From contig VGVZ01000005.1 of the NCBI GenBank assembly GCA_016873805.1, positions 62,001 to 126,000 of the forward strand: DNA of 64,000 nt, read 5' to 3'. The notes beneath the pieces were generated by a model that was not told where the DNA came from, did no database searches, and worked only from the letters and a program-made list of their open reading frames with translations. The translations under genes and the position numbers were made by a program. Source of the stretch: Ignavibacteria bacterium (GTDB taxonomy: Bacteria; Bacteroidota; Ignavibacteria; UBA10030). Position 1 is the stretch's first letter. Each line of letters starts with the position of its first letter. Below, in pieces: positions 1-64,000 of the stretch.

Positions 1-400
1 GACGATGGACAAGCCGACGTTTTACCAAATCAAAGAAGGGCTCGAACAACGGGTCGAGGAACTGGTCGTCGGCACGATCGAGGATGAAGCAATCGAGTTT
101 CACGCGAAAGATACGATTTGTGGACAGGTCTCAGGGCGCGAAACGAAGTTGCGTGTATTCGCCCGGAGCAATGACGCAGTGATATTTGTTGCAGGTAAGA
201 AAAGCTCAAACGGAAAAGTGCTCTTCGAAATTGCGAGAGACGCCAACGAACGTACCTATTTCATCGAAGATCCCGGAGATTTGAAGCCGGAGTGGTTCGA
301 GCATGTCGAACGTGTCGGTGTCACCGGTGCCACCTCGACGCCGCAATGGCTGATGGAATTGGTGAAGGAGCGTATCGAACAGCAGTACGATTCGAGGTAG
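1..400 (+). CDS. ispH: 4-hydroxy-3-methylbut-2-enyl diphosphate reductase (IspH), C-terminal part, truncated by window edge
   Basis: Reading frame open from the window start; C-terminal IspH-like motifs KDTICGQVSGRETKLRVFA, GKKSSNGKVLFEIAR, TYFIEDPGDL, VGVTGATSTPQWLMELV; followed by rpsA. Confidence 0.75.
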   Translation, partial: TMDKPTFYQIKEGLEQRVEELVVGTIEDEAIEFHAKDTICGQVSGRETKLRVFARSNDAVIFVAGKKSSNGKVLFEIARDANERTYFIEDPGDLKPEWFEHVERVGVTGATSTPQWLMELVKERIEQQYDSR

Positions 401-520
401 CCGAAGAATGAGGAACAACCGTCATTACTAATTACATATCAATCACCACTAACAGCAGTCCGTTGTTCGATATTCTGTTGTGCGACGATGACGGGCACGA
501 TCATCATATCGAATGACAAC

Positions 521-539
521 TCCCCCATGCAACGGGGGA
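521..539 (+). promoter_or_regulatory. Hairpin in rpsA leader directly 5' of the Shine-Dalgarno
   Basis: TCCCCC-atgcaac-GGGGGA inverted repeat followed by caggaggtttaATG. Confidence 0.4.
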
Positions 540-551
540 TCAGGAGGTTTA

Positions 552-2297
552 ATGGTAGAAGCAAATATTGCTCCGGAGCGTAATCACCAAACGGAGTATT
601 CACCGGCTGAAGTCGAGCGGATGACGAAGCTCTATGAGAGCACGCTGAGTTCGATTTCCGAGAACGAAATTGTCAAGGGACGAATCGTCCATATCGGAGA
701 GTCCTTCGTGACGGTTGATATCGGATTCAAGTCCGAGGGGATTATTTCCGCCGATGAGTTCCCTGATCTCAAAGAGATCAAGATCGGCGATCAGATCGAG
801 GTCTTCTTGGAATCGGTCGAAAACCGGGACGGTCAACTGGTACTGTCGCGCAAGCGGGCAGACTTCATGCGGATCTGGGAGAGAGTCGTACGGGCCTTCG
901 ATACCGGAGAGGTTCTCAAGGGACGATGCGTCCGACGTACGAAGGGAGGCATCGTCGTCGACCTGCTCGGGATCGATGCATTTCTTCCAGGATCGCAGAT
1001 CGATATCCGACCTGTTCGCGATTTCGACGCCTTCATCGGTCGTGAGCTGGATTTCAAGGTTGTGAAAGTAAACCATCCGTCCGAAAATGTCGTTGTCAGT
1101 CACAAAGTGCTCGTTGAGCAAGAACTGGCCGGCCAGAGGAAAGCGATCCTCGACAGCCTGGAAAAAGGGCAAATCCTCGAAGGACATGTCAAGGCCATCA
1201 CCGATTTCGGCGTCTTTGTCGATCTCGGCGGCGTCGACGGATTGGTGCACATAACCGACCTTTCGTGGGGCCGGGTCAGTCACCCTTCGGAAATCGTGAA
1301 GCTCGATCAAACGATCAACATCGTCGTTCTCGATTTCGATCAGGAGAAGAAGAGAATCTCACTCGGCTTGAAGCAGTTGCTCCCTCACCCTTGGGAAAAC
1401 ATCGAGTTCAAGTATCCGGTGGGAACGAAAATCCAGGGCAAAGTCGTCTCGCTCACGGACTACGGAGCATTCGTCGAGATCGAGAAGGGAATCGAAGGCC
1501 TCATCCATATTTCTGAGATGAGCTGGACACAGCACATCAAACACCCGTCGCAGGTTGTCTCGATGGGTCAGATTATCGATGCAGTGATTCTCTCGCTGGA
1601 CAAGGATGGAAAGAAGATCTCGCTGGGCATGAAACAGCTCGAGCCAGATCCGTGGAGATCACTCCTGGCGAAATATCCGGTCGGCTCGAAGCACGAAGGT
1701 GTCGTTCGTAACTTGACGAACTTCGGCGTCTTCGTGGAGCTTGAAGAAGGTGTGGATGGACTTGTTCACATCTCCGATCTCTCCTGGATGAAGAAGATCC
1801 GACATCCGGGTGAAGTGGTGAAAAAGGGAGACAAGATCGAAGTCGTCATCCTCGGGATTGACGTCGACCAGCGGCGAATTTCCCTCGGCCACAAACAGAT
1901 CCAGGACAATCCGTGGGACAACTTCGAAACCTCCTACAAGGCCGGAACGGAGGTCGAAGGGAAGATTGTCCGCATCATCGAGAAGGGAGTCATCGTTGAA
2001 CTCCCCCTCGGTGTCGATGGATTTGTACCGTTGTCGCAGCTCTCGCAAACCCCTGTCAAGAATATCAATGATTCGTTCCATATCGGGGATACGCTTCCCC
2101 TGCAGGTCATTGAGTTCGATAAGGACAGCAAGAAGATCGTCCTCTCGGTCATTGAGTTCTTGCGCGGGAAGGAGCAGAAGCTGGTTGACGAATATGTCGC
2201 GTCTCACCGGCTATCCCCGATGACCATGAAGGATGTGGTCACAGCATCGTTCCAGACGAGCGACTCTCCGACGGAGAAGAACGGGTCTTCGGAATAG
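552..2297 (+). CDS. rpsA: 30S ribosomal protein S1, six S1 repeats
   Basis: Repeated S1 motifs (e.g. GVFVDLGGVDGLVHITDLSWG, GAFVEIEKGIEGLIHISEMSW); AGGAGG RBS before ATG 552 favours this start over ORF start 513. Confidence 0.95.
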   Translation: MVEANIAPERNHQTEYSPAEVERMTKLYESTLSSISENEIVKGRIVHIGESFVTVDIGFKSEGIISADEFPDLKEIKIGDQIEVFLESVENRDGQLVLSRKRADFMRIWERVVRAFDTGEVLKGRCVRRTKGGIVVDLLGIDAFLPGSQIDIRPVRDFDAFIGRELDFKVVKVNHPSENVVVSHKVLVEQELAGQRKAILDSLEKGQILEGHVKAITDFGVFVDLGGVDGLVHITDLSWGRVSHPSEIVKLDQTINIVVLDFDQEKKRISLGLKQLLPHPWENIEFKYPVGTKIQGKVVSLTDYGAFVEIEKGIEGLIHISEMSWTQHIKHPSQVVSMGQIIDAVILSLDKDGKKISLGMKQLEPDPWRSLLAKYPVGSKHEGVVRNLTNFGVFVELEEGVDGLVHISDLSWMKKIRHPGEVVKKGDKIEVVILGIDVDQRRISLGHKQIQDNPWDNFETSYKAGTEVEGKIVRIIEKGVIVELPLGVDGFVPLSQLSQTPVKNINDSFHIGDTLPLQVIEFDKDSKKIVLSVIEFLRGKEQKLVDEYVASHRLSPMTMKDVVTASFQTSDSPTEKNGSSE

Positions 2298-2318
2298 TGC
2301 TTCGCACTGTGGACAGAA

Positions 2319-2352
2319 AGAGTTGCCTGGCATCTGACGGGCAACTCTTTTT
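2319..2352 (+). terminator. Rho-independent terminator after rpsA
   Basis: AGAGTTGCC ... GGCAACTCT stem followed by TTTTT. Confidence 0.8.
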
Positions 2353-2357
2353 CATAT

Positions 2358-3704
2358 ATGAAACGTGTCTTTTTTCACACACTCGGGTGTAAGCTCAACG
2401 CCACCGAGACGGCCACGATCGAGCGGCAGTTTGTTGATCGGGGTTTTTCGGTTGTCGATGGTTTGAGTTCATTCGACGTCTTCGTGTTGAACACCTGCAG
2501 CGTAACGGAACGCTCGGATCGTGAATGTCGTCAGCTCATTCGCCGGGCGCTTCGCGCCGCGCCGGAAGCGTTTGTGATTGTTGGCGGATGTTATGCGCAG
2601 CTTCAACCGGCGGCGATTGCAGCAATCGGTGGAGTAGATCTCGTTCTGGGTTCGACAGAGAAATTCCGCATCTTCGAGTACGTCGATTCATTCAAAAAGA
2701 GAAGTACACCGCTCACCTATGTTTCGGAAATCGGAGAACGACAAGATGTGGATCGTTCCACGTCAATCGGTCTCCCAGATCGGACACGCTCCTTCCTGAA
2801 AATCCAAGATGGATGCGACTACTCGTGTTCATTCTGCACGATTCCGCTGGCAAGGGGAGAAAGTCGCAGCATCCCGTTGGCCGCGATTCTGGAAGATGCC
2901 AGGACAATTGTCGAGGCGGGGTACAAGGAAATCGTTCTGACCGGTGTCAACGTGGGCGACTTCGGTTCGAAAATGGATCTCGCGCTCCTCGATGTCCTGA
3001 GATTGCTCGTGCAAGTGGAAGGAATCGAACGGATACGGATAAGCTCCGTTGAACCGAATCTTCTCTCGGATTGGCTTCTCGATTACTGGTTTGCAGAGTC
3101 GAAGATCTGCAAACACTTCCATCTTCCACTCCAATCGGGCTCCGATCGCATGCTGAGTCGGATGCGACGTCGCTACCGGCGAGAGCTGTACGAAGATCGC
3201 GTCCGTACGATCACCAACCACCTGCCTCTTGCAGGAATCGGAGCGGATGTGATTGTCGGGTTCCCGGGGGAGACGGAGGAGTTGTTTTCGGAGACGTACG
3301 ATTTTCTGCGGGACCTTCCGGTTTCGTATCTCCACGTCTTTCCGTATTCGGAGCGCCCGGATACGGAGGCCGCAAGGATGGCTGGATCTGTTGATCGGGG
3401 TGTCCGAGCACGCCGGAGCGAGCGTTTGCGTCTATTGAGTGTGCGAAAGCGGCGAATGTTCCATGAACAGGCGGTCGGGCATCAGCTGGCCGTACTGTTC
3501 GAACGACAAAGTCCGGATGGAAGATTGGAGGGATTGTCGGGAGAATACATTCGTGTGCGGGCACACGGACCGGAATCATTCGTAAACCAGATTTGCATAA
3601 CAGAAATCGTGAGGGCGAAAAATGAAACTTGTGACGGGCTGCTTCAGCAAGGAGCGCTGACGGAAGTTGTCGGAATACCGGAAGAAAGGACGAAAGATGC
3701 GTAG
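2358..3704 (+). CDS. mtaB: tRNA t6A37 methylthiotransferase MtaB (radical SAM)
   Basis: N-term MKRVFFHTLGCKLN, radical-SAM CDYSCSFCTIPLARG. Confidence 0.85.
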   Translation: MKRVFFHTLGCKLNATETATIERQFVDRGFSVVDGLSSFDVFVLNTCSVTERSDRECRQLIRRALRAAPEAFVIVGGCYAQLQPAAIAAIGGVDLVLGSTEKFRIFEYVDSFKKRSTPLTYVSEIGERQDVDRSTSIGLPDRTRSFLKIQDGCDYSCSFCTIPLARGESRSIPLAAILEDARTIVEAGYKEIVLTGVNVGDFGSKMDLALLDVLRLLVQVEGIERIRISSVEPNLLSDWLLDYWFAESKICKHFHLPLQSGSDRMLSRMRRRYRRELYEDRVRTITNHLPLAGIGADVIVGFPGETEELFSETYDFLRDLPVSYLHVFPYSERPDTEAARMAGSVDRGVRARRSERLRLLSVRKRRMFHEQAVGHQLAVLFERQSPDGRLEGLSGEYIRVRAHGPESFVNQICITEIVRAKNETCDGLLQQGALTEVVGIPEERTKDA

Positions 3705-4401
3705 TCGATCGGCTCTTGGTGTATTGTTCGTCGCCCTTTGTTTGATGTTGCACACTTCGCTGGCCAGACAGTGGGACAATGAAGCCATGAAAGTGACTGC
3801 CCAGGAAGGCATAGAGGAAACGGGGGGGAAATCGGTGCTGATGGCTGTTGCCCTTTCGCTGGTGTTACCCGGAATGGGAGAGCTCTATGCGGGGAAATTT
3901 GAATCAGGCAAGTATCATCTCTATGCCGAGGGTGGAATATGGCTCGGGTATGCGGGAATGAAATCGTACAGCGATTGGATCCGAACCGACGCACGGACAT
4001 TCGCTGTCGAGCATGCGTCGGCACAGTTTGGCGGGAAGAATGCGCAGTTCGAAGTCGACCTCGGTGACTTCAATTCGACGAGGGAGTACAATGAAGAAAT
4101 GCTGAAACGCCGGAATGTGCGCGCGCTCTACGAACATCCATCCTATACATGGGAATGGGATAGCGATCTCAATCGCCAGCGATTTCGCGACCTGCGGATC
4201 AAGAGCGACAGATTATCCGAGCACGCGACGTTTCTGATCGGGGCTGCAGTCTTGAACCGCGTGATCTCCGCCTTCTCGGCAGGACGCGCGGCTGCCAGAC
4301 AAAATAGTACCGCGCAGCAATCGTGGGATGTTCGCTCGGGAATTGTGCCGCACCGGATCGCCGGACAATCGCTTGTCGTCCGGTTCTCAACTGTGTTCTA
4401 A
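3697..4401 (+). CDS. Hypothetical exported/membrane protein
   Basis: N-terminal signal-like segment MRSRSALGVLFVALCLMLHTSLA, hydrophobic LSLVLPGMGELYAGK. Confidence 0.6.
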   Translation: MRSRSALGVLFVALCLMLHTSLARQWDNEAMKVTAQEGIEETGGKSVLMAVALSLVLPGMGELYAGKFESGKYHLYAEGGIWLGYAGMKSYSDWIRTDARTFAVEHASAQFGGKNAQFEVDLGDFNSTREYNEEMLKRRNVRALYEHPSYTWEWDSDLNRQRFRDLRIKSDRLSEHATFLIGAAVLNRVISAFSAGRAAARQNSTAQQSWDVRSGIVPHRIAGQSLVVRFSTVF

Positions 4402-4456
4402 TTCCTTCGTAGAGGTATTCTGAATCCCGCCGCGGGCGCTACGGGTTTTTCACATT

Positions 4457-5197
4457 ATGCGAAATCTGAAACTTGTCATCGAATACGACGGAACAGACTT
4501 CGTGGGATGGCAATCTCAGTCGAATGGTCCGAGTATCCAGGAAGAGATTGAGAAGGCATTCCGGAGTCTGACCCAGGAAGATGCTCGTCTTGTCGGAGCG
4601 GGACGCACCGACGCCGGTGTTCATGCGCGCGGACAGGTGGCGAACATTCGGCTGGCGACGAAACTGGAATCGTCGGAATTGTTGCGTGGTCTCAATGCTT
4701 TGCTGCCGGAATCGATTGTTGTTCATGCGGTGAAGGATGTCTCGGCCGATTTCCATGCCAGATATAGTGCCGTGTCCCGTTCGTATCGCTATCTGATTCA
4801 TCGTTCGAAGACGGCAATCGATCGGCACATGGGGTGGTATGTCGGTTGTTCTCTCGACGTGGATGCGATGCAGCGCTGTGCGGCGATCATCATGGGTGAT
4901 CATGATTTTCGGGCGTTTTGTCGAAGCATTCCGGATGCCGATCACTATCAGTGTCGCGTGATCTCGTCCTCTTGGACTCCTGTTGAGAATCGCCTATATT
5001 ATGATGTTACCGCGAATCGCTTTCTCCATGGGATGGTTCGAGCGCTCGTTGGGACTATGGTCGATGTGGGACGGGGGTTTCGACAAACGGATGAGTTCAA
5101 AACCATCTTGGAATCACGGGACCGCTCGATGGCAGGGATGTCGGCTCCTGCCAAGGGTCTTTGTTTGGAGAGGATAGAATATGATGGCGAACGCTAG
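4457..5197 (+). CDS. truA: tRNA pseudouridine(38-40) synthase TruA
   Basis: IEYDGTDFVGWQ, GAGRTDAGVHARGQV, YRYLIH motifs. Confidence 0.92.
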   Translation: MRNLKLVIEYDGTDFVGWQSQSNGPSIQEEIEKAFRSLTQEDARLVGAGRTDAGVHARGQVANIRLATKLESSELLRGLNALLPESIVVHAVKDVSADFHARYSAVSRSYRYLIHRSKTAIDRHMGWYVGCSLDVDAMQRCAAIIMGDHDFRAFCRSIPDADHYQCRVISSSWTPVENRLYYDVTANRFLHGMVRALVGTMVDVGRGFRQTDEFKTILESRDRSMAGMSAPAKGLCLERIEYDGER

Positions 5198-6008
5198 AAT
5201 CTGGATCAAGAAACGAAAACTGTTGGGTGTCCTGACGCTGGGAGTGCTGATTGGATGTGTGGGGGCGCTTGGCATCAATCTGTTTCCGGAGGGCAAAGAT
5301 ATTGAGCTTGGACTGCAGGTAGACAGCGAAATCCGGAAGGACGCAACACAATATCCCATTCTGAAGAACAGACCCGACGTGAAGAGCTATGTGGAGGAGA
5401 TAGGTCGAAAGATTCTGGCCTCCCCTGAGGTGAAGAAGCGGGGGGTGTATGCCTACGAGTTTGAAATCATCCACGACGACACCACGATCAACGCGTTCTG
5501 CACGCCGGGCGGCTATATATACGTTTACACAGGGCTGATGAAGTTCGTTGAGAACGAAGCCACGCTCGCGGGGGTACTTAGTCACGAGATCGCGCATGCA
5601 GAACGACGTCATGCGACCCGACGGATGACCAGCGCTCTTGGTGTGCAGGTTCTGTTGGCGATTGCTTTGGGGGAGAAGCCCTCTCAGCTAGTGCAGCTCT
5701 CCGGTAATCTCTTTGCCGGTCTCGGACTGTTGATGAACAGCCGATCCGATGAAACGGAATCGGATACCTATGCCCTCCGTTATCTGCAATCTACCGAGTA
5801 CTATCCTGGTGGCATCAGGTTTTTTTTCGAAAAGGTGGGACAGGGGCGGCGAGGGGGCTCCTTCGAACGGCTTCTCTCGACACACCCGCTCCCTCAAGAC
5901 CGGATCGAGCATGTGGAGAAGCTGTTGCAGCAGATGAATGCTCCCGCACCGACGGAGGAAAATCTCTTCGCGGTTCGATATACGGAATTCAAGCGTTCGT
6001 TGCCGTAG
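5181..6008 (+). CDS. M48-family metalloprotease, membrane-anchored/lipoprotein
   Basis: VLSHEIAHAERRHATRRM (HExxH), N-terminal hydrophobic segment with Cys; overlaps truA 3' end. Confidence 0.85.
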   Translation: MMANARIWIKKRKLLGVLTLGVLIGCVGALGINLFPEGKDIELGLQVDSEIRKDATQYPILKNRPDVKSYVEEIGRKILASPEVKKRGVYAYEFEIIHDDTTINAFCTPGGYIYVYTGLMKFVENEATLAGVLSHEIAHAERRHATRRMTSALGVQVLLAIALGEKPSQLVQLSGNLFAGLGLLMNSRSDETESDTYALRYLQSTEYYPGGIRFFFEKVGQGRRGGSFERLLSTHPLPQDRIEHVEKLLQQMNAPAPTEENLFAVRYTEFKRSLP

Positions 6009-6094
6009 CCGGAGGGAGACCGCGGGATAGGGACGTGGAGGCGGAGGGTGACGTGGTTGGAGCCGTCGAACATCAACAACGATAGAAAACCAGA

Positions 6095-6940
6095 TTGAAA
6101 CCACTGGGACAACTTGTTAGAAGATTGTTAGTTAGAAGCGGACTTCTCAAGGCAAGTCTCTCTGAAGAAGACCTGAAAGAAGTGATCGACGCGGGGGGTA
6201 GAAGCGGTGCGCTTGACGAGACCGAACATCAACTCATTACGAGTATTTTCGAGTTTTCGGATACAACAGCCAAGGAAATAATGGTCCCAAGGCCCGATAT
6301 CGTGGCCCTCGAAGTCGGGATGGCCCGTGATGAACTCCTCAGCCAGGTGATTGAAGAGGGGTATTCGAGGATGCCGCTCTACAGCGGGAGCATCGACAAT
6401 ATCATTGGGATCATCTACAGCAAAGATCTCCTGAGTCTTATGGAGCATGAAGATCTCATCATCTTGCAGGACATTGTTCGACCGGCCTACTTTGTGCCGG
6501 AGTCGAAGAGGATTAGCGAGCTCTTGCGCGAATTTCAGTCGAAGAAGATCCACGTGGCCATTGTGGTGGATGAATTCGGCGGCACGGAGGGGATCGTGAC
6601 GATGGAGGATATCATCGAGGAGATCGTCGGCGAAATCCATGACGAGTACGATGAAGTGAAGAAGTCCATCGAACAAGCGGGCGACGGCATTGCCATCGTC
6701 GACGGCAATATGAGTATTCACGATTTCAACGAACAATTCGGGGGATCGATTCCGGATACAGGAGACTACGAAACGCTGGCCGGTTTTCTTCAGAAGCTAA
6801 TCGGCCGCTTTCCTGAAGTGAACGAGGAGATTCCGTACGAAGGATTCACCTTCGCCATTCTCAGCAAATCTGCGCGGAGAATTCGTCAAATCAAGGTTGT
6901 TCCCCCTCCCCGGTTGGCGAAAGACGCCGAGGAGGAATAA
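6095..6940 (+). CDS. CBS-domain hemolysin/CorC-like protein, TTG start
   Basis: TAKEIMVPRPDIVALE, VVDEFGGTEGIVTMEDIIEEIVGEI. Confidence 0.85.
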   Translation: MKPLGQLVRRLLVRSGLLKASLSEEDLKEVIDAGGRSGALDETEHQLITSIFEFSDTTAKEIMVPRPDIVALEVGMARDELLSQVIEEGYSRMPLYSGSIDNIIGIIYSKDLLSLMEHEDLIILQDIVRPAYFVPESKRISELLREFQSKKIHVAIVVDEFGGTEGIVTMEDIIEEIVGEIHDEYDEVKKSIEQAGDGIAIVDGNMSIHDFNEQFGGSIPDTGDYETLAGFLQKLIGRFPEVNEEIPYEGFTFAILSKSARRIRQIKVVPPPRLAKDAEEE

Positions 6941-6970
6941 CACGTATGCGTCATCGGGAGTCGAGATATT

Positions 6971-7642
6971 GTGTCAGCTTCTGCGCGCGAAGTCTTTGTG
7001 AAAGTCAGCGGAATTACCAATCTCGAAGATGCGATGCTGGCGGTTCGGTGCCGGGTTGATGGATTGGGATTTGTTTTTGCGAGAGGGGATCCGCGCAGTA
7101 TTTCCGCCGAACGGTGCGCGGCGATTGTCGGAGCATTGCCCTCGCACATCACGAAAATCGGTGAGTTCGTCGGTTCCGATCGTCAGTACGTGCAGGGTAT
7201 TCTCTCGAAGGTCAACTTGAGTGCCGCGCAGATTGACGGTCCGCTGGGTGCCGACGATCTCGTGGATTTCGAAACAAGCGTCATCAAAGTCTTCCACCTC
7301 GCGAGCGAATTCGACATCGAGGTAATGCGGAACTATCTGGTGGACGCATTTCTCCTCGAAGCGTGCATCGACGCCGGCACTCATCGAGGCGAGAAGCTCT
7401 TTCGCTGGGATGCTGCCCAGCAAGCGACCACGTACGGAAGGGTGATTCTTTCGGGCGGTTTGACGCCAGACAACATCGGCGAAGCGGTTCGTTTCGTGCG
7501 ACCCTATGGCGTGAATGTCTCTGAAGGGGTGGAGAGGAAGCCGGGAGTCCTTGACCGTGACAGACTTCGAACGTTTGTCGCGAGGGCGAAGGCGGTGCGA
7601 CTTCTGGACGAGGAAGATGACGCTTCCAAAGAATATCCGTGA
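6971..7642 (+). CDS. trpF: Phosphoribosylanthranilate isomerase-like protein (TrpF family) with substituted catalytic residues
   Basis: VKVSGITNLEDA, LSGGLTPDNI, GVNVSEGVERKPGVLD; conserved Cys replaced by Ser, Asp by Glu. Confidence 0.75.
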   Translation: MSASAREVFVKVSGITNLEDAMLAVRCRVDGLGFVFARGDPRSISAERCAAIVGALPSHITKIGEFVGSDRQYVQGILSKVNLSAAQIDGPLGADDLVDFETSVIKVFHLASEFDIEVMRNYLVDAFLLEACIDAGTHRGEKLFRWDAAQQATTYGRVILSGGLTPDNIGEAVRFVRPYGVNVSEGVERKPGVLDRDRLRTFVARAKAVRLLDEEDDASKEYP

Positions 7643-7702
7643 TCTCATGACGATGCCCTCCACATTGCGCCTCTCCTCGTACGACCGGAAGGAACCGGGG
7701 AA

Positions 7703-9241
7703 TTGACTTCTGAAACGATCGCAAAGAATGCATTCTACAATGTTCTTGCCTTCAGCGTCAATTTCATCGTCACGTTTCTCCTCGTGCCTATCATGCTCGG
7801 CGCCCTCGGACCGATCGGCTTTGGTGTATGGGCGATCGTTCGAGTATTCGTGAACTATGCGTCGCTTGGTGATTTTGGGCTCAACAGCACGGTCACGAAG
7901 TATGTTGCCGAATACCACGCATCGAACGATCGCCACGCGATTGTTCGCGTCGTCCAGTGCGCGTTTGTCTTATATCTCGCCATCGGGATAATCCTGATAT
8001 CCCTTGCCTTTCTCTTCGAACCGCTGATCGTGGCAACATTCTTTGCATCAAGCGGAGAATTTGCCGGAGTGGTGAGCTATGTCCTGATCGGATCGTTGCT
8101 GATCTTCGGAACCAATCTGGCTTTCTCTGTCTTCAGCTCGGCTCTGGTTGGTATCCAGCGGATGGATATCACAAACGGCGTTCTGGCGTTCTTCTCGCTG
8201 ATCAACGGTGGACTGATGATCGGCGCTCTTGCGATGGGATACGGGCTGAAAGGATTGGTTTGGGCAAACGGATTGGCGACATGCTACGCGATCATCCTCA
8301 ACGGCTATTTCTATTTCAAATTGTTGGGAAATGGTATTCTGCGCACGTGGACACCGAATCGACAGAACGTTCTTCGGCTCTTTCGGTACAGCCGGCATAT
8401 TTTCGTCGGAGCGGTTGCGCACACCTTTCATATGCATTTCGACAAGCTGCTCCTGAGTTCCTTTCTGAGTCTGAGTCTGGTTTCATCATACGAGGTTGCC
8501 TCGAGAGTGATTATCCAGGCGCGTCAGATTCCGGTCTTGATGCTGCAGCCGCTTCTGCCCGCTGCATCCGATTTTGAGGCCCGCCAGGCAACAGAGAACC
8601 TGCGATCGCTCTATCTGCGCAGCATGAAATATGTCTTCGTGCTCGCCGTTCCAGTTCTCGGCTTCTTGGGTGCATTTGCGGAACCATTCACGATCGTTTG
8701 GCTAGGGGTGCGAGATCACCACATCATCCTCACGTTACAGATCCTGGTTTTTGCAAACTTCGTCAATCTCATGACAGGGCCGGGATACTTCATTTCGTTG
8801 GGAATCGGAAGGCCAGATTATTCGATGTACAGTGCCGTCGTCGGATTGGTGATACACGTTGTGCTGAGCGTTGTTCTCGTCCAGATCCTGGGATACTACG
8901 GTGCCGTTATGGGGAGTTTCGTGGCCTTGATTGCCGGGGCATGGGTGTTTCTCCACCTCATTCAGCGTCACATGGCGGTGAAGCTGAGGGAGGTTCTGTC
9001 GCACCTGTGGACACCCATCGGCTCCCTCGCTATTGCCTCAGCGCTGGCTCTCGGGGGCGGAGCTCTGATTGCCCAGCCGTTGCCGAAGTTCGCCGTCATG
9101 GCAGTCCTTGGACTCGGAATCTACGTCACCGGAATTGTCCTGTTGAAGTACTTCGATGAACACGATGTTGGTCTCATGAGGAGACTCTGGGCGTCTCTAC
9201 GGCCGTCTTGGTTTGAAGCACCCCGCGAAACACACTTCTAG
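7703..9241 (+). CDS. Polysaccharide flippase/oligosaccharide exporter (Wzx/MATE-like)
   Basis: Multi-TM protein, PIGFGVWAIVRVFVNYASLGDFGLNSTVTKYVAEY; next to glycosyltransferases. Confidence 0.85.
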   Translation: MTSETIAKNAFYNVLAFSVNFIVTFLLVPIMLGALGPIGFGVWAIVRVFVNYASLGDFGLNSTVTKYVAEYHASNDRHAIVRVVQCAFVLYLAIGIILISLAFLFEPLIVATFFASSGEFAGVVSYVLIGSLLIFGTNLAFSVFSSALVGIQRMDITNGVLAFFSLINGGLMIGALAMGYGLKGLVWANGLATCYAIILNGYFYFKLLGNGILRTWTPNRQNVLRLFRYSRHIFVGAVAHTFHMHFDKLLLSSFLSLSLVSSYEVASRVIIQARQIPVLMLQPLLPAASDFEARQATENLRSLYLRSMKYVFVLAVPVLGFLGAFAEPFTIVWLGVRDHHIILTLQILVFANFVNLMTGPGYFISLGIGRPDYSMYSAVVGLVIHVVLSVVLVQILGYYGAVMGSFVALIAGAWVFLHLIQRHMAVKLREVLSHLWTPIGSLAIASALALGGGALIAQPLPKFAVMAVLGLGIYVTGIVLLKYFDEHDVGLMRRLWASLRPSWFEAPRETHF

Positions 9242-9288
9242 CGTTGTCGAATCTGTCGATCTGCGATTGACGAACTCGAAAGCTCACT

Positions 9289-10233
9289 ATGCCGGATGTC
9301 ACTATTGTCATCGTGAATCATAACCGGAAGGACCTCCTCAGGGATTGTCTCAATTCCATCGAGGAGAACGACGTGAGCGTTGAGGTATTTGTTGTCGATA
9401 ACGGCTCGAACGACGGCAGTGTGGAGATGCTGGAAGATGCGTATCGTTGGATTCATCTCATTCGGAATCGGAACAACGAACGATTTGCGAAACCAAACAA
9501 CGATGCGATTCGCCGCGCGTCCGGACGCTACATCCTCTTGCTGAACAACGATGCGATACTACGGCCGGGCTCACTTCGTGAACTGGTCTCCTATCTTGAG
9601 GCGCATCCCGATGTGGCCATGGTAGGCCCGCAACTTCTGAATCCCGACGGAACGATTCAACAGTCATGCCACGGGTTCGTTTCGCTGCGCACACATTTTT
9701 TTGATATGGTTCTTCTTGATCGGTTGTTTCCCCATTCCCGATATTTTGCAGCGGCTCCGATGACCTATTTCGATTACAAGACGGAATCAGTCGTTGATCA
9801 TGTGATGGCGGCGGCTGTCCTTGTGCGCCGCGATGTTCTGCTGAAGATTGGATTGTTCGATGAACAACTGAGTGTGTACTACAACGATCTCGATCTCTCG
9901 TATCGGATGGCGCAGGAAGGATGGAAGAGTGTGTTTCTCCCTGCCGCGAAGGTTACTCACTACGGCGGACATACTGCGAAGCCCATGATGGATGACCTTA
10001 CCTTCTTTCGTGAGCAATACGAGAACATCTTCCATTACTACAGGAAACACTTCGGCAAACGCACGGTGCGGATTTACCAGATTATGCTCCTGGTGGGATT
10101 CCTCCCGCGTGCAGTGTGGTGGAGCGTCCTGTCTCTTTTTTCGAGATCCGAGAGGATCTCGCAGATGCGTACATTTGCGCTTCGGACCGTCCAGCTCGCT
10201 CTGAGTACTCTGATCGATGGGGAGAAGGAATGA
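9289..10233 (+). CDS. Glycosyltransferase family 2
   Basis: VTIVIVNHNRKDLLRDCLNSI ... VDNGSNDGSVEML ... LLLNNDAIL. Confidence 0.9.
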   Translation: MPDVTIVIVNHNRKDLLRDCLNSIEENDVSVEVFVVDNGSNDGSVEMLEDAYRWIHLIRNRNNERFAKPNNDAIRRASGRYILLLNNDAILRPGSLRELVSYLEAHPDVAMVGPQLLNPDGTIQQSCHGFVSLRTHFFDMVLLDRLFPHSRYFAAAPMTYFDYKTESVVDHVMAAAVLVRRDVLLKIGLFDEQLSVYYNDLDLSYRMAQEGWKSVFLPAAKVTHYGGHTAKPMMDDLTFFREQYENIFHYYRKHFGKRTVRIYQIMLLVGFLPRAVWWSVLSLFSRSERISQMRTFALRTVQLALSTLIDGEKE

Positions 10234-11111
10234 ACGTCCGGACATCGATCATCATCGTGAACTACAACGGCCTCCTCCTCACCCAGGCACTGCTGGATTC
10301 GCTCCGGCGACACGCGCCGGGACACGAGGTCGTCGTCGTCGACAACGGATCCACGGATGGAAGCGCCGACACGTTGCAGGAGTCGCTGTTCGACGTGAAG
10401 CTTGTCCGCTTGGAGCGCAATCTCGGTTTCGGGTTGGCGAACAACAGAGGTGCGGACCATGCAACGGAAGAATTTCTTTTCTTCTTGAACAACGACAGCA
10501 TTGTGCGATCTGATGTTCCTGCCGCGTTGGCCGCTTTTATGATCGATCATCCCGATATCGGTCTCTGCGGACCAAAACTCCTCAATGCCGATGGTTCGTA
10601 TCAAGTGTCTCACGGTTTCGATCCCTCGTTGTGGAACGAATGGAGGACAAGACGCTTGCAAAAACGTGGTGGAAGGCGCGACCAGGCGGCCGAAGTGCCT
10701 CCGCATCCGGATTGGCTCTCGGGCGCCGCGCTGATGACACGGAAGACGCTCTTCCGGACGGTGGGGGGATTTGATCCGTCGTATTTTATGTACTTCGAGG
10801 ATGCCGACCTGTGTTGTCGCATCCGTGAAGCAGGTTTTCGGATTGCCTATCTCCCTGAGATCTCGCTTGTTCACCTGCGGAGACGAACGGTCGACCGAGA
10901 GTCGTCAAGAATCAACGTCGAGTACCGAAGAAGTCAGATTCGATATTATCAGTTCCATAGGGGCGGATTATCGATAGTTCTGCTCCGCGCGTACTTGTTC
11001 GCGAAGTTCGGGTTGATTTGGATCGTCTCGCGGAGCAACACCACGCGACAAAGGACCGCAGCGGCGATTGTCAGACTTGCCATCGGGCGATCGTCGGAAG
11101 ATCCCGGATGA
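10230..11111 (+). CDS. Glycosyltransferase family 2
   Basis: SIIIVNYNGLLLTQALLDSL, VVVDNGSTDGSADTL, FFLNNDSIV; ATGA overlap with upstream GT. Confidence 0.9.
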   Translation: MNVRTSIIIVNYNGLLLTQALLDSLRRHAPGHEVVVVDNGSTDGSADTLQESLFDVKLVRLERNLGFGLANNRGADHATEEFLFFLNNDSIVRSDVPAALAAFMIDHPDIGLCGPKLLNADGSYQVSHGFDPSLWNEWRTRRLQKRGGRRDQAAEVPPHPDWLSGAALMTRKTLFRTVGGFDPSYFMYFEDADLCCRIREAGFRIAYLPEISLVHLRRRTVDRESSRINVEYRRSQIRYYQFHRGGLSIVLLRAYLFAKFGLIWIVSRSNTTRQRTAAAIVRLAIGRSSEDPG

Positions 11112-11115
11112 GTCC

Positions 11116-12234
11116 ATGAGTCATATCGTCATCGATGCACGAAAATACTTCGATTACGGAATCGGCACCTATCTTCAGGAGTTGACGTCACAGCTGGCTC
11201 AGCAGGATACCCAGCATACGTACTCCTTGATCGCCGGTAGTGAAGCGAGGACTCAGTCGCTGGGTCCTGAGCAGTGGCGAAAGTCATTCGTGCCGTATCG
11301 GAAGTATTCTCTTTCGGAGCTCCTTTTCCTGGGAGGGCATGCCCGCCGGACCCTCCGGGCCGATTTGTTGCACATTCCACATTATACCCTTCCGTTGTTC
11401 TGTGAGGGGAGAAGCGTGGTCACCATCCATGATCTCATCCAGCTCAAGTTTCCTCAATACTTCAACGCATTGAAGCGCGGTTACGCACGTGGGGTCATTA
11501 GTCACGCGGTCAGAAATGCCGGTGCGGTTATCGCGGTCTCGCAGACGACCAAGAACGATCTTCTCGACATGTTCAGTGTCGATGAAGCGCGTATCCATGT
11601 TGTCCACAATGGGGTCAGTTCAGTGTATTCGGTTGAAAACGACACTGCACGCATCGACCATTTCTTGAACGACGCAAATGTGTTTCGGCCGTATCTCCTC
11701 TACGTTGGAAGTCTGAAGCCACACAAGAACATTGGATTGTTGCTTGATTCGTTCGCCAGGTTGCACCAGGCCGATCCACAACTTCAACTCGTCATGGCCG
11801 GGGAGCGGCTCGAGCAATACCCTCGACTCCTCGATCGAGCAAAAAGTCTTGGCGTGTGGAATGCGATTCGGGAACTCCGTACATTGAGCCGGAATGAACT
11901 GCGTCTCCTCTACAACGGTGCGGCTCTTCTTGTGATGCCGTCGCAGTATGAGGGATTCGGATTGCCGCCGCTTGAAGCGATGGCATGCGGGACACCGGTA
12001 GTTTCGTCTGCGGGGGGTTCACTCCCCGAAATCGTTGGAGACGCGGCAATCGTTGTTGCAGAACCCAGCCCAGACGACTGGGCGAGGGCGATTGATGATG
12101 TGCGGAAGGACGAAGGATTGCAGAGGAAGATGCGCGAGAAAGGATTGCGTCGCGCAGCGGCGTTTTCGTGGGTACGATGCGCGTCAATGACGCTGCAGGT
12201 CTATCGCCAAGTCCTTGCCGCAACCGGGAGGTAG
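11116..12234 (+). CDS. Glycosyltransferase family 4 (GT1-type)
   Basis: [48 protein letters not shown]. Confidence 0.9.
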
Positions 12235-12256
12235 AACGAGCTCCGAAACGACGACA

Positions 12257-12844
12257 ATGCCGAAAACAAGGAAACGTCCCCAGATTGGCCTATTTGGCGG
12301 ATCATTCGATCCACCCCATTTGGCCCATCTGATCATCGCAGAGTGTGCCAGGGAACAGCTTGAACTCGAAAAGGTGATATTCATCCCGGCCCATCAGTCC
12401 CCCCACAAAACCGGACCGATCCTCACGGCTCCTACACATCGCAAAGAAATGACGGCAATTGCCATCGAAGGTCACTCCGCCTTTGAGGTATCAGACGTTG
12501 AAATGCGGCGAAAAGGGATCTCCTACACGATCGATACGCTGAAGCATTTTCGCGAGAGGTATCCGGGTGCGGAGCTTTTTCTTATCGTCGGGAGTGATAG
12601 TCTGGATCAGTTCCAATCATGGAAATCGCCAAAGGAAATCCTTTCACTTGCTACGTTGACAGTGTTTCCTCGCAGATGGGGAGTCGAGGTGAAAGACAAG
12701 TCTACGATCATTTTGCATGCTCCGGTCATCGAAATTTCCTCGACCGATATCCGACGGCGCGTGAAGATGGGGCGTACGATACGCTATATGGTTCCCCCAA
12801 AAGTGGAGAAGTACATCCGCCTCCATCACCTTTATTCGATGTAG
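12257..12844 (+). CDS. nadD: Nicotinate-nucleotide adenylyltransferase
   Basis: IGLFGGSFDPPHLAHLIIAE, EISSTDIRRRV. Confidence 0.92.
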   Translation: MPKTRKRPQIGLFGGSFDPPHLAHLIIAECAREQLELEKVIFIPAHQSPHKTGPILTAPTHRKEMTAIAIEGHSAFEVSDVEMRRKGISYTIDTLKHFRERYPGAELFLIVGSDSLDQFQSWKSPKEILSLATLTVFPRRWGVEVKDKSTIILHAPVIEISSTDIRRRVKMGRTIRYMVPPKVEKYIRLHHLYSM

Positions 12845-12880
12845 ACCTTTCCTCTCGCCGTTCACCCGTCGCGGCGATTC

Positions 12881-12911
12881 TTGCAGGAACTCGCAAAGTT
12901 TCGTACCTTTT
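12881..12911 (+). promoter_or_regulatory. Putative promoter TTG-N20-TACCTTTT upstream of the tRNA-Arg region
   Basis: TTG 12881-12883, TACCTTTT 12904-12911, 20-nt gap. Confidence 0.5.
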
Positions 12912-12987
12912 CGTCCGAGCCAAAGAATTTCGTGGACACGGAGAGACGACCGTTAGAGTAGCTGTGCCGTTGACAGTCCACGAACGC

Positions 12988-13010
12988 AATCATCGCCCCT
13001 GTAGCTCAGT
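12988..13010 (+). repeat. Partial copy of the tRNA-Arg 5' end
   Basis: AATCATCGCCCCTGTAGCTCAGT matches 22/23 with 13130-13152, the start of the intact tRNA. Confidence 0.8.
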
Positions 13011-13012
13011 CC

Positions 13013-13114
13013 CAAAATGGCCGACGAACGATGTTGTGAGTCGCTGCCATTTTGAGCCTGCCCGCCTCAGTGAATTGAATAAGGCAGGCGGGGATCCCGC
13101 CGTTCGGCGGGATC
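13013..13114. repeat. Palindrome-rich segment with three inverted repeats
   Basis: CAAAATGGC/GCCATTTTG (13013-13021/13046-13054), GCCTGCC/GGCAGGC (13056-13062/13083-13089), GATCCCGCCG-TT-CGGCGGGATC (13093-13114). Confidence 0.75.
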
Positions 13115-13136
13115 GGAGCTACCGTTTGGAATCTTC

Positions 13137-13210
13137 GCCCCTGTAGCTCAGTTGGATAGAGCAGCGGTTTCCTAAACCGTTGGTCGGACGTTCGAGTCGT
13201 CTCAGGGGCA
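13137..13210 (+). tRNA. tRNA-Arg (anticodon CCT)
   Basis: Cloverleaf: acceptor GCCCCTG/CAGGGGC, anticodon loop TTCCTAA, T-arm GGACG-TTCGAGT-CGTCT, discriminator A. Confidence 0.93.
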
Positions 13211-13323
13211 CGGCACACGCTCTTCGCCGGCACGAGCCGAGACTGAGAAAGGAACTGCTGGCGTTAGCGTTTCGTTCAATCGCGTAATTCACCTCAATCC
13301 CATCAACAACGTCTCGGAACCTC

Positions 13324-15018
13324 ATGCGTCTCAGTTATGCCTTCATCCCGACACTGAAAGAGATCCCGGCCGATGCAACAATGAAGAGTCACCAGTTGAT
13401 GCTTCGGGCCGGGTTGATGCGGCAGCTCACGGCCGGAGTCTATGCATTCCTTCCTCTCGCGTATCGCGCGATGCTGAAAGCAATGGAGATCATTCGCGAA
13501 GAGATGAACGCGATCGGCGGTCAGGAATTTCACCTGCCGGCATTGAATCCCGAATCGTTGTGGGTGACGACGGGTCGACGGAATATTCCGAACCTCATCC
13601 TGAGCATCAAGGAACGCGATCTTGTTCTTGCGCCGACGCACGAGGAGGTGATCGCGTGGCTGGCGGCGTATCACATTCAATCGTACAAAGACCTGCCCCA
13701 GATATGGTATCAGATCCAGACGAAATTTCGGAATGAGCCGCGTCCGCGTTCGGGCGTTCTGCGCGGACGTCAATTCATCATGAAGGATTCGTATACGCTT
13801 GATGCGACCTGGGAAGGTCTCGACGCTAGTTATCAAGCTCACGCGGAAGCGTATCGCAAGATCTTCCGTCGATGCGGTCTGGACTTCTTTGAAGTGGGCG
13901 CTTCGAGCGGAGCTATGGGAGGGACCGGATCTCAAGAATTCATGATAGAGTCTCCGTCGGGTGAGGACACCGTTGTTTTGTGCCCGAAATGCGGATATGC
14001 AGCGAACCTGGAAATCGCTGAATCGGCCCTGCCGCCCTTGGAACGAAAATCGGAAACGAAGCCGCTGGAAGAAATCCATACTCCCAACGTTCGGACTATC
14101 GACGAGCTTGCCCGATTTCTAAAGGTTGACCAGACGCGATTGGCAAAATCGGTCGTGTATCAGCACGATGGAAAGCCGCTCCTCGCTCTCATGGTCGGCA
14201 ATGACGAATTGAACGAAGCAAAGCTCACAGCGGCACTCGGCGCGGGGGAAGTCAAGCCGATCCCGACTGAAGAACTACTGGCGCTGACCGGAGCCGATGG
14301 AGGTTCAATCGGCCCGGTGGGATTGAAGAATTTTCGCATCATTGCGGACAGGCGGTTGAAGAATGCAAACGGAATGATCAGCGGCGCGAACCGGAATGAC
14401 TATCATCTTGGTAACATCGATTTCACGCGCGACGTGACGCTCGAGGGCTTCCACGATCTGCGAACGGTTGAATCAGAAGAACCCTGTGTTTCCTGCAATT
14501 CGCCGTTGAAAGTTTCCAACGCCATCGAATTGGGGCACATTTTCAAGCTTGGGACAAAGTACTCCGAAGCTCTCGATGCGACTTTCCTGGATGAAAACGG
14601 GAAAGCCCAGCCGGTCATTATGGGGAGCTATGGCATCGGTGTGGAGCGGATCATCGCATGTCATATCGAACAAAGTCATGATGAGCATGGGATTGTGTGG
14701 AACAAGGCCCTGGCGCCGTACGATCTCCATCTGATCGCAGCGAATATGAATCACGAAGAGACCGTGAAGATCTCAGCCGGACTCTATGAGGAGTTGCGGG
14801 AGATCGGGGTCGAAGTGCTCTTTGACGATCGGACAAACGTTTCTCCTGGGTTCAAGTTCAAGGATGCGGACCTCATGGGGATGCCTGTTCAAGTAATCGT
14901 TGGTGAACGCGGGTTGAAAGAGCGAAAGATTGAAATCAAGCGAAGGCGGAGCGGAGAACGGACACTTGTGCCGATCCAGGATGCCGTCGGAGCGATCCGG
15001 AAAATGATTGCCGACTAG
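13324..15018 (+). CDS. proS: Prolyl-tRNA synthetase (bacterial type with editing insertion)
   Basis: MKSHQLMLRAGLMRQLTAGVYAFLPL, LAPTHEE, GSYGIGVERI. Confidence 0.95.
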   Translation: MRLSYAFIPTLKEIPADATMKSHQLMLRAGLMRQLTAGVYAFLPLAYRAMLKAMEIIREEMNAIGGQEFHLPALNPESLWVTTGRRNIPNLILSIKERDLVLAPTHEEVIAWLAAYHIQSYKDLPQIWYQIQTKFRNEPRPRSGVLRGRQFIMKDSYTLDATWEGLDASYQAHAEAYRKIFRRCGLDFFEVGASSGAMGGTGSQEFMIESPSGEDTVVLCPKCGYAANLEIAESALPPLERKSETKPLEEIHTPNVRTIDELARFLKVDQTRLAKSVVYQHDGKPLLALMVGNDELNEAKLTAALGAGEVKPIPTEELLALTGADGGSIGPVGLKNFRIIADRRLKNANGMISGANRNDYHLGNIDFTRDVTLEGFHDLRTVESEEPCVSCNSPLKVSNAIELGHIFKLGTKYSEALDATFLDENGKAQPVIMGSYGIGVERIIACHIEQSHDEHGIVWNKALAPYDLHLIAANMNHEETVKISAGLYEELREIGVEVLFDDRTNVSPGFKFKDADLMGMPVQVIVGERGLKERKIEIKRRRSGERTLVPIQDAVGAIRKMIAD

Positions 15019-15022
15019 CACT

Positions 15023-16462
15023 ATGAATCCCTCAGTTCGCCCATTCTATCTTGCCGGTGAGTGGTTGTCTCGGGAGGGTCATCGGACGCGCAATACGCTC
15101 GATGTTCGAAACCCTTTCGACGGCACTCTCGTTGCCACAGTTGCGCTCGCGTCACAGGAAGATATGGAGCGCGCGATCGAGGAGACCCGTCGGGGATTTG
15201 AGGAGACGCGCACACTGGGGAGCTATGAGCGGGCCGAGATTCTTGCGGGCATTGCCGCTCAGTTGAGTGCCCACAAAGATGAGGTTGCCCATCTCATCAC
15301 ACTGGAGGCGGGGAAACCGATTTTGTTCTCCCGGCTGGAAGTGGATCGCGCGATCATGACATTTCAAGTCGCTTCCGAAGAAGCGAAACGCATTCCGGGT
15401 GAAGTGATTCCGCTCGATCTGAATGCGGCATCTCGCGATCGCATCGGCCTTGTACGGCGATTTCCGTTGGGAGTGATACTGGCGATTTCGCCCTTCAACT
15501 TCCCGCTGAATCTTGTCGCCCACAAAGTGGCGCCGGCGATGGCGGCAGGGAACGCATTCATTCTGAAACCCTCGTCAAGTACGCCGCTGACCGCACTCCG
15601 ATTGGCGGAGGCGATTGAAGCAGCGGGATACCCGAAGAGGGGTTTCGCTGTTCTTGCAACTCGCGGCTCGGATGCGGAGATGATGGTGAAGGACGATCGA
15701 CTCAAGATGATCACTTTCACCGGCAGTGCCGATATCGGGTGGTACCTCAAGACTAATGCAGGAAAGAAACGAGTGTTGCTGGAACTTGGCGGGAACGCGG
15801 GAGTCATCGTTGATGAAACGGCCGATCTCGATCTTGCCGTCAAAAAAACGGCGATGGCCGCGTTCGCGTATGCAGGACAGGTCTGCATCAAAACGCAACG
15901 AATCTATATCCATCAGAATCTCTTCGAGCGGTTCGTGGAGCAGTTCGTCCGGCGCACGAAGGAGCTCCATTGCGGTGATCCGATGGATGACCGAACCATC
16001 GTCGGCCCTGTCATCGACGACCAGTCGGCGGAGCGAATCATTTCATGGATCGAGGAGGCGGTTGCGATGGGCGCGAAGGTGCTCACGGGGGGGCATCGAA
16101 CCGGTCGGGTGATCGAACCCACTGTGCTTACAAACATTGACCGACGTGCGAAAGCGTTTTCTCAGGAAATCTTCGGCCCCGTGGTCACGCTCCACCCGTT
16201 CGCGACGATCGATGAAGCTGTGGCGGGAGTGAACGACTCGCGATATGGACTCCAGGCGGGAGTGTTCACGAACAACCTCCAGCACGCCTTCTATGCATAC
16301 CGCAACCTTGAGGCGGGGGGTGTGATTGTGAACGAGAGTTCCTCCTACCGCATCGATCCGATGCCGTATGGCGGAACCAAGGATTCCGGTCTCGGGCGTG
16401 AAGGGATTCGATACGCAATTGAAGAAATGACGGAACCGAAGCTCCTTGTTGTCGAGAATTGA
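15023..16462 (+). CDS. Aldehyde dehydrogenase family protein
   Basis: ISPFNFPLNLVAHKVAPAMAAGN, LLELGGNAG, GQVCIKTQRI. Confidence 0.9.
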   Translation: MNPSVRPFYLAGEWLSREGHRTRNTLDVRNPFDGTLVATVALASQEDMERAIEETRRGFEETRTLGSYERAEILAGIAAQLSAHKDEVAHLITLEAGKPILFSRLEVDRAIMTFQVASEEAKRIPGEVIPLDLNAASRDRIGLVRRFPLGVILAISPFNFPLNLVAHKVAPAMAAGNAFILKPSSSTPLTALRLAEAIEAAGYPKRGFAVLATRGSDAEMMVKDDRLKMITFTGSADIGWYLKTNAGKKRVLLELGGNAGVIVDETADLDLAVKKTAMAAFAYAGQVCIKTQRIYIHQNLFERFVEQFVRRTKELHCGDPMDDRTIVGPVIDDQSAERIISWIEEAVAMGAKVLTGGHRTGRVIEPTVLTNIDRRAKAFSQEIFGPVVTLHPFATIDEAVAGVNDSRYGLQAGVFTNNLQHAFYAYRNLEAGGVIVNESSSYRIDPMPYGGTKDSGLGREGIRYAIEEMTEPKLLVVEN

Positions 16463-16488
16463 GTTTTCCTCTCCGTGAAGTAGGAACC

Positions 16489-19400
16489 ATGCAGAGTTAC
16501 ATTCACCTCCATAATCATTCCCATTACAGTCTCCTTGATGGTGCCGCGACAGTCGAAGGACTCGTGCAAGCCGCGGTGGCCAATAAGATGCAGGCCGTTG
16601 CACTGACCGATCACGGAGTCCTTTCAGGCGCGATCGAATTCTACAAAAAGGCGCTCAAAGCCGGGGTCAAACCGATCATCGGTTTCGAGGCTTATATTGT
16701 GACAAAGGGGAGCAGGTACGACAAAGGTTCCTCCGGGGAGATGGGGACACGCGGGAGAGGAAAGGCGCCGTATCATCATATTCTTCTCCTCGCAAAGGAT
16801 GAAACGGGCTACAAGAACCTCGTCAAGCTCAGTACGCTTGGGTACACCGAGGGATTCTACTACAAACCTCGCATCGATCTCGAACTGCTCGCAAAATTCA
16901 AAGATGGCATCGTTGCGACCTCGGCGTGCCCCGGTGGAGTTGTGTCCGCCTCCCTGGCAAACGACGCATATGACGAAGCACTCGAAGTCGCGGGCCTCTA
17001 TCGAGACCTGTTTGGTGAAGACTTCTACATCGAAATCCAGAATCATGGGTTGGACATCGAGGTGCCGATCTTGAAACATGCACCTCGGTTGGCGAAGGAA
17101 TTGGGACTGAAACTTGTCGCGACCAACGATGTACACTACATCGAGCGTGATCATGCCCTTCCTCACAACATCATGCTGTTGATTCCGGACGCGAGCAGCA
17201 CGAACTCGCCGGACTACATGTCTCTCCGCTACAAGACCGACCAGCTCTATTTCAAATCTGCTCAGGAAATGGGAGAGTTGTTCAAGGAATTTCCCCAAGC
17301 CCTGAGGTCGACCGTGGAGATTGTCGAGAAATGCAATCTTGAGTTGGATCTCAAGCGGACGTACATGCCCAGGTTTCCGATCCCCGATGGCTTGGGGGCC
17401 CAAACACTTGAAGAATATCTTGATCGATTGACGAGGGAACGAATCAAGGAACGATATCCTGTGATCACACCTGAAATCACGGAACGGCTTGACTATGAAC
17501 TCTCCGTGATCAAGGGAATGCAATACGCGGGATATTTCCTCATCGTGCAGGATTTTATCAATGCCGCTCGCGCGATGGGGGTGCGGGTGGGCCCCGGACG
17601 CGGAAGCGCGGCGGGAAGCCTCGTCTCGTACGCTCTTGGCATCACCGACGTCGATCCGTTGTACTATGGGCTGCTCTTTGAGCGTTTCCTCAATCCGGAG
17701 CGGATCAGCATGCCCGACATCGACGTCGATTTCTCGGACGACAGACGTGAGAAGGTGATCCAGTATGTGCGTGAGAAGTATGGGGCCGATTCGGTCTCTC
17801 AGATCATCACGTTCGGCACCCTCTCTTCGCGTGCGGTCCTGAAAGACGTTGGTCGCGTTCTCGGCATTCCGCTCTCTACGATCGAATCGATTACGAAGCA
17901 GATCCCGGTGATCCAAGGTAAGGTGCCGCCGCTCGCCGAAGCGATCGAGACCATTCCGGATCTTCGGTGGGTGAAAGAAAGCAAGGACGAACAGATCCGG
18001 ATGATGGTGGACGCCGCACTCGTGCTCGAAGGGATGAACCGCAATGCATCGACGCACGCGGCGGGCGTTGTCATCGCCCCGGGCGATATCAGCGACTATG
18101 TCCCTCTCTACAAGACGCCCCAAACCGAATTGGTGACGCAGTACAACATGAAGGATCTTGAGGATGCCGGACTCCTCAAGATGGACTTCTTGGGCCTGCG
18201 GACGCTGACTGTCCTGGAGAACGCGCTCGCGCTCATCAAAGACAACCATGGTATCGATCTGGATCTCGACAAGCTACCGGTGGACGACCAGAAGACCTTT
18301 GAGCTTTTTTCAAAGGGACAGACCGTCGCAATGTTTCAGTTCGAGAGCTCGGGCATGCAAGACTATCTCCGCAAGCTCAAACCCACCGTCATTCACGATC
18401 TCGTTGCGATGAATGCTCTCTATCGGCCGGGACCGATGCAGATGATCGATGATTTCATCGCTCGAAAACACGGGCGACAGCAGATCAACTATTTGCATCC
18501 CAAGCTCGAGGGAATCCTGAAGGAGACGTACGGCATTATCGTCTATCAGGAACAAGTGATGAGAATCGCGAGCGAGATTGCCGGACTGAGTCTTGCAAAA
18601 GCTGATCTCATGCGGCGGGCGATGGGGAAAAAAGACAAGCTCCTGATGGCCGAGCAGAAGAAAGAGTTCATCACAGGTGCGCTCGCCAAAGGAATCGACA
18701 AACGGATTGCATCGGAAATCTTTGACCTTATCGAGCAGTTCGCGTCTTATGGCTTCAACAAATCGCACAGTGTTGCGTACACTGTGCTTGCCTATCAAAC
18801 GGCGTATCTAAAAGCGCATTATCCGGCGGAGTACATGGCTGCCACGCTCACGAGTGAGATTGGCGACACGGACAAGATTGTTCTCTTTATCGACGAATGT
18901 CGGAAGATCGGGATCGACGTCCTTCCGCCTGACGTCAACGAAAGCGGAGTGAAATTCAGCGTGACACCGACCGGAATCCGATTTGGACTCAGCGCAATCA
19001 AGAATGTCGGTGTGGGAGCTGTTGAGCAGATCGTTCAGGCGCGGGAAGCAAAGGGACGCTTCAAAGACATTTTTGATTTTGCCGCGCGTGTTGATTTGCG
19101 ATCCGTAAACAAGAAGACGATGGAAAGTCTGATCCAATCCGGCGCATTCGATTCACTCCACAGCAATCGCGCCCAGCTCTATGAGTCGGTAGAAAAGGCG
19201 ATTGCGTACGGACAAACGCATCAAGAGGCGCAAGGGATGGGTCAGTCGAGTCTCTTCGACTCGCCGACGGCGAGGATTCTTCCGAGGGTAAGTCTCCCGG
19301 GAGTACCGACCTGGACCGAGGCCGAAAAACTTTCCCGAGAAAAAACCGTTCTGGGATTCTATGTCTCGGGACATCCGCTGTTGAAGTTCGAAGCGGAACT

Positions 19401-19953
19401 CGAAGGATTCGCTACTGCAACATTTGGGTCCTGCGAAGGGATCAAGCCGAACAGCATCGTGCGGCTCGGGGGTGTCATTACCGCCGTCAAGAAGAAGATT
19501 GACAAACGGGGAAACATGATGGCCTTTGTCACGCTGGAGGATTTCACCGGAAAGGGGGAGTGCATCGTGTTTTCGGATCCGTTCCAGAAATATGGAGAGT
19601 ATCTCCGGCCCGAGGCGATGATTTTTGTCGTGGGGAAGGCCGACATATCGGGCGAATCGCTGAAGATCCTTGTCAACGAAGTCATCCCCATCGAGCAGGT
19701 GAGGGATAGACTCACGAAGCGGATCAATCTCCGTCTTGATCTCGATCGGGTAGACGAGCAAACCATCGTCGAATTGAGGCAGATCCTTGAGCGGCACCGC
19801 GGCAGCTGCGCGTGCTACTTCACAGTTGCCGGTGGCAGCTATGCCAAGAATTCGCTATATTTGACGCGTCGTTTTGTCGTGGCACCGACCCAGGAATTCA
19901 TGGACTCGGTGACGAAGCTTCTCGGAGCTCACGCAATCCGGCTTGAAGGATAG
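16489..19953 (+). CDS. dnaE: DNA polymerase III subunit alpha
   Basis: PHP domain YIHLHNHSHYSLLDGA, VGPGRGSAAGSLVSYALGIT, PDIDVDFSDDRREKVI. Confidence 0.96.
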   Translation: MQSYIHLHNHSHYSLLDGAATVEGLVQAAVANKMQAVALTDHGVLSGAIEFYKKALKAGVKPIIGFEAYIVTKGSRYDKGSSGEMGTRGRGKAPYHHILLLAKDETGYKNLVKLSTLGYTEGFYYKPRIDLELLAKFKDGIVATSACPGGVVSASLANDAYDEALEVAGLYRDLFGEDFYIEIQNHGLDIEVPILKHAPRLAKELGLKLVATNDVHYIERDHALPHNIMLLIPDASSTNSPDYMSLRYKTDQLYFKSAQEMGELFKEFPQALRSTVEIVEKCNLELDLKRTYMPRFPIPDGLGAQTLEEYLDRLTRERIKERYPVITPEITERLDYELSVIKGMQYAGYFLIVQDFINAARAMGVRVGPGRGSAAGSLVSYALGITDVDPLYYGLLFERFLNPERISMPDIDVDFSDDRREKVIQYVREKYGADSVSQIITFGTLSSRAVLKDVGRVLGIPLSTIESITKQIPVIQGKVPPLAEAIETIPDLRWVKESKDEQIRMMVDAALVLEGMNRNASTHAAGVVIAPGDISDYVPLYKTPQTELVTQYNMKDLEDAGLLKMDFLGLRTLTVLENALALIKDNHGIDLDLDKLPVDDQKTFELFSKGQTVAMFQFESSGMQDYLRKLKPTVIHDLVAMNALYRPGPMQMIDDFIARKHGRQQINYLHPKLEGILKETYGIIVYQEQVMRIASEIAGLSLAKADLMRRAMGKKDKLLMAEQKKEFITGALAKGIDKRIASEIFDLIEQFASYGFNKSHSVAYTVLAYQTAYLKAHYPAEYMAATLTSEIGDTDKIVLFIDECRKIGIDVLPPDVNESGVKFSVTPTGIRFGLSAIKNVGVGAVEQIVQAREAKGRFKDIFDFAARVDLRSVNKKTMESLIQSGAFDSLHSNRAQLYESVEKAIAYGQTHQEAQGMGQSSLFDSPTARILPRVSLPGVPTWTEAEKLSREKTVLGFYVSGHPLLKFEAELEGFATATFGSCEGIKPNSIVRLGGVITAVKKKIDKRGNMMAFVTLEDFTGKGECIVFSDPFQKYGEYLRPEAMIFVVGKADISGESLKILVNEVIPIEQVRDRLTKRINLRLDLDRVDEQTIVELRQILERHRGSCACYFTVAGGSYAKNSLYLTRRFVVAPTQEFMDSVTKLLGAHAIRLEG

Positions 19954-19962
19954 TCCGTTTCC

Positions 19963-20298
19963 ATGGGAGGTATGATGAAACCTGTAGAACTCACTGACAA
20001 GAATTTCGAGAGCGAAGTCGTGAAATCTGAGAAGCCGGTTCTTGTGGACTTCTGGGCGGCTTGGTGTGGTCCCTGCAAAATGATCGCGCCGATCGTTGAG
20101 GAACTCGCGACGGAGCTTTCTGGAAAACTGAAAGTCGGGAAAGTCGATGTCGACGTCAACCAACAGGTGGCCCAACAGTTCGGGATCCGCAGCATTCCCA
20201 CGCTTCTGGTCTTCAAGGGAGGACGAGTGGTCGACCAAATCGTCGGGGCGGTTCCGAAAAACGTCTTGACTGAAAAGGTCTCCAAGCATCTGAGTTGA
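19963..20298 (+). CDS. trxA: Thioredoxin
   Basis: [16 protein letters not shown]; possible internal start at 19975. Confidence 0.93.
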
Positions 20299-20312
20299 CT
20301 TCCCCAATGTGA

Positions 20313-20356
20313 AATGCGAGAACGCCAGAGTCAGCATCAAGGCTTCTCGCATTTTT
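20313..20356 (+). terminator. Rho-independent terminator after trxA
   Basis: AATGCGAGAA ... TTCTCGCATT followed by TTT. Confidence 0.65.
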
Positions 20357-20405
20357 GTTCCCGGAGATGACAATCGTAATGGTGGACCAACGCTAGGATA
20401 TTCTT

Positions 20406-22178
20406 GTGAAAACATTCAACAAACGGACGCATACATGTGGTGAGCTTCGAACGTCTCATGTCGGACAGACTGTGGTTCTCACGGGTTGGGTCGATCGGCG
20501 ACGCGACCTCGGCGGGGTCATCTTTATCGACCTCCGGGATCGATACGGCAAGACGCAGATCGTGATTTCCGGAAAAGAGGATTCGAGGGCGTACGAAGAA
20601 GCGAAAACACTGCGTTCGGAATACGTCGTTTCCGTCACCGGTGAGGTAGAACGACGCCCGGAGGGAACAGAAAACCCCGAGATGGCGACTGGTGCGATCG
20701 ACGTGAGGATTCGCGAATTATCGGTCCTCAACAAGGCCGATACGCCCCCGTTTACGCTCGAGGATGATGCGGACGTGTCAGAAGATCTTCGCCTTCGGTT
20801 CCGCTATCTGGATCTCCGAAGACCGCGCATGCAGAAGAACATTCTCCTTCGTCATCGTGCCTATCAGATCGTTCGGGCATACTACGACAGGCTGGGGTTT
20901 GTGGAGGTCGAGACCCCCGTCTTGATGAAGAGCACGCCGGAGGGAGCAAGGGACTACCTCGTTCCAAGCAGGATCCACAAGGGGAAATTCTATGCGCTGC
21001 CGCAGTCGCCGCAGACATACAAGCAGATCTTGATGGTCGCCGGATTCGACAGGTACTTCCAGATTGTGAAGTGTTTTCGCGATGAAGACCTTCGGGCCGA
21101 TCGCCAGCCCGAATTCACGCAGATCGATGTGGAGATGTCATTCGTCGATGAACAAGATGTATACGAAATGACGGAAGGGCTGATGGCTGAACTCTTCCGC
21201 GGCATCCTCGATCTGGAGATTGAGCGTCCGTTGCGCCGTCTGACGTACAAAGAAGCGATGGAGAAGTACGGGAGCGACAAGCCGGACGATCGCTTTGGAA
21301 TGACGCTCACCATGCTCTCTGACGTCGTCGCGAAAAGCGGATTTCGAGTCTTCAGCGAGACCGTTGCCGGAGGAAGCATCGTTTCAGGATTCGCCGTTCC
21401 GGGCCTCGCAAACTCCACGCGGAATCAGCTCGATGGTCTCACGGCTCTGGCGAAATCAATGGGAGCCGGGGGATTGATCTATATGAAAGTCACTGAGGGG
21501 GGAATCGAAAGTTCGGTTGACAAATTCGTTTCACCAGGAGAGAAGCAGGCGATCGTCGAAAGAATTGGAGCGCAGAGGGGTGATCTCTGCTTGATTGTAA
21601 CCGGCCCCTGGCAAAAGACACTTTCAGTCTTGGGGGCTCTCAGACTCGAAATGGCAGACCGCTTGAATCTCATTCCTCACGATGTCTGGAATCTACTCTG
21701 GGTGACGGACTTTCCGTTGCTGGAATACGATTCGGAAGAAAAGCGATTTGTTGCCGTTCATCATCCCTTCACATCACCGAAATTCGAAGATGTGGGAATG
21801 CTTGATTCCGATCCTGGCAAAACCCGCGCACGTGCCTATGATCTTGTGCTGAATGGAAATGAGATCGCGGGTGGGAGTATCAGGATTCACGATTCGAAAC
21901 TGCAAAGCAAGATGTTTACATTGCTCGGGATTGGTGAAGAGGATGCACGAAGGAAGTTCGGATTCATGCTCGATGCGTTTCGATACGGAGCCCCGCCGCA
22001 TGGCGGAATCGCGTTTGGCTTTGACCGGATCGTCATGCTCCTCGCAGGAGAAGAGTCGATCCGCGAGGTCATTGCCTTTCCGAAAACATCGAGCGGCTTG
22101 TCACCCATGGATGATTCACCCTCTGAAGTCGACCAGAAACAGTTGGACGAGCTGGGGATCGGTCGCCTCAAAAAATAG
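20406..22178 (+). CDS. aspS: Aspartyl-tRNA synthetase, GTG start
   Basis: GWVDRRRDLGGVIFIDLRDRYGKTQIV, FRDEDLRADRQPEFTQIDVEMSF. Confidence 0.95.
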   Translation: MKTFNKRTHTCGELRTSHVGQTVVLTGWVDRRRDLGGVIFIDLRDRYGKTQIVISGKEDSRAYEEAKTLRSEYVVSVTGEVERRPEGTENPEMATGAIDVRIRELSVLNKADTPPFTLEDDADVSEDLRLRFRYLDLRRPRMQKNILLRHRAYQIVRAYYDRLGFVEVETPVLMKSTPEGARDYLVPSRIHKGKFYALPQSPQTYKQILMVAGFDRYFQIVKCFRDEDLRADRQPEFTQIDVEMSFVDEQDVYEMTEGLMAELFRGILDLEIERPLRRLTYKEAMEKYGSDKPDDRFGMTLTMLSDVVAKSGFRVFSETVAGGSIVSGFAVPGLANSTRNQLDGLTALAKSMGAGGLIYMKVTEGGIESSVDKFVSPGEKQAIVERIGAQRGDLCLIVTGPWQKTLSVLGALRLEMADRLNLIPHDVWNLLWVTDFPLLEYDSEEKRFVAVHHPFTSPKFEDVGMLDSDPGKTRARAYDLVLNGNEIAGGSIRIHDSKLQSKMFTLLGIGEEDARRKFGFMLDAFRYGAPPHGGIAFGFDRIVMLLAGEESIREVIAFPKTSSGLSPMDDSPSEVDQKQLDELGIGRLKK

Positions 22179-22213
22179 GCTGTACTCGTACGATCACTAT
22201 CGGCGGAGGACTC

Positions 22214-23260
22214 ATGGTCGGAATCGTGGGATATGGCGCGTACCTTCCTCGCTACCGGATCAAAGCCGAGACGATTGCTCGGCAGTGGGGGGCAGATGCA
22301 GAGGCAATCAAGCGGGGGCTTCAACTCACCGAAAAAACCGTTCCCGGACAGGACGAGGACACGATCACAATTTCCGTGGAGGCGGCCCGCGGCGCGATCC
22401 AGAGGGCGCAGATCGATCCGCAGGAAATTGGCGCAGTCTACATCGGATCCGAATCCCATCCATACGCAGTCAAACCGAGCGGAACGGTTCTGATTGACGC
22501 ACTGGGAATTGGACCGCATGTTCATGTCGCAACAAATGAGTTCGCATGCAAGGCCGGTTCGGAGGCGATGTATGTGGCCTACAGCCATGTGAAGTCCGGA
22601 GAAATGAAATACGCACTCGGAATCGGGGCTGATACTTCCCAGGGGGCCCCCGGCGACGCTCTTGAGTATTCTGCTTCGGCGGGAGGAGCGGCGTTCATCA
22701 TGGGGACCGAACGCGTCGCGGCAGAGATCCTTTTCACTCATTCGTACACTTCAGACACCCCTGATTTCTGGCGGCGCGAGGGTGAATTCTATCCACGACA
22801 CGCAGGACGATTCACCGGTGATCCGGCGTACTTCAAACACATTGTGGGAGCGGGGCAGGCTCTGCTGGAGAAATCGAAACTTGCGCCGAAGGATTTCACA
22901 CACGCCGTCTTTCACATGCCGAACGGAAAATTTCCGCAGGAAGCCGGTCGTCGACTGGGATTCACCAAGCAGCAACTGGAATTTGGATGGATTGTGCCAT
23001 TGATGGGCAACACCTACTCGGGTTCCTCCCCGACAGGACTTGCCGCGATCCTCGACGTGGCCAATCCGGGCGATCTCATCTTCATGGTGTCGTTTGGTTC
23101 GGGAGCGGGGAGTGATGGATTCGTCTATCGGGTGACCGAAGAGATCAAGGCGATAAAGGATCGCGCGCCGAAGGTGCGATCAATGCTGGACAACGGCAAG
23201 ATTTATCTGGACTACGGCCAGTACACGAAGCATAGACACAAAATCAAACTCAACGAATAA
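22214..23260 (+). CDS. Hydroxymethylglutaryl-CoA synthase, archaeal-type
   Basis: [15 protein letters not shown], catalytic-Cys motif [31 protein letters not shown]. Confidence 0.85.
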
Positions 23261-23271
23261 GGAGGCCCCCA

Positions 23272-24423
23272 ATGAGAGACGTCTATGTAATCGGGGCTGG
23301 GATGACGCCGTTCGGAGAATTGTGGAACAAGTCGATTCGCGAGATCTTCGTCGATGCGGCCATGTTGGCAATTGAAGATGCCGGTGTCGACCACATCGAT
23401 TCACTGTACGTTGGATCGATGTCTCCGGGATTGTTTGTCGGTCAGGAACATTTGGGACCGGTCGTCGCAGATTTCCTCGGGGTGACTCCAGTGCCGGCGA
23501 CGCGCGTCGAATCGGCGTGCGCATCGGGCGGCGTATCGTTTCGGCAGGCTTTTCTCGAGGTGGCTTCGGGCGTGAGTGAGATTGTTCTTGCAGGAGGCGT
23601 GGAGAAAATGACCGATGGCGCCGACGTCACGGAGGCGCTTGCGACCGCAGCCGATCAGGAGTATGAAGTCTACCATGGGGTCACATTTCCAGGGTTGTAC
23701 GCCATGATTGCGCGGGCCCACATGCACCAATTCGGGACGACACGCCAACAACTGGCGGAGGTCGCGGTGAAAAATCACCGAAATGGAATGAAGAATCCAA
23801 ACGCGCAGTTTCGATCGGAAATCACAAATGAGCAAGTTGTAAAGTCCACGATGGTGGCGGATCCATTGCGGCTTCTCGATTGTTCACCCGTCAGCGATGG
23901 CGGCGCGGGAGTCATCCTGGCATCTGCCGACGTGGCAAAGAAAATGAAGAGCCGCGCTGTCAAGGTGATCGCCTCGACTCAGGCCTCGGACACCATTGCC
24001 CTCCATGACCGAACCGACCTTACCACACTCGGTGCGGTAGTCCGTGCCGCCGAAAAAGCGTACGCTATGGCAGGGAAGAAGCCGAGCGACGTCAATCTCG
24101 CAGAAGTCCATGATTGTTTCACGATCGCAGAAATCGTGATCTCGGAGGATTTGGGATTCTTCGAGAAGGGGAAAGGGGGAGAGGCCGTTGAGAAAGGGTT
24201 GACCGCTCGAGAATGCGGAAAGATCCCCATCAATTCCAGCGGGGGGCTGAAATCGAAAGGACATCCTGTGGGCGCAACCGGCATTGCTCAGATTATCGAA
24301 CTCTACGAGCAACTCACAGGACGCGGCGGCGAGCGACAGGTGAAGAAGGCAAATATCGGTCTTGCCCAGAACATGGGTGGGAGCGGCGCCAGCTGTGTCA
24401 TCCATATCCTGGAGGCCATATGA
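23272..24423 (+). CDS. Thiolase / acetyl-CoA C-acetyltransferase, archaeal-type
   Basis: [28 protein letters not shown]. Confidence 0.88.
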
Positions 24424-24809
24424 TCTCACCGCGATACGCAAGGGAAATACCACAGCGATATCAACTCGTGGCGGCGCGATGTACGTCGTGTGGAACAATC
24501 GGATTCCCTCCACGACGCGTCTGCAAACACTGCCGCGGCAGACAATTTGAGCCGACAAAGCTCGATAGTGATGGAAAAATCCTCACCTTCACGATTATCC
24601 GCGTTGGGGCTGATCGGTTTTCGAAGCAGACCCCGTACGCCGTTGCCGTCATCGAGCTCAACGACGGCACTCGACTCACGGCGCAAGTAACCGATTGCGA
24701 GCTGGAAAGTCTTGAAATTGGGCAAAAAGTCCGGCTTGTTTTTCGCAAGATTCAGGAGGATGGAAAAGCAGGAATCCTCTGTTATGGCTACAAGGCAATC
24801 TGTGTCTGA
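24420..24809 (+). CDS. Zn-ribbon/OB-fold (DUF35-type) acyl-CoA-associated protein
   Basis: [18 protein letters not shown] zinc ribbon and OB-like region; ATGA overlap with the thiolase. Confidence 0.82.
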
Positions 24810-24851
24810 TTCCAACCCTTGTCCATAGACGTTCTCGATCAAGGAGCAGTT

Positions 24852-26213
24852 GTGAAGGAGAGTGTTCGCATTGCATCCGGTCAGGGTTTTTGGGGTGATC
24901 TTCCCAATGCGCCGATCGATCAGGTCACGAAGGGACCGATCGACTACATCATGATGGATTTTCTGGCGGAAGTAACGATGTCCATCATGCAGAAGCAGAA
25001 GAAGCGAAATCCTGAGCTTGGGTACGCCAGAGACCTCATAACAATCATTGATCAGATTCTGCCCGTCTGTGTGGAAAGGAAAATCAAGATTATCACAAAC
25101 GGAGGCGGAGCGAATCCGCGCGCTTGCCGCGATGCCGTGTTCGCTTGTGCCCGCACGCATGGCATCAAAGGGTTGAAGATTGGAACCGTGTATGGCGACG
25201 ACATCCTGCCTCGACTCGACGGCTTGCGCAAGAAGGGGATGTTGTTCACCAATCTGGAAACAGGTCGGACAATCGAGCATATCGGCCACAAGATTCTAAG
25301 CGCGAATGTCTATTTTGGCGCGATGCCGATCGTGAAGGCCCTTCGCCAAGGAGCACAGATCGTCATCACGGGCCGCACGACCGACACCGGATTGACCCTT
25401 GCTCCGATGATTCACGAATTCGGATGGAAACAAAACGAGTGGGACAAACTGGCCGCTGGCACCGTTGCCGGCCATATACTGGAATGCGGCGGCCAGGCGT
25501 CCGGCGGGAATTTTTCCGGTGATTGGCGTTCGGTTCCCGATCTGGCCCATATCGGCTTCCCGATCGCCGAGGCGCATGCGAACGGTGACGTCGTTATCAC
25601 GAAACACGAAGCCACCGGTGGAATGGTAACGATGCAAACCGTGAAGGAGCAGTTGCTGTACGAAATTGGCGACCCACGTACGTACATTACTCCGGACTGC
25701 ATCGCCGATTTCACATCGATCGAGTTGTCGGATGACGGGAAAGATCGGGTCAAGATCTCCGGCGTCAAAGGTCGGGCAGCAACGGATACGTACAAAGTCT
25801 CAATGTCGTACCTGGACGGATATACGGCGTTCGGCACCCTCACGTATGCTTGGCCCGATGCCCTCGAGAAGGCAAAAGCGGCGGACGAAATCCTGAGAAC
25901 CCGACTCAGCGATATGGGGCTGGCCTACGAAGAGATACGTTCCGAATTCCTGGGATACAATTCATGTCACGGTCCTCTCGCGCAAAAAATCGATGATGTC
26001 AATGAAGTCGTCCTTCGCGTCGGAGTGCGCAGCCATGATCACAGGGCGGTGGAAGCCTTTGGGAGGGAGATCGCTCCCCTCATCCTCACAGGTCCACCGA
26101 CCGTGACGGGATTTTCCGGAGGCCGGCCAAAACCGAGCGAGGTGATAGCGTACTGGCCGGCCCTGATTGCCAAACAGTGCGTCACGCCACGTGTGGTGGT
26201 GAAAGAGGTGTAA
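24852..26213 (+). CDS. AtuA-like (DUF1446) acyclic terpene utilization family protein, GTG start
   Basis: SVRIASGQGFWGD, KIITNGGGANPRACRDAV, VITGRTTDTGLTLAPM, ECGGQASGGNFSGDW. Confidence 0.82.
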   Translation: MKESVRIASGQGFWGDLPNAPIDQVTKGPIDYIMMDFLAEVTMSIMQKQKKRNPELGYARDLITIIDQILPVCVERKIKIITNGGGANPRACRDAVFACARTHGIKGLKIGTVYGDDILPRLDGLRKKGMLFTNLETGRTIEHIGHKILSANVYFGAMPIVKALRQGAQIVITGRTTDTGLTLAPMIHEFGWKQNEWDKLAAGTVAGHILECGGQASGGNFSGDWRSVPDLAHIGFPIAEAHANGDVVITKHEATGGMVTMQTVKEQLLYEIGDPRTYITPDCIADFTSIELSDDGKDRVKISGVKGRAATDTYKVSMSYLDGYTAFGTLTYAWPDALEKAKAADEILRTRLSDMGLAYEEIRSEFLGYNSCHGPLAQKIDDVNEVVLRVGVRSHDHRAVEAFGREIAPLILTGPPTVTGFSGGRPKPSEVIAYWPALIAKQCVTPRVVVKEV

Positions 26214-26543
26214 ATGAAAGTGAAGCTTCTCGATATTTGTCATGCTCGTTCGGGAGACAAAGGGGACAGTGCGAATATTGGTCTCGTGGCGCGAAAGCCG
26301 GAATTCTATCCAATCCTCGAGCAATATGTTACGGCGGAGGCCGTGAAGAAACATTTTGACGGAATAGCCCTCGGGTCGGTCGAGCGATACGAGCTTCCCA
26401 ATCTCTGGGCACTCAACTTTATCCTGAACAACGCCCTCGGTGGGGGCGGAACCCGCTCGTTGAAGAATGATGCGCAGGGGAAGACTCTATCCACCGCCCT
26501 GCTCAGGATGGTAATCGATGTCAATGAATCAGTGGATCTGTAG
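26214..26543 (+). CDS. AtuA C-terminal-like small protein
   Basis: LLDICHARSGDKGDSANIGLVAR, ALGGGGTRSLKNDAQGK; starts immediately after the TAA of the preceding gene. Confidence 0.8.
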   Translation: MKVKLLDICHARSGDKGDSANIGLVARKPEFYPILEQYVTAEAVKKHFDGIALGSVERYELPNLWALNFILNNALGGGGTRSLKNDAQGKTLSTALLRMVIDVNESVDL

Positions 26544-26559
26544 ATTGGGAGGATGAACG

Positions 26560-27664
26560 ATGTTCGAGGAGTTGAAAGAACGGCTGGAGGAGGAAAGGAA
26601 TCGATTGCAGGCCCTGCGGGGGTTTCTTTGACCTCGATGTCAAAGAAAAAGAATACCAGGAACTCCAGCAAAAGACCGCTGCCCCGGAATTCTGGGATGA
26701 CAATGTTTCGGCGCAGAAGATCATCCAGGAGATGAACTCCAGAAAAGAATGGATCGACCAATGGAAAGCACTTTCCGCGCGAGCCGAGGAGATTTCCGTC
26801 CTCATTGAGCTCGGAGAGGAAGCCAACGATACCGGGACGGCGGACGAAGTGGAGCGAGATCTCGATTTGTTGCAGCAGGGGATCACTGATCTGGAATTCC
26901 TGAATATGCTGAGCGGCGAGGATGATGAGAAGAATGCTCTGCTGACGATTCATTCAGGCGCCGGAGGAACTGAATCGCAGGACTGGGCGGAAATGCTGCT
27001 GCGGATGTACACCCGATGGTGCGAGCGGAACAAGTTCAAAGTCAATCTCGTCGACTTGCTGGAAGGGGAAGGAGCGGGCATCAAAAGCGCGACGCTCGAG
27101 GTTGTCGGCAAATATGCGTACGGGTATCTCAAAGCTGAAAATGGTGTCCACCGCTTAGTGCGGATCTCTCCGTTCGATGCGAATGCCCGCCGTCATACCT
27201 CGTTTGCGTCAGTATTCGTCTACCCTGAAATTGAGGATGATATTGAAATTGAGATTAATCCCGCGGATCTGAAGATCGATACCTACCGTTCCGGCGGGAA
27301 AGGGGGGCAGAATGTGAACAAGGTGGAGACAGCCGTTCGGATCACTCACGTGCCATCCGGCGTTGTCGTTGCCTGTCAGCAGGAACGATCGCAGCACCAG
27401 AATCGCGAGCGAGCGATGAAGATGCTGAAGTCGCGATTGTATCAACTCCGTCGGGACGAAGAAGAGGCACGGATGAACGCGCTGGAAAGCACGAAGAAGA
27501 AGATTGAGTGGGGGAGCCAGATCCGCTCCTATACCTTCCAGCCGTATACGCTGGTCAAGGACCATCGCACGGGGTACGAGACCGGTAACGTCCAGGCCGT
27601 GATGGATGGTCACATCGATGAATTCATCAGAAGCTATCTGCTTGAGCAAAGTAGCACGAAATAG
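26560..27664 (+). CDS. prfB: Peptide chain release factor 2 with programmed +1 frameshift at CTT-TGA-C (26626-26632)
   Basis: 0-frame ATG 26560 ... CGG GGG TTT CTT TGA; +1 frame continues [27 protein letters not shown] and GGQ motifs present. Confidence 0.95.
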
Positions 27665-27700
27665 CGGTTCCGCCGACGTGCATCTACCATAGGACCAACG

Positions 27701-28924
27701 ATGCGGTTTTCGCTCTTTGTCGCGCGTCGATATTTGCGCTCCCGCCACCATCGAGGCTTCATTTCGTTCATTACTGGCATCGCCATCATCGGTGTCGCGT
27801 TGGGCGTTGCCACTCTCATCATCACACTCTCCATCCTCCGGGGATTTGAGCGAACGATCAGGGACAATGTGGTCAGCTTCACGGCCCACATGCAGTTGTT
27901 TGGATTCTCGAACCTGCCTCTCCAAAACCCGGAATTTGCCGTGCAGCGCGTCAAGGAACGATTCCCGGAGGTAAGAGAAATCGCTCCCTATGTTGCTCGG
28001 GAAGCGTTGATCCGATCGTCGGTCGACATCGACGGAATCATCCTGAAGGGCGTGGATCCGGAGAATGATATCTCTGCGGCACGATACCGGCTTGCCGGGG
28101 GGGTCTATGATTTGAAGGAGCGGGGGGGGAGTATCCAACCAATTATCCTCGGCAAACGACTCGCAGAGAAGCTGGAGACTGTGGTCGGTGATACGGTCCT
28201 TGTCTTTGCGCTTGGTGGGCTGACGATATCGATGGCCGAGACCCGTGTCATGGCGTTCGAAGTGGTGGGCACCTTTGACACTGGGATGGCGGAATACGAT
28301 GCGAGCTACGCCTATGTTCCACTTGCATCGACGCAGCGGCTCTTCCAGTTTGGACGGGCGATTTCTGGTTTTGACATCCTCGTCCATGATCTGGCCCGAC
28401 TCGATGCGCTCTCGGAGGAAATCCCTTCCGATCTCGGCTATCCGTACTATGCACGCACGATGTATCAGATATATCGCAATCTCTTTGCGTGGGTCGATCT
28501 CCAGAAGAAGCCGGTGCCGATCATCCTGGGGCTGATCATCGTTGTCGCGACGGTCAACATTATCGGGACGTTGTTGATGATGGTGATGGAAAAGAGCATG
28601 GATATCGGCGTCCTCCGGACGTTGGGGGCGGATCGGCGAACGATCAAGAATGTCTTCCTCCTCCAGGGGATGATTATCGGGGTGGTCGGCACGTTGATCG
28701 GAAATCTCTTGGGATATCTCCTTGTCCTGGTCGAAATGGAATACAAGCTGATATCCCTACCGTCCGCGATCTATTACATGTCGAGCGTTCCAATTGAACT
28801 CTCGGCGCTGAATTTCTATCTCGTGAGTGCAGTTGCACTCGTCCTTTGTTTCTTTTCCTCGGTTGTACCGGCACGGATCGCGAGCGGCTTGGATCCTGTG
28901 AGACTATTCAAGTTTGGAAAATGA
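27701..28924 (+). CDS. LolC/LolE-family lipoprotein-release ABC permease
   Basis: RYLRSRHHRGFISFITGIAIIGVALGVATLIITLSILRGFE; FtsX/MacB-like C-terminal TM segments. Confidence 0.85.
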   Translation: MRFSLFVARRYLRSRHHRGFISFITGIAIIGVALGVATLIITLSILRGFERTIRDNVVSFTAHMQLFGFSNLPLQNPEFAVQRVKERFPEVREIAPYVAREALIRSSVDIDGIILKGVDPENDISAARYRLAGGVYDLKERGGSIQPIILGKRLAEKLETVVGDTVLVFALGGLTISMAETRVMAFEVVGTFDTGMAEYDASYAYVPLASTQRLFQFGRAISGFDILVHDLARLDALSEEIPSDLGYPYYARTMYQIYRNLFAWVDLQKKPVPIILGLIIVVATVNIIGTLLMMVMEKSMDIGVLRTLGADRRTIKNVFLLQGMIIGVVGTLIGNLLGYLLVLVEMEYKLISLPSAIYYMSSVPIELSALNFYLVSAVALVLCFFSSVVPARIASGLDPVRLFKFGK

Positions 28925-30147
28925 ATGTTGCGAGAGTCATAGCGCTCCGATACCTGTTTTCGCGCGAGCGATTAGGATTTGTAAACGCGATTTCGATCAT
29001 CTCGATTGTCGGTGTCACGATTGGGGTGGCCGCCCTCATCGTCGTCCTGTCGGTGTTCAACGGTTTCAATGGCCTCGTGACGTCGATTCTGGTGAATTTC
29101 GATCCACACGTACGCGTGGAACGACCGATCCGCGGAGATGCCGGTTCGTACGAAGAGGTTCAAGAGTTCCTCAGCCAAGAGAGGGACGTGGCGGTCTTTG
29201 CACCGTATGTGAGCGGGAAGGCCCTGATCGTTTCGAAGAATGTGAATCGGGTGGTGAACATCAAGGGAATCGATGCCGAAAAAACACGCCGTGCAACGGG
29301 ACTTGCGGATCGGATCGTGCTCGGCGCATTAAGCTTCGAGGATCGCAATGTCAACGGGATCGTGTTGGGGCTCACGCTGGCTGACCGGCTGGGATCGGTT
29401 GTCGGCGATACGCTCGTCATGGTCAGCCCCGCGGGATCCGAGCCGGCGTTGCTCCAGATGGGTCAACCTCTGATCCGGAAATTCATTGTCGCTGGCATCT
29501 ATGAATCAAACAACAAAGAGTACGACGGATACTATGCGTATGTGTCCTTGCCGATTGCGCAAGAATTTTTCAAATTGGGTGAGAAGATTCATGGCTTCGA
29601 GATCCGGCTCCGGCGCTTTGAGGACTCATATGCGTTCAAAGAGACGCTGACGGAACGATTCGGTGATGCGTATCGAGTCCTTTCCTGGTATGACCTTCAT
29701 CGGGATCTGTTCACCGTCATGCAGATTGAGCGTTGGATCGCATATCTGATTCTCTCCCTCATTGTCGGCGTTGCTTCCTTCAACTTGCTTGGCTCCTTGA
29801 CCATGTCTGTCATCGAAAAAACACGGGATATCGGTGTACTGCGGGCCATGGGTACGACGCGGCAAACCGTAACGCTCGTATTCATGTTGCAGGGGGTATT
29901 TGTGGGAATCCTGGGTGCCGCGACTGGTCTCACCCTCGGGATGGGACTCCTGTATCTGCAGAGGGAATATCATCTCTTCCCGCTCGATCCATCCGTGTAC
30001 ATCATTCCGGCGATTCCGGTCCAGATCGTGTGGTCCGATATTCTTCTGGTCACAGCCACTGCGCTCGTGTTTTGTTCGTTGGCCGCATGGTATCCGGCTC
30101 GCCGTGCCGCAACTCTCATACCTGCCGAGGCTATCCGATGGGAGTAA
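28921..30147 (+). CDS. LolC/LolE-family ABC permease (second copy)
   Basis: RYLFSRERLGFVNAISIISIVGVTIGVAALIVVLSVFNGFNGL; ATGA overlap. Confidence 0.87.
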   Translation: MNVARVIALRYLFSRERLGFVNAISIISIVGVTIGVAALIVVLSVFNGFNGLVTSILVNFDPHVRVERPIRGDAGSYEEVQEFLSQERDVAVFAPYVSGKALIVSKNVNRVVNIKGIDAEKTRRATGLADRIVLGALSFEDRNVNGIVLGLTLADRLGSVVGDTLVMVSPAGSEPALLQMGQPLIRKFIVAGIYESNNKEYDGYYAYVSLPIAQEFFKLGEKIHGFEIRLRRFEDSYAFKETLTERFGDAYRVLSWYDLHRDLFTVMQIERWIAYLILSLIVGVASFNLLGSLTMSVIEKTRDIGVLRAMGTTRQTVTLVFMLQGVFVGILGAATGLTLGMGLLYLQREYHLFPLDPSVYIIPAIPVQIVWSDILLVTATALVFCSLAAWYPARRAATLIPAEAIRWE

Positions 30148-30839
30148 CGAAGAAAAGAGAGCTTCTGCGCGCTACCGGTGTCGTGAAGGAATTTCCTACG
30201 GGACGTGACCAAACGCTTCTTGTCCTCCGCGGTTTGGAGCTCACCGTCACGGAAGGGGAGTTCCTCATCATAGTCGGTCCGTCCGGTTCGGGGAAGAGCA
30301 CGCTGCTTCACATTCTTGGAGGGTTGGAGCGTCCGACATCGGGCGAGGTCTTCATTGAGGGAGAGAACCTTTTTGCATTTCCCGACGATGCGCTCGCGAG
30401 TTTTCGCAATGGCAGTCTGGGATTCATTTTTCAGTTTCACCATCTCCTTCCGGAATTCACGGCGCTTGAAAATGTTCTCATGCCCGCGTTGATTCGCAAA
30501 GAATCATTGTCTCATGCGCGCGAGCGGGGCAAGCACCTTCTCGCCGAAGTCGGTCTGGCCGACCGGTTGAACCATCGGCCGGTCGAGCTGTCGGGTGGTG
30601 AACAGCAGCGCGTTGCAGTGGCGCGGGCACTCATCAACGAGCCTCGGCTTGTCCTGGCTGATGAGCCTTCCGGAAATCTGGACGTGGAAAATGGGAATCG
30701 TCTTCACCAGCTGATCATGGATATGTCGCGTCGGAAGGGAACTACGTTTGTTATTGCGACTCACAACCCGGATCTGACAACCCGGGGAGATCGTGTCATG
30801 CGGTTGAGCGAAGGGAAACTTACGAACGTCGTGGAATAA
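30138..30839 (+). CDS. lolD: LolD-type ABC transporter ATP-binding protein
   Basis: Walker [11 protein letters not shown], signature [16 protein letters not shown], Walker [13 protein letters not shown]. Confidence 0.92.
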
Positions 30840-30867
30840 AAATTTTTTACTGGATAAATTTTTTCCC

Positions 30868-30898
30868 TTGACATTGCAGACAAATCATATCATATTTC
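30868..30898 (+). promoter_or_regulatory. Putative promoter TTGACA-type, TTG-N20-CATATTTC
   Basis: TTG 30868-30870, CATATTTC 30891-30898. Confidence 0.5.
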
Positions 30899-30949
30899 GT
30901 CCGACCTCAACAACAGTTTCTCCCCTGACTGTTGTTCATTCCATGGTCA

Positions 30950-30982
30950 AGCCCGGCGTTCCCCCCCAACGCTGGGCTTTTT
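30950..30982 (+). terminator. Intrinsic terminator-like hairpin
   Basis: AGCCCGGCGTT-ccccccc-AACGCTGGGCT + TTTTT. Confidence 0.75.
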
Positions 30983-31006
30983 GTTACAACGGAGAAGAAC
31001 CAATCT

Positions 31007-31255
31007 ATGGGCCGTCAGGAACGAATGACATCGAAAAAGGCAATCCCTGAAGTTTTGCCATTCACGAAAACGAACTACTTCATCCTGCTCGCAGGGATTG
31101 TGTGTATCGTGTTCGGATACCTTGCGCTCTCGACAGAGCCGTGGGACGGATCGATGGCGCTGGTCGTGGCGCCGATCCTCCTGGTTCTGGGGTATTGCGT
31201 TGTGATTCCCGTCGGCATCATGTATCGGAAGAAATCCGTCCAGGAATCTTCATAA
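31007..31255 (+). CDS. Small two-TM protein (DUF3098-like)
   Basis: PFTKTNYFILLAGIVCIVFGYLALS ... GSMALVVAPILLVLGYCVVIPVGIMYRK. Confidence 0.65.
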   Translation: MGRQERMTSKKAIPEVLPFTKTNYFILLAGIVCIVFGYLALSTEPWDGSMALVVAPILLVLGYCVVIPVGIMYRKKSVQESS

Positions 31256-31288
31256 GAGCGCGGATGCGCGGTGAGAAGACCCCCGGTT

Positions 31289-31319
31289 TTGTAAAAGTTG
31301 CTGTTTGTTGATATATTAG
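31289..31319 (+). promoter_or_regulatory. Putative promoter TTG-N20-TATATTAG upstream of tRNA-Lys
   Basis: TTG 31289-31291, TATATTAG 31312-31319. Confidence 0.55.
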
Positions 31320-31348
31320 ATGAGTGCTACACCGTAACGCGATCCGAA

Positions 31349-31420
31349 GGGCGTGTAGCTCAGGGGTAGAGCATCTGCCTTTTAAGCAGAGGGTCGATGG
31401 TTCGAATCCATCCACGCTCA
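31349..31420 (+). tRNA. tRNA-Lys (anticodon TTT)
   Basis: Acceptor GGGCGTG/CACGCTC, anticodon loop CTTTTAA, TTCGAATCC T-loop. Confidence 0.93.
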
Positions 31421-31477
31421 CGAATCAAACCCGACGCTGATCGATCATGTGATAACATACGTGGTATTTATTTCAGT

Positions 31478-31561
31478 GCCCGGATGGTGGAACTGGCAGA
31501 CACACCGTCTTGAGGGGGCGGCGCCCGAAAGGGCATGCGAGTTCAAGTCTCGCTCCGGGCA
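31478..31561 (+). tRNA. tRNA-Leu (anticodon GAG)
   Basis: Acceptor GCCCGGA/TCCGGGC, anticodon loop TTGAGGG, long variable arm gcgcccgaaagggcatgc. Confidence 0.93.
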
Positions 31562-31603
31562 CTCCACCAATTTCAATTCAGCTATGAGGAGGGTGATGAC
31601 ATC

Positions 31604-32371
31604 ATGAGGCTTTCTCTCCGTGTCTTCTGCTTCGCTCTTGCACTGGGTGTTGTTGCCGCGTGTTCGACGGCCATCGCCCAGGAGAAGAACGACGCGGATA
31701 AACTATACAATGAGGGAAACGCGCGATACAAGTCGGGTAACTATCAGGGCGCGATCGAGAAGTACACCGAAGCGTTGAACATCGTTGGCGATTATCGCTA
31801 CCACTATCAGCGCGGGTTGAGCTACAAAAACAGCCGCCAATACGACAGGGCCGTCTCAGATTTTGAGGCCGCCATCAGCCTGAAGAAGGATTTCGCAATC
31901 GGTTTCAATGCCCTTGGTGGCGTCCATCTTCTGGTCGGCGACTACGACAAATCAATCGAATCCTTCAAACTTGCCGCGAAGAACGACCCACGGCTCGATC
32001 GATCCCGAAAAGGAATTGGTGAGGCCTATGCCGGGAAGGCCCAACAACTTCTCGACGCCGGGAAGTTTGAAGGCGCGGGCGTGCTGCTGGATGAAGCACT
32101 GACCGAACATTCCGAAAACGCGAAGCTCTACCTCATTGCCGCCAGAGTCTACAACAGACTCGAGAACGCGGAAAAGTCGATCAGCTCCGCTCAAGAGGCG
32201 ATCAAGCTGAAGAAACGGGGAGCGATGGGAGCCGAGTACTTCGAGCTTGGCATCGGATACAAAAAGCTCAATGATTTCGAGAAAGCACGAGCCGCCTTCA
32301 TGGAGGCGAAGAAAGACCCGACCTATAGCCGAAACGCGCAGTACGAGCTCGATGGATTGAAGGGAAGATAG
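31604..32371 (+). CDS. TPR-repeat protein with signal peptide/possible lipobox
   Basis: MRLSLRVFCFALALGVVAACSTA then TPR motifs; the longer ORF start (31535) lies inside tRNA-Leu. Confidence 0.8.
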   Translation: MRLSLRVFCFALALGVVAACSTAIAQEKNDADKLYNEGNARYKSGNYQGAIEKYTEALNIVGDYRYHYQRGLSYKNSRQYDRAVSDFEAAISLKKDFAIGFNALGGVHLLVGDYDKSIESFKLAAKNDPRLDRSRKGIGEAYAGKAQQLLDAGKFEGAGVLLDEALTEHSENAKLYLIAARVYNRLENAEKSISSAQEAIKLKKRGAMGAEYFELGIGYKKLNDFEKARAAFMEAKKDPTYSRNAQYELDGLKGR

Positions 32372-32394
32372 CTGGCTGTTTCCTTGCATCGAAG

Positions 32395-32426
32395 AAGGGA
32401 CGGTGATATCATCGTCCCTTTTTTTT
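32395..32426 (+). terminator. Rho-independent terminator after TPR gene
   Basis: AAGGGACG ... CGTCCCTT followed by T-run. Confidence 0.85.
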
Positions 32427-32489
32427 GTTTCTCCGGCGATGACCTCTCGTTGACAGGTGGGATGGATGTTTTCGTGCCGTCCCCGTCAA

Positions 32490-32520
32490 TTGATTTTGGC
32501 AGCGAAAGATTGTACTTTTT
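32490..32520 (+). promoter_or_regulatory. Putative promoter TTG-N20-TACTTTTT upstream of acylphosphatase
   Basis: TTG 32490-32492, TACTTTTT 32513-32520; ATG at 32531. Confidence 0.55.
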
Positions 32521-32530
32521 CGAGCGCCAT

Positions 32531-32803
32531 ATGCAGAGCGCCGTCCATATCATTGTGAAAGGCCTTGTTCAGGGGGTCGGATTCCGATATTTCGTCTACC
32601 GGAAAGCCGTGTCGTACGGCCTGAAAGGATTTGTCCGCAATCTTGTGAACGGGGATGTGGAAATCGTAGCCGAGGGGGATCGTTCTCTTGTGGAAGAATT
32701 GATAAAAGACACCAAGGTGGGACCGCGCGCGGCGCACGTGCTCGATCTGAAGCTGGAATGGCAGAAGCCGACGGACTCCTATCGTGATTTTGGAATGGGA
32801 TAA
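32531..32803 (+). CDS. acyP: Acylphosphatase
   Basis: [41 protein letters not shown]. Confidence 0.9.
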
Positions 32804-32805
32804 TC

Positions 32806-33297
32806 ATGGCGCCGAACGACGTACGAATCGGCTTTGGATATGACGTTCATCGATTCACCCGCGGTCGTAAGCTTCGACTGGGGGGAGTGACGATCCCGCA
32901 CAACATGGGACTCGCAGGGCATTCCGACGCGGACGTTCTCCTCCATGCAATATGCGACGCTGTGCTCGGCGCGGCCGCGATGGGAGATATCGGCCGTCAT
33001 TTTCCTGACACGGACACCAAATACAAAGGGATTGCAAGTCTCAGACTGCTCCGGGAGGTGAGGAACATTGTCCGTCGGAACAGTTTCGCAGTCGTCAACG
33101 TCGATAGCACGGTGGTGTTGGAAGCTCCCAAAATCGCCCCTCATGCGGAAAAGATGCGCCGGAACATTTCCCGTGCCCTTGGCATCGAGGAAGACCGGGT
33201 CTCGGTCAAGGCCTCGACGAATGAGACCCTGGGATTCGTCGGGAGGGGAGAGGGGTGTGCTGCCTTCGCTGTCGTCTCACTCAGGCAAACGATCTGA
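32806..33297 (+). CDS. ispF: 2-C-methyl-D-erythritol 2,4-cyclodiphosphate synthase
   Basis: [46 protein letters not shown]. Confidence 0.95.
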
Positions 33298-33309
33298 ATT
33301 GGTCTGAAT

Positions 33310-33963
33310 GTGGAAGATCTCATTCACGCGCTTTCGACGCTTAATCCCGTTTGGATCTATTTTGCCGTTCTCGCCATAGCTTACCTCGAAAACATCTTTC
33401 CCCCTTTTCCAAGTGATGTCATGATTGTCGCGGCTGGCTCCTTCGTCGGGTTCAGCCGGGTCGATTTCCTGACGTTGTGGATCTTCGCAACGGTGGGGAG
33501 CACTCTGGGATTCGTCTCGATGTTCTTGATTGGCCACTGGTTCGGCGACAAGATCTTGGAGGAGGGAAAGATCAAGTTCATCCCGCTCGACCAGTTGCAT
33601 AAGGCCGAGGGATGGTTCCGAAAGCATGGCTACGCCCTCATCGTTGCCAATCGGTTTCTCGCAGGAACGAGAGCGATAGTCTCCTTTTTTGCCGGATTGT
33701 CGGAGCTCGTACTTTGGAAAACGACTGTCCTTTCGTTTCTGAGTTCGTTGATCTGGAACCTCATTCTGATTTACGCGGGCAAGGCGCTGGGCGATAGTTG
33801 GAAAGAAGTACCGTATTATCTCGAGGCGTATAGCACTTTCGTCACCACGGTGATTCTGGTGATTGTTCTTCTCCTGGTGGCGAAGTACATATACTCCCGA
33901 CGCTCAACCAATGGAAATCGAGGAAGCGACGCCACATCGAAGGGGCAGAAACCGGACCGATGA
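33310..33963 (+). CDS. DedA family membrane protein
   Basis: AYLENIFPPFPSDVMIVAAGSFVG, NRFLAGTRAIVSFFAGLSEL. Confidence 0.88.
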   Translation: MEDLIHALSTLNPVWIYFAVLAIAYLENIFPPFPSDVMIVAAGSFVGFSRVDFLTLWIFATVGSTLGFVSMFLIGHWFGDKILEEGKIKFIPLDQLHKAEGWFRKHGYALIVANRFLAGTRAIVSFFAGLSELVLWKTTVLSFLSSLIWNLILIYAGKALGDSWKEVPYYLEAYSTFVTTVILVIVLLLVAKYIYSRRSTNGNRGSDATSKGQKPDR

Positions 33964-34592
33964 TGATGGAATTCCTGTATTCGATTGACAAAGCACTCTT
34001 TGTATTCTTCAATCAGACGCTCCAGAATTCTGTTCTCGATATTGTGATGCCGTTCTTGACGGACTTGAATAAAAGTCCCGTGGTCTTGGTAACCGTCGGC
34101 GTCCTTTGGATTGCCCTATTGGTGAGGGGGGGAAGAAACGGAAGAGCCGCTGCCCTCCTCCTGGTGCCAACGATTGCCTTCAGCGACCAGCTCAACAGCT
34201 CTTACGTCAAGCACTTGTTTGAACGGATCCGTCCGTGTCACGTTCTGGATGACGTCCGCCTGCTTGTGAATTGCGGGAGTGGCTTTTCGTTTCCGTCATC
34301 TCATGCAGTGAACAACTTCGCCGGGGCATTTGTGCTGGCCTATTTCATTCCGCGAGGGGCCTGGGGATTCTGGATTTTTTCGTCTCTCGTGGCGTTCAGC
34401 CGAGTCTATGTGGGAGTCCACTATCCGGCGGATGTTGTTGCCGGCGCCCTGCTTGGCGTTGGGTGCGGTGCACTCGTCGTGATCGGATATGAGCGGATCG
34501 CAAAGGCGGTTCGCGACCGAAAAATATGTCAGCCTCAGGAACATGACATTTCGTCCGATGAAATTGATAACGCAGACAACAACGAGAAGTAA
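33960..34592 (+). CDS. PAP2-family phosphatase
   Basis: KHLFERIRPC, SGFSFPSSHAVNNFAGA, SRVYVGVHYPADVVAGALLG. Confidence 0.88.
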   Translation: MMMEFLYSIDKALFVFFNQTLQNSVLDIVMPFLTDLNKSPVVLVTVGVLWIALLVRGGRNGRAAALLLVPTIAFSDQLNSSYVKHLFERIRPCHVLDDVRLLVNCGSGFSFPSSHAVNNFAGAFVLAYFIPRGAWGFWIFSSLVAFSRVYVGVHYPADVVAGALLGVGCGALVVIGYERIAKAVRDRKICQPQEHDISSDEIDNADNNEK

Positions 34593-36222
34593 CGTCGTTC
34601 TGGCCGTGCTGTCGGGGATATTGCTCGGAGTCTCGTTCCCTCCTTCTCCGCTCTATTCGCTCGCGTACGTCGCGCTCATTCCTCTGATCTACTTGCTGGA
34701 TCGGATGGAGAATGCAAAGCAAGTGATCCGTTACAGCTATCTTGCGATGTTCGTGTTTCACGTGCTCACGCTCTACTGGGTGGGGGGGTTCACCCACGGA
34801 AGCGACCCGTACCTGATGGCGGCCGGCACCGCACTGTTGATTGCACATCCCATGTTCTACTGGCTCCCCATTCTCGCCTATTGGTGGGTAAAGAACCGAG
34901 TGGGGGGATTGGCGGCGCTTCTGGCTTTTCCATTTTTCTGGATCACATACGAATACTCCCACTCGCTCTCCGAGTTCTCCTTCCCTTGGATTGCCCTGGG
35001 GAACAGTCAGGCAAACGAGGTATACCGCATTCAGATGGCCGAATTCACTTCCGTGTACGGTCTCTCGTTCGTGATTCTTTGCTTCAATGTCTTCGCGTAC
35101 TGGTTGCTGGTGCAATTTATTACGAGGAAGGGGAAACTCTCCCTGCGATTCCTTCTGGGATCGGGCTTGGTGCTCTTCCTGTTCTATTTCGGACCGTGGA
35201 TTTACGGTTGGGTCGTTATCGAGTCGCAGGAGGCAACGCCCTCTGGAGTACCCGTGAAAACTGGGATTATTCAGCCGAACGTCGATCCGTGGGACAAGTG
35301 GGGAGAGGGATGGGGGTCAAAATGGGAATCGTATCATCGGCAGTTCAATCTCCTTCTGCCGACCCTCGAGCAACGAAGAGACGATTCGCTCGATCTGCTG
35401 GTGTGGCCGGAGACGGCGATTCCCTTTCATGTGCTCCTGCCTCAGAACCGACCCTACCTTGAACAAATACGGGAGGGGATCCGAAGTTCCGGTGTGTCGC
35501 TCTTCACGGGCATTCCTTACGCGGAGTTCTTCGATCCCGGAAATGCCCCGGTGACGGCGAGGAGAGCTGCCGACGGAGAGCGCCTCGTCGAATATTACAA
35601 CTCGGCGACACTTTTCTCGCCGATGGAATCAACTTCTGTAGTTCACAAGAAAGTGGTGCTCGTACCGTTTGCAGAGCGAGTTCCGTATGCTGAGACCCTC
35701 ACGTTCCTGGTTGAACCGCTGAAGTGGAACGTTGGAATCAGCGGGTGGGGAAAGGGGAAGGACCTCGTGATCTTCGCGATGCAGACGCGGCGGGGGGAGA
35801 CGGTGCGATTCTCCGGGATGATCTGCTATGAATCAGTGTATCCCAACTTTGTGCGCCGTTTCGTGAAGAACGGAGCAGAATTCCTTATCATTGTGACGAA
35901 CGACAGCTGGTGGGGCAATACGTCGGGCGCCTATCAACACGCTGCCTATGCTTCTCTGCGGGCAGTCGAGAATCGTCGGTGGATCGTCCGATCAGCGAAC
36001 GGGGGGATTTCTGCGTTTGTCGATCCGTGGGGGCGGAGGTACTTGCAGACGAAGATGTATGCTTCGGCAGATATTGCTCATCCGATCTACGCGAGAGACG
36101 ACGAGACGTTCTACGCACGCCACGGTGATGTCTTTGCATTGGTCTGCGCCGGTCTGTCCGGCGGCATCATTCTTCTTACGCTCGTGTTTCGCCGAAAGCG
36201 AGGAGTTGACGTTGAATGCTGA
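34558..36222 (+). CDS. lnt: Apolipoprotein N-acyltransferase (start uncertain: 34489, 34543 or 34558)
   Basis: [53 protein letters not shown]. Confidence 0.88.
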
Positions 36223-37252
36223 CAGAGTAATAGACCTTCGGAGTGATACCGTTACGAGGCCGACGCGGAACATGCGCGACGCCATGGCGCGTGCGGAGGT
36301 GGGTGACGATGTGTTCGGCGAAGATCCGACCGTGAACGCACTGCAAGAGAAGCTTGCAGGATTGTTCGGCATGGAAGCTGCGATCTTCGTTCCATCCGGG
36401 GTGATGGCTAATCAGTTGGCGATCAAGGTCCACACCCAACCAGGCAACGAGATTATAGTCGAGTGGGAGTCCCACATCTTCAACTACGAGACTGCCGGTC
36501 CATCACTCCTCTCAGGTGTCCAGATGTTCCCCCTGAAGGGGGAGCGCGGCATCATTTCGGCTGAGCAAGTCGCACAAGCCATTCGTCCGGCGGCGTACTA
36601 TATGCCGCGCACGACACTGATCTGTCTGGAAAATACACACAACATGGCGGGTGGAATGATCTATCCGATCGACCAGATCGGCGAGATCAGTGTCCTGGCG
36701 AAAGCAAGGGGGATCCGTCTTCATCTCGACGGGGCGCGTCTGTGGAATGCGTGTGTCGCAACGGGGAATTCCCCCCGCGCGTACGCGCGGTACGTCGATT
36801 CAGTGGCCGTTTGCTTTTCCAAGGGGCTGGGTGCGCCCATTGGCTCGGCGCTCGTCGGCTCACGCGAGGCAATCGAACGAGCACGAACCTATCGAAAGAT
36901 TTTTGGCGGTGGTATGCGACAGGTGGGTGTGATTGCGTCTGCTGCCGCCTACGCCATGGAGCACCACGTCGATCGTCTCAAAGACGATCACGAGAACGCT
37001 CGCGCCCTCGCAGCCGGTATTGCGGGTCTCGATTGGCTTGCCCTGGACGTCGAGTCCGTGCAGACCAATATTCTCATCATCGACGTTTCGCGATCCGGTC
37101 AAACGGCTGAGACAGTCATTGAAAAGATGCGTGCGGACCATGTGCTCCTTTCGCCGGCAGGTTCACATCGGATCCGAGCGGTGACACACCTCGATGTAAC
37201 GCGCGAAGACATCGAGAACGCAATTCGTTCCTTCAAGAACCTCTCATTCTGA
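36212..37252 (+). CDS. ltaE: Low-specificity L-threonine aldolase (TTG start inferred)
   Basis: [51 protein letters not shown] 6 nt before TTG 36212. Confidence 0.85.
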
Positions 37253-37325
37253 TCCGGTGTTGAGACGATCCAACGAGTGGATTCTTGATCAACTCTCATT
37301 CTGAACAATGGAGGGGGACTTCACG

Positions 37326-38042
37326 ATGAATCCGACTGAAAAAAACCCGGGAGAGAACAACAACACGGCCAAAATGATGCAGCGATTGATCGAGGGACAG
37401 GAAGATTCATGGCGTATCTTCCGGATCATGGCCGAATTCGTCGATGGATTCACCATGATGGCGAAACAGGAAAATCTTGTTTCGATCTTCGGTTCCGCTC
37501 GCGTGAAGCCGGGCTCCAGGTACTACGACCTTGCGGTGCGCGTCGGAGAAGAACTGGTTAAGAGGGGATTCAATGTGCTCACTGGCGCTGGTCCGGGAAT
37601 CATGGAGGCGGGCAACAGAGGCGCTCAGCGGGCGGGGGGAGCATCGGCGGGCGTGAACATCGACCTGCCCTTCGAGCAGGGAAGCAATCCCTACGTTGAT
37701 CGCGAACGGGTCGTGACGTTCCGACATTTCTTTGTCCGGAAGGTGATGTTTGTGAAGTATGCACACGGCTTCATCGTGCTGCCGGGCGGATTCGGAACTC
37801 TTGACGAGTTTTTCGAGGCTCTCACCCTGATTCAGACGAGGAAGACCAAAACGTTTCCGCTTGTTTTGATGGGACGGGAGTATTGGGCCGGACTTATCGA
37901 ATGGATCAAGGGAACGGTACTGGCAAGCGGGATGATCTCAGCCGACGACCTCGATCTTTTCTTCATCACGGACGACCCTGTTGAGGCCGCTGAAATGGTG
38001 GCGGAATTCTATCGGGAGCACGTAAGTGTGAAAAACTTCTAG
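37326..38042 (+). CDS. LOG-family protein (TIGR00730-type)
   Basis: SIFGSARVKPGSRYYDLA, GAGPGIMEAGNRGA, VLPGGFGTLDEFFE. Confidence 0.88.
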   Translation: MNPTEKNPGENNNTAKMMQRLIEGQEDSWRIFRIMAEFVDGFTMMAKQENLVSIFGSARVKPGSRYYDLAVRVGEELVKRGFNVLTGAGPGIMEAGNRGAQRAGGASAGVNIDLPFEQGSNPYVDRERVVTFRHFFVRKVMFVKYAHGFIVLPGGFGTLDEFFEALTLIQTRKTKTFPLVLMGREYWAGLIEWIKGTVLASGMISADDLDLFFITDDPVEAAEMVAEFYREHVSVKNF

Positions 38043-38051
38043 ATAATTCCC

Positions 38052-38082
38052 TTGCATCTCCCTAAGGGATGTCGTATATTTG
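38052..38082 (+). promoter_or_regulatory. Putative promoter TTG-N20-TATATTTG for rimP-nusA-infB operon
   Basis: TTG 38052-38054, TATATTTG 38075-38082. Confidence 0.65.
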
Positions 38083-38095
38083 TGTGCCGCAGTTG

Positions 38096-38122
38096 ATAGC
38101 CCGCCTACGGGCTATTTTTTTT
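38096..38122 (+). terminator. Leader terminator/attenuator-like hairpin before rimP
   Basis: ATAGCCCG-CCTA-CGGGCTAT followed by eight T, then GGAGG RBS. Confidence 0.8.
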
Positions 38123-38135
38123 GGAGGAATTTTGA

Positions 38136-38591
38136 TTGGTCGAAATTCAGCAGAAAATTGAAGAAGCGCTCGTTCCGATTCTGGCAACACGCGACGCCTA
38201 CTGCGTCCACGTGCACGTTCACAACGAACGACGCGGGAAACTGGTGCAGGTCTACGTGGATACGGACGAGGGGATTACCATCGAGGCATGCGCCCAAATC
38301 AGTCGTGAACTGTCGTCGGTCATCAACGCGAACAGTCTGATCCACGGGACCTATCGGATCGAAGTCTCTTCTCCGGGGGTGGGACAACCCCTCAGATTGC
38401 TGCGGCAGTACCGAAAGCGGCTCGGCAAGAAAATGCGAATCAAACATCGAATTGAGGGTGAGGTTGTGGTAACCCGGGCGGTTCTCGAGGCTGTCCACGA
38501 TGATCGTCTGAGCTTCATCGATGAAAAGAATAACCGACTCGTTCTGACGCAGTCGGAAATCCTGGAGGCGCGGGAAGAGCTTCCCTGGTAG
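38136..38591 (+). CDS. rimP: Ribosome maturation factor RimP (TTG start)
   Basis: Position upstream of nusA; YRIEVSSPGVGQPL motif. Confidence 0.9.
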   Translation: MVEIQQKIEEALVPILATRDAYCVHVHVHNERRGKLVQVYVDTDEGITIEACAQISRELSSVINANSLIHGTYRIEVSSPGVGQPLRLLRQYRKRLGKKMRIKHRIEGEVVVTRAVLEAVHDDRLSFIDEKNNRLVLTQSEILEAREELPW

Positions 38592-38644
38592 ATCGTGGCC
38601 GTCCCGGCCTGTCGCGGTTGAATGATATTTGTCTGGAGGAATCA

Positions 38645-40036
38645 ATGAATCACGAAATCACTGAATCATTCGCTCAAATGGTTCGTGAGAAGGGAATCGA
38701 CAAAGATATTCTTATCGGAATCATCGAAGATATCTTTGGAATGATGGTACGGAAGCGGTATGGGGCCGAGGTCCGTTTTGATGTGGTCGTGAATATGGAC
38801 AAGGGGGACATCGAAATCTACCTCGAAAAGGAGGTGGTGGATGAGGTGACGGACCCGACGACGCAAATTCATATCGACGAGGCGCGGCAAAAATCCGATG
38901 AAGATATTGAGGTTGGTGAAGAATTTGTGGAAATCATCCCCCTTCAGGCGTTTGGTCGGCGGCTTGTCGTGAGCGCGAAACAGAATCTCAATCAACGTAT
39001 CAAAGAGATTGAGAAAGAAACCATCTACAACGAATACACAAGTTCCTTGAACGAAATTGTTGTCGGCGAAGTCTATCAGATTCGAAAGGGGCGAGGCGAA
39101 ATCCTCGTCATGCACAACCGAACTGAGATCATTCTTCCCCGGAGCGAGCAGATCTACAAGGAGCGGTACAAGAAGGGGGATACCATCCGCGCGCTCGTGA
39201 AGGAGGTCCGCAAGGGGACGAGCAATCCTGTTGTTGTGATCTCGCGGACAGACCCGACGTTTCTCCTGCGCCTCTTTGAAATCGAGATTCCGGAGATCTA
39301 TGATGGGATCATCGAGATCAAGCGGATCGCGCGTGAACCGGGTGACCGGGCAAAAGTGGCGGTGGTTTCCCATGATGATCGGATCGACGCGGTCGGAGCC
39401 TGTGTCGGGATGAAGGGCGTGCGCATCCATGCCATCGTTCGCGAGTTAAACAACGAAAACATCGACGTGATCAACTACTCCGACGATCCGGTTGTATTTG
39501 TGACTCGCTCCCTGGCCCCGGCAAAACTGAAGAACGTTCAGATTGACAGTGAAAACAAGAAGGCCACTGTCCTGGTGGAGGCCGATCAAGTTTCCCTCGC
39601 CATTGGGAAGAATGGACAGAACGTCCGGCTCGCATCGAAACTCACGGGATATGATATTCAGCTCGTGAAGGAAGCGGCAGAGGAAGAAGAATACGATATG
39701 GATCTCTCGGAATTCCGCGAGGAGCTCGGAGAGGTGCTGTTCCATCGATTCTTTGACGAGAACTTCAAGACCGCCCGGGATGTGCTCGATACGCCCGTCG
39801 AGACTCTTGTCTCGGAACTGGGAATCGAAGAAAGCCAGCTTCAGGAAATCCGGGCGATGCTGAGAAAGGGATTGGAGGAGGCTGAAGTCGAAGAGGAAGA
39901 AGAGGGCACACCCGAAGGCGAGCCGGCAGACGAACCGGTCGCCGAGGCTCCTGCCTCAGAACGCCTTGAGGAGGAAACGACAGACTCCCCCGAAGTCGAA
40001 CCGGCAGAAGATGAAAAGAAAGAAATCACTGAGTAG
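38645..40036 (+). CDS. nusA: Transcription termination factor NusA
   Basis: S1/KH regions: ACVGMKGVRIHAIVRELNNENIDVI, AIGKNGQNVRLASKLTGYDI; acidic C-terminal tail. Confidence 0.95.
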   Translation: MNHEITESFAQMVREKGIDKDILIGIIEDIFGMMVRKRYGAEVRFDVVVNMDKGDIEIYLEKEVVDEVTDPTTQIHIDEARQKSDEDIEVGEEFVEIIPLQAFGRRLVVSAKQNLNQRIKEIEKETIYNEYTSSLNEIVVGEVYQIRKGRGEILVMHNRTEIILPRSEQIYKERYKKGDTIRALVKEVRKGTSNPVVVISRTDPTFLLRLFEIEIPEIYDGIIEIKRIAREPGDRAKVAVVSHDDRIDAVGACVGMKGVRIHAIVRELNNENIDVINYSDDPVVFVTRSLAPAKLKNVQIDSENKKATVLVEADQVSLAIGKNGQNVRLASKLTGYDIQLVKEAAEEEEYDMDLSEFREELGEVLFHRFFDENFKTARDVLDTPVETLVSELGIEESQLQEIRAMLRKGLEEAEVEEEEEGTPEGEPADEPVAEAPASERLEEETTDSPEVEPAEDEKKEITE

Positions 40037-40059
40037 GCGATCCTAACCCGTAGGACTCT

Positions 40060-42765
40060 ATGGCAGACGCAGCCATCAAGAAAGTCAAAATCTACAAGCT
40101 CGCGACAGAGCTTAATCTCTCGAGTGAGACGATCATTGAGTTCCTTCGAAAGAAGGGATTCGAGGTGAAGAGTCACATGACCGTCGTCACGGAAGAAATG
40201 ATGCAGCTCTTGATGGCTCATTTCAAGAAGGAAAAGGACAGCGCGGAACGGCATCAGCGGAAAGTCCGCGAATTTCGGTCAAGCCGAAAGAAGGAAACAG
40301 CTGGAAAGGACGAGAAGGGAGAGATCGAAGAGATCCCCGTTCGCGAAGTGGCTGCCGAAGCCGTAGTCAAAGAGCCATTAGATCGTGCCGAAGTACTCGA
40401 GCCATCGACGACATCGGACACCGCGATCGCTGAAGGGGAAATGCCCGCGGTCGCAGAGGGCGCAATCATGGGTGAATCTGAGGATACCGAGATCGCCGTC
40501 GCCGGCGAGGTGACAGCAAGAGACTCCGGCATCGAACCAGAAGCCACCATCGCAGGTCGCACCGACGCCGCGCCGAAAAAGACCGGCGCTCGAGAAGCTG
40601 CGCCGAAAGAACCAAAGCCGAAGGGAAAGCGGTCGGAGAGTCCGTTGGAGAAGGCCGTGTCGAGGGCACCGCGCGGCCTCAAGATCAAGGGAAAGCTCGA
40701 TCTGCAGAAAACTACGGAAGAGACCCCTGGAGAGCCTGAAGAGAAGAAGAAGAAGAAGAAGAAGAAGAAGGTTGTCGAGGACTCCCGAAAACAGAAGCCG
40801 GATGTGGCCGCTCCGGAAGAGACACAACGCACGCGAAAGCGCAAGAAATCCAGGCACGCGGAGGTCGACGAGGCCGAGGTCGAGCGGGCGATTCGAACGA
40901 CTCTCGCCGGGATCGGTGACGAAAGTGCGGCCACACGAGCATCCCATCGAAAAAAGAAGCGGCTTGAGAGAGCTTTCGAGGAGCAGCGGATTCAGGAGGA
41001 GCTCGAGCGGGAGAAGACCATAGTCCGGGTGACGGAATTTGTGAGCGTGGGAGAGCTCGCCAACCTCATGCGGGTCTCTGTAGCCGAGGTCATCCAGAAG
41101 TGCATGGCGCTGGGCATGATGGTCTCGATCAATCAGCGTCTCGATCGTGATACCATCACGCTCGTTTCGGATGAGTTTGGATATCAGGTGAATTTTGAGC
41201 AGGAGTTTGCGCCGGAAATCCTCGATGATCACACCGACGATGAACAGAGTCTACAGCCCCGGCCTCCGGTGGTAACAATCATGGGGCACGTCGATCACGG
41301 AAAGACTTCTCTCCTTGACTATATTCGCCAGTCCAATGTTGTTGCGGGTGAATCGGGAGGCATCACGCAACATATCGGCGCGTACGAAGTTACACTGGAT
41401 GACGGCAAGCAGATCACATTTCTCGATACGCCGGGTCACGAGGCGTTCACAGCAATGAGGGCACGAGGAGCACAGGTCACCGATCTCGTTGTCCTGGTCG
41501 TGGCGTCCGATGATAACGTGATGCCGCAAACGGTCGAAGCGATCAGCCATGCTCAGGCGGCGTCGGTTTCCATTATCATTGCGATGAACAAAATCGATCG
41601 GGCCGATTCGAACCCCGAACGGATTCGTCAGCAGCTTTCCGAAAAGGGAGTGTTGGTCGAAGAGTGGGGAGGGAAATACCAGTCGGTCGAACTCTCCGCA
41701 AAGACGGGCCTGAACGTCGATCAGCTTCTTGAGAAGATCCTCCTCGAAGCGGAGATTCTGAACTTGAGGGCCAATCCGATTCGGCCGGCCCGGGGTATCG
41801 TGATCGAAGCAGAACTTGACAAAGGAAAAGGAATCGTCGTTTCCGTACTCGTTCAGAAGGGAACGCTGCGCACGGGAGATGGTTTCGTCTGCGGAATGTT
41901 CAGCGGACGCGTCCGTGCGATGTTCGACGAACGCGGCAATCGGATCGAGGCGGCAAAGCCCTCTCAGCCGGTCCAGGTGATCGGGTTCGACGGCATTCCT
42001 CAGGCGGGTGACGTTCTTGTGGTGATGTCCGACGAGCGTGACGCTCGTGATATCAGTTTGAAGCGGCAGCAGCTGAAGCGAGAGCAGGATTTTCGCCAGC
42101 GTCGGTTGATCACGCTGGACGATATCTCGAGTCGCATTAAAGAGGGTCAGCTCCGCGAACTTCCGGTCATCGTCAAGGGGGATGTCGACGGATCCGTGGA
42201 GGCACTGTCGGATTCGCTGATGAGATTGTCGACTGCCGAAGTGGGAGTAGTGGTCGTACACAAGGGCGTTGGCGGCATTTCGGAATCGGATGTGCTCCTC
42301 GCAGCGGCGTCCGGCGCGGTGATCATTGGCTTCCACGTCCGCCCGAATCTTAATGCGCGGCGGTTGGCAGAACAGGAAAGTGTGGATATCCGTCTGTACG
42401 ACATCATCTATGATGCCATCAATGAAATCCGAAGCGCACTGGAAGGTATGCTGGCGCCGTCGGTGTCGGAAGAAATTCTCTCCACCGTAGAGGTGCGAGA
42501 AGTGTTCAAGATGTCGCGTGTCGGCACTATCGCGGGTTGTTATGTGAAGGACGGGAAGATCGTGCGCAATGCGAAAGTGCGACTCATTCGGGATGGACTT
42601 GTGGTATTTACAGGTTCGATCGGATCGCTTCGACGATTCAAGGATGATGTGCGCGAAGTGGACCAGGGATTTGAGTGCGGTATCACTCTGGATGGATTCA
42701 ATGATATCAAATTGGGGGATATCATCGAAACCTTCAAGATGGTCGAGACAAAGCGAAAGTTGTAA
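40060..42765 (+). CDS. infB: Translation initiation factor IF-2
   Basis: [40 protein letters not shown]. Confidence 0.96.
40744..40770 (+). repeat. (AAG)9 trinucleotide microsatellite within infB encoding nine Lys
   Basis: Nine consecutive AAG codons. Confidence 0.85.
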
Positions 42766-42774
42766 GAGGAGACG

Positions 42775-43140
42775 ATGTCGATTCGAACCGACAAAGTGGC
42801 GTCGCTCGTGAAGCACGAGGTGAGCAGCGTCCTCCAGAGAAACTTCAGCATGGAGGAGTATGGATTCATCACTGTTACCGAAGTTCGGATGAGTCCCGAT
42901 TTGAAAATCGCGAAGATCTATGTGAGCATTTTTGGGGATGTGACGAAAAAAGAAGGGACACTCAAAATGCTGGAGGAACAGCGACACTTCATTCGCGGTG
43001 AATTGGGACACAACGTTCGACTGAAGTATACGCCGACCATTCAGTTCTACCTTGACGAGACGCTGGATCACGCGATGAACATCGAGCAAATCCTCCACCA
43101 GATTCAAAAAGAATCCCCGAGAGATTCTAAGGATGAGTAG
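42775..43140 (+). CDS. rbfA: Ribosome-binding factor A
   Basis: VTEVRMSPDLKIAKIYVSIFG; position between infB and truB. Confidence 0.9.
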   Translation: MSIRTDKVASLVKHEVSSVLQRNFSMEEYGFITVTEVRMSPDLKIAKIYVSIFGDVTKKEGTLKMLEEQRHFIRGELGHNVRLKYTPTIQFYLDETLDHAMNIEQILHQIQKESPRDSKDE

Positions 43141-43142
43141 GC

Positions 43143-43862
43143 ATGTCAGAGACATCCGTGAAATTGCAGGATCTCGATTTCAACGGCGATGGGGAAACGT
43201 TGTTTGTGGATAAGCCTCTGGATTGGTCCTCGTTTGATGTTGTTCGGTATCTCAAGAAACGGTACGATATCAGGAAAATCGGACACGCCGGTACGTTGGA
43301 TCCGAACGCGACAGGTCTCCTCATCATCTGCACGGGTCGAAAAACGAAGGCCCTGCAGTCGTACGTGGGACTCGAGAAAGAGTACACAGGTGTGATGGAG
43401 CTCGGCGTGCGAACCGACACCTTCGACTCAGAAGGAGTGGTTGTAGAGCGGAAGACGCTGGACGATGTCACCGACCAACGAATCCGTGATGTGCAATCGC
43501 TCTTCATCGGGAGGCAGTTGCAGGTTCCGCCGATGTTCTCGGCTGCGAAGTTCAAGGGAAAGCCGCTCTACAAATTGGCCCGTCGGGGCCGCACCGTTGA
43601 GCGGGAGGCCCGGGAGATCGAGATTGCGGAATTCGAAATCCTTGACATCAGCTTGCCGATGATCACGTTCCGCGTGGTGTGTTCGAAGGGAACGTATATT
43701 CGGGCGCTGGTTGAGGACTTTGGCATCACCCTCGGGTGTGGGGCAACGCTGCGAGAGCTGAGGAGGACGCGCATCGGTACATATCATGTGTCCAAGGCGG
43801 TTTCCATCGCCGGTGTGCGCGGTGATCCGGAGGCAATGCTCGAAGGGATCGAGCGGCAATGA
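43143..43862 (+). CDS. truB: tRNA pseudouridine(55) synthase TruB
   Basis: VDKPLDWSSFDVVRYL, KIGHAGTLDPNATGLL. Confidence 0.94.
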   Translation: MSETSVKLQDLDFNGDGETLFVDKPLDWSSFDVVRYLKKRYDIRKIGHAGTLDPNATGLLIICTGRKTKALQSYVGLEKEYTGVMELGVRTDTFDSEGVVVERKTLDDVTDQRIRDVQSLFIGRQLQVPPMFSAAKFKGKPLYKLARRGRTVEREAREIEIAEFEILDISLPMITFRVVCSKGTYIRALVEDFGITLGCGATLRELRRTRIGTYHVSKAVSIAGVRGDPEAMLEGIERQ

Positions 43863-44803
43863 AGGTTGTTCACGATCTGTCTCAGACAGGGTACGAGAAG
43901 AACACAGTGGTCACCGTTGGTACGTTTGACGGTGTTCACCGGGGCCATGAGTTGATCATTCGCGAGACCGTGGATCGGGCGCGCCGTCGAGGCGGCCGCA
44001 GTGTCGTGGTGACATTCGATCCGCATCCTCGCAAAATCATCCGTCGTCAAGGGGAGAGTGTACAACTTCTGTCGAGCCTGACGGAGCGCTCGGAGTTCTG
44101 TCGTGACCTTCATGTCGATGTGTTCTATGTGATCGAATTCACGTTCGAATTCTCACGTCAGAATTTCCGTGATTTCTATCTACGGTACGTGATCAACGGG
44201 ATTGGGGTCAGCGAAGTGGTTGAAGGGTACGATCATCACTTCGGTCGTGATCGCGAAGGAAATATCGAGACGCTTGTTCAGCTTGGAGGGGAATTCGATT
44301 TCAGCGTGCATGCGATCCAGCCGGTGTGTGTCGACAATGTGCCGGTGAGCAGTTCGGCTATCCGAACCACCCTTCTCGAAGGAAATGTCGCACTCGCCGC
44401 TCGGTTGCTTGGACAACCGTATCGGCTGGCCGGCAGGGTGGTGCCGGGAGACGGACGCGGCAAAGATCTCGGGTATCCGACGGCCAACCTGGCGCTCGAG
44501 TTCGCCGAGCGGCTCGTTCCACGAAACGGTATCTACTTCGTCGAAGTTATCCGAGGTTCGGAGCGTCATTTTGGGATGGCCAGCATCGGGGTACGACCAA
44601 CCTTCAATACAAACGGCACGCGCACCATTGAGGTGAACATCCTCGATTTCGCGGCGGATGTTTATGGCGAGTTACTGGAACTGAAATTCATCGAGCGTCT
44701 GCGGGATGAATTGAAGTATGAACGTGTCGAAGATCTCGTGAACCAGATGCGCAAAGACCGAGAAGAAAGTCTGCGACTTCGCTCGATGATGAGCAAGTCT
44801 TAA
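43859..44803 (+). CDS. ribF: Bifunctional riboflavin kinase/FAD synthetase
   Basis: [35 protein letters not shown]. Confidence 0.94.
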
Positions 44804-44858
44804 CTGGGAACGTAGGGTTGTCCACAATGTGTCATATCATTTTATCGCAGGAGCAATA

Positions 44859-45128
44859 ATGCCAATTACGAAGGAACAGAAATCGGAATTGATCAAGAAG
44901 TACGGTAAGAAGGCGAACGACTCGGGATCCCCCGAGGTGCAAATCGCGCTCTTGACTGCGCACATCAATTCGATGACACCGCATTTTGAGAGCCATAAGA
45001 AAGATCATCATGGGAGACTCGGATTGCTCAAACTCGTGGGCAAGCGTCGTCGCTTGCTCGACTATCTCATGCGCAAAGACATTGCCCGGTATCGCAAGAT
45101 CATCGCCGAGCTGGAAATTCGAAAGTAA
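44859..45128 (+). CDS. rpsO: 30S ribosomal protein S15
   Basis: [46 protein letters not shown]. Confidence 0.96.
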
Positions 45129-45142
45129 TAGAACCTCTACCC

Positions 45143-45161
45143 GGACGGCGAATGGCCGTCC
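45143..45161 (+). other. rpsO-pnp intergenic hairpin (no U-run; possible RNA processing site)
   Basis: GGACGGC-gaatg-GCCGTCC. Confidence 0.55.
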
Positions 45162-45184
45162 CATTCAACAGATTGGAACTAGAA

Positions 45185-47359
45185 ATGAAAGTATCAACAG
45201 AAGTCACGTTGGGCGGCAAGATGTTCACCTACGAGACGGGCCAATTCGCAAAACAGGCTGACGGCTCCGTCATGGTGCGATATGCAGATACAATGGTGCT
45301 GGCCACAGTGGTGAGTATGAGGGAACCTGACGAAGAACGGGATTTCTTCCCGTTGCAGGTGGAATTCAGAGAGAAGACTTCGGCAGCAGGAAAGATCCCT
45401 GGCGGCTTCTTCAAACGAGAAGGAAGACCCACCGAAAAGGAAATCCTGTCGTCGCGGCTCATCGATCGGCCCATCCGACCGATGTTTCCCGAAGGATACC
45501 GGAACGAGACACAGATTCTTGTCACCGTGTATTCATCAGATATGCAGCACGATGGAGACGTCCTCGGCGCATGCGCGGCATCAGCGGCGCTGATGGTGTC
45601 CGACATTCCTTTTGACGGTCCGATTGCCGAGGTCCGCGTGGGACGCATCAACGGACAGTTTCTCATCAATCCGACCCATGAGCAGCTCAATCAGAGCGAC
45701 TGCGACATCACGGTGGCAGGCACGATGGATTCGATCGTGATGGTCGAGGGCGGATCGCTGGAACTGACTGAATCAGAAGTGCTCGATGCGCTCAAATTCG
45801 CGCACGAGGAAATTCGAAATCTCTGCAAGGGACAGGTTGAGCTGGCGAAGATCGTCCGAAAGGAAAAGCGGGAGATCATGATCCCTGAGATTCCCTCAGG
45901 ACTCGAAGATGAAGTGCGATCGCTGACCGGATCTCGCCTGAAAGAACTGAGCCAGACCGTATTGACGAAGGAGGAACGAAATTCCGCAACACGGAAAGTG
46001 TACGAAGAAATCCAGACTGCTCTGGCGGAAAAGTATCCGGAGAAGCAAAAGGTTATTGAGAATGCGATCCATGAGATCGAAAAGGACGCGATGCGATCGA
46101 TGATCCTTGATCAGGGAAAACGACTGGATGGTCGAAGCCTGACCGATATCCGTTCGATCTTCTGCGAGACCGGCTTGTTGCCGCGGACCCACGGATCGTC
46201 GCTCTTCACACGCGGTGAAACCCAGAGTCTCACGACGGCAACGCTGGGGACCAAGATGGATGAACAGATTCTGGACGGGCTGATTCCTGATGCGACCAAG
46301 AGGTTTATGCTCCATTACAACTTCCCCCCCTTCAGTGTGGGAGAGGTGGGGAGAGTGGGTTCGCCGGGACGTCGAGAAATCGGTCACGGTAATCTTGCGG
46401 AGCGAGCGCTTGTGGAGATGACCCCGGCGGAAAGTGAATTTCCGTACACGATCCGCATCGTTTCCGATATCCTCGAGTCGAACGGATCGTCTTCGATGGC
46501 GACGGTGTGTGCGGGAAGCTTGGCTCTGTTCGATGCCGGAGTCCCCATGAAGAAAGCGGTGGCAGGCATCGCGATGGGCCTCGTAAAAGAGGGAGACCGG
46601 GTGGCAATCCTGAGCGACATCCTTGGCAACGAAGATCATCTCGGTGACATGGATTTCAAAGTCGCCGGCACCAGAGATGGCATTACGGCGTTCCAGATGG
46701 ACATCAAGATCAAAGGGATCTCGTTCGCAGTCATGGAGCAGGCGTTGGCCCAGGCAAAGGAGGGCCGAATGAAGATCCTTGAAATCATGGATGCAACTAT
46801 CCCGGAACCGCGGCAGGTGCTTTCTCCGTATGCTCCGCGTCTGCAGACCATAAGAATTCCCGTCGACATGATCGGACTGCTGATCGGTCCTGGCGGGAAG
46901 AATATCCGGCAACTCGTGAAGGACACGGGGGCCGAGATTAATGTCGAAGATGACGGAACGGTCACCATTGCGGCGGTCGGGGACGAGTCGGCCCAGAAGG
47001 CGATCGCCGCGATCGAGCGCTTGACAGAACTTCCCGAGGTGGGGAAGACCTATCTCGCGACGGTCAAGCGGATCATGGATTTCGGGGCCTTCGTGGAAAT
47101 TCTTCCGGGAAAAGAAGGTCTCGTGCACATCTCACAGCTTGACGTCAATCGTGTCGCCAAGGTGGATGACATCGTGAAGTTGGGAGATCAAATTGAGGTG
47201 AAGCTCATGAAGATCGACGAAGAGGGAAGGTTGAACCTTAGCCGCAAGGCACTTCTGGCCGGTGGTGAGAATGCCGAGGAGGAAATGAATCGTCCCCGTG
47301 AACGTCGTCCCCGTCGCGACGGACGCGGCGGCAGAGATTCCCGACCACGGCGACACTAG
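45185..47359 (+). CDS. pnp: Polyribonucleotide nucleotidyltransferase
   Basis: RPIRPMFPEGYRNETQI, IGPGGKNIRQLVKDTGAEINVEDDGTVTI, C-terminal S1 domain. Confidence 0.96.
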   Translation: MKVSTEVTLGGKMFTYETGQFAKQADGSVMVRYADTMVLATVVSMREPDEERDFFPLQVEFREKTSAAGKIPGGFFKREGRPTEKEILSSRLIDRPIRPMFPEGYRNETQILVTVYSSDMQHDGDVLGACAASAALMVSDIPFDGPIAEVRVGRINGQFLINPTHEQLNQSDCDITVAGTMDSIVMVEGGSLELTESEVLDALKFAHEEIRNLCKGQVELAKIVRKEKREIMIPEIPSGLEDEVRSLTGSRLKELSQTVLTKEERNSATRKVYEEIQTALAEKYPEKQKVIENAIHEIEKDAMRSMILDQGKRLDGRSLTDIRSIFCETGLLPRTHGSSLFTRGETQSLTTATLGTKMDEQILDGLIPDATKRFMLHYNFPPFSVGEVGRVGSPGRREIGHGNLAERALVEMTPAESEFPYTIRIVSDILESNGSSSMATVCAGSLALFDAGVPMKKAVAGIAMGLVKEGDRVAILSDILGNEDHLGDMDFKVAGTRDGITAFQMDIKIKGISFAVMEQALAQAKEGRMKILEIMDATIPEPRQVLSPYAPRLQTIRIPVDMIGLLIGPGGKNIRQLVKDTGAEINVEDDGTVTIAAVGDESAQKAIAAIERLTELPEVGKTYLATVKRIMDFGAFVEILPGKEGLVHISQLDVNRVAKVDDIVKLGDQIEVKLMKIDEEGRLNLSRKALLAGGENAEEEMNRPRERRPRRDGRGGRDSRPRRH

Positions 47360-47451
47360 TCACGACTCGTTTACGCATGTTGCAATCCTCACACCGGGTA
47401 CGACGAAGGTCCCGCTGTGGGGATTTCTTCTTCTGACAGATCGCGAATTCC

Positions 47452-48717
47452 ATGAGCACTGTTCTGACTCCCCGGATTCCCGGCGATAAATCCATTTCGC
47501 ATCGTGCATTGATTGTCGGAGCGATATCCGAGGGATTGTCCACTGTTGAAGGGCTTCTTTTCGCGGAAGATCCGAAGAGTACGTTGGGATGTCTTCGCGC
47601 AATGGGCTGTGAGGCGGAGTGGAAGGGAAGTCTCCTCCACATCCAAGGACACGGCTTGCGGGGATTCCACCAGCCAACGCAGATGCTGGATGCCGGCAAT
47701 TCCGGTACCACCATTCGGTTGCTCAGCGGCGTGCTTGCCGGACAACGCTTTCCAACGGTCATATCCGGTGACGAATCTCTCCGTCAACGGCCGATGATGC
47801 GAATCGTGCGACCGCTTGTTGAGATGGGAGCATCGATCAGTGCCAGCGATGGTCGACCGCCACTCACCATACAACCGTCGCCGGACCTGCGATCCATCAC
47901 GTATGAACTTCCTATTCCGAGTGCCCAGGTGAAGTCTGCCGTGTTGTTGGCCGGACTCTACGCGGAGGGAACCACACGGATCATTGAAATCATTCGAACG
48001 CGCGATCATACGGAGAGGATTCTCGGCCTCTCCACGAAGCTCATCGACGGTACACATGTTACCGCGATTCAGGGAGGGACGATCCGCCATGGTCAGCGCT
48101 TTGTGATACCCGGTGACATCTCCTCGGCAGTCTTCTTCGTTGCGGCAGCTCTCCTGACTCCAGGAGCGGAAGTGATTCTTCGGAACATCGGTATCAATCC
48201 CACACGAATGAGGGGTATCGATATCCTCAGGAGTGTCGGTGCGGCGATCGACATTCAGCCGGAAGCGGAACATGCGGGGGAGCCGATCGGGACAATTGTG
48301 GCACAATACTCATCCCTCGCTGGAGAAATCCGTCTGGGCAGGAGCGATGTGATCGGGATGATAGACGAAATTCCCATCGTGGCTGCACTCGCTGCGGCGG
48401 TCGGTATTTCGTTCGAAGTGAGAGGAGCGGCCGAACTGCGCGTGAAAGAATCGGACAGAATCAGCGCGATGGTCGACAATCTTCGAGCTCTCGGCGTGGA
48501 TGTCGAGGAGTACGACGATGGTTTTGCCTTCGGGGCAGGGAAGAGGTTGCAGGGCGGCCTCGTTCGATCGAGAGGGGATCACCGAATTGCGATGGCCTTC
48601 GGGGTGATGGATCTGACAATCAAGAGACTCGAAATTGATGATCCGAATTGCGTCGATATCTCATTTCCAGGATTCTGGAAAGAGCTTGAACAATTTTCCC
48701 GGCTGCATGATCCGTAA
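47452..48717 (+). CDS. aroA: 3-phosphoshikimate 1-carboxyvinyltransferase
   Basis: PGDKSISHRALIVGA, LDAGNSGTTIRLLSG, KESDRISAM. Confidence 0.94.
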   Translation: MSTVLTPRIPGDKSISHRALIVGAISEGLSTVEGLLFAEDPKSTLGCLRAMGCEAEWKGSLLHIQGHGLRGFHQPTQMLDAGNSGTTIRLLSGVLAGQRFPTVISGDESLRQRPMMRIVRPLVEMGASISASDGRPPLTIQPSPDLRSITYELPIPSAQVKSAVLLAGLYAEGTTRIIEIIRTRDHTERILGLSTKLIDGTHVTAIQGGTIRHGQRFVIPGDISSAVFFVAAALLTPGAEVILRNIGINPTRMRGIDILRSVGAAIDIQPEAEHAGEPIGTIVAQYSSLAGEIRLGRSDVIGMIDEIPIVAALAAAVGISFEVRGAAELRVKESDRISAMVDNLRALGVDVEEYDDGFAFGAGKRLQGGLVRSRGDHRIAMAFGVMDLTIKRLEIDDPNCVDISFPGFWKELEQFSRLHDP

Positions 48718-48742
48718 GAACGACGGAATTCGTGGTGCGAAG

Positions 48743-50392
48743 CTAGAGGTGCATTTTGACCACCTGATGCCGATGCTTGTCGACGATCAGTTCATCTTTG
48801 AGCCAACGCAGAAAATCGAGCCCATATTTGTTAAGGAAGTGAACGATGCTTAGCTCACGTTCCTGAAGATTGGAGAAAGGAAAGAGATGGAGATGAGCTT
48901 TGTCAATTTGTCGTAACGTGGCCTCGCCTGCTCGTTTCTGGGCCGCGATGGCCTTGTGCTTGAGATTCTCGATCTGATAGCTGATTTTGTTTTTTGCTGT
49001 CGCGACTCCCCCCGCGAGTGTGGGGTCGATCTGCGAAAGTCCCTGTTGGAGAATCTCCAGCGATTCATTCAATCCTGCAATAGTCCCGCCAAACAACTCC
49101 TCAAGCCTTACATCGGACAATCGACCGGCGACAGTCTCGCCGAGCATTTCCCGATCGCCAAAGAAGTCCTTTACCTCCAGGGAGTATTTCTCGAGTACTC
49201 GTTGAACCCGCTCTTCGATGATCGTGACACTTGCGCGAGGGAAGAGAATGGGCATTTGAATGCCAAATTCCGCATAGACTGTCTGTAGCTGCGCGAAGTA
49301 GGAGATTTCTGCTGGTCCCGCGACGTAGCACGCGGTGGGGAGTAATGCATCCTGGCAAATAGGGCGCAACGCGACGTTTGGACTGAAGAGTTCTGGATTA
49401 TTTTCAAGCATCTCCGTCAGGGCCTCCTTTGAGTGTCGCTGGCGTGTGCCCTTCAATGAGTACCCCAGGGGATGGGGTTCGATGAGATGTCGGCCTCCCT
49501 TGTGGAAGAGGAAGAGGTTGATCGGCTTCGGCTTAATCTGAGCGAGATAGTGTTTTTCCAGTTCTACACTCGCGCCGATCATCAGCGTGCAAGTCTTTGG
49601 CGCGTGCTCGATCTCCCGTCGAAAAAGAGGTTTGAGAAGTTGCTTGATCGCGGGATCGTTCGGATCGAGGAAGATGAGACCGGAATCTTCGAGAAGATCA
49701 TTCATCAGGTGGACAAATGATCGATTGAACGTCATGCCTTTCTGATAGGCCGTTCGCAGAAGGGACATAACTTGCGGCGTGAATTCCGTTTCCAGCAACG
49801 AGGCGTGGAGTTGATTGATGAGGGAGTCGATCGTCTCATCGAATTCGATTCGGCCAACGGCTCCGTAGTTCGCATCGTCCTTAGCGGTTTCCGGATTGTA
49901 CGATGCCTTCAAGAGATTGTTGTCTTTGTCAATGACGTTGATGGAGCGAACCTCTTCAAAGTCATGATCCTCCCCCTCCAGCCAAAATACTGGAACAAAA
50001 CTGTAGTCGGGGTACCGTGCAGAGAGTTGTTCCGTAAGCTTGATGGTCGTGAGGGCCTTGTATATCGTATAGAGCGGTCCGGTGAAGATTCCAACCTGCT
50101 GGCCGGTGACAACGGCCACCGTGTTGTCGTTCAGGAGGGCATCGATGTTGGCAAGTGTCCGCACGCCGCAGTGGAATGCACGGTTCTGCAAGGAGAGGAT
50201 GTTGACGAGCGTTGAACGGTCGAGTGTTCGCTGCGAGGCAGTAGTGATGCTGCGCTCCCATGCGCGGGGATCCCGAAAATCCGATTCGTAGTATTCGTGT
50301 ACGCGTTCATAGTTCGTTACGTAATCCACGAAGAGTTTCGAGAATGCCGTGGAGGCTGATTGGATCTCGCGGTAATCAAGCCACTGATTCAT
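48743..50392 (-). CDS. bshC: Bacillithiol synthase BshC
   Basis: VVTGQQVGIFTGPLYTIYKALTTIKL, VFWLEGEDHDFEEV. Confidence 0.92.
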   Translation of the reverse strand: MNQWLDYREIQSASTAFSKLFVDYVTNYERVHEYYESDFRDPRAWERSITTASQRTLDRSTLVNILSLQNRAFHCGVRTLANIDALLNDNTVAVVTGQQVGIFTGPLYTIYKALTTIKLTEQLSARYPDYSFVPVFWLEGEDHDFEEVRSINVIDKDNNLLKASYNPETAKDDANYGAVGRIEFDETIDSLINQLHASLLETEFTPQVMSLLRTAYQKGMTFNRSFVHLMNDLLEDSGLIFLDPNDPAIKQLLKPLFRREIEHAPKTCTLMIGASVELEKHYLAQIKPKPINLFLFHKGGRHLIEPHPLGYSLKGTRQRHSKEALTEMLENNPELFSPNVALRPICQDALLPTACYVAGPAEISYFAQLQTVYAEFGIQMPILFPRASVTIIEERVQRVLEKYSLEVKDFFGDREMLGETVAGRLSDVRLEELFGGTIAGLNESLEILQQGLSQIDPTLAGGVATAKNKISYQIENLKHKAIAAQKRAGEATLRQIDKAHLHLFPFSNLQERELSIVHFLNKYGLDFLRWLKDELIVDKHRHQVVKMHL

Positions 50393-50423
50393 GGGTTGGT
50401 CCAGGCGTTCGATTTGGGATAGG

Positions 50424-50454
50424 CCAATATACCACTTTCACGAATTGACTGCAA
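50424..50454 (-). promoter_or_regulatory. Putative promoter TTG-N20-TATATTGG for bshC
   Basis: Minus strand: TTG 50454-50452, TATATTGG 50431-50424. Confidence 0.6.
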
Positions 50455-50541
50455 CCAAATGGACGGAGCCGATTCCAGCTTCCGTCGGTACCGGCAGATG
50501 ACGAAAAGGGAACTGAGGCGAGAAGGATGTGACACACCGCA

Positions 50542-51411
50542 CTACAGTCGAACCAGAACGTGTTTGAGCAAGATTGCAAACTGATGCTTCACGCGATTGG
50601 CAGTCTCAGTGACTTCATCGTGTGTGAGCTTGCTGGGAGAAATTCCTGATGCGAGGTTGGAGATCAGAGAAAGCCCCAGAAGGTCCATCCCAAGTGTGGC
50701 GGCTGCCGAAATCTCCGGGACAGTAGACATTCCAACGGCATCCGCACCGATGCGATGGAGCATCTCGATTTCGGCTACAGTTTCATACGATGGTCCCTTC
50801 AGCCAGCAATAGACCCCTTCGCGCATCGGAAGTCCAATCGCGGATGCCGCATTCCGGACCAGAGCGACGAGTCGAGGCGAGAAGACCGGAGCCACCCGTT
50901 GTCGCGAAGAGCCGCCAGGAAGCTGAGGTGCATTGGGGAGGATGGCGTCCGACGTGTGGAATTGTCGATCTCCAAGAAACGTAAGACTCAGAACATCCCG
51001 AATGAGCATGAGATCGCCCGGGGAATAGGTGCGATTGATGCCGCCTGCCGCATTGGTGACAATGAGGTCCCGTGCACCAAGGGCGTGGGCGACATGGACA
51101 GGAAGAACTGTCGGTGTCAAATCTCCGGTTTCATAGAAATGCACTCTCCCCTTGAACACGACCAGCGTCGGCGAGCTCCTGCCGCTATGTCGTAAGCTTC
51201 CGATGACGATCTTCCCCGCGTGTCCGACGACGGTGGAGTGCGGATAGTTCGGTATCGATGACGTCGGTATCGATACTGCATTGTCAAGAAGGTCGGCGAA
51301 ATCACCGAGTCCTGAGCCCAGGATGAGCGCAACGGCTGGACGTTTCTTCGTCCGTTTTTGGATATGCCGAACTGTCTCTGAGACCCGGAGTCGTAAGAAG
51401 TCGTAGCTCAT
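50542..51411 (-). CDS. punA: Purine-nucleoside phosphorylase
   Basis: ALILGSGLGDFADLL, TNAAGGINRTYSPGDLMLI, GVYCWLKGPSYET. Confidence 0.9.
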   Translation of the reverse strand: MSYDFLRLRVSETVRHIQKRTKKRPAVALILGSGLGDFADLLDNAVSIPTSSIPNYPHSTVVGHAGKIVIGSLRHSGRSSPTLVVFKGRVHFYETGDLTPTVLPVHVAHALGARDLIVTNAAGGINRTYSPGDLMLIRDVLSLTFLGDRQFHTSDAILPNAPQLPGGSSRQRVAPVFSPRLVALVRNAASAIGLPMREGVYCWLKGPSYETVAEIEMLHRIGADAVGMSTVPEISAAATLGMDLLGLSLISNLASGISPSKLTHDEVTETANRVKHQFAILLKHVLVRL

Positions 51412-52770
51412 TTATCCACCGATGAGTATTCCCGCAATGGTGGCAGTGAGGAGAGTTGCCAACGATCCGCCAAGTACTGCACGGAGACCCAGGGACGCGA
51501 GATCCTTGCGTCGATGGGGTGCCATCGGGCTGATGCCCCCGATCTGAATGGCAATCGATGAGAAGTTCGCGAATCCGCACAGGGCAAACGTAGCCATCGC
51601 AATCGCCTTCTCGGAAAAGAGCTTTCCGTCGGCAACGAGCTTCGACATGTCGAGGTAACTGACGAACTCGTTGAGAACGATCTTGGTGCCAAAAAGGCTT
51701 CCGAATTGAAATGCCTCAGCGGAGGGCACGCCGATTGCCAATCCGATGAATTGAAAGATGAAGCCAAGAATCAGCTGGAGATTCAAGGGCTGGCCATAGC
51801 TCGCCTGAAGATATGAATTGATCCCTAACCAACCACCGAGCGCTGCAAGTAAGTAGTTAAACAGTGCAATTAAGGCAATAAATGCCAACAACATAGCACC
51901 GACGTTTAGAGCCAATTGAAGGCCGTCAGAAGCTCCTGCCGCAGCCGCCTCGATAACGTTCTTAGACGTCTTTTCGACCTTCACCTTTACAGACCCCTTC
52001 GTTTGCGGTTCACCAACTTCCGGGAAGATGATCTTTGATATGAGAAGAGCGGCGGGAGCAGCCATGATGGATGCTCCGAGGAGCTGGGCGGCAAATCTGA
52101 CTTGAGCGGCCTCCACCGTCAGATTGTGAGTCTGGGCGAACGAGTAGCCGAGCATCTGGACATAGGCAGCCATTACACCGCCAGCGATGGTCGCCATTCC
52201 ACCCGTCATCACTGTCAGAAGTTCGGAGTTGGTCATCGTTCCGACAAAGGGGCGGATCATCAACGGGGCTTCGGTCTGACCTACAAAGATGTTGGCAGTG
52301 TTGGAGAGAGACTCCGCGCCGCTGGTTCCCATCAGTCGAGCCATCACCCAGGCCATTCCCTGAACAACCTTCTGCATGACGCCGAGATAATACAGAACGG
52401 ACATGAGACAGGAAAAGAAGATGATTGTGGGGAGGACCTGGAAGGCGAAGAAGAACCCGAGTGATTCCGGCGTTCCCGGTCCGTTCGCCAGATTACCGAA
52501 GACAAACCGCGCCCCCTCCGTTGTGAACCCCAGAATCACCACAAAACCCTCAGCGATTGATTCAAAGAAGAGTTTTGGCCACCCAAGCGGGGCGAAGACC
52601 TCTCCCAGAACACGCCCCTTGATGACAAGCACACCAAAAACGATTTGAATACCGAGGCCGGTCGCGACAAGTCTCCAATTCACTCGCCGCTTGTTGTTCG
52701 AAAAGATGAAGGCGATCCCAAGCACAACAGCTATTCCAAGGAGGCCATGGAGAATGGAGGGAATGCTCAT
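51412..52770 (-). CDS. NupC-family concentrative nucleoside transporter
   Basis: VFVGQTEAPLMIRPFVGTMTNSELLTVMTGGMATIAGGVMAAYV. Confidence 0.92.
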   Translation of the reverse strand: MSIPSILHGLLGIAVVLGIAFIFSNNKRRVNWRLVATGLGIQIVFGVLVIKGRVLGEVFAPLGWPKLFFESIAEGFVVILGFTTEGARFVFGNLANGPGTPESLGFFFAFQVLPTIIFFSCLMSVLYYLGVMQKVVQGMAWVMARLMGTSGAESLSNTANIFVGQTEAPLMIRPFVGTMTNSELLTVMTGGMATIAGGVMAAYVQMLGYSFAQTHNLTVEAAQVRFAAQLLGASIMAAPAALLISKIIFPEVGEPQTKGSVKVKVEKTSKNVIEAAAAGASDGLQLALNVGAMLLAFIALIALFNYLLAALGGWLGINSYLQASYGQPLNLQLILGFIFQFIGLAIGVPSAEAFQFGSLFGTKIVLNEFVSYLDMSKLVADGKLFSEKAIAMATFALCGFANFSSIAIQIGGISPMAPHRRKDLASLGLRAVLGGSLATLLTATIAGILIGG

Positions 52771-52905
52771 GATTGTACTCCGGTGCTCAAAGGGTGGGAA
52801 ATATGTTCACTGCCGTTGCGCGAGTAGTCTGCTTGCATGTGCTGTTGAGCTCCGTCGGGACGGTGAGTGGGATCGATTCGCCCCGACCGGCCGGTGAGAC
52901 TCCCG

Positions 52906-53490
52906 CTATTCGTTAGGCGGTTCAAAGCAGTGGCGGCAACGCGCTTCGTAAATGTCTTTCGCGCCGATGACGACAAGGTCATGTTGCTGAGTCTTTCGCT
53001 GAGTTCGATCAGCCGGATTGCCACAGACCATGCAGATGGCGAGGGTCTTCGTGATATACTCAGCAACAGCCAAGAGAGAAGGTATGGGGGAAAAAGGTCT
53101 CCCGCGGTAATCCTGATCGAGTCCCGCCACGATTACCCGCTTTCCCTGGTTGGCGAGTTCTTCGCAGACGGAGACGAGGCTCTCGTCGAAGAACTGTGCC
53201 TCATCGATGCCGATGACTTGCGCGTTTTTCGTGAGAGGCGGAATTTCGGTCGCATGTTGCACGGCGTGGGATACCAGTGATTGATCGCTGTGCGAAACGA
53301 TATGGTCGCTGCTGAATCTGGTATCGATTCGGGGCTTGAAGACAGCTACGTTCTGACGAGCGATCTGAGCGCGTCTCATGCGCCTGATAAGTTCTTCAGT
53401 CTTTCCGCTGAACATGCACCCGCAGATGACTTCAATCCAGCCGGTATCGCGCGGGACGAGATGTTGCGACCATGTATCCATGAACTTCAA
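52906..53490 (-). CDS. tdk: Thymidine kinase
   Basis: IEVICGCMFSGKTEELIRRMRRAQIA, DEAQFFDE. Confidence 0.94.
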   Translation of the reverse strand: MKFMDTWSQHLVPRDTGWIEVICGCMFSGKTEELIRRMRRAQIARQNVAVFKPRIDTRFSSDHIVSHSDQSLVSHAVQHATEIPPLTKNAQVIGIDEAQFFDESLVSVCEELANQGKRVIVAGLDQDYRGRPFSPIPSLLAVAEYITKTLAICMVCGNPADRTQRKTQQHDLVVIGAKDIYEARCRHCFEPPNE

Positions 53491-53493
53491 CCT

Positions 53494-53931
53494 CTATGAT
53501 CGGTGTGGATTTTTCAGATTCTTTGGGGTGAAGGCAAGTGGAAGAAGCTCTTTCAGCTTCACAATTTCCATCTCACCCTTCGCATTGGCCATGATAAAAT
53601 CGATGTTGCCGGCCAGGTCCATCAGAACTTGACGGCAGGCTCCGCAGGGGGGGGTGAATCCCGATTCGTCGGAAATCACAGCAATGGCTCGAAAATTCCG
53701 CTCTCCTTCGGAAATCGCCTTGAAAACGGCTGTACGCTCCGCACAGATCGTAAGACCGTAGCTGCTGTTTTCGATATTGCAGCCGGTGTAGATCCGTCCA
53801 TCCGTCGCGAGTAAGGCTGCGCCGACGTGGAAATTCGAAAACGGCGCGTGTGCCAGCCGGCGCACTGATTGGGCAACCGAGACAAGTTGCTTGTACTGGG
53901 TCAGTTTGGAAGATGGTCTTCGTGGGGCCAC
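53494..53931 (-). CDS. cdd: Cytidine deaminase (start uncertain: GTG 53931 or TTG 53970; ORF track start 54015 lies upstream of the putative promoter)
   Basis: FHVGAALLATDGRIYTGCNIENSSYGLTICAERTAVFKA, TPPCGACRQVL. Confidence 0.9.
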   Translation of the reverse strand: MAPRRPSSKLTQYKQLVSVAQSVRRLAHAPFSNFHVGAALLATDGRIYTGCNIENSSYGLTICAERTAVFKAISEGERNFRAIAVISDESGFTPPCGACRQVLMDLAGNIDFIMANAKGEMEIVKLKELLPLAFTPKNLKNPHRS

Positions 53932-53976
53932 AGGAGTGTCATTCCGCGTGCTGGTGATAGTGAATTCCAAGGCCGG

Positions 53977-54007
53977 AAAATATAGCCAAGATTGGATTGA
54001 GAAGCAA
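53977..54007 (-). promoter_or_regulatory. Putative promoter TTG-N20-TATATTTT for cdd-tdk
   Basis: Minus strand: TTG 54007-54005, TATATTTT 53984-53977. Confidence 0.6.
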
Positions 54008-54132
54008 TTTGACATCTGATTTGAGGAATCAACATGTGGATCCTGAATCAGACTTCAGTTGATGGGAATGGTGAAGAAAGATAAGATCGATCTGCCGAGT
54101 TGACGGTGTTCGACGCATGAGTTCCTGACGTA

Positions 54133-54163
54133 TTGTAAGTCAGGGCAAGAAACGCTATATTTT
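54133..54163 (+). promoter_or_regulatory. Putative promoter TTG-N20-TATATTTT for the PASTA gene
   Basis: TTG 54133-54135, TATATTTT 54156-54163; ATG at 54177. Confidence 0.6.
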
Positions 54164-54176
54164 TCCCGTATTTGCC

Positions 54177-54944
54177 ATGACGAAGAAGAAAAGAACATTG
54201 AAGCTCAATTTGCGACGTGCCGCGATCGTGGGCGTCATTGGGATCGCCGGGTTACTCCTTCTCGACTGGGTGGTCATGCCGATCTACGTGCAGCAGGGGA
54301 AAACCACGAGGGTTCCGCATGTCGTTGGGCTAACTGAAGAAGAAGCAATGCGTCTCCTGGCTGATCACGGCCTGCAGGGACATCGTGGGGATGTACGGGT
54401 GGACAAGTACTATCCTGTCGGATCAGTCGCATTTCAGAACCCGCCTGCAGATGCAGAGGTGAAGTTCGGTCGGGGAGTCTACTTGACGATTAGCAGTGGG
54501 GAGAATCAAGTCATCATGCCGGCGCTGAGGGGGCGATCGCTGCGCGATGCGTCGCTGGTGGTGGAGCGACTTGGGTTCCGTCTGGGTGAAGTGCGTTACG
54601 CGGTTTCCACCGAATTCCCCGAAAACACGATCATTGAGCAGTCGGTGCCGGAATCTACCCGAGTGAAGCCGGGGAGTTCGATTTCCTTCATCGTCAGCCA
54701 GGGTCCCAGCACCGACCGGATTCCTGTGCCGTTTGTGGTCAAGCGACCATTGGCAGAGGCACAACGAATGATCTTGAACGCCGGGCTCAATGTCGGCCAG
54801 ATCACGTATCAAGCGAGCCTGGAGCTTCTTCCCAACACGGTCATCGACCAATATCCGCGGTTCGGCAGCTTTGTGGCTTCAGGCGACTCCATTGCTCTCT
54901 TCGTTGCGCAAAAAACAGACACTTCGGCGGTCCGTGAGTACTAA
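54177..54944 (+). CDS. Membrane-anchored PASTA-domain protein without kinase domain
   Basis: N-terminal TM, then three PASTA-like repeats (TTRVPHVVGLTEEEAMRLLADHGLQG, VIMPALRGRSLRDASLVVERLGFRLG, IPVPFVVKRPLAEAQRMILNAGLNVG). Confidence 0.88.
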   Translation: MTKKKRTLKLNLRRAAIVGVIGIAGLLLLDWVVMPIYVQQGKTTRVPHVVGLTEEEAMRLLADHGLQGHRGDVRVDKYYPVGSVAFQNPPADAEVKFGRGVYLTISSGENQVIMPALRGRSLRDASLVVERLGFRLGEVRYAVSTEFPENTIIEQSVPESTRVKPGSSISFIVSQGPSTDRIPVPFVVKRPLAEAQRMILNAGLNVGQITYQASLELLPNTVIDQYPRFGSFVASGDSIALFVAQKTDTSAVREY

Positions 54945-55608
54945 TCCACTCCCAATCATCGTTGCGCCTTCCGTGCTTGCTTCGGATTTCGCGAATCTTC
55001 GTGAAAACCTCACCAGGATCGAGGCGGGGGGAGCGGAATGGGTCCATCTTGACGTCATGGATGGGCATTTTGTCCCGAATATCACGTTCGGCCCGCCTGT
55101 CATTCGATCGATTCGGAAGCATTCAACGCTTGTGTTTGATACACACCTGATGATTGAGGAACCGGATCGGTATCTTGGTGCTTTTCGTGCGGCTGGGGCT
55201 GACATTATCACGGTGCATCAGGAAGTTTGTCCGAACCTGGAGCGCACGATCGCGAAAATCAAGGGACTGGGAGCGAAGACTGGCGTGGCAATTAATCCTG
55301 CCACATCGGTGGACGTTCTCGAGGAGTTTCTCCACGACCTCGATCTTGTTCTTGTCATGTCCGTACATCCGGGCTTTGGCGGTCAGGAATTCATGAAGGA
55401 ATCGATTGACAAGATCTCGCGGTTGCGCCGGCTGATTGATCATGCGCATCTTTCGGTCCATCTTGAAGTAGATGGCGGGATTGATGCGCGGACAGCAGGC
55501 CAGGTGGTGGCCGCGGGGGCGAACGTGCTTGTTGCGGGGACGGCCATCTTTGGCCACCCCTCGCCGGAGAGAGCCGTTCGGGAATTGAGGGAAGCGGCAA
55601 TGAGCTAG
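54934..55608 (+). CDS. rpe: Ribulose-phosphate 3-epimerase (GTG start)
   Basis: IVAPSVLASDFANL, HLDVMDGHFVPNITFGPPVI, MSVHPGFGGQEF, LEVDGGI. Confidence 0.95.
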   Translation: MSTNPLPIIVAPSVLASDFANLRENLTRIEAGGAEWVHLDVMDGHFVPNITFGPPVIRSIRKHSTLVFDTHLMIEEPDRYLGAFRAAGADIITVHQEVCPNLERTIAKIKGLGAKTGVAINPATSVDVLEEFLHDLDLVLVMSVHPGFGGQEFMKESIDKISRLRRLIDHAHLSVHLEVDGGIDARTAGQVVAAGANVLVAGTAIFGHPSPERAVRELREAAMS

Positions 55609-55649
55609 CGTGATAGGGTGCAGCAAGGAATTGTGGAAGGATGTTCTCG

Positions 55650-55683
55650 ATGCCCGTGGGTGCCACACCCGCGGGCATTTTTT
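55650..55683 (+). terminator. Rho-independent terminator after rpe
   Basis: ATGCCCGTGGGT-gccac-ACCCGCGGGCAT + T-run. Confidence 0.85.
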
Positions 55684-55698
55684 GTTGAAAAATACCTC

Positions 55699-55729
55699 TT
55701 GACAAAGTCGCATGATGAGCTTATATTTG
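55699..55729 (+). promoter_or_regulatory. Putative promoter TTGACA, TTG-N20-TATATTTG, for the Lrp/AsnC gene
   Basis: TTG 55699-55701, TATATTTG 55722-55729. Confidence 0.65.
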
Positions 55730-55788
55730 TAGCCACGGAGCTGTTTCAACCTTAATTAGTAAGGTCAGTATACAAGAAGACCGACATT

Positions 55789-56259
55789 ATGAAACCACAC
55801 GCGCTTGATGAGATTGACGTGAAATTGTTGGAGGTTCTGCAGGAGGATGGAAGAACGAAACGGAACGAATTGGCCGAAATCGTCGGGCTCTCCCTTCCGG
55901 CGGTGAGCGAGCGCCTGCGAAAACTCGAAGAGTCGGGATACATCCTCGGATACGCCGCCAGGTTAGATCACAAAATGCTGAGCCGGGATGTGACGGCGTT
56001 CATCCTTGTGACCGTAGATTCATCGAAGCATTTCTCGTCGTTTGTCGAGAACGTCCATCATCACGATGAAATCCTCGAATGCCACGCAATCACCGGCGAT
56101 GGAACGCATCTGCTGAAAGTGCGTACCTACAATACGGCCTCACTCGAAAAAATGCTTGCAAGGATACAGTCGTGGAACGGTGTCGCAAAAACAACCACGA
56201 GCGTGGTGCTCTCGAGCACCAAAGAGACATTGCGATTGAAACTCAATAAACCGAAATAA
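55789..56259 (+). CDS. Lrp/AsnC-family transcriptional regulator
   Basis: [47 protein letters not shown]. Confidence 0.92.
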
Positions 56260-56285
56260 TCACTCAAAGAGAGGGAGAGACGTTC

Positions 56286-57722
56286 ATGTCTACCGAAACA
56301 AAATCGCTGCCAGGTGTTGCGGAGGTTTTGGACATCATCAAATCGAATGATGTCAAAGTGATTGATCTGAAGTTCTGCGATCTGCTGGGACAATGGCAGC
56401 ATTTTTCGCTCACCGCCAAGGAGTTCACCGGCGAGATCTTCGAAGAAGGGATGGGCTTTGACGGATCAAGTATCAGGGGTTTCCAGAAGATCCACGAGAG
56501 CGACATGATTCTCTTCCCCGATCCGAGTTCTGCGTTCCTTGACCCGTTTACCCAGGTTCCGACACTCAGTCTGACATGCGACATCGCAGATCCAATCACC
56601 AGAGAGAGCTATGCACGAGATCCACGGAACGTAGCCAAACGTGCCGAGAATTATTTGAAGTCTTCCGGGATCGCAGATACCGCATTCTTCGGACCAGAAC
56701 CGGAGTTCTTCATCCTCGATCATATTCGGTACGACCAATCGCACCATTTCGGATACTACTACATCGATTCCGAGGAAGGATTCTGGAACAGCGGCAGCAA
56801 CGGCACGCAGAACCTCGGTCACAAACCGCGCTACAAGGAAGGGTACTTCCCGACATCACCAATCGACACGCTCCAGGATCTCCGAACAGATATGGTTCTG
56901 ACGCTCGAAGCCGTGGGGATCAATGTCGAGGTACACCATCATGAAGTGGCCACCGCGGGGCAGACCGAAATCGATATGCGCCGGGACACGCTCACCAAAA
57001 TGGCGGACAACTTCCTGGTGTACAAGTACGTGACGAAGAATGTCGCGAAGAAACATGGCAAAACGGTTACCTTCATGGCCAAGCCGATTTACGGCGACAA
57101 CGGATCGGGCATGCACGTTCACCAGAGTCTCTGGAAAGGAGGAAAGCCCCTTTTCTCCGGCAACGGCTATGCCGGACTGAGCGAGATGGCACTCTACTAC
57201 ATTGGGGGGATTCTGAAGCACGCTCCCGCCCTCTGTGCGATTTCCAACCCGACAACGAATTCCTACAAACGGCTTGTCCCCGGGTATGAAGCGCCTGTCA
57301 ATTTGGCTTATTCTCAGCGGAATCGGTCCGCCGCCGTCCGGATCCCAATGTACTCGTCAAATCCGAAGGCAAAGCGGATCGAGTTTCGATGTCCCGACCC
57401 AATGTGCAATCCGTATCTCGCGTTCGCGGCCATGATGATGGCGGGGATCGATGGAATCATCAACAAGATTCATCCGGGCAATCCTCTCGACAAAGACATT
57501 TACGATATGCCTCCCGAGGAACTCCGGGACGTGCCGTCGACTCCCGGTTCGCTCGAAGAGGCTCTCAACGCCCTTGCCGATGATCATGAGTTCATGCTGC
57601 GCGGCGATGTGTTCAGCGAAGACTTGATCAAGACATGGATCGAATACAAGATGGCGAAAGAGGTGAAACCGATGCAGCTCCGACCACACCCGTACGAGTT
57701 CGTTCTCTACTATGATGTGTGA
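56286..57722 (+). CDS. glnA: Glutamine synthetase type I
   Basis: [66 protein letters not shown]. Confidence 0.95.
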
Positions 57723-57753
57723 TACGGTATCGGGGTGATGAGGCAAACGAGAT

Positions 57754-57783
57754 CCCGTCCCGATTGTTCTCGGGGCGGGTTTC
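57754..57783 (+). terminator. Rho-independent terminator after glnA
   Basis: CCCGTCCCG-attgttct-CGGGGCGGG + TTTCTT. Confidence 0.7.
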
Positions 57784-57801
57784 TTGTTTTCAGGCGATTT
57801 C

Positions 57802-57832
57802 TTGCATTTCACCGCGCTTCTGGCTATTTTCT
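57802..57832 (+). promoter_or_regulatory. Putative promoter TTG-N20-TATTTTCT
   Basis: TTG 57802-57804, TATTTTCT 57825-57832; ATG 57852. Confidence 0.5.
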
Positions 57833-57851
57833 TTCCGCAGTTCCTTCCCTT

Positions 57852-58634
57852 ATGGACTATACGCGCATCAAATACGAGGTTGATCAACGCGTCTGCACGA
57901 TCTCGCTGAGCCGCCCCGAGAAGCGAAACGCTTTCGACGACAAGATGGTGGCCGAGCTCACCACAGCCTTTTACCAGGCCCAGAAGGATTCGAAATCAAA
58001 GGTTATACTTCTCAAGGGGGAAGGCGATGCCTTTTGCGCGGGGGCCGATCTGGCGTACCTGCAACGCATTTCGAAGTTCGACTTCAATCAGAACCAGGAA
58101 GACTCATCGAGCTTGATGAAGCTCTTGCTGCAGATCTACTCAAACCGGAAGCCGGTCATTGCCGTCGTTCGTGGGCCTGCGATCGCCGGCGGGTGTGGTC
58201 TGGCGACCGTGTGCGATATCATCGTGGCCTCGAAGGAGACCGCGATGTTCGGTTACACGGAAGTACGGATTGGCTTCATCCCTGCCTTGGTGATGGTGTT
58301 TCTCGTTCGAAGAATTGGGGAGGGACGTGCGCGTGAGTTGGCGTTGCGCGGGAATCTCCTCACGGCCGATGAAGCATACACCATCGGCCTGGTCAATCAT
58401 GTTGTACCCGAAACAGAACTCGACAAGCGCGCACAGGAACTCGCCCAGGAGCTGATCAAGAAATCGAGTGCCTCATCGATGGGCTTGATCAAGGAACTCA
58501 TCGCGAGAATCCATGGAATGTCGACAAGCGACGCGCTTGACTATGCGGCGAATCTGAACGCTCTGACGCGCATGACCGACGACTGCAAAAAGGGGATCGA
58601 GGCCTTCCTGAAGAAGGAGTCCATCAAATGGTAA
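57852..58634 (+). CDS. Enoyl-CoA hydratase/isomerase family protein (methylglutaconyl-CoA hydratase-like)
   Basis: ISLSRPEKRNAFDDKMV, GDAFCAGADLAYLQRI, GPAIAGGCGLATVCDII, FGYTEVRIGFIPA. Confidence 0.85.
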   Translation: MDYTRIKYEVDQRVCTISLSRPEKRNAFDDKMVAELTTAFYQAQKDSKSKVILLKGEGDAFCAGADLAYLQRISKFDFNQNQEDSSSLMKLLLQIYSNRKPVIAVVRGPAIAGGCGLATVCDIIVASKETAMFGYTEVRIGFIPALVMVFLVRRIGEGRARELALRGNLLTADEAYTIGLVNHVVPETELDKRAQELAQELIKKSSASSMGLIKELIARIHGMSTSDALDYAANLNALTRMTDDCKKGIEAFLKKESIKW

Positions 58635-59173
58635 ACGAGCACAGCGGCATTCATCCTCTTGCCGCAAGCATCCGGAACATACCGGACTTTCCGAAGCCGG
58701 GAATTGTGTTCCGGGACATTACCACGCTTTGGAAAGATCCTTCTGCGTTCCGGGAGGTCGTCGAGATATTCGTTCGAAGATATCGTGGGGCGGGAATCGA
58801 GAAGATCGTCTGCGTGGAATCACGCGGATTCGTGTTTGGCGGGGCCCTCGCACAGGAACTCGGTGTCGGTCTGGTGCCCGTACGCAAGAAAGGAAAGCTT
58901 CCGTCGAAGACGATTCGAGCCCAATACGATCTGGAGTACGGAACGGACACGATCGAGATCCATGCGGATGCGATCACCCGGGGAGAGAAGATTCTGATCC
59001 ATGATGATCTCCTGGCAACAGGGGGGACGATTCAGGCAACGTGTGAACTTGTCGAGCAGTTGGGAGGAACGATCGTCGAAATTGCTTTCCTCATGGAATT
59101 GAGTTTCCTCAAGGGACGGGATCGACTCAAGGGGAAAGAGATCTTTTCGATCATTCGCTATGATCACGAATAG
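58628..59173 (+). CDS. apt: Adenine phosphoribosyltransferase
   Basis: IRNIPDFPKPGIVFRDITTLWKD, VESRGFVFGGALA, HDDLLATGGTIQAT. Confidence 0.94.
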   Translation: MVNEHSGIHPLAASIRNIPDFPKPGIVFRDITTLWKDPSAFREVVEIFVRRYRGAGIEKIVCVESRGFVFGGALAQELGVGLVPVRKKGKLPSKTIRAQYDLEYGTDTIEIHADAITRGEKILIHDDLLATGGTIQATCELVEQLGGTIVEIAFLMELSFLKGRDRLKGKEIFSIIRYDHE

Positions 59174-59207
59174 TCTCGTCGCCGATACCGAATCCAATTA
59201 TCTTGAT

Positions 59208-59236
59208 CAGCCCCAGCGGTGGGGCTGTTCGGTTTT
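59208..59236 (+). terminator. Possible terminator after apt
   Basis: CAGCCCCA-gcgg-TGGGGCTG followed by ttcggtttt. Confidence 0.4.
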
Positions 59237-59302
59237 CAGCGCAGGCGCAGAGGTCTTGCTCCACAAGACACAAGGCGATCCCGCCTCTTTATCGGAGAGA
59301 GC

Positions 59303-60682
59303 ATGAAATTCAAGACAATCATTGAGCCGTTCAAAATAAAATCGATCGAACCGATACGGTCTACCACGCCGGAGGAGCGCGCACAATACCTGCGCGAGAG
59401 TCATTACAACGTCTTCTTGTTGAGAGCGGAAGACGTCTTGATCGATCTCCTCACCGACAGCGGAACGTCCGCCATGAGTTCTCACCAGTGGGCCGGAATC
59501 ATGGATGGCGACGAAGCGTATGCGGGCTCGAAAAGCTTCTTTCGTTTTCAGCGGGTTGTCCAGGAATTGACAGGGATGAAGCATGTCATCCCGACTCATC
59601 AGGGCCGGGCGGCGGAAAAAATTCTCTTCACGATCACCGGCGGGAGCGGCAAGTTGGTTCCCAACAACACACACTTTGACACGACACGAGCGAACGTGGA
59701 GTACAGCGGTGCTCAGGCCATCGACTTCCCGACGGCCGAAGGGCGTCAACCCGATGTGATCGCCGACTTCAAAGGAAACATCGACCTTGCGCAATTGGAA
59801 CGATTTATCGAGGAACGGGGAAAAGAAAACATCCCCCTCTGCATGATTACGGTTACAAACAATTCAGGGGGCGGCCAGCCTGTCTCCATGAGAAACATTC
59901 GTTCGGCAAAGGAGCTCTTATCAAAGTACGGCATTCCTCTCTTCCTTGATGCGTGCCGGTTTGCGGAAAATGCATTCTTCATCAAGAAGCGTGAACAGGG
60001 ATACCACGACAAGACGGTACGAGAGATCGCCCGGGAAATGTTCTCGTATGCGGATGGATGCACGATGAGCGCGAAGAAGGATGGGCTTGTGAATATGGGA
60101 GGATTTCTCGCGTTGAACGACGATCACCTCGCATCCCAGGCACGGAACATCCTCATTGTGACGGAAGGCTTTCCCACATACGGAGGTTTGTCGGGACGTG
60201 ACCTCGAAGCGATCGCCCAAGGACTGGAGGAGGTGCTCGACGAAAATTACTTGACCTATCGCATCCGATCGGTCGAGTACTTGGGGGAGAAACTTGTCGC
60301 AGCCGGCGTTCCGATTGTGCGCCCTCCCGGCGGGCATGCGGTCTATCTCGATGCCCGGGCGTTTGCGCCTCACATACCGCCTCACGAGTATCCGGGTCAG
60401 ACGATTGTGTGTGAACTTTATCGACAGGGAGGAATCCGCGCCGTTGAGATTGGGAGTGTCATGTTTGGGAAGTACGATTCAACCGGAAACCTCGTTTCTC
60501 CGGCGATGGAACTGGTACGGCTGGCGATTCCGCGTCGCGTCTATACCCAAAGTCATATCGATTATGTTTCTGAAGTCGTTCAAGCGGTCTTTGAGGGACG
60601 GAAGCGCCTTAAGGGCTACAAGATTATTGAGGAAGCGCCGATCCTTCGTCATTTCACTGCGAAGTTTGAGCCGATCATATAG
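59303..60682 (+). CDS. tnaA: Tryptophanase (tryptophanase/tyrosine phenol-lyase family)
   Basis: IDLLTDSGTSAMSSHQWAGIMDGDEAYAGS, IPTHQGRAAEKI, CTMSAKKDGLVNMGGFL, GIRAVEIGSVMFG. Confidence 0.88.
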   Translation: MKFKTIIEPFKIKSIEPIRSTTPEERAQYLRESHYNVFLLRAEDVLIDLLTDSGTSAMSSHQWAGIMDGDEAYAGSKSFFRFQRVVQELTGMKHVIPTHQGRAAEKILFTITGGSGKLVPNNTHFDTTRANVEYSGAQAIDFPTAEGRQPDVIADFKGNIDLAQLERFIEERGKENIPLCMITVTNNSGGGQPVSMRNIRSAKELLSKYGIPLFLDACRFAENAFFIKKREQGYHDKTVREIAREMFSYADGCTMSAKKDGLVNMGGFLALNDDHLASQARNILIVTEGFPTYGGLSGRDLEAIAQGLEEVLDENYLTYRIRSVEYLGEKLVAAGVPIVRPPGGHAVYLDARAFAPHIPPHEYPGQTIVCELYRQGGIRAVEIGSVMFGKYDSTGNLVSPAMELVRLAIPRRVYTQSHIDYVSEVVQAVFEGRKRLKGYKIIEEAPILRHFTAKFEPII

Positions 60683-60712
60683 TACCGCAATTCTCGAAGT
60701 GGCCGAATTCCT

Positions 60713-60743
60713 TTGCTTCGCGAGTACCTTCTTCATACATTGC
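60713..60743 (+). promoter_or_regulatory. Putative promoter TTG-N20-TACATTGC
   Basis: TTG 60713-60715, TACATTGC 60736-60743; ATG 60769. Confidence 0.4.
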
Positions 60744-60768
60744 GTCGGATTTTTGGAGCCCTGTTCGG

Positions 60769-61488
60769 ATGATCGTATGCCCGAGTTGCTCGACGGAGAA
60801 CGAAGACCTTGCCGTCGTTTGTCGATCATGCAAGGGATACCTGCAGAACCGTGTCGTGAATCTGGATCTCTTCACGACAGTCTGGGGCATCCTCGAATCT
60901 CCGCGATCTACATTTCGTCTTGTGGCGCTCTCGGAGCATAAGAACTATGCCCTCACCCTGCACGCCCTCTTCGGTATCGCCGTCATGTTCACGATCTTCT
61001 GGTATCTGCGGCTGGGTGAAGTCTTCGGAGGACTCCTGGAGACGTTGATTTGGGGATCGCTTGCCGGGATCGCAATGGGGCTGCTGGGCGCTCCGCTCCT
61101 CGCGCTCGGGTACGTTCTGATTGCGCGGTTGCTTGGAGGGACAGCGAGCTTTCGAAATTCCCTCGCTCTGGTTGCCTATGCATCAGTTCCCATTTGCCTG
61201 TCGCTGTTCACGGTTTTTCCTGTGGAACTGGTGACGTTCGGCATGTTTCTGTTCACGTCGAATCCGAGTCCTGCGGTCCTCAGTCCGGTTTCGTTCTATG
61301 TATTGGCCGGGCTGGATGCGATGTTGATGCTTTGGTCAATCATTCTGCTCGCCACGGCCACACGCACCGTTTCGAAATTGTCTTTTCCGAAATCTCTGGC
61401 GCATGTGATCGTACTTGGCGGGCTCTATGTGGGCGGTCTCATCCTCCTTGCGCCGCTCTTCGTACAGTTTTTCGTTCTCATCGCATAG
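60769..61488 (+). CDS. Zinc-ribbon plus Yip1-like multi-TM protein
   Basis: CPSCSTENEDLAVVCRSC then multiple hydrophobic segments. Confidence 0.75.
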   Translation: MIVCPSCSTENEDLAVVCRSCKGYLQNRVVNLDLFTTVWGILESPRSTFRLVALSEHKNYALTLHALFGIAVMFTIFWYLRLGEVFGGLLETLIWGSLAGIAMGLLGAPLLALGYVLIARLLGGTASFRNSLALVAYASVPICLSLFTVFPVELVTFGMFLFTSNPSPAVLSPVSFYVLAGLDAMLMLWSIILLATATRTVSKLSFPKSLAHVIVLGGLYVGGLILLAPLFVQFFVLIA

Positions 61489-61498
61489 GGTGACGGAA

Positions 61499-61894
61499 AT
61501 GGGAAGAGGTTTTCAGCTCTCGCGGGAAGAATTCGAAGAGATTGCGCAGCGCGCGTTCGACAGTCTGCCCGAAAGCATCACACACGAGATTGATAATGTG
61601 CACATCGTAGTGGAGGATTATCCCCCGGAACATGCGACGCGAGGGAGAGATCAGGACAAGCGATCGCTTCTCGGACTGTATGAAGGAGTCCCGCTGACGC
61701 ATCGGGGCACATGGTACGGCGCAAGCCCAACGCCGCCCGACAAGATTTCCTTGTACAAGCGGAACATTGAGTCTGTGTGCCGATCGCGAGCGGAAATCGA
61801 GAGGAGAATTACGGAAGTGTTGTTTCACGAAATCGGTCATCACTTCGGCATGAGCGAGGACGAGGTGCGCGCGGCATTGAAGGACTATCTCTAG
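61499..61894 (+). CDS. Metallopeptidase family protein (zincin-like)
   Basis: TEVLFHEIGHHFGMSEDEVRA (HExxHxxG). Confidence 0.85.
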   Translation: MGRGFQLSREEFEEIAQRAFDSLPESITHEIDNVHIVVEDYPPEHATRGRDQDKRSLLGLYEGVPLTHRGTWYGASPTPPDKISLYKRNIESVCRSRAEIERRITEVLFHEIGHHFGMSEDEVRAALKDYL

Positions 61895-61929
61895 GCCGAT
61901 ACTCAACCATTCATTCGGAAGGAAGCCGT

Positions 61930-62229
61930 ATGCCCGGTGTCATTTTGCAGATCTCGTACGAAATCGATGAACAGAGACGGGAAGACTATTTGCGGCTGGT
62001 CAAGGAAATGAAAGAGCATTTTACAGCTGTGCGTGGGAAACAATATTCGGTTTACGAACTTCGAGGAAAGCCGAATTCCTTCGTCGAGCAGTTTGTCTGT
62101 GGCTCTGTAGAAGAATATGAGGCGCTTGATGACAATCTCGACGAAAAGAGTGAAGAGCTGGTCAATAGGTTGGAAACACTGTTGAAGAACGGCAAGGCCA
62201 GGTATCAGACACTGGTAGAACCCGGATAG
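61930..62229 (+). CDS. Conserved small hypothetical protein
   Basis: MPGVILQISYEIDEQRREDYLRLVKEMKEHF; possible dimeric alpha/beta fold (inference). Confidence 0.6.
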   Translation: MPGVILQISYEIDEQRREDYLRLVKEMKEHFTAVRGKQYSVYELRGKPNSFVEQFVCGSVEEYEALDDNLDEKSEELVNRLETLLKNGKARYQTLVEPG

Positions 62230-62304
62230 GTTCTGGGCGCGGACTCTGCCCGACCAGCCGGGCCTTGCGCTTTGAATAAGGCGAGCGCGCCTTGGAAGTA
62301 AGCC

Positions 62305-62823
62305 ATGCGGTATTGGTGCTCAGCAATATTTCTGATTGTTCTCCTCTCCTGCTGCATTCCCTCTTGCGCAGATTTAGTCAATTCTGAACCGGCGATTCAT
62401 GAAGCCGCATTGAGGCATATTCCCATTTTTTATGCACGCGTGGAGGGAGAGCAGTGGGTTGCGGGGGGTGTGACTGAGGAACCGGCGGCAACAGCGAGGT
62501 ACGGCGGGTTGAATCTGCAGATCATCGGAAAGAGGCGGAAAGCGGAAGCGAACTCGCTCGAACAAATCCTTCTGGAGATGGTGAACATCTCGAAACCTGG
62601 AACCTACCGTCTTGGAATCCTGCCCCGAGCTGATGGTGTTGGATTTTTTCTCAGGAATGATACGGCAATTTTTAGAACCCAGGAGACAACGGTGGGAACA
62701 GTCACTATCGATCTCTTCGATCACACGAACAGAAGAGTGGCGGGGACATTTGAGTTTGACGCAGAAGGCCAACGGAGTGCGAGCATTGCCATTCGTGAAG
62801 GAAGATATGATGTGAGGTGGTAG
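62305..62823 (+). CDS. Secreted protein, DUF6252-like
   Basis: Signal peptide MRYWCSAIFLIVLLSCCIPSCA; C-term VAGTFEFDAEGQRSASIAIREGRYDVRW. Confidence 0.55.
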   Translation: MRYWCSAIFLIVLLSCCIPSCADLVNSEPAIHEAALRHIPIFYARVEGEQWVAGGVTEEPAATARYGGLNLQIIGKRRKAEANSLEQILLEMVNISKPGTYRLGILPRADGVGFFLRNDTAIFRTQETTVGTVTIDLFDHTNRRVAGTFEFDAEGQRSASIAIREGRYDVRW

Positions 62824-62861
62824 GCGAGCGTTGACAACGTATGGCAGGGCAGTAAAGGAAA

Positions 62862-62888
62862 TCCCGACGCGAAGTCGGGACTTTTCTT
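62862..62888 (+). terminator. Terminator on + strand
   Basis: TCCCGAC-gcgaa-GTCGGGA followed by CTTTTCTTT. Confidence 0.65.
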
Positions 62889-62939
62889 TGCGATGCTGGC
62901 AGCGGCGAATGAACGTCGCGCAACCGGCTCATGTCTCAA

Positions 62940-62976
62940 CAAAAAAGGCCGCCTCTCCGTTTGGAAAGGCGGCCTT
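62940..62976 (-). terminator. Terminator of TonB-dependent receptor gene (minus strand)
   Basis: AAGGCCGCCT ... AGGCGGCCTT; on the minus strand followed by TTTTTT. Confidence 0.8.
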
Positions 62977-62990
62977 CGTACAACGGGATA

Positions 62991-64000
62991 CTAGTTTTTC
63001 GTATAGCGAATGCTGAGCATGATCTGGTAGACATCGAATACCGAGGCCGTAGGCTCGAATGTCTTTGACATCAACTCGCCTCCGATTTCCCGCAGTCGAT
63101 AGAGGGCACGGCCCTGGGCATCGACGCTGCGGAAAATCAATGGCTGATTGTGCACGAGACGCTGTCCGGCACCCCACTTCTTGTTGATCAGGTTGCCGAC
63201 GTTGAGAACGTCTGCCCTGACCTGGATGGCGTTTCGGTGTCCAAAGATTTCCGCGAAGATCTCTTGAGCAACGCTCAGATCCATTCTGTACACCATCGGC
63301 AGGAAGACGGCATTGCGTTCGACGTACTTGCCCCTGTTGGCGTTCAAGTACTTATCCTGCTGGATGTACTTCTCCCACGCCTCAGCCTGTTGCGCAGCGG
63401 TAAAGGTTTTTGCCGAGGGGGTCGTGATGCTGTACGTCTCGAAGTTCATCTCGGACGTGTTGCGCGGGATATAGATCAGGTCGTTGCTGGTGCCACCATC
63501 TCCATTGAGGTCACCGGAGAACGTATAGCTCGTATTGCCGATGGTGCGGGCCTCATAGATGAGGGAGAGCGTGGTGGCTCCGAAATTGAAGTATTCCTGG
63601 CGATAGCTCAGAGCGCCGATAAATCTGTGTCCTGGTGAATTGATCGAGAACCCAACGCCGGGCTTGTTCGGATTTCCAGGATGCTGATTGTTGTTCCAGG
63701 AGCCGAATGCGATGGAACCGGGATCAACTGTGTTCCTCGCCTCGCCGTAATTATAGGCGATCTTTCCGAAGAATCCCGCACTGAATGGTTTTTCCAGGGC
63801 GAACGACGCGTTCCAATAGTAGCCCACATTCTGATTCTTGAGCACGATGGCATTATCGATCTTTGCGTTGATGCGATTCGAGGTTGTCCAACGTCCCCGA
63901 TTATCGGCACCGCTGAAGCTCGTATTGGCGGGCGCCAGGTTCGCGTTGATGTAGTAAATGCCGTTCACATCGCGGTCGTAGAGGAATTCAGCGGTCGCAA
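62991..64000 (-). CDS. TonB-dependent receptor/outer-membrane beta-barrel, C-terminal part, truncated by window edge
   Basis: RFIGALSYRQEYFNFGATTLSLIYEAR, DLNGDGGTSNDLIYIPRN, RMDLSVAQEIFAEIFGHRNAIQVRADVLNVGNLIN; frame open to the window end. Confidence 0.85.
   Translation of the reverse strand, partial: ATAEFLYDRDVNGIYYINANLAPANTSFSGADNRGRWTTSNRINAKIDNAIVLKNQNVGYYWNASFALEKPFSAGFFGKIAYNYGEARNTVDPGSIAFGSWNNNQHPGNPNKPGVGFSINSPGHRFIGALSYRQEYFNFGATTLSLIYEARTIGNTSYTFSGDLNGDGGTSNDLIYIPRNTSEMNFETYSITTPSAKTFTAAQQAEAWEKYIQQDKYLNANRGKYVERNAVFLPMVYRMDLSVAQEIFAEIFGHRNAIQVRADVLNVGNLINKKWGAGQRLVHNQPLIFRSVDAQGRALYRLREIGGELMSKTFEPTASVFDVYQIMLSIRYTKN

What the first reader, a model, noticed from the sequence alone, without database searches (positions are those of the whole stretch)
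22214..26543. Archaeal-style thiolase/HMG-CoA synthase/DUF35 trio coupled to a split AtuA pair, in a genome with MEP-pathway genes
Sequence: five tightly packed genes encode HMG-CoA synthase, thiolase, a Zn-ribbon OB-fold (DUF35-like) protein, AtuA-like large and AtuA C-terminal-like small proteins, with ATGA and TAA-ATG junctions that suggest one transcript. The same window encodes the MEP-pathway proteins IspH (C-terminus) and IspF, but no HMG-CoA reductase or mevalonate kinase. Established knowledge: archaea use a thiolase-DUF35-HMGS complex to make HMG-CoA for the mevalonate pathway, and AtuA belongs to acyclic terpene utilization loci with no settled biochemical role. Inference: the HMG-CoA made here is unlikely to feed isoprenoids. 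It may serve a branched-chain acyl-CoA route (a reverse-leucine/isovaleryl-type pathway, as in myxobacteria) or a catabolic module using AtuA. The methylglutaconyl-CoA hydratase-like gene at 57852-58634 could be the next step.
Basis: partly seen in the sequence, partly recalled or inferred. Interest (0 to 1): 0.75.

Follow-up and report, generated by a model that had tools for sequence, protein, structure and literature searches.

The report
Leucine-breakdown HMG-CoA gene cluster
A five-gene cluster in a Bacteroidota (probably Ignavibacteria) genome pairs an archaeal-type HMG-CoA-making trio with a two-subunit AtuA enzyme that appears to replace the usual HMG-CoA lyase of leucine breakdown in about half of the leucine-degrading Bacteroidota sampled, a specific and testable prediction.

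Summary
The five genes are real and intact: archaeal-type HMG-CoA synthase, SCP2-like thiolase, DUF35, AtuA and AtuA_C. The genome is 99% complete. It uses the MEP pathway and shows no HMG-CoA reductase, mevalonate kinases, HMG-CoA lyase or AibAB-type CoA transferase, so mevalonate and the myxobacterial Aib route are not supported. The surroundings point to leucine catabolism. The AtuA pair is ancestral at this site (aspS/miaA–AtuA–AtuA_C–prfB). The trio is sporadic (9 of 248 phylum genomes) but lies beside AtuA wherever contigs allow the test. Among 161 genomes with methylcrotonyl-CoA carboxylase, 88 have AtuA only, 66 HMG-CoA lyase only, 7 both and none neither. A same-class relative carries a leucine operon with AtuA in the lyase slot. 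AtuA-only genomes mostly lack acetoacetate-activating enzymes, which fits cleavage of HMG-CoA to acetoacetyl-CoA + acetate; a published AtuA-like pair (ThnQS) does the analogous cleavage. I propose that AtuA/AtuA_C is the HMG-CoA-cleaving enzyme of leucine degradation here, with the co-encoded thiolase–DUF35 taking acetoacetyl-CoA to acetyl-CoA. The role and direction of the HMG-CoA synthase are unresolved. No biochemistry was done; P-values ignore phylogeny.

The parts
22214..23260 (+). archaeal-type HMG-CoA synthase, 348 aa; conserved Glu (SESHPY), Cys (EFACKAG) and His (VFHMPNGKF)
   Evidence: 56% identical to M. thermolithotrophicus HMGS 6esq_I
23272..24423 (+). acetoacetyl-CoA thiolase of the archaeal/SCP2 type, 383 aa
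   Evidence: best solved relative 6esq_A, E 4e-118
24420..24809 (+). DUF35 Zn-ribbon/OB-fold protein, 129 aa, four Zn-ribbon cysteines intact; ATGA overlap with thiolase
24852..26213 (+). AtuA large subunit, 453 aa, GTG start preceded by AAGGAG; proposed catalytic subunit of an HMG-CoA:acetate lyase
   Evidence: phylogenetic profile
26214..26543 (+). AtuA C-terminal (ferredoxin-like) small subunit, 109 aa; TAAATG junction; fused to AtuA in relative G188
20406..22178 (+). aspS, conserved upstream flank of the AtuA locus in order-level relatives
26560..27664 (+). prfB (RF2) with CTTTGA +1 frameshift site at 26626-26631; conserved downstream flank, 16 bp after AtuA_C
57852..58634 (+). enoyl-CoA hydratase, candidate 3-methylglutaconyl-CoA hydratase (43-44% to hydratases encoded next to AtuA_C in G001/G011)

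Best explanation
The cluster is the HMG-CoA node of leucine/isovalerate catabolism. AtuA + AtuA_C form a two-subunit lyase that replaces classical HMG-CoA lyase. It cleaves HMG-CoA at its free-carboxylate arm to acetoacetyl-CoA + acetate. The co-encoded thiolase-DUF35 pair then thiolyses acetoacetyl-CoA to two acetyl-CoA, so no acetoacetate-activating CoA transferase is needed. The archaeal-type HMGS belongs to the same thiolase/DUF35 complex and gives a second link between HMG-CoA, acetoacetyl-CoA and acetyl-CoA; its net direction in vivo is undetermined. Shown by sequence: gene identities, synteny, intact HMGS active site, missing rival enzymes, and the AtuA / HMG-CoA lyase / MCC profile. 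Inferred: the AtuA reaction, its regiochemistry, and complex formation.
For: (1) Of 161 phylum genomes with MCC-type carboxyltransferase: 88 AtuA-only, 66 HMG-CoA-lyase-only, 7 both, 0 neither; 68 of 87 MCC-negative genomes have neither. (2) Six genomes in otherwise AtuA-bearing families that lack AtuA and HMG-CoA lyase (G078; G120, G240; G156, G216; G006) all lack MCC too. (3) Same-class G188 has MCC-CT / ECH / biotin carboxylase / BCCP / fused AtuA+AtuA_C / acyl-CoA dehydrogenase in one operon without HMG-CoA lyase; G001 and G011 have carboxyltransferase-NUDIX-AtuA-AtuA_C, with ECH shown in G001; a Rhodococcus plasmid has AtuA near carboxylase, ACAD and ECH genes. (4) The window's genome has MCC beta beside an acyl-CoA dehydrogenase but no HMG-CoA lyase, no PF01144 and no acetoacetyl-CoA synthetase. 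(5) SCOT-type transferase in 2 of 88 AtuA-only against 49 of 66 lyase-only genomes; SCOT or acetoacetyl-CoA synthetase 21/88 against 58/66. (6) AtuA-like pair ThnQ/ThnS cleaves a tertiary 3-hydroxyacyl-CoA to 3-oxoazeloyl-CoA (PMC12016498, citing unpublished data); [quoted passage not shown] (7) The trio lies beside AtuA in all genomes where contigs allow the test.
Against: No activity was measured. HMGS + an HMG-CoA-cleaving enzyme in one operon is net futile if both run forward. 92 or more of the 101 AtuA genomes lack the trio, so the trio is not needed for AtuA function. 19 AtuA-only genomes do have acetoacetyl-CoA synthetase. PMC4097962 assigns the isohexenyl step to LiuE, not AtuA. The profile P-values ignore phylogeny, and the MCC and lyase thresholds were set at gaps seen in the data. 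The AtuA tree groups trio-linked AtuAs (94/99) but does not reject the species grouping (p 0.06; 0.10 with AtuA_C added).
Confidence: 0.6

Rival explanations
1. The trio and the AtuA pair are functionally unrelated neighbours: AtuA is a leucine-pathway enzyme at a fixed locus and the trio merely inserted next to it and serves another pathway.
For: AtuA's locus exists without the trio in most relatives; trio without AtuA in G160; unrelated genes lie between trio and AtuA in G172 and G148.
Against: In every genome with both that can be tested the trio is beside AtuA, on either side (upstream in G000/G055/G172/G176, downstream in G116), and linkage persists despite inserted genes. Trio-linked AtuAs group together in the AtuA tree, though weakly.
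Confidence: 0.2
2. Biosynthetic reverse-leucine route: the trio makes HMG-CoA, which is dehydrated, decarboxylated and reduced to isovaleryl-CoA for iso-branched fatty acids, as in myxobacteria.
For: Intact HMGS without mevalonate enzymes; MCC, ACAD and an enoyl-CoA hydratase exist and could in principle run backwards.
Against: No AibAB-type CoA transferase PF01144 in any trio genome; an HMG-CoA-cleaving AtuA in the same operon would work against it; HMGS is archaeal-type, not MvaS-type.
Confidence: 0.12
3. Ketogenic/overflow cycle: thiolase + HMGS + AtuA lyase turn acetyl-CoA into acetate or acetoacetate and free CoA.
For: All three activities of classical ketogenesis would be encoded together if AtuA is an HMG-CoA lyase.
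Against: No gain in ATP or redox is evident; no acetoacetate-handling enzyme of the SCOT or acetoacetyl-CoA synthetase families in the genome.
Confidence: 0.1
4. Upper half of an archaeal-type mevalonate pathway for isoprenoids.
For: Trio is the archaeal HMG-CoA-forming module.
Against: No HMG-CoA reductase; only two GHMP kinases, of IspE/ThrB size; MEP genes ispH, ispF, ispG present.
Confidence: 0.02

Closest known systems
Archaeal acetoacetyl-CoA thiolase / DUF35 / HMG-CoA synthase complex (PDB 6ESQ, Methanothermococcus)
   Same: All three proteins, gene adjacency, HMGS active-site residues and Zn-ribbon DUF35; 56% identity for HMGS
   Different: Sits with an AtuA pair in a MEP-pathway bacterium without HMG-CoA reductase; complex formation not tested
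Leucine/isovalerate utilisation (liu) pathway with HMG-CoA lyase LiuE
   Same: MCC, acyl-CoA dehydrogenase and enoyl-CoA hydratase are present in the genome or in relatives' operons
   Different: No LiuE homologue; AtuA/AtuA_C occupies its slot
Acyclic terpene utilisation AtuA (Pseudomonas, Thauera)
   Same: Same protein families PF07287 + PF23544, proposed 3-hydroxy-3-alkylglutaryl-CoA:acetate lyase
   Different: Split into two genes and linked to an HMGS trio; no atu cluster around it
ThnQ/ThnS AtuA-like lyase of anaerobic naphthalene degradation
   Same: Two-gene AtuA-like enzyme cleaving at a tertiary hydroxylated carbon to a 3-oxoacyl-CoA with a free carboxylate (PMC12016498)
   Different: Substrate is a cyclic C9 acyl-CoA; sequences not compared here
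Myxobacterial alternative isovaleryl-CoA pathway (MvaS, LiuC, AibAB, AibC)
   Same: Starts from HMG-CoA synthase in an organism without a use for it in isoprenoids (own knowledge)
   Different: AibAB absent; HMGS of another type

Membership tests
archaeal thiolase/DUF35/HMGS complex | archaeal-type HMGS equivalog above curated cut-off | tested here: met
   TIGR00748 493 bits vs 353; PRK04262.1 515 vs 244
archaeal thiolase/DUF35/HMGS complex | HMGS catalytic Glu/Cys/His present | tested here: met
   conserved in alignment with 6esq_I and all relatives
archaeal thiolase/DUF35/HMGS complex | adjacent SCP2-type thiolase and Zn-ribbon/OB DUF35 | tested here: met
archaeal thiolase/DUF35/HMGS complex | stable heteromeric complex with shared CoA site | not testable with these tools
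   needs co-purification
mevalonate pathway | HMG-CoA reductase and mevalonate kinases in the genome | tested here: not met
classical HMG-CoA lyase (LiuE/HMGL) | HMGL-family protein in the genome | tested here: not met
   no match at E<=1e-3 in G000
AtuA family (PF07287 + PF23544) | both domains above gathering score | tested here: met
   519 and 109 bits
AtuA family acting as acetate-releasing lyase | cleavage of a 3-hydroxy-3-alkylglutaryl-CoA | not testable with these tools
   supported only by profile, operon context and literature
liu (leucine) pathway | methylcrotonyl-CoA carboxylase beta in own genome | tested here: met
   G000:C11 carboxyltransferase matches MCC beta 3u9r at 1e-168, a PCC beta (1vrg) at 3e-89
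liu (leucine) pathway | 3-methylglutaconyl-CoA hydratase | tested here: inconclusive
   candidate at 57852-58634, 43-44% to AtuA-linked hydratases
myxobacterial Aib isovaleryl-CoA pathway | AibAB (CoA transferase family I) | tested here: not met
   PF01144 absent in G000 and all trio genomes
myxobacterial Aib isovaleryl-CoA pathway | AibC reductase | not tested
   MDR family too broad for a useful search

The most novel reading that the evidence does not exclude
AtuA/AtuA_C is an unrecognised, non-homologous HMG-CoA:acetate lyase serving leucine degradation in about half of leucine-degrading Bacteroidota (and more generally an acetate-releasing lyase for tertiary 3-hydroxy acids). In this clade the archaeal thiolase/HMGS/DUF35 complex has been recruited beside it to run in the catabolic direction (HMG-CoA + 2 CoA to 3 acetyl-CoA), sparing the ATP of acetate activation.
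Probability: 0.2. Interest if true: 0.8.

Novelty: new variant of a known kind. Interest (0 to 1): 0.62.

Why it matters
It gives a large family of uncertain role (AtuA, formerly DUF1446) a concrete, testable reaction and fills a gap in leucine degradation: 88 of 161 MCC-bearing genomes sampled have no HMG-CoA lyase, and every one of them has AtuA. It also warns that an archaeal-type HMG-CoA synthase in a bacterium need not mean mevalonate. The same logic could bear on the unknown fate of citramalate in enterobacteria, where a DUF1446 gene lies next to methylaspartate ammonia-lyase (PMC4682846).

Tried and rejected
Mevalonate pathway: rejected by whole-genome searches. Aib route: PF01144 absent. 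A CitE-like lyase as alternative HMG-CoA lyase: the only clear PF03328 protein of the genome is an HpaI/GarL-type aldolase next to ispG, and several AtuA-only relatives have none above the cut-off. Conserved extra genes of the cluster: genes between trio and AtuA in relatives are unrelated insertions (DUF5677, DUF1697, TMEM175), as are genes between aspS and the trio (ORF6N, nucleotidyltransferase). Structure of AtuA: no solved relative by sequence; AlphaFold on five sequences (read-through AtuA+AtuA_C) gave mean pLDDT 52 and was not interpreted. AtuA in viral contigs: none. Co-transfer of trio and AtuA: suggestive in the AtuA tree, not upheld once AtuA_C is added, while the HMGS tree groups the four members G000, G055, G172 and mag1 together, so vertical descent with losses is as likely. 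Promoter/terminator scan: no more sites than in shuffles. Papers on AtuA function in leucine degradation: none found in the library.
Full report
OBSERVATION. The five genes are at the stated place, intact and on one strand. HMGS is of the archaeal type (TIGR00748 493 bits, cut-off 353; bacterial model 105 bits, cut-off 360), 56% identical to the Methanothermococcus enzyme of complex 6ESQ, with the conserved Glu, Cys and His motifs. The thiolase's best solved relative is the thiolase of the same complex. DUF35 has its Zn-ribbon and OB domains. AtuA and AtuA_C match PF07287 and PF23544 strongly. The homologue alignment shows that AtuA starts at GTG 24852 after AAGGAG, not at the TTG of the mechanical ORF. 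prfB follows 16 bp after AtuA_C.

GENOME CONTEXT. The window's assembly (3.2 Mb, 99.13% complete) has no HMG-CoA reductase, no HMG-CoA lyase, no family-I CoA transferase, hence no AibAB or SCOT, no acetoacetyl-CoA synthetase and only two GHMP kinases, of sizes fitting IspE and ThrB. It has the MEP genes ispH, ispF and ispG. It does have a methylcrotonyl-CoA carboxylase beta subunit (match to MCC beta 3u9r at 1e-168 against a PCC beta, 1vrg, at 3e-89), encoded next to an acyl-CoA dehydrogenase. Named database relatives are Ignavibacteriae, Chlorobi and Bacteroidota MAGs; the class name Ignavibacteria is therefore an inference.

SYNTENY. In 248 genomes of the phylum archaeal-type HMGS passes its cut-off in nine, all in this class. 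AtuA is in 101, always single-copy. In trio-less relatives AtuA–AtuA_C lies between aspS (same order) or miaA (class) and prfB. The trio sits between aspS/miaA and AtuA in G000, G055, G172 and G176, about 11 kb upstream of AtuA in G148, and between AtuA_C and prfB in G116. Two named MAGs (L031, L034) agree. In G047 and G082 the contigs end in between and cannot decide. G160 has a trio but no AtuA, and has HMG-CoA lyase.

WHAT AtuA DOES. The strongest evidence is a phylogenetic profile. Counting a genome as MCC+ if its best match to a Rhodococcus AtuA-cluster carboxyltransferase is E<=1e-90, and as lyase+ if its NF004283 match is E<=1e-45 (both thresholds lie in wide gaps of the values), the 161 MCC+ genomes split into 88 AtuA-only, 66 lyase-only, 7 both, 0 neither; 68 of 87 MCC-negative genomes have neither. 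Fisher's P is 1e-37 but ignores phylogeny. At family level, by my tally of the table, 17 families are AtuA-type, 12 lyase-type and 4 mixed. Within four AtuA-bearing families the six genomes lacking both AtuA and lyase also lack MCC, which are co-losses largely independent of the deep phylogeny.

OPERONS. G188, in the same class, encodes MCC carboxyltransferase, enoyl-CoA hydratase, biotin carboxylase, biotin carrier, a fused AtuA–AtuA_C and an acyl-CoA dehydrogenase in a row: a leucine-utilisation operon with AtuA where LiuE would be. G001 and G011 have carboxyltransferase–NUDIX–AtuA–AtuA_C; the following hydratase-sized gene is a confirmed ECH in G001. Carboxyltransferase and AtuA positions are adjacent in G235, G014 and G211. 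A Rhodococcus plasmid has AtuA with carboxylase, ACAD and ECH genes. Other plasmid homologues sit beside citrate, tricarboxylate or TRAP transporter genes, suggesting a family acting on branched hydroxy-carboxylates.

REGIOCHEMISTRY. If HMG-CoA were split to acetoacetate + acetyl-CoA, acetoacetate would need a CoA transferase or synthetase. SCOT-type transferases are in 49/66 lyase-only but 2/88 AtuA-only genomes. SCOT or acetoacetyl-CoA synthetase is in 58/66 against 21/88. The eight AtuA+trio genomes have neither. This fits cleavage at the carboxylate arm to acetoacetyl-CoA + acetate, the direction reported for the AtuA-like pair ThnQ/ThnS, which makes 3-oxoazeloyl-CoA from a tertiary 3-hydroxyacyl-CoA (PMC12016498, citing unpublished assays), and the name given to AtuA in PMC4847356. 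PMC4097962 instead assigns the terpene step to LiuE, so AtuA's role there is unsettled.

MECHANISM. Most likely leucine is degraded through isovaleryl-CoA, methylcrotonyl-CoA and methylglutaconyl-CoA (hydratase candidate at 57852-58634, 43-44% identical to AtuA-linked hydratases) to HMG-CoA. AtuA/AtuA_C then gives acetoacetyl-CoA + acetate, and thiolase–DUF35 gives acetyl-CoA. Why HMGS is kept is the open part. It is catalytically intact by sequence. Running forward together with AtuA it would only hydrolyse acetyl-CoA. Running backward, coupled to thiolysis, it would turn HMG-CoA into three acetyl-CoA without ATP (from general thermodynamic knowledge: HMGS forward is exergonic and acetoacetyl-CoA thiolysis is exergonic, so the sum may be near equilibrium; not computed here). 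It may also serve another product. I do not claim a direction.

EVOLUTION. The PrfB tree groups the family of G000 (100/99) and rejects a trio clade (p 0.0003). The AtuA tree groups eight trio-linked AtuAs plus one of unknown status (94/99), but the species grouping is not rejected (p 0.06; 0.10 with AtuA_C added). HMGS of G000, G055, G172 and mag1 form a clade (96/98). Vertical descent with many losses and transfer remain both possible.

VERDICT. The trio itself is a new context for a known complex. The broader point, AtuA as non-homologous HMG-CoA-cleaving enzyme in leucine catabolism, is new to me and absent from the paper library searched, but it is untested biochemically.

Noticed in passing
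26560-26634: prfB starts at ATG 26560 and carries the classical RF2 autoregulatory frameshift site (CTT TGA C at 26626-26632); the mechanical ORF at 26732 is truncated.
   Followed up: partly
L042:3902-4282 (G160): The DUF35 of the trio genome without AtuA has lost the Zn-ribbon cysteines, and its trio is split by a 298-aa ORF with no Pfam or NCBIfam match.
   Followed up: no
L102, L104 (G018, G046): In two distant phylum members AtuA is followed by a ~600-aa ABC transporter gene and no AtuA_C homologue was found nearby by tblastn.
   Followed up: no
L122:8358-8846 and L123:8433-8915: A NUDIX hydrolase gene sits between the MCC-like carboxyltransferase and AtuA in both G001 and G011.
   Followed up: no
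L112, L114, L116, L117 (plasmid homologues): AtuA genes lie beside citrate, tricarboxylate or TRAP transporter genes, hinting at citrate/citramalate-like substrates for part of the family.
   Followed up: no
literature, PMC4682846: In enterobacterial glutamate (methylaspartate) clusters a DUF1446 gene follows mal and the fate of citramalate is unknown; an AtuA-type acetate-releasing lyase would fit.
   Followed up: no
55789-56259: Lrp-type (leucine-responsive family) regulator gene directly upstream of glnA and the hydratase at 57852.
   Followed up: no
59219-60682: Tryptophanase / tyrosine phenol-lyase family gene, another amino-acid catabolism gene in the window.
   Followed up: no
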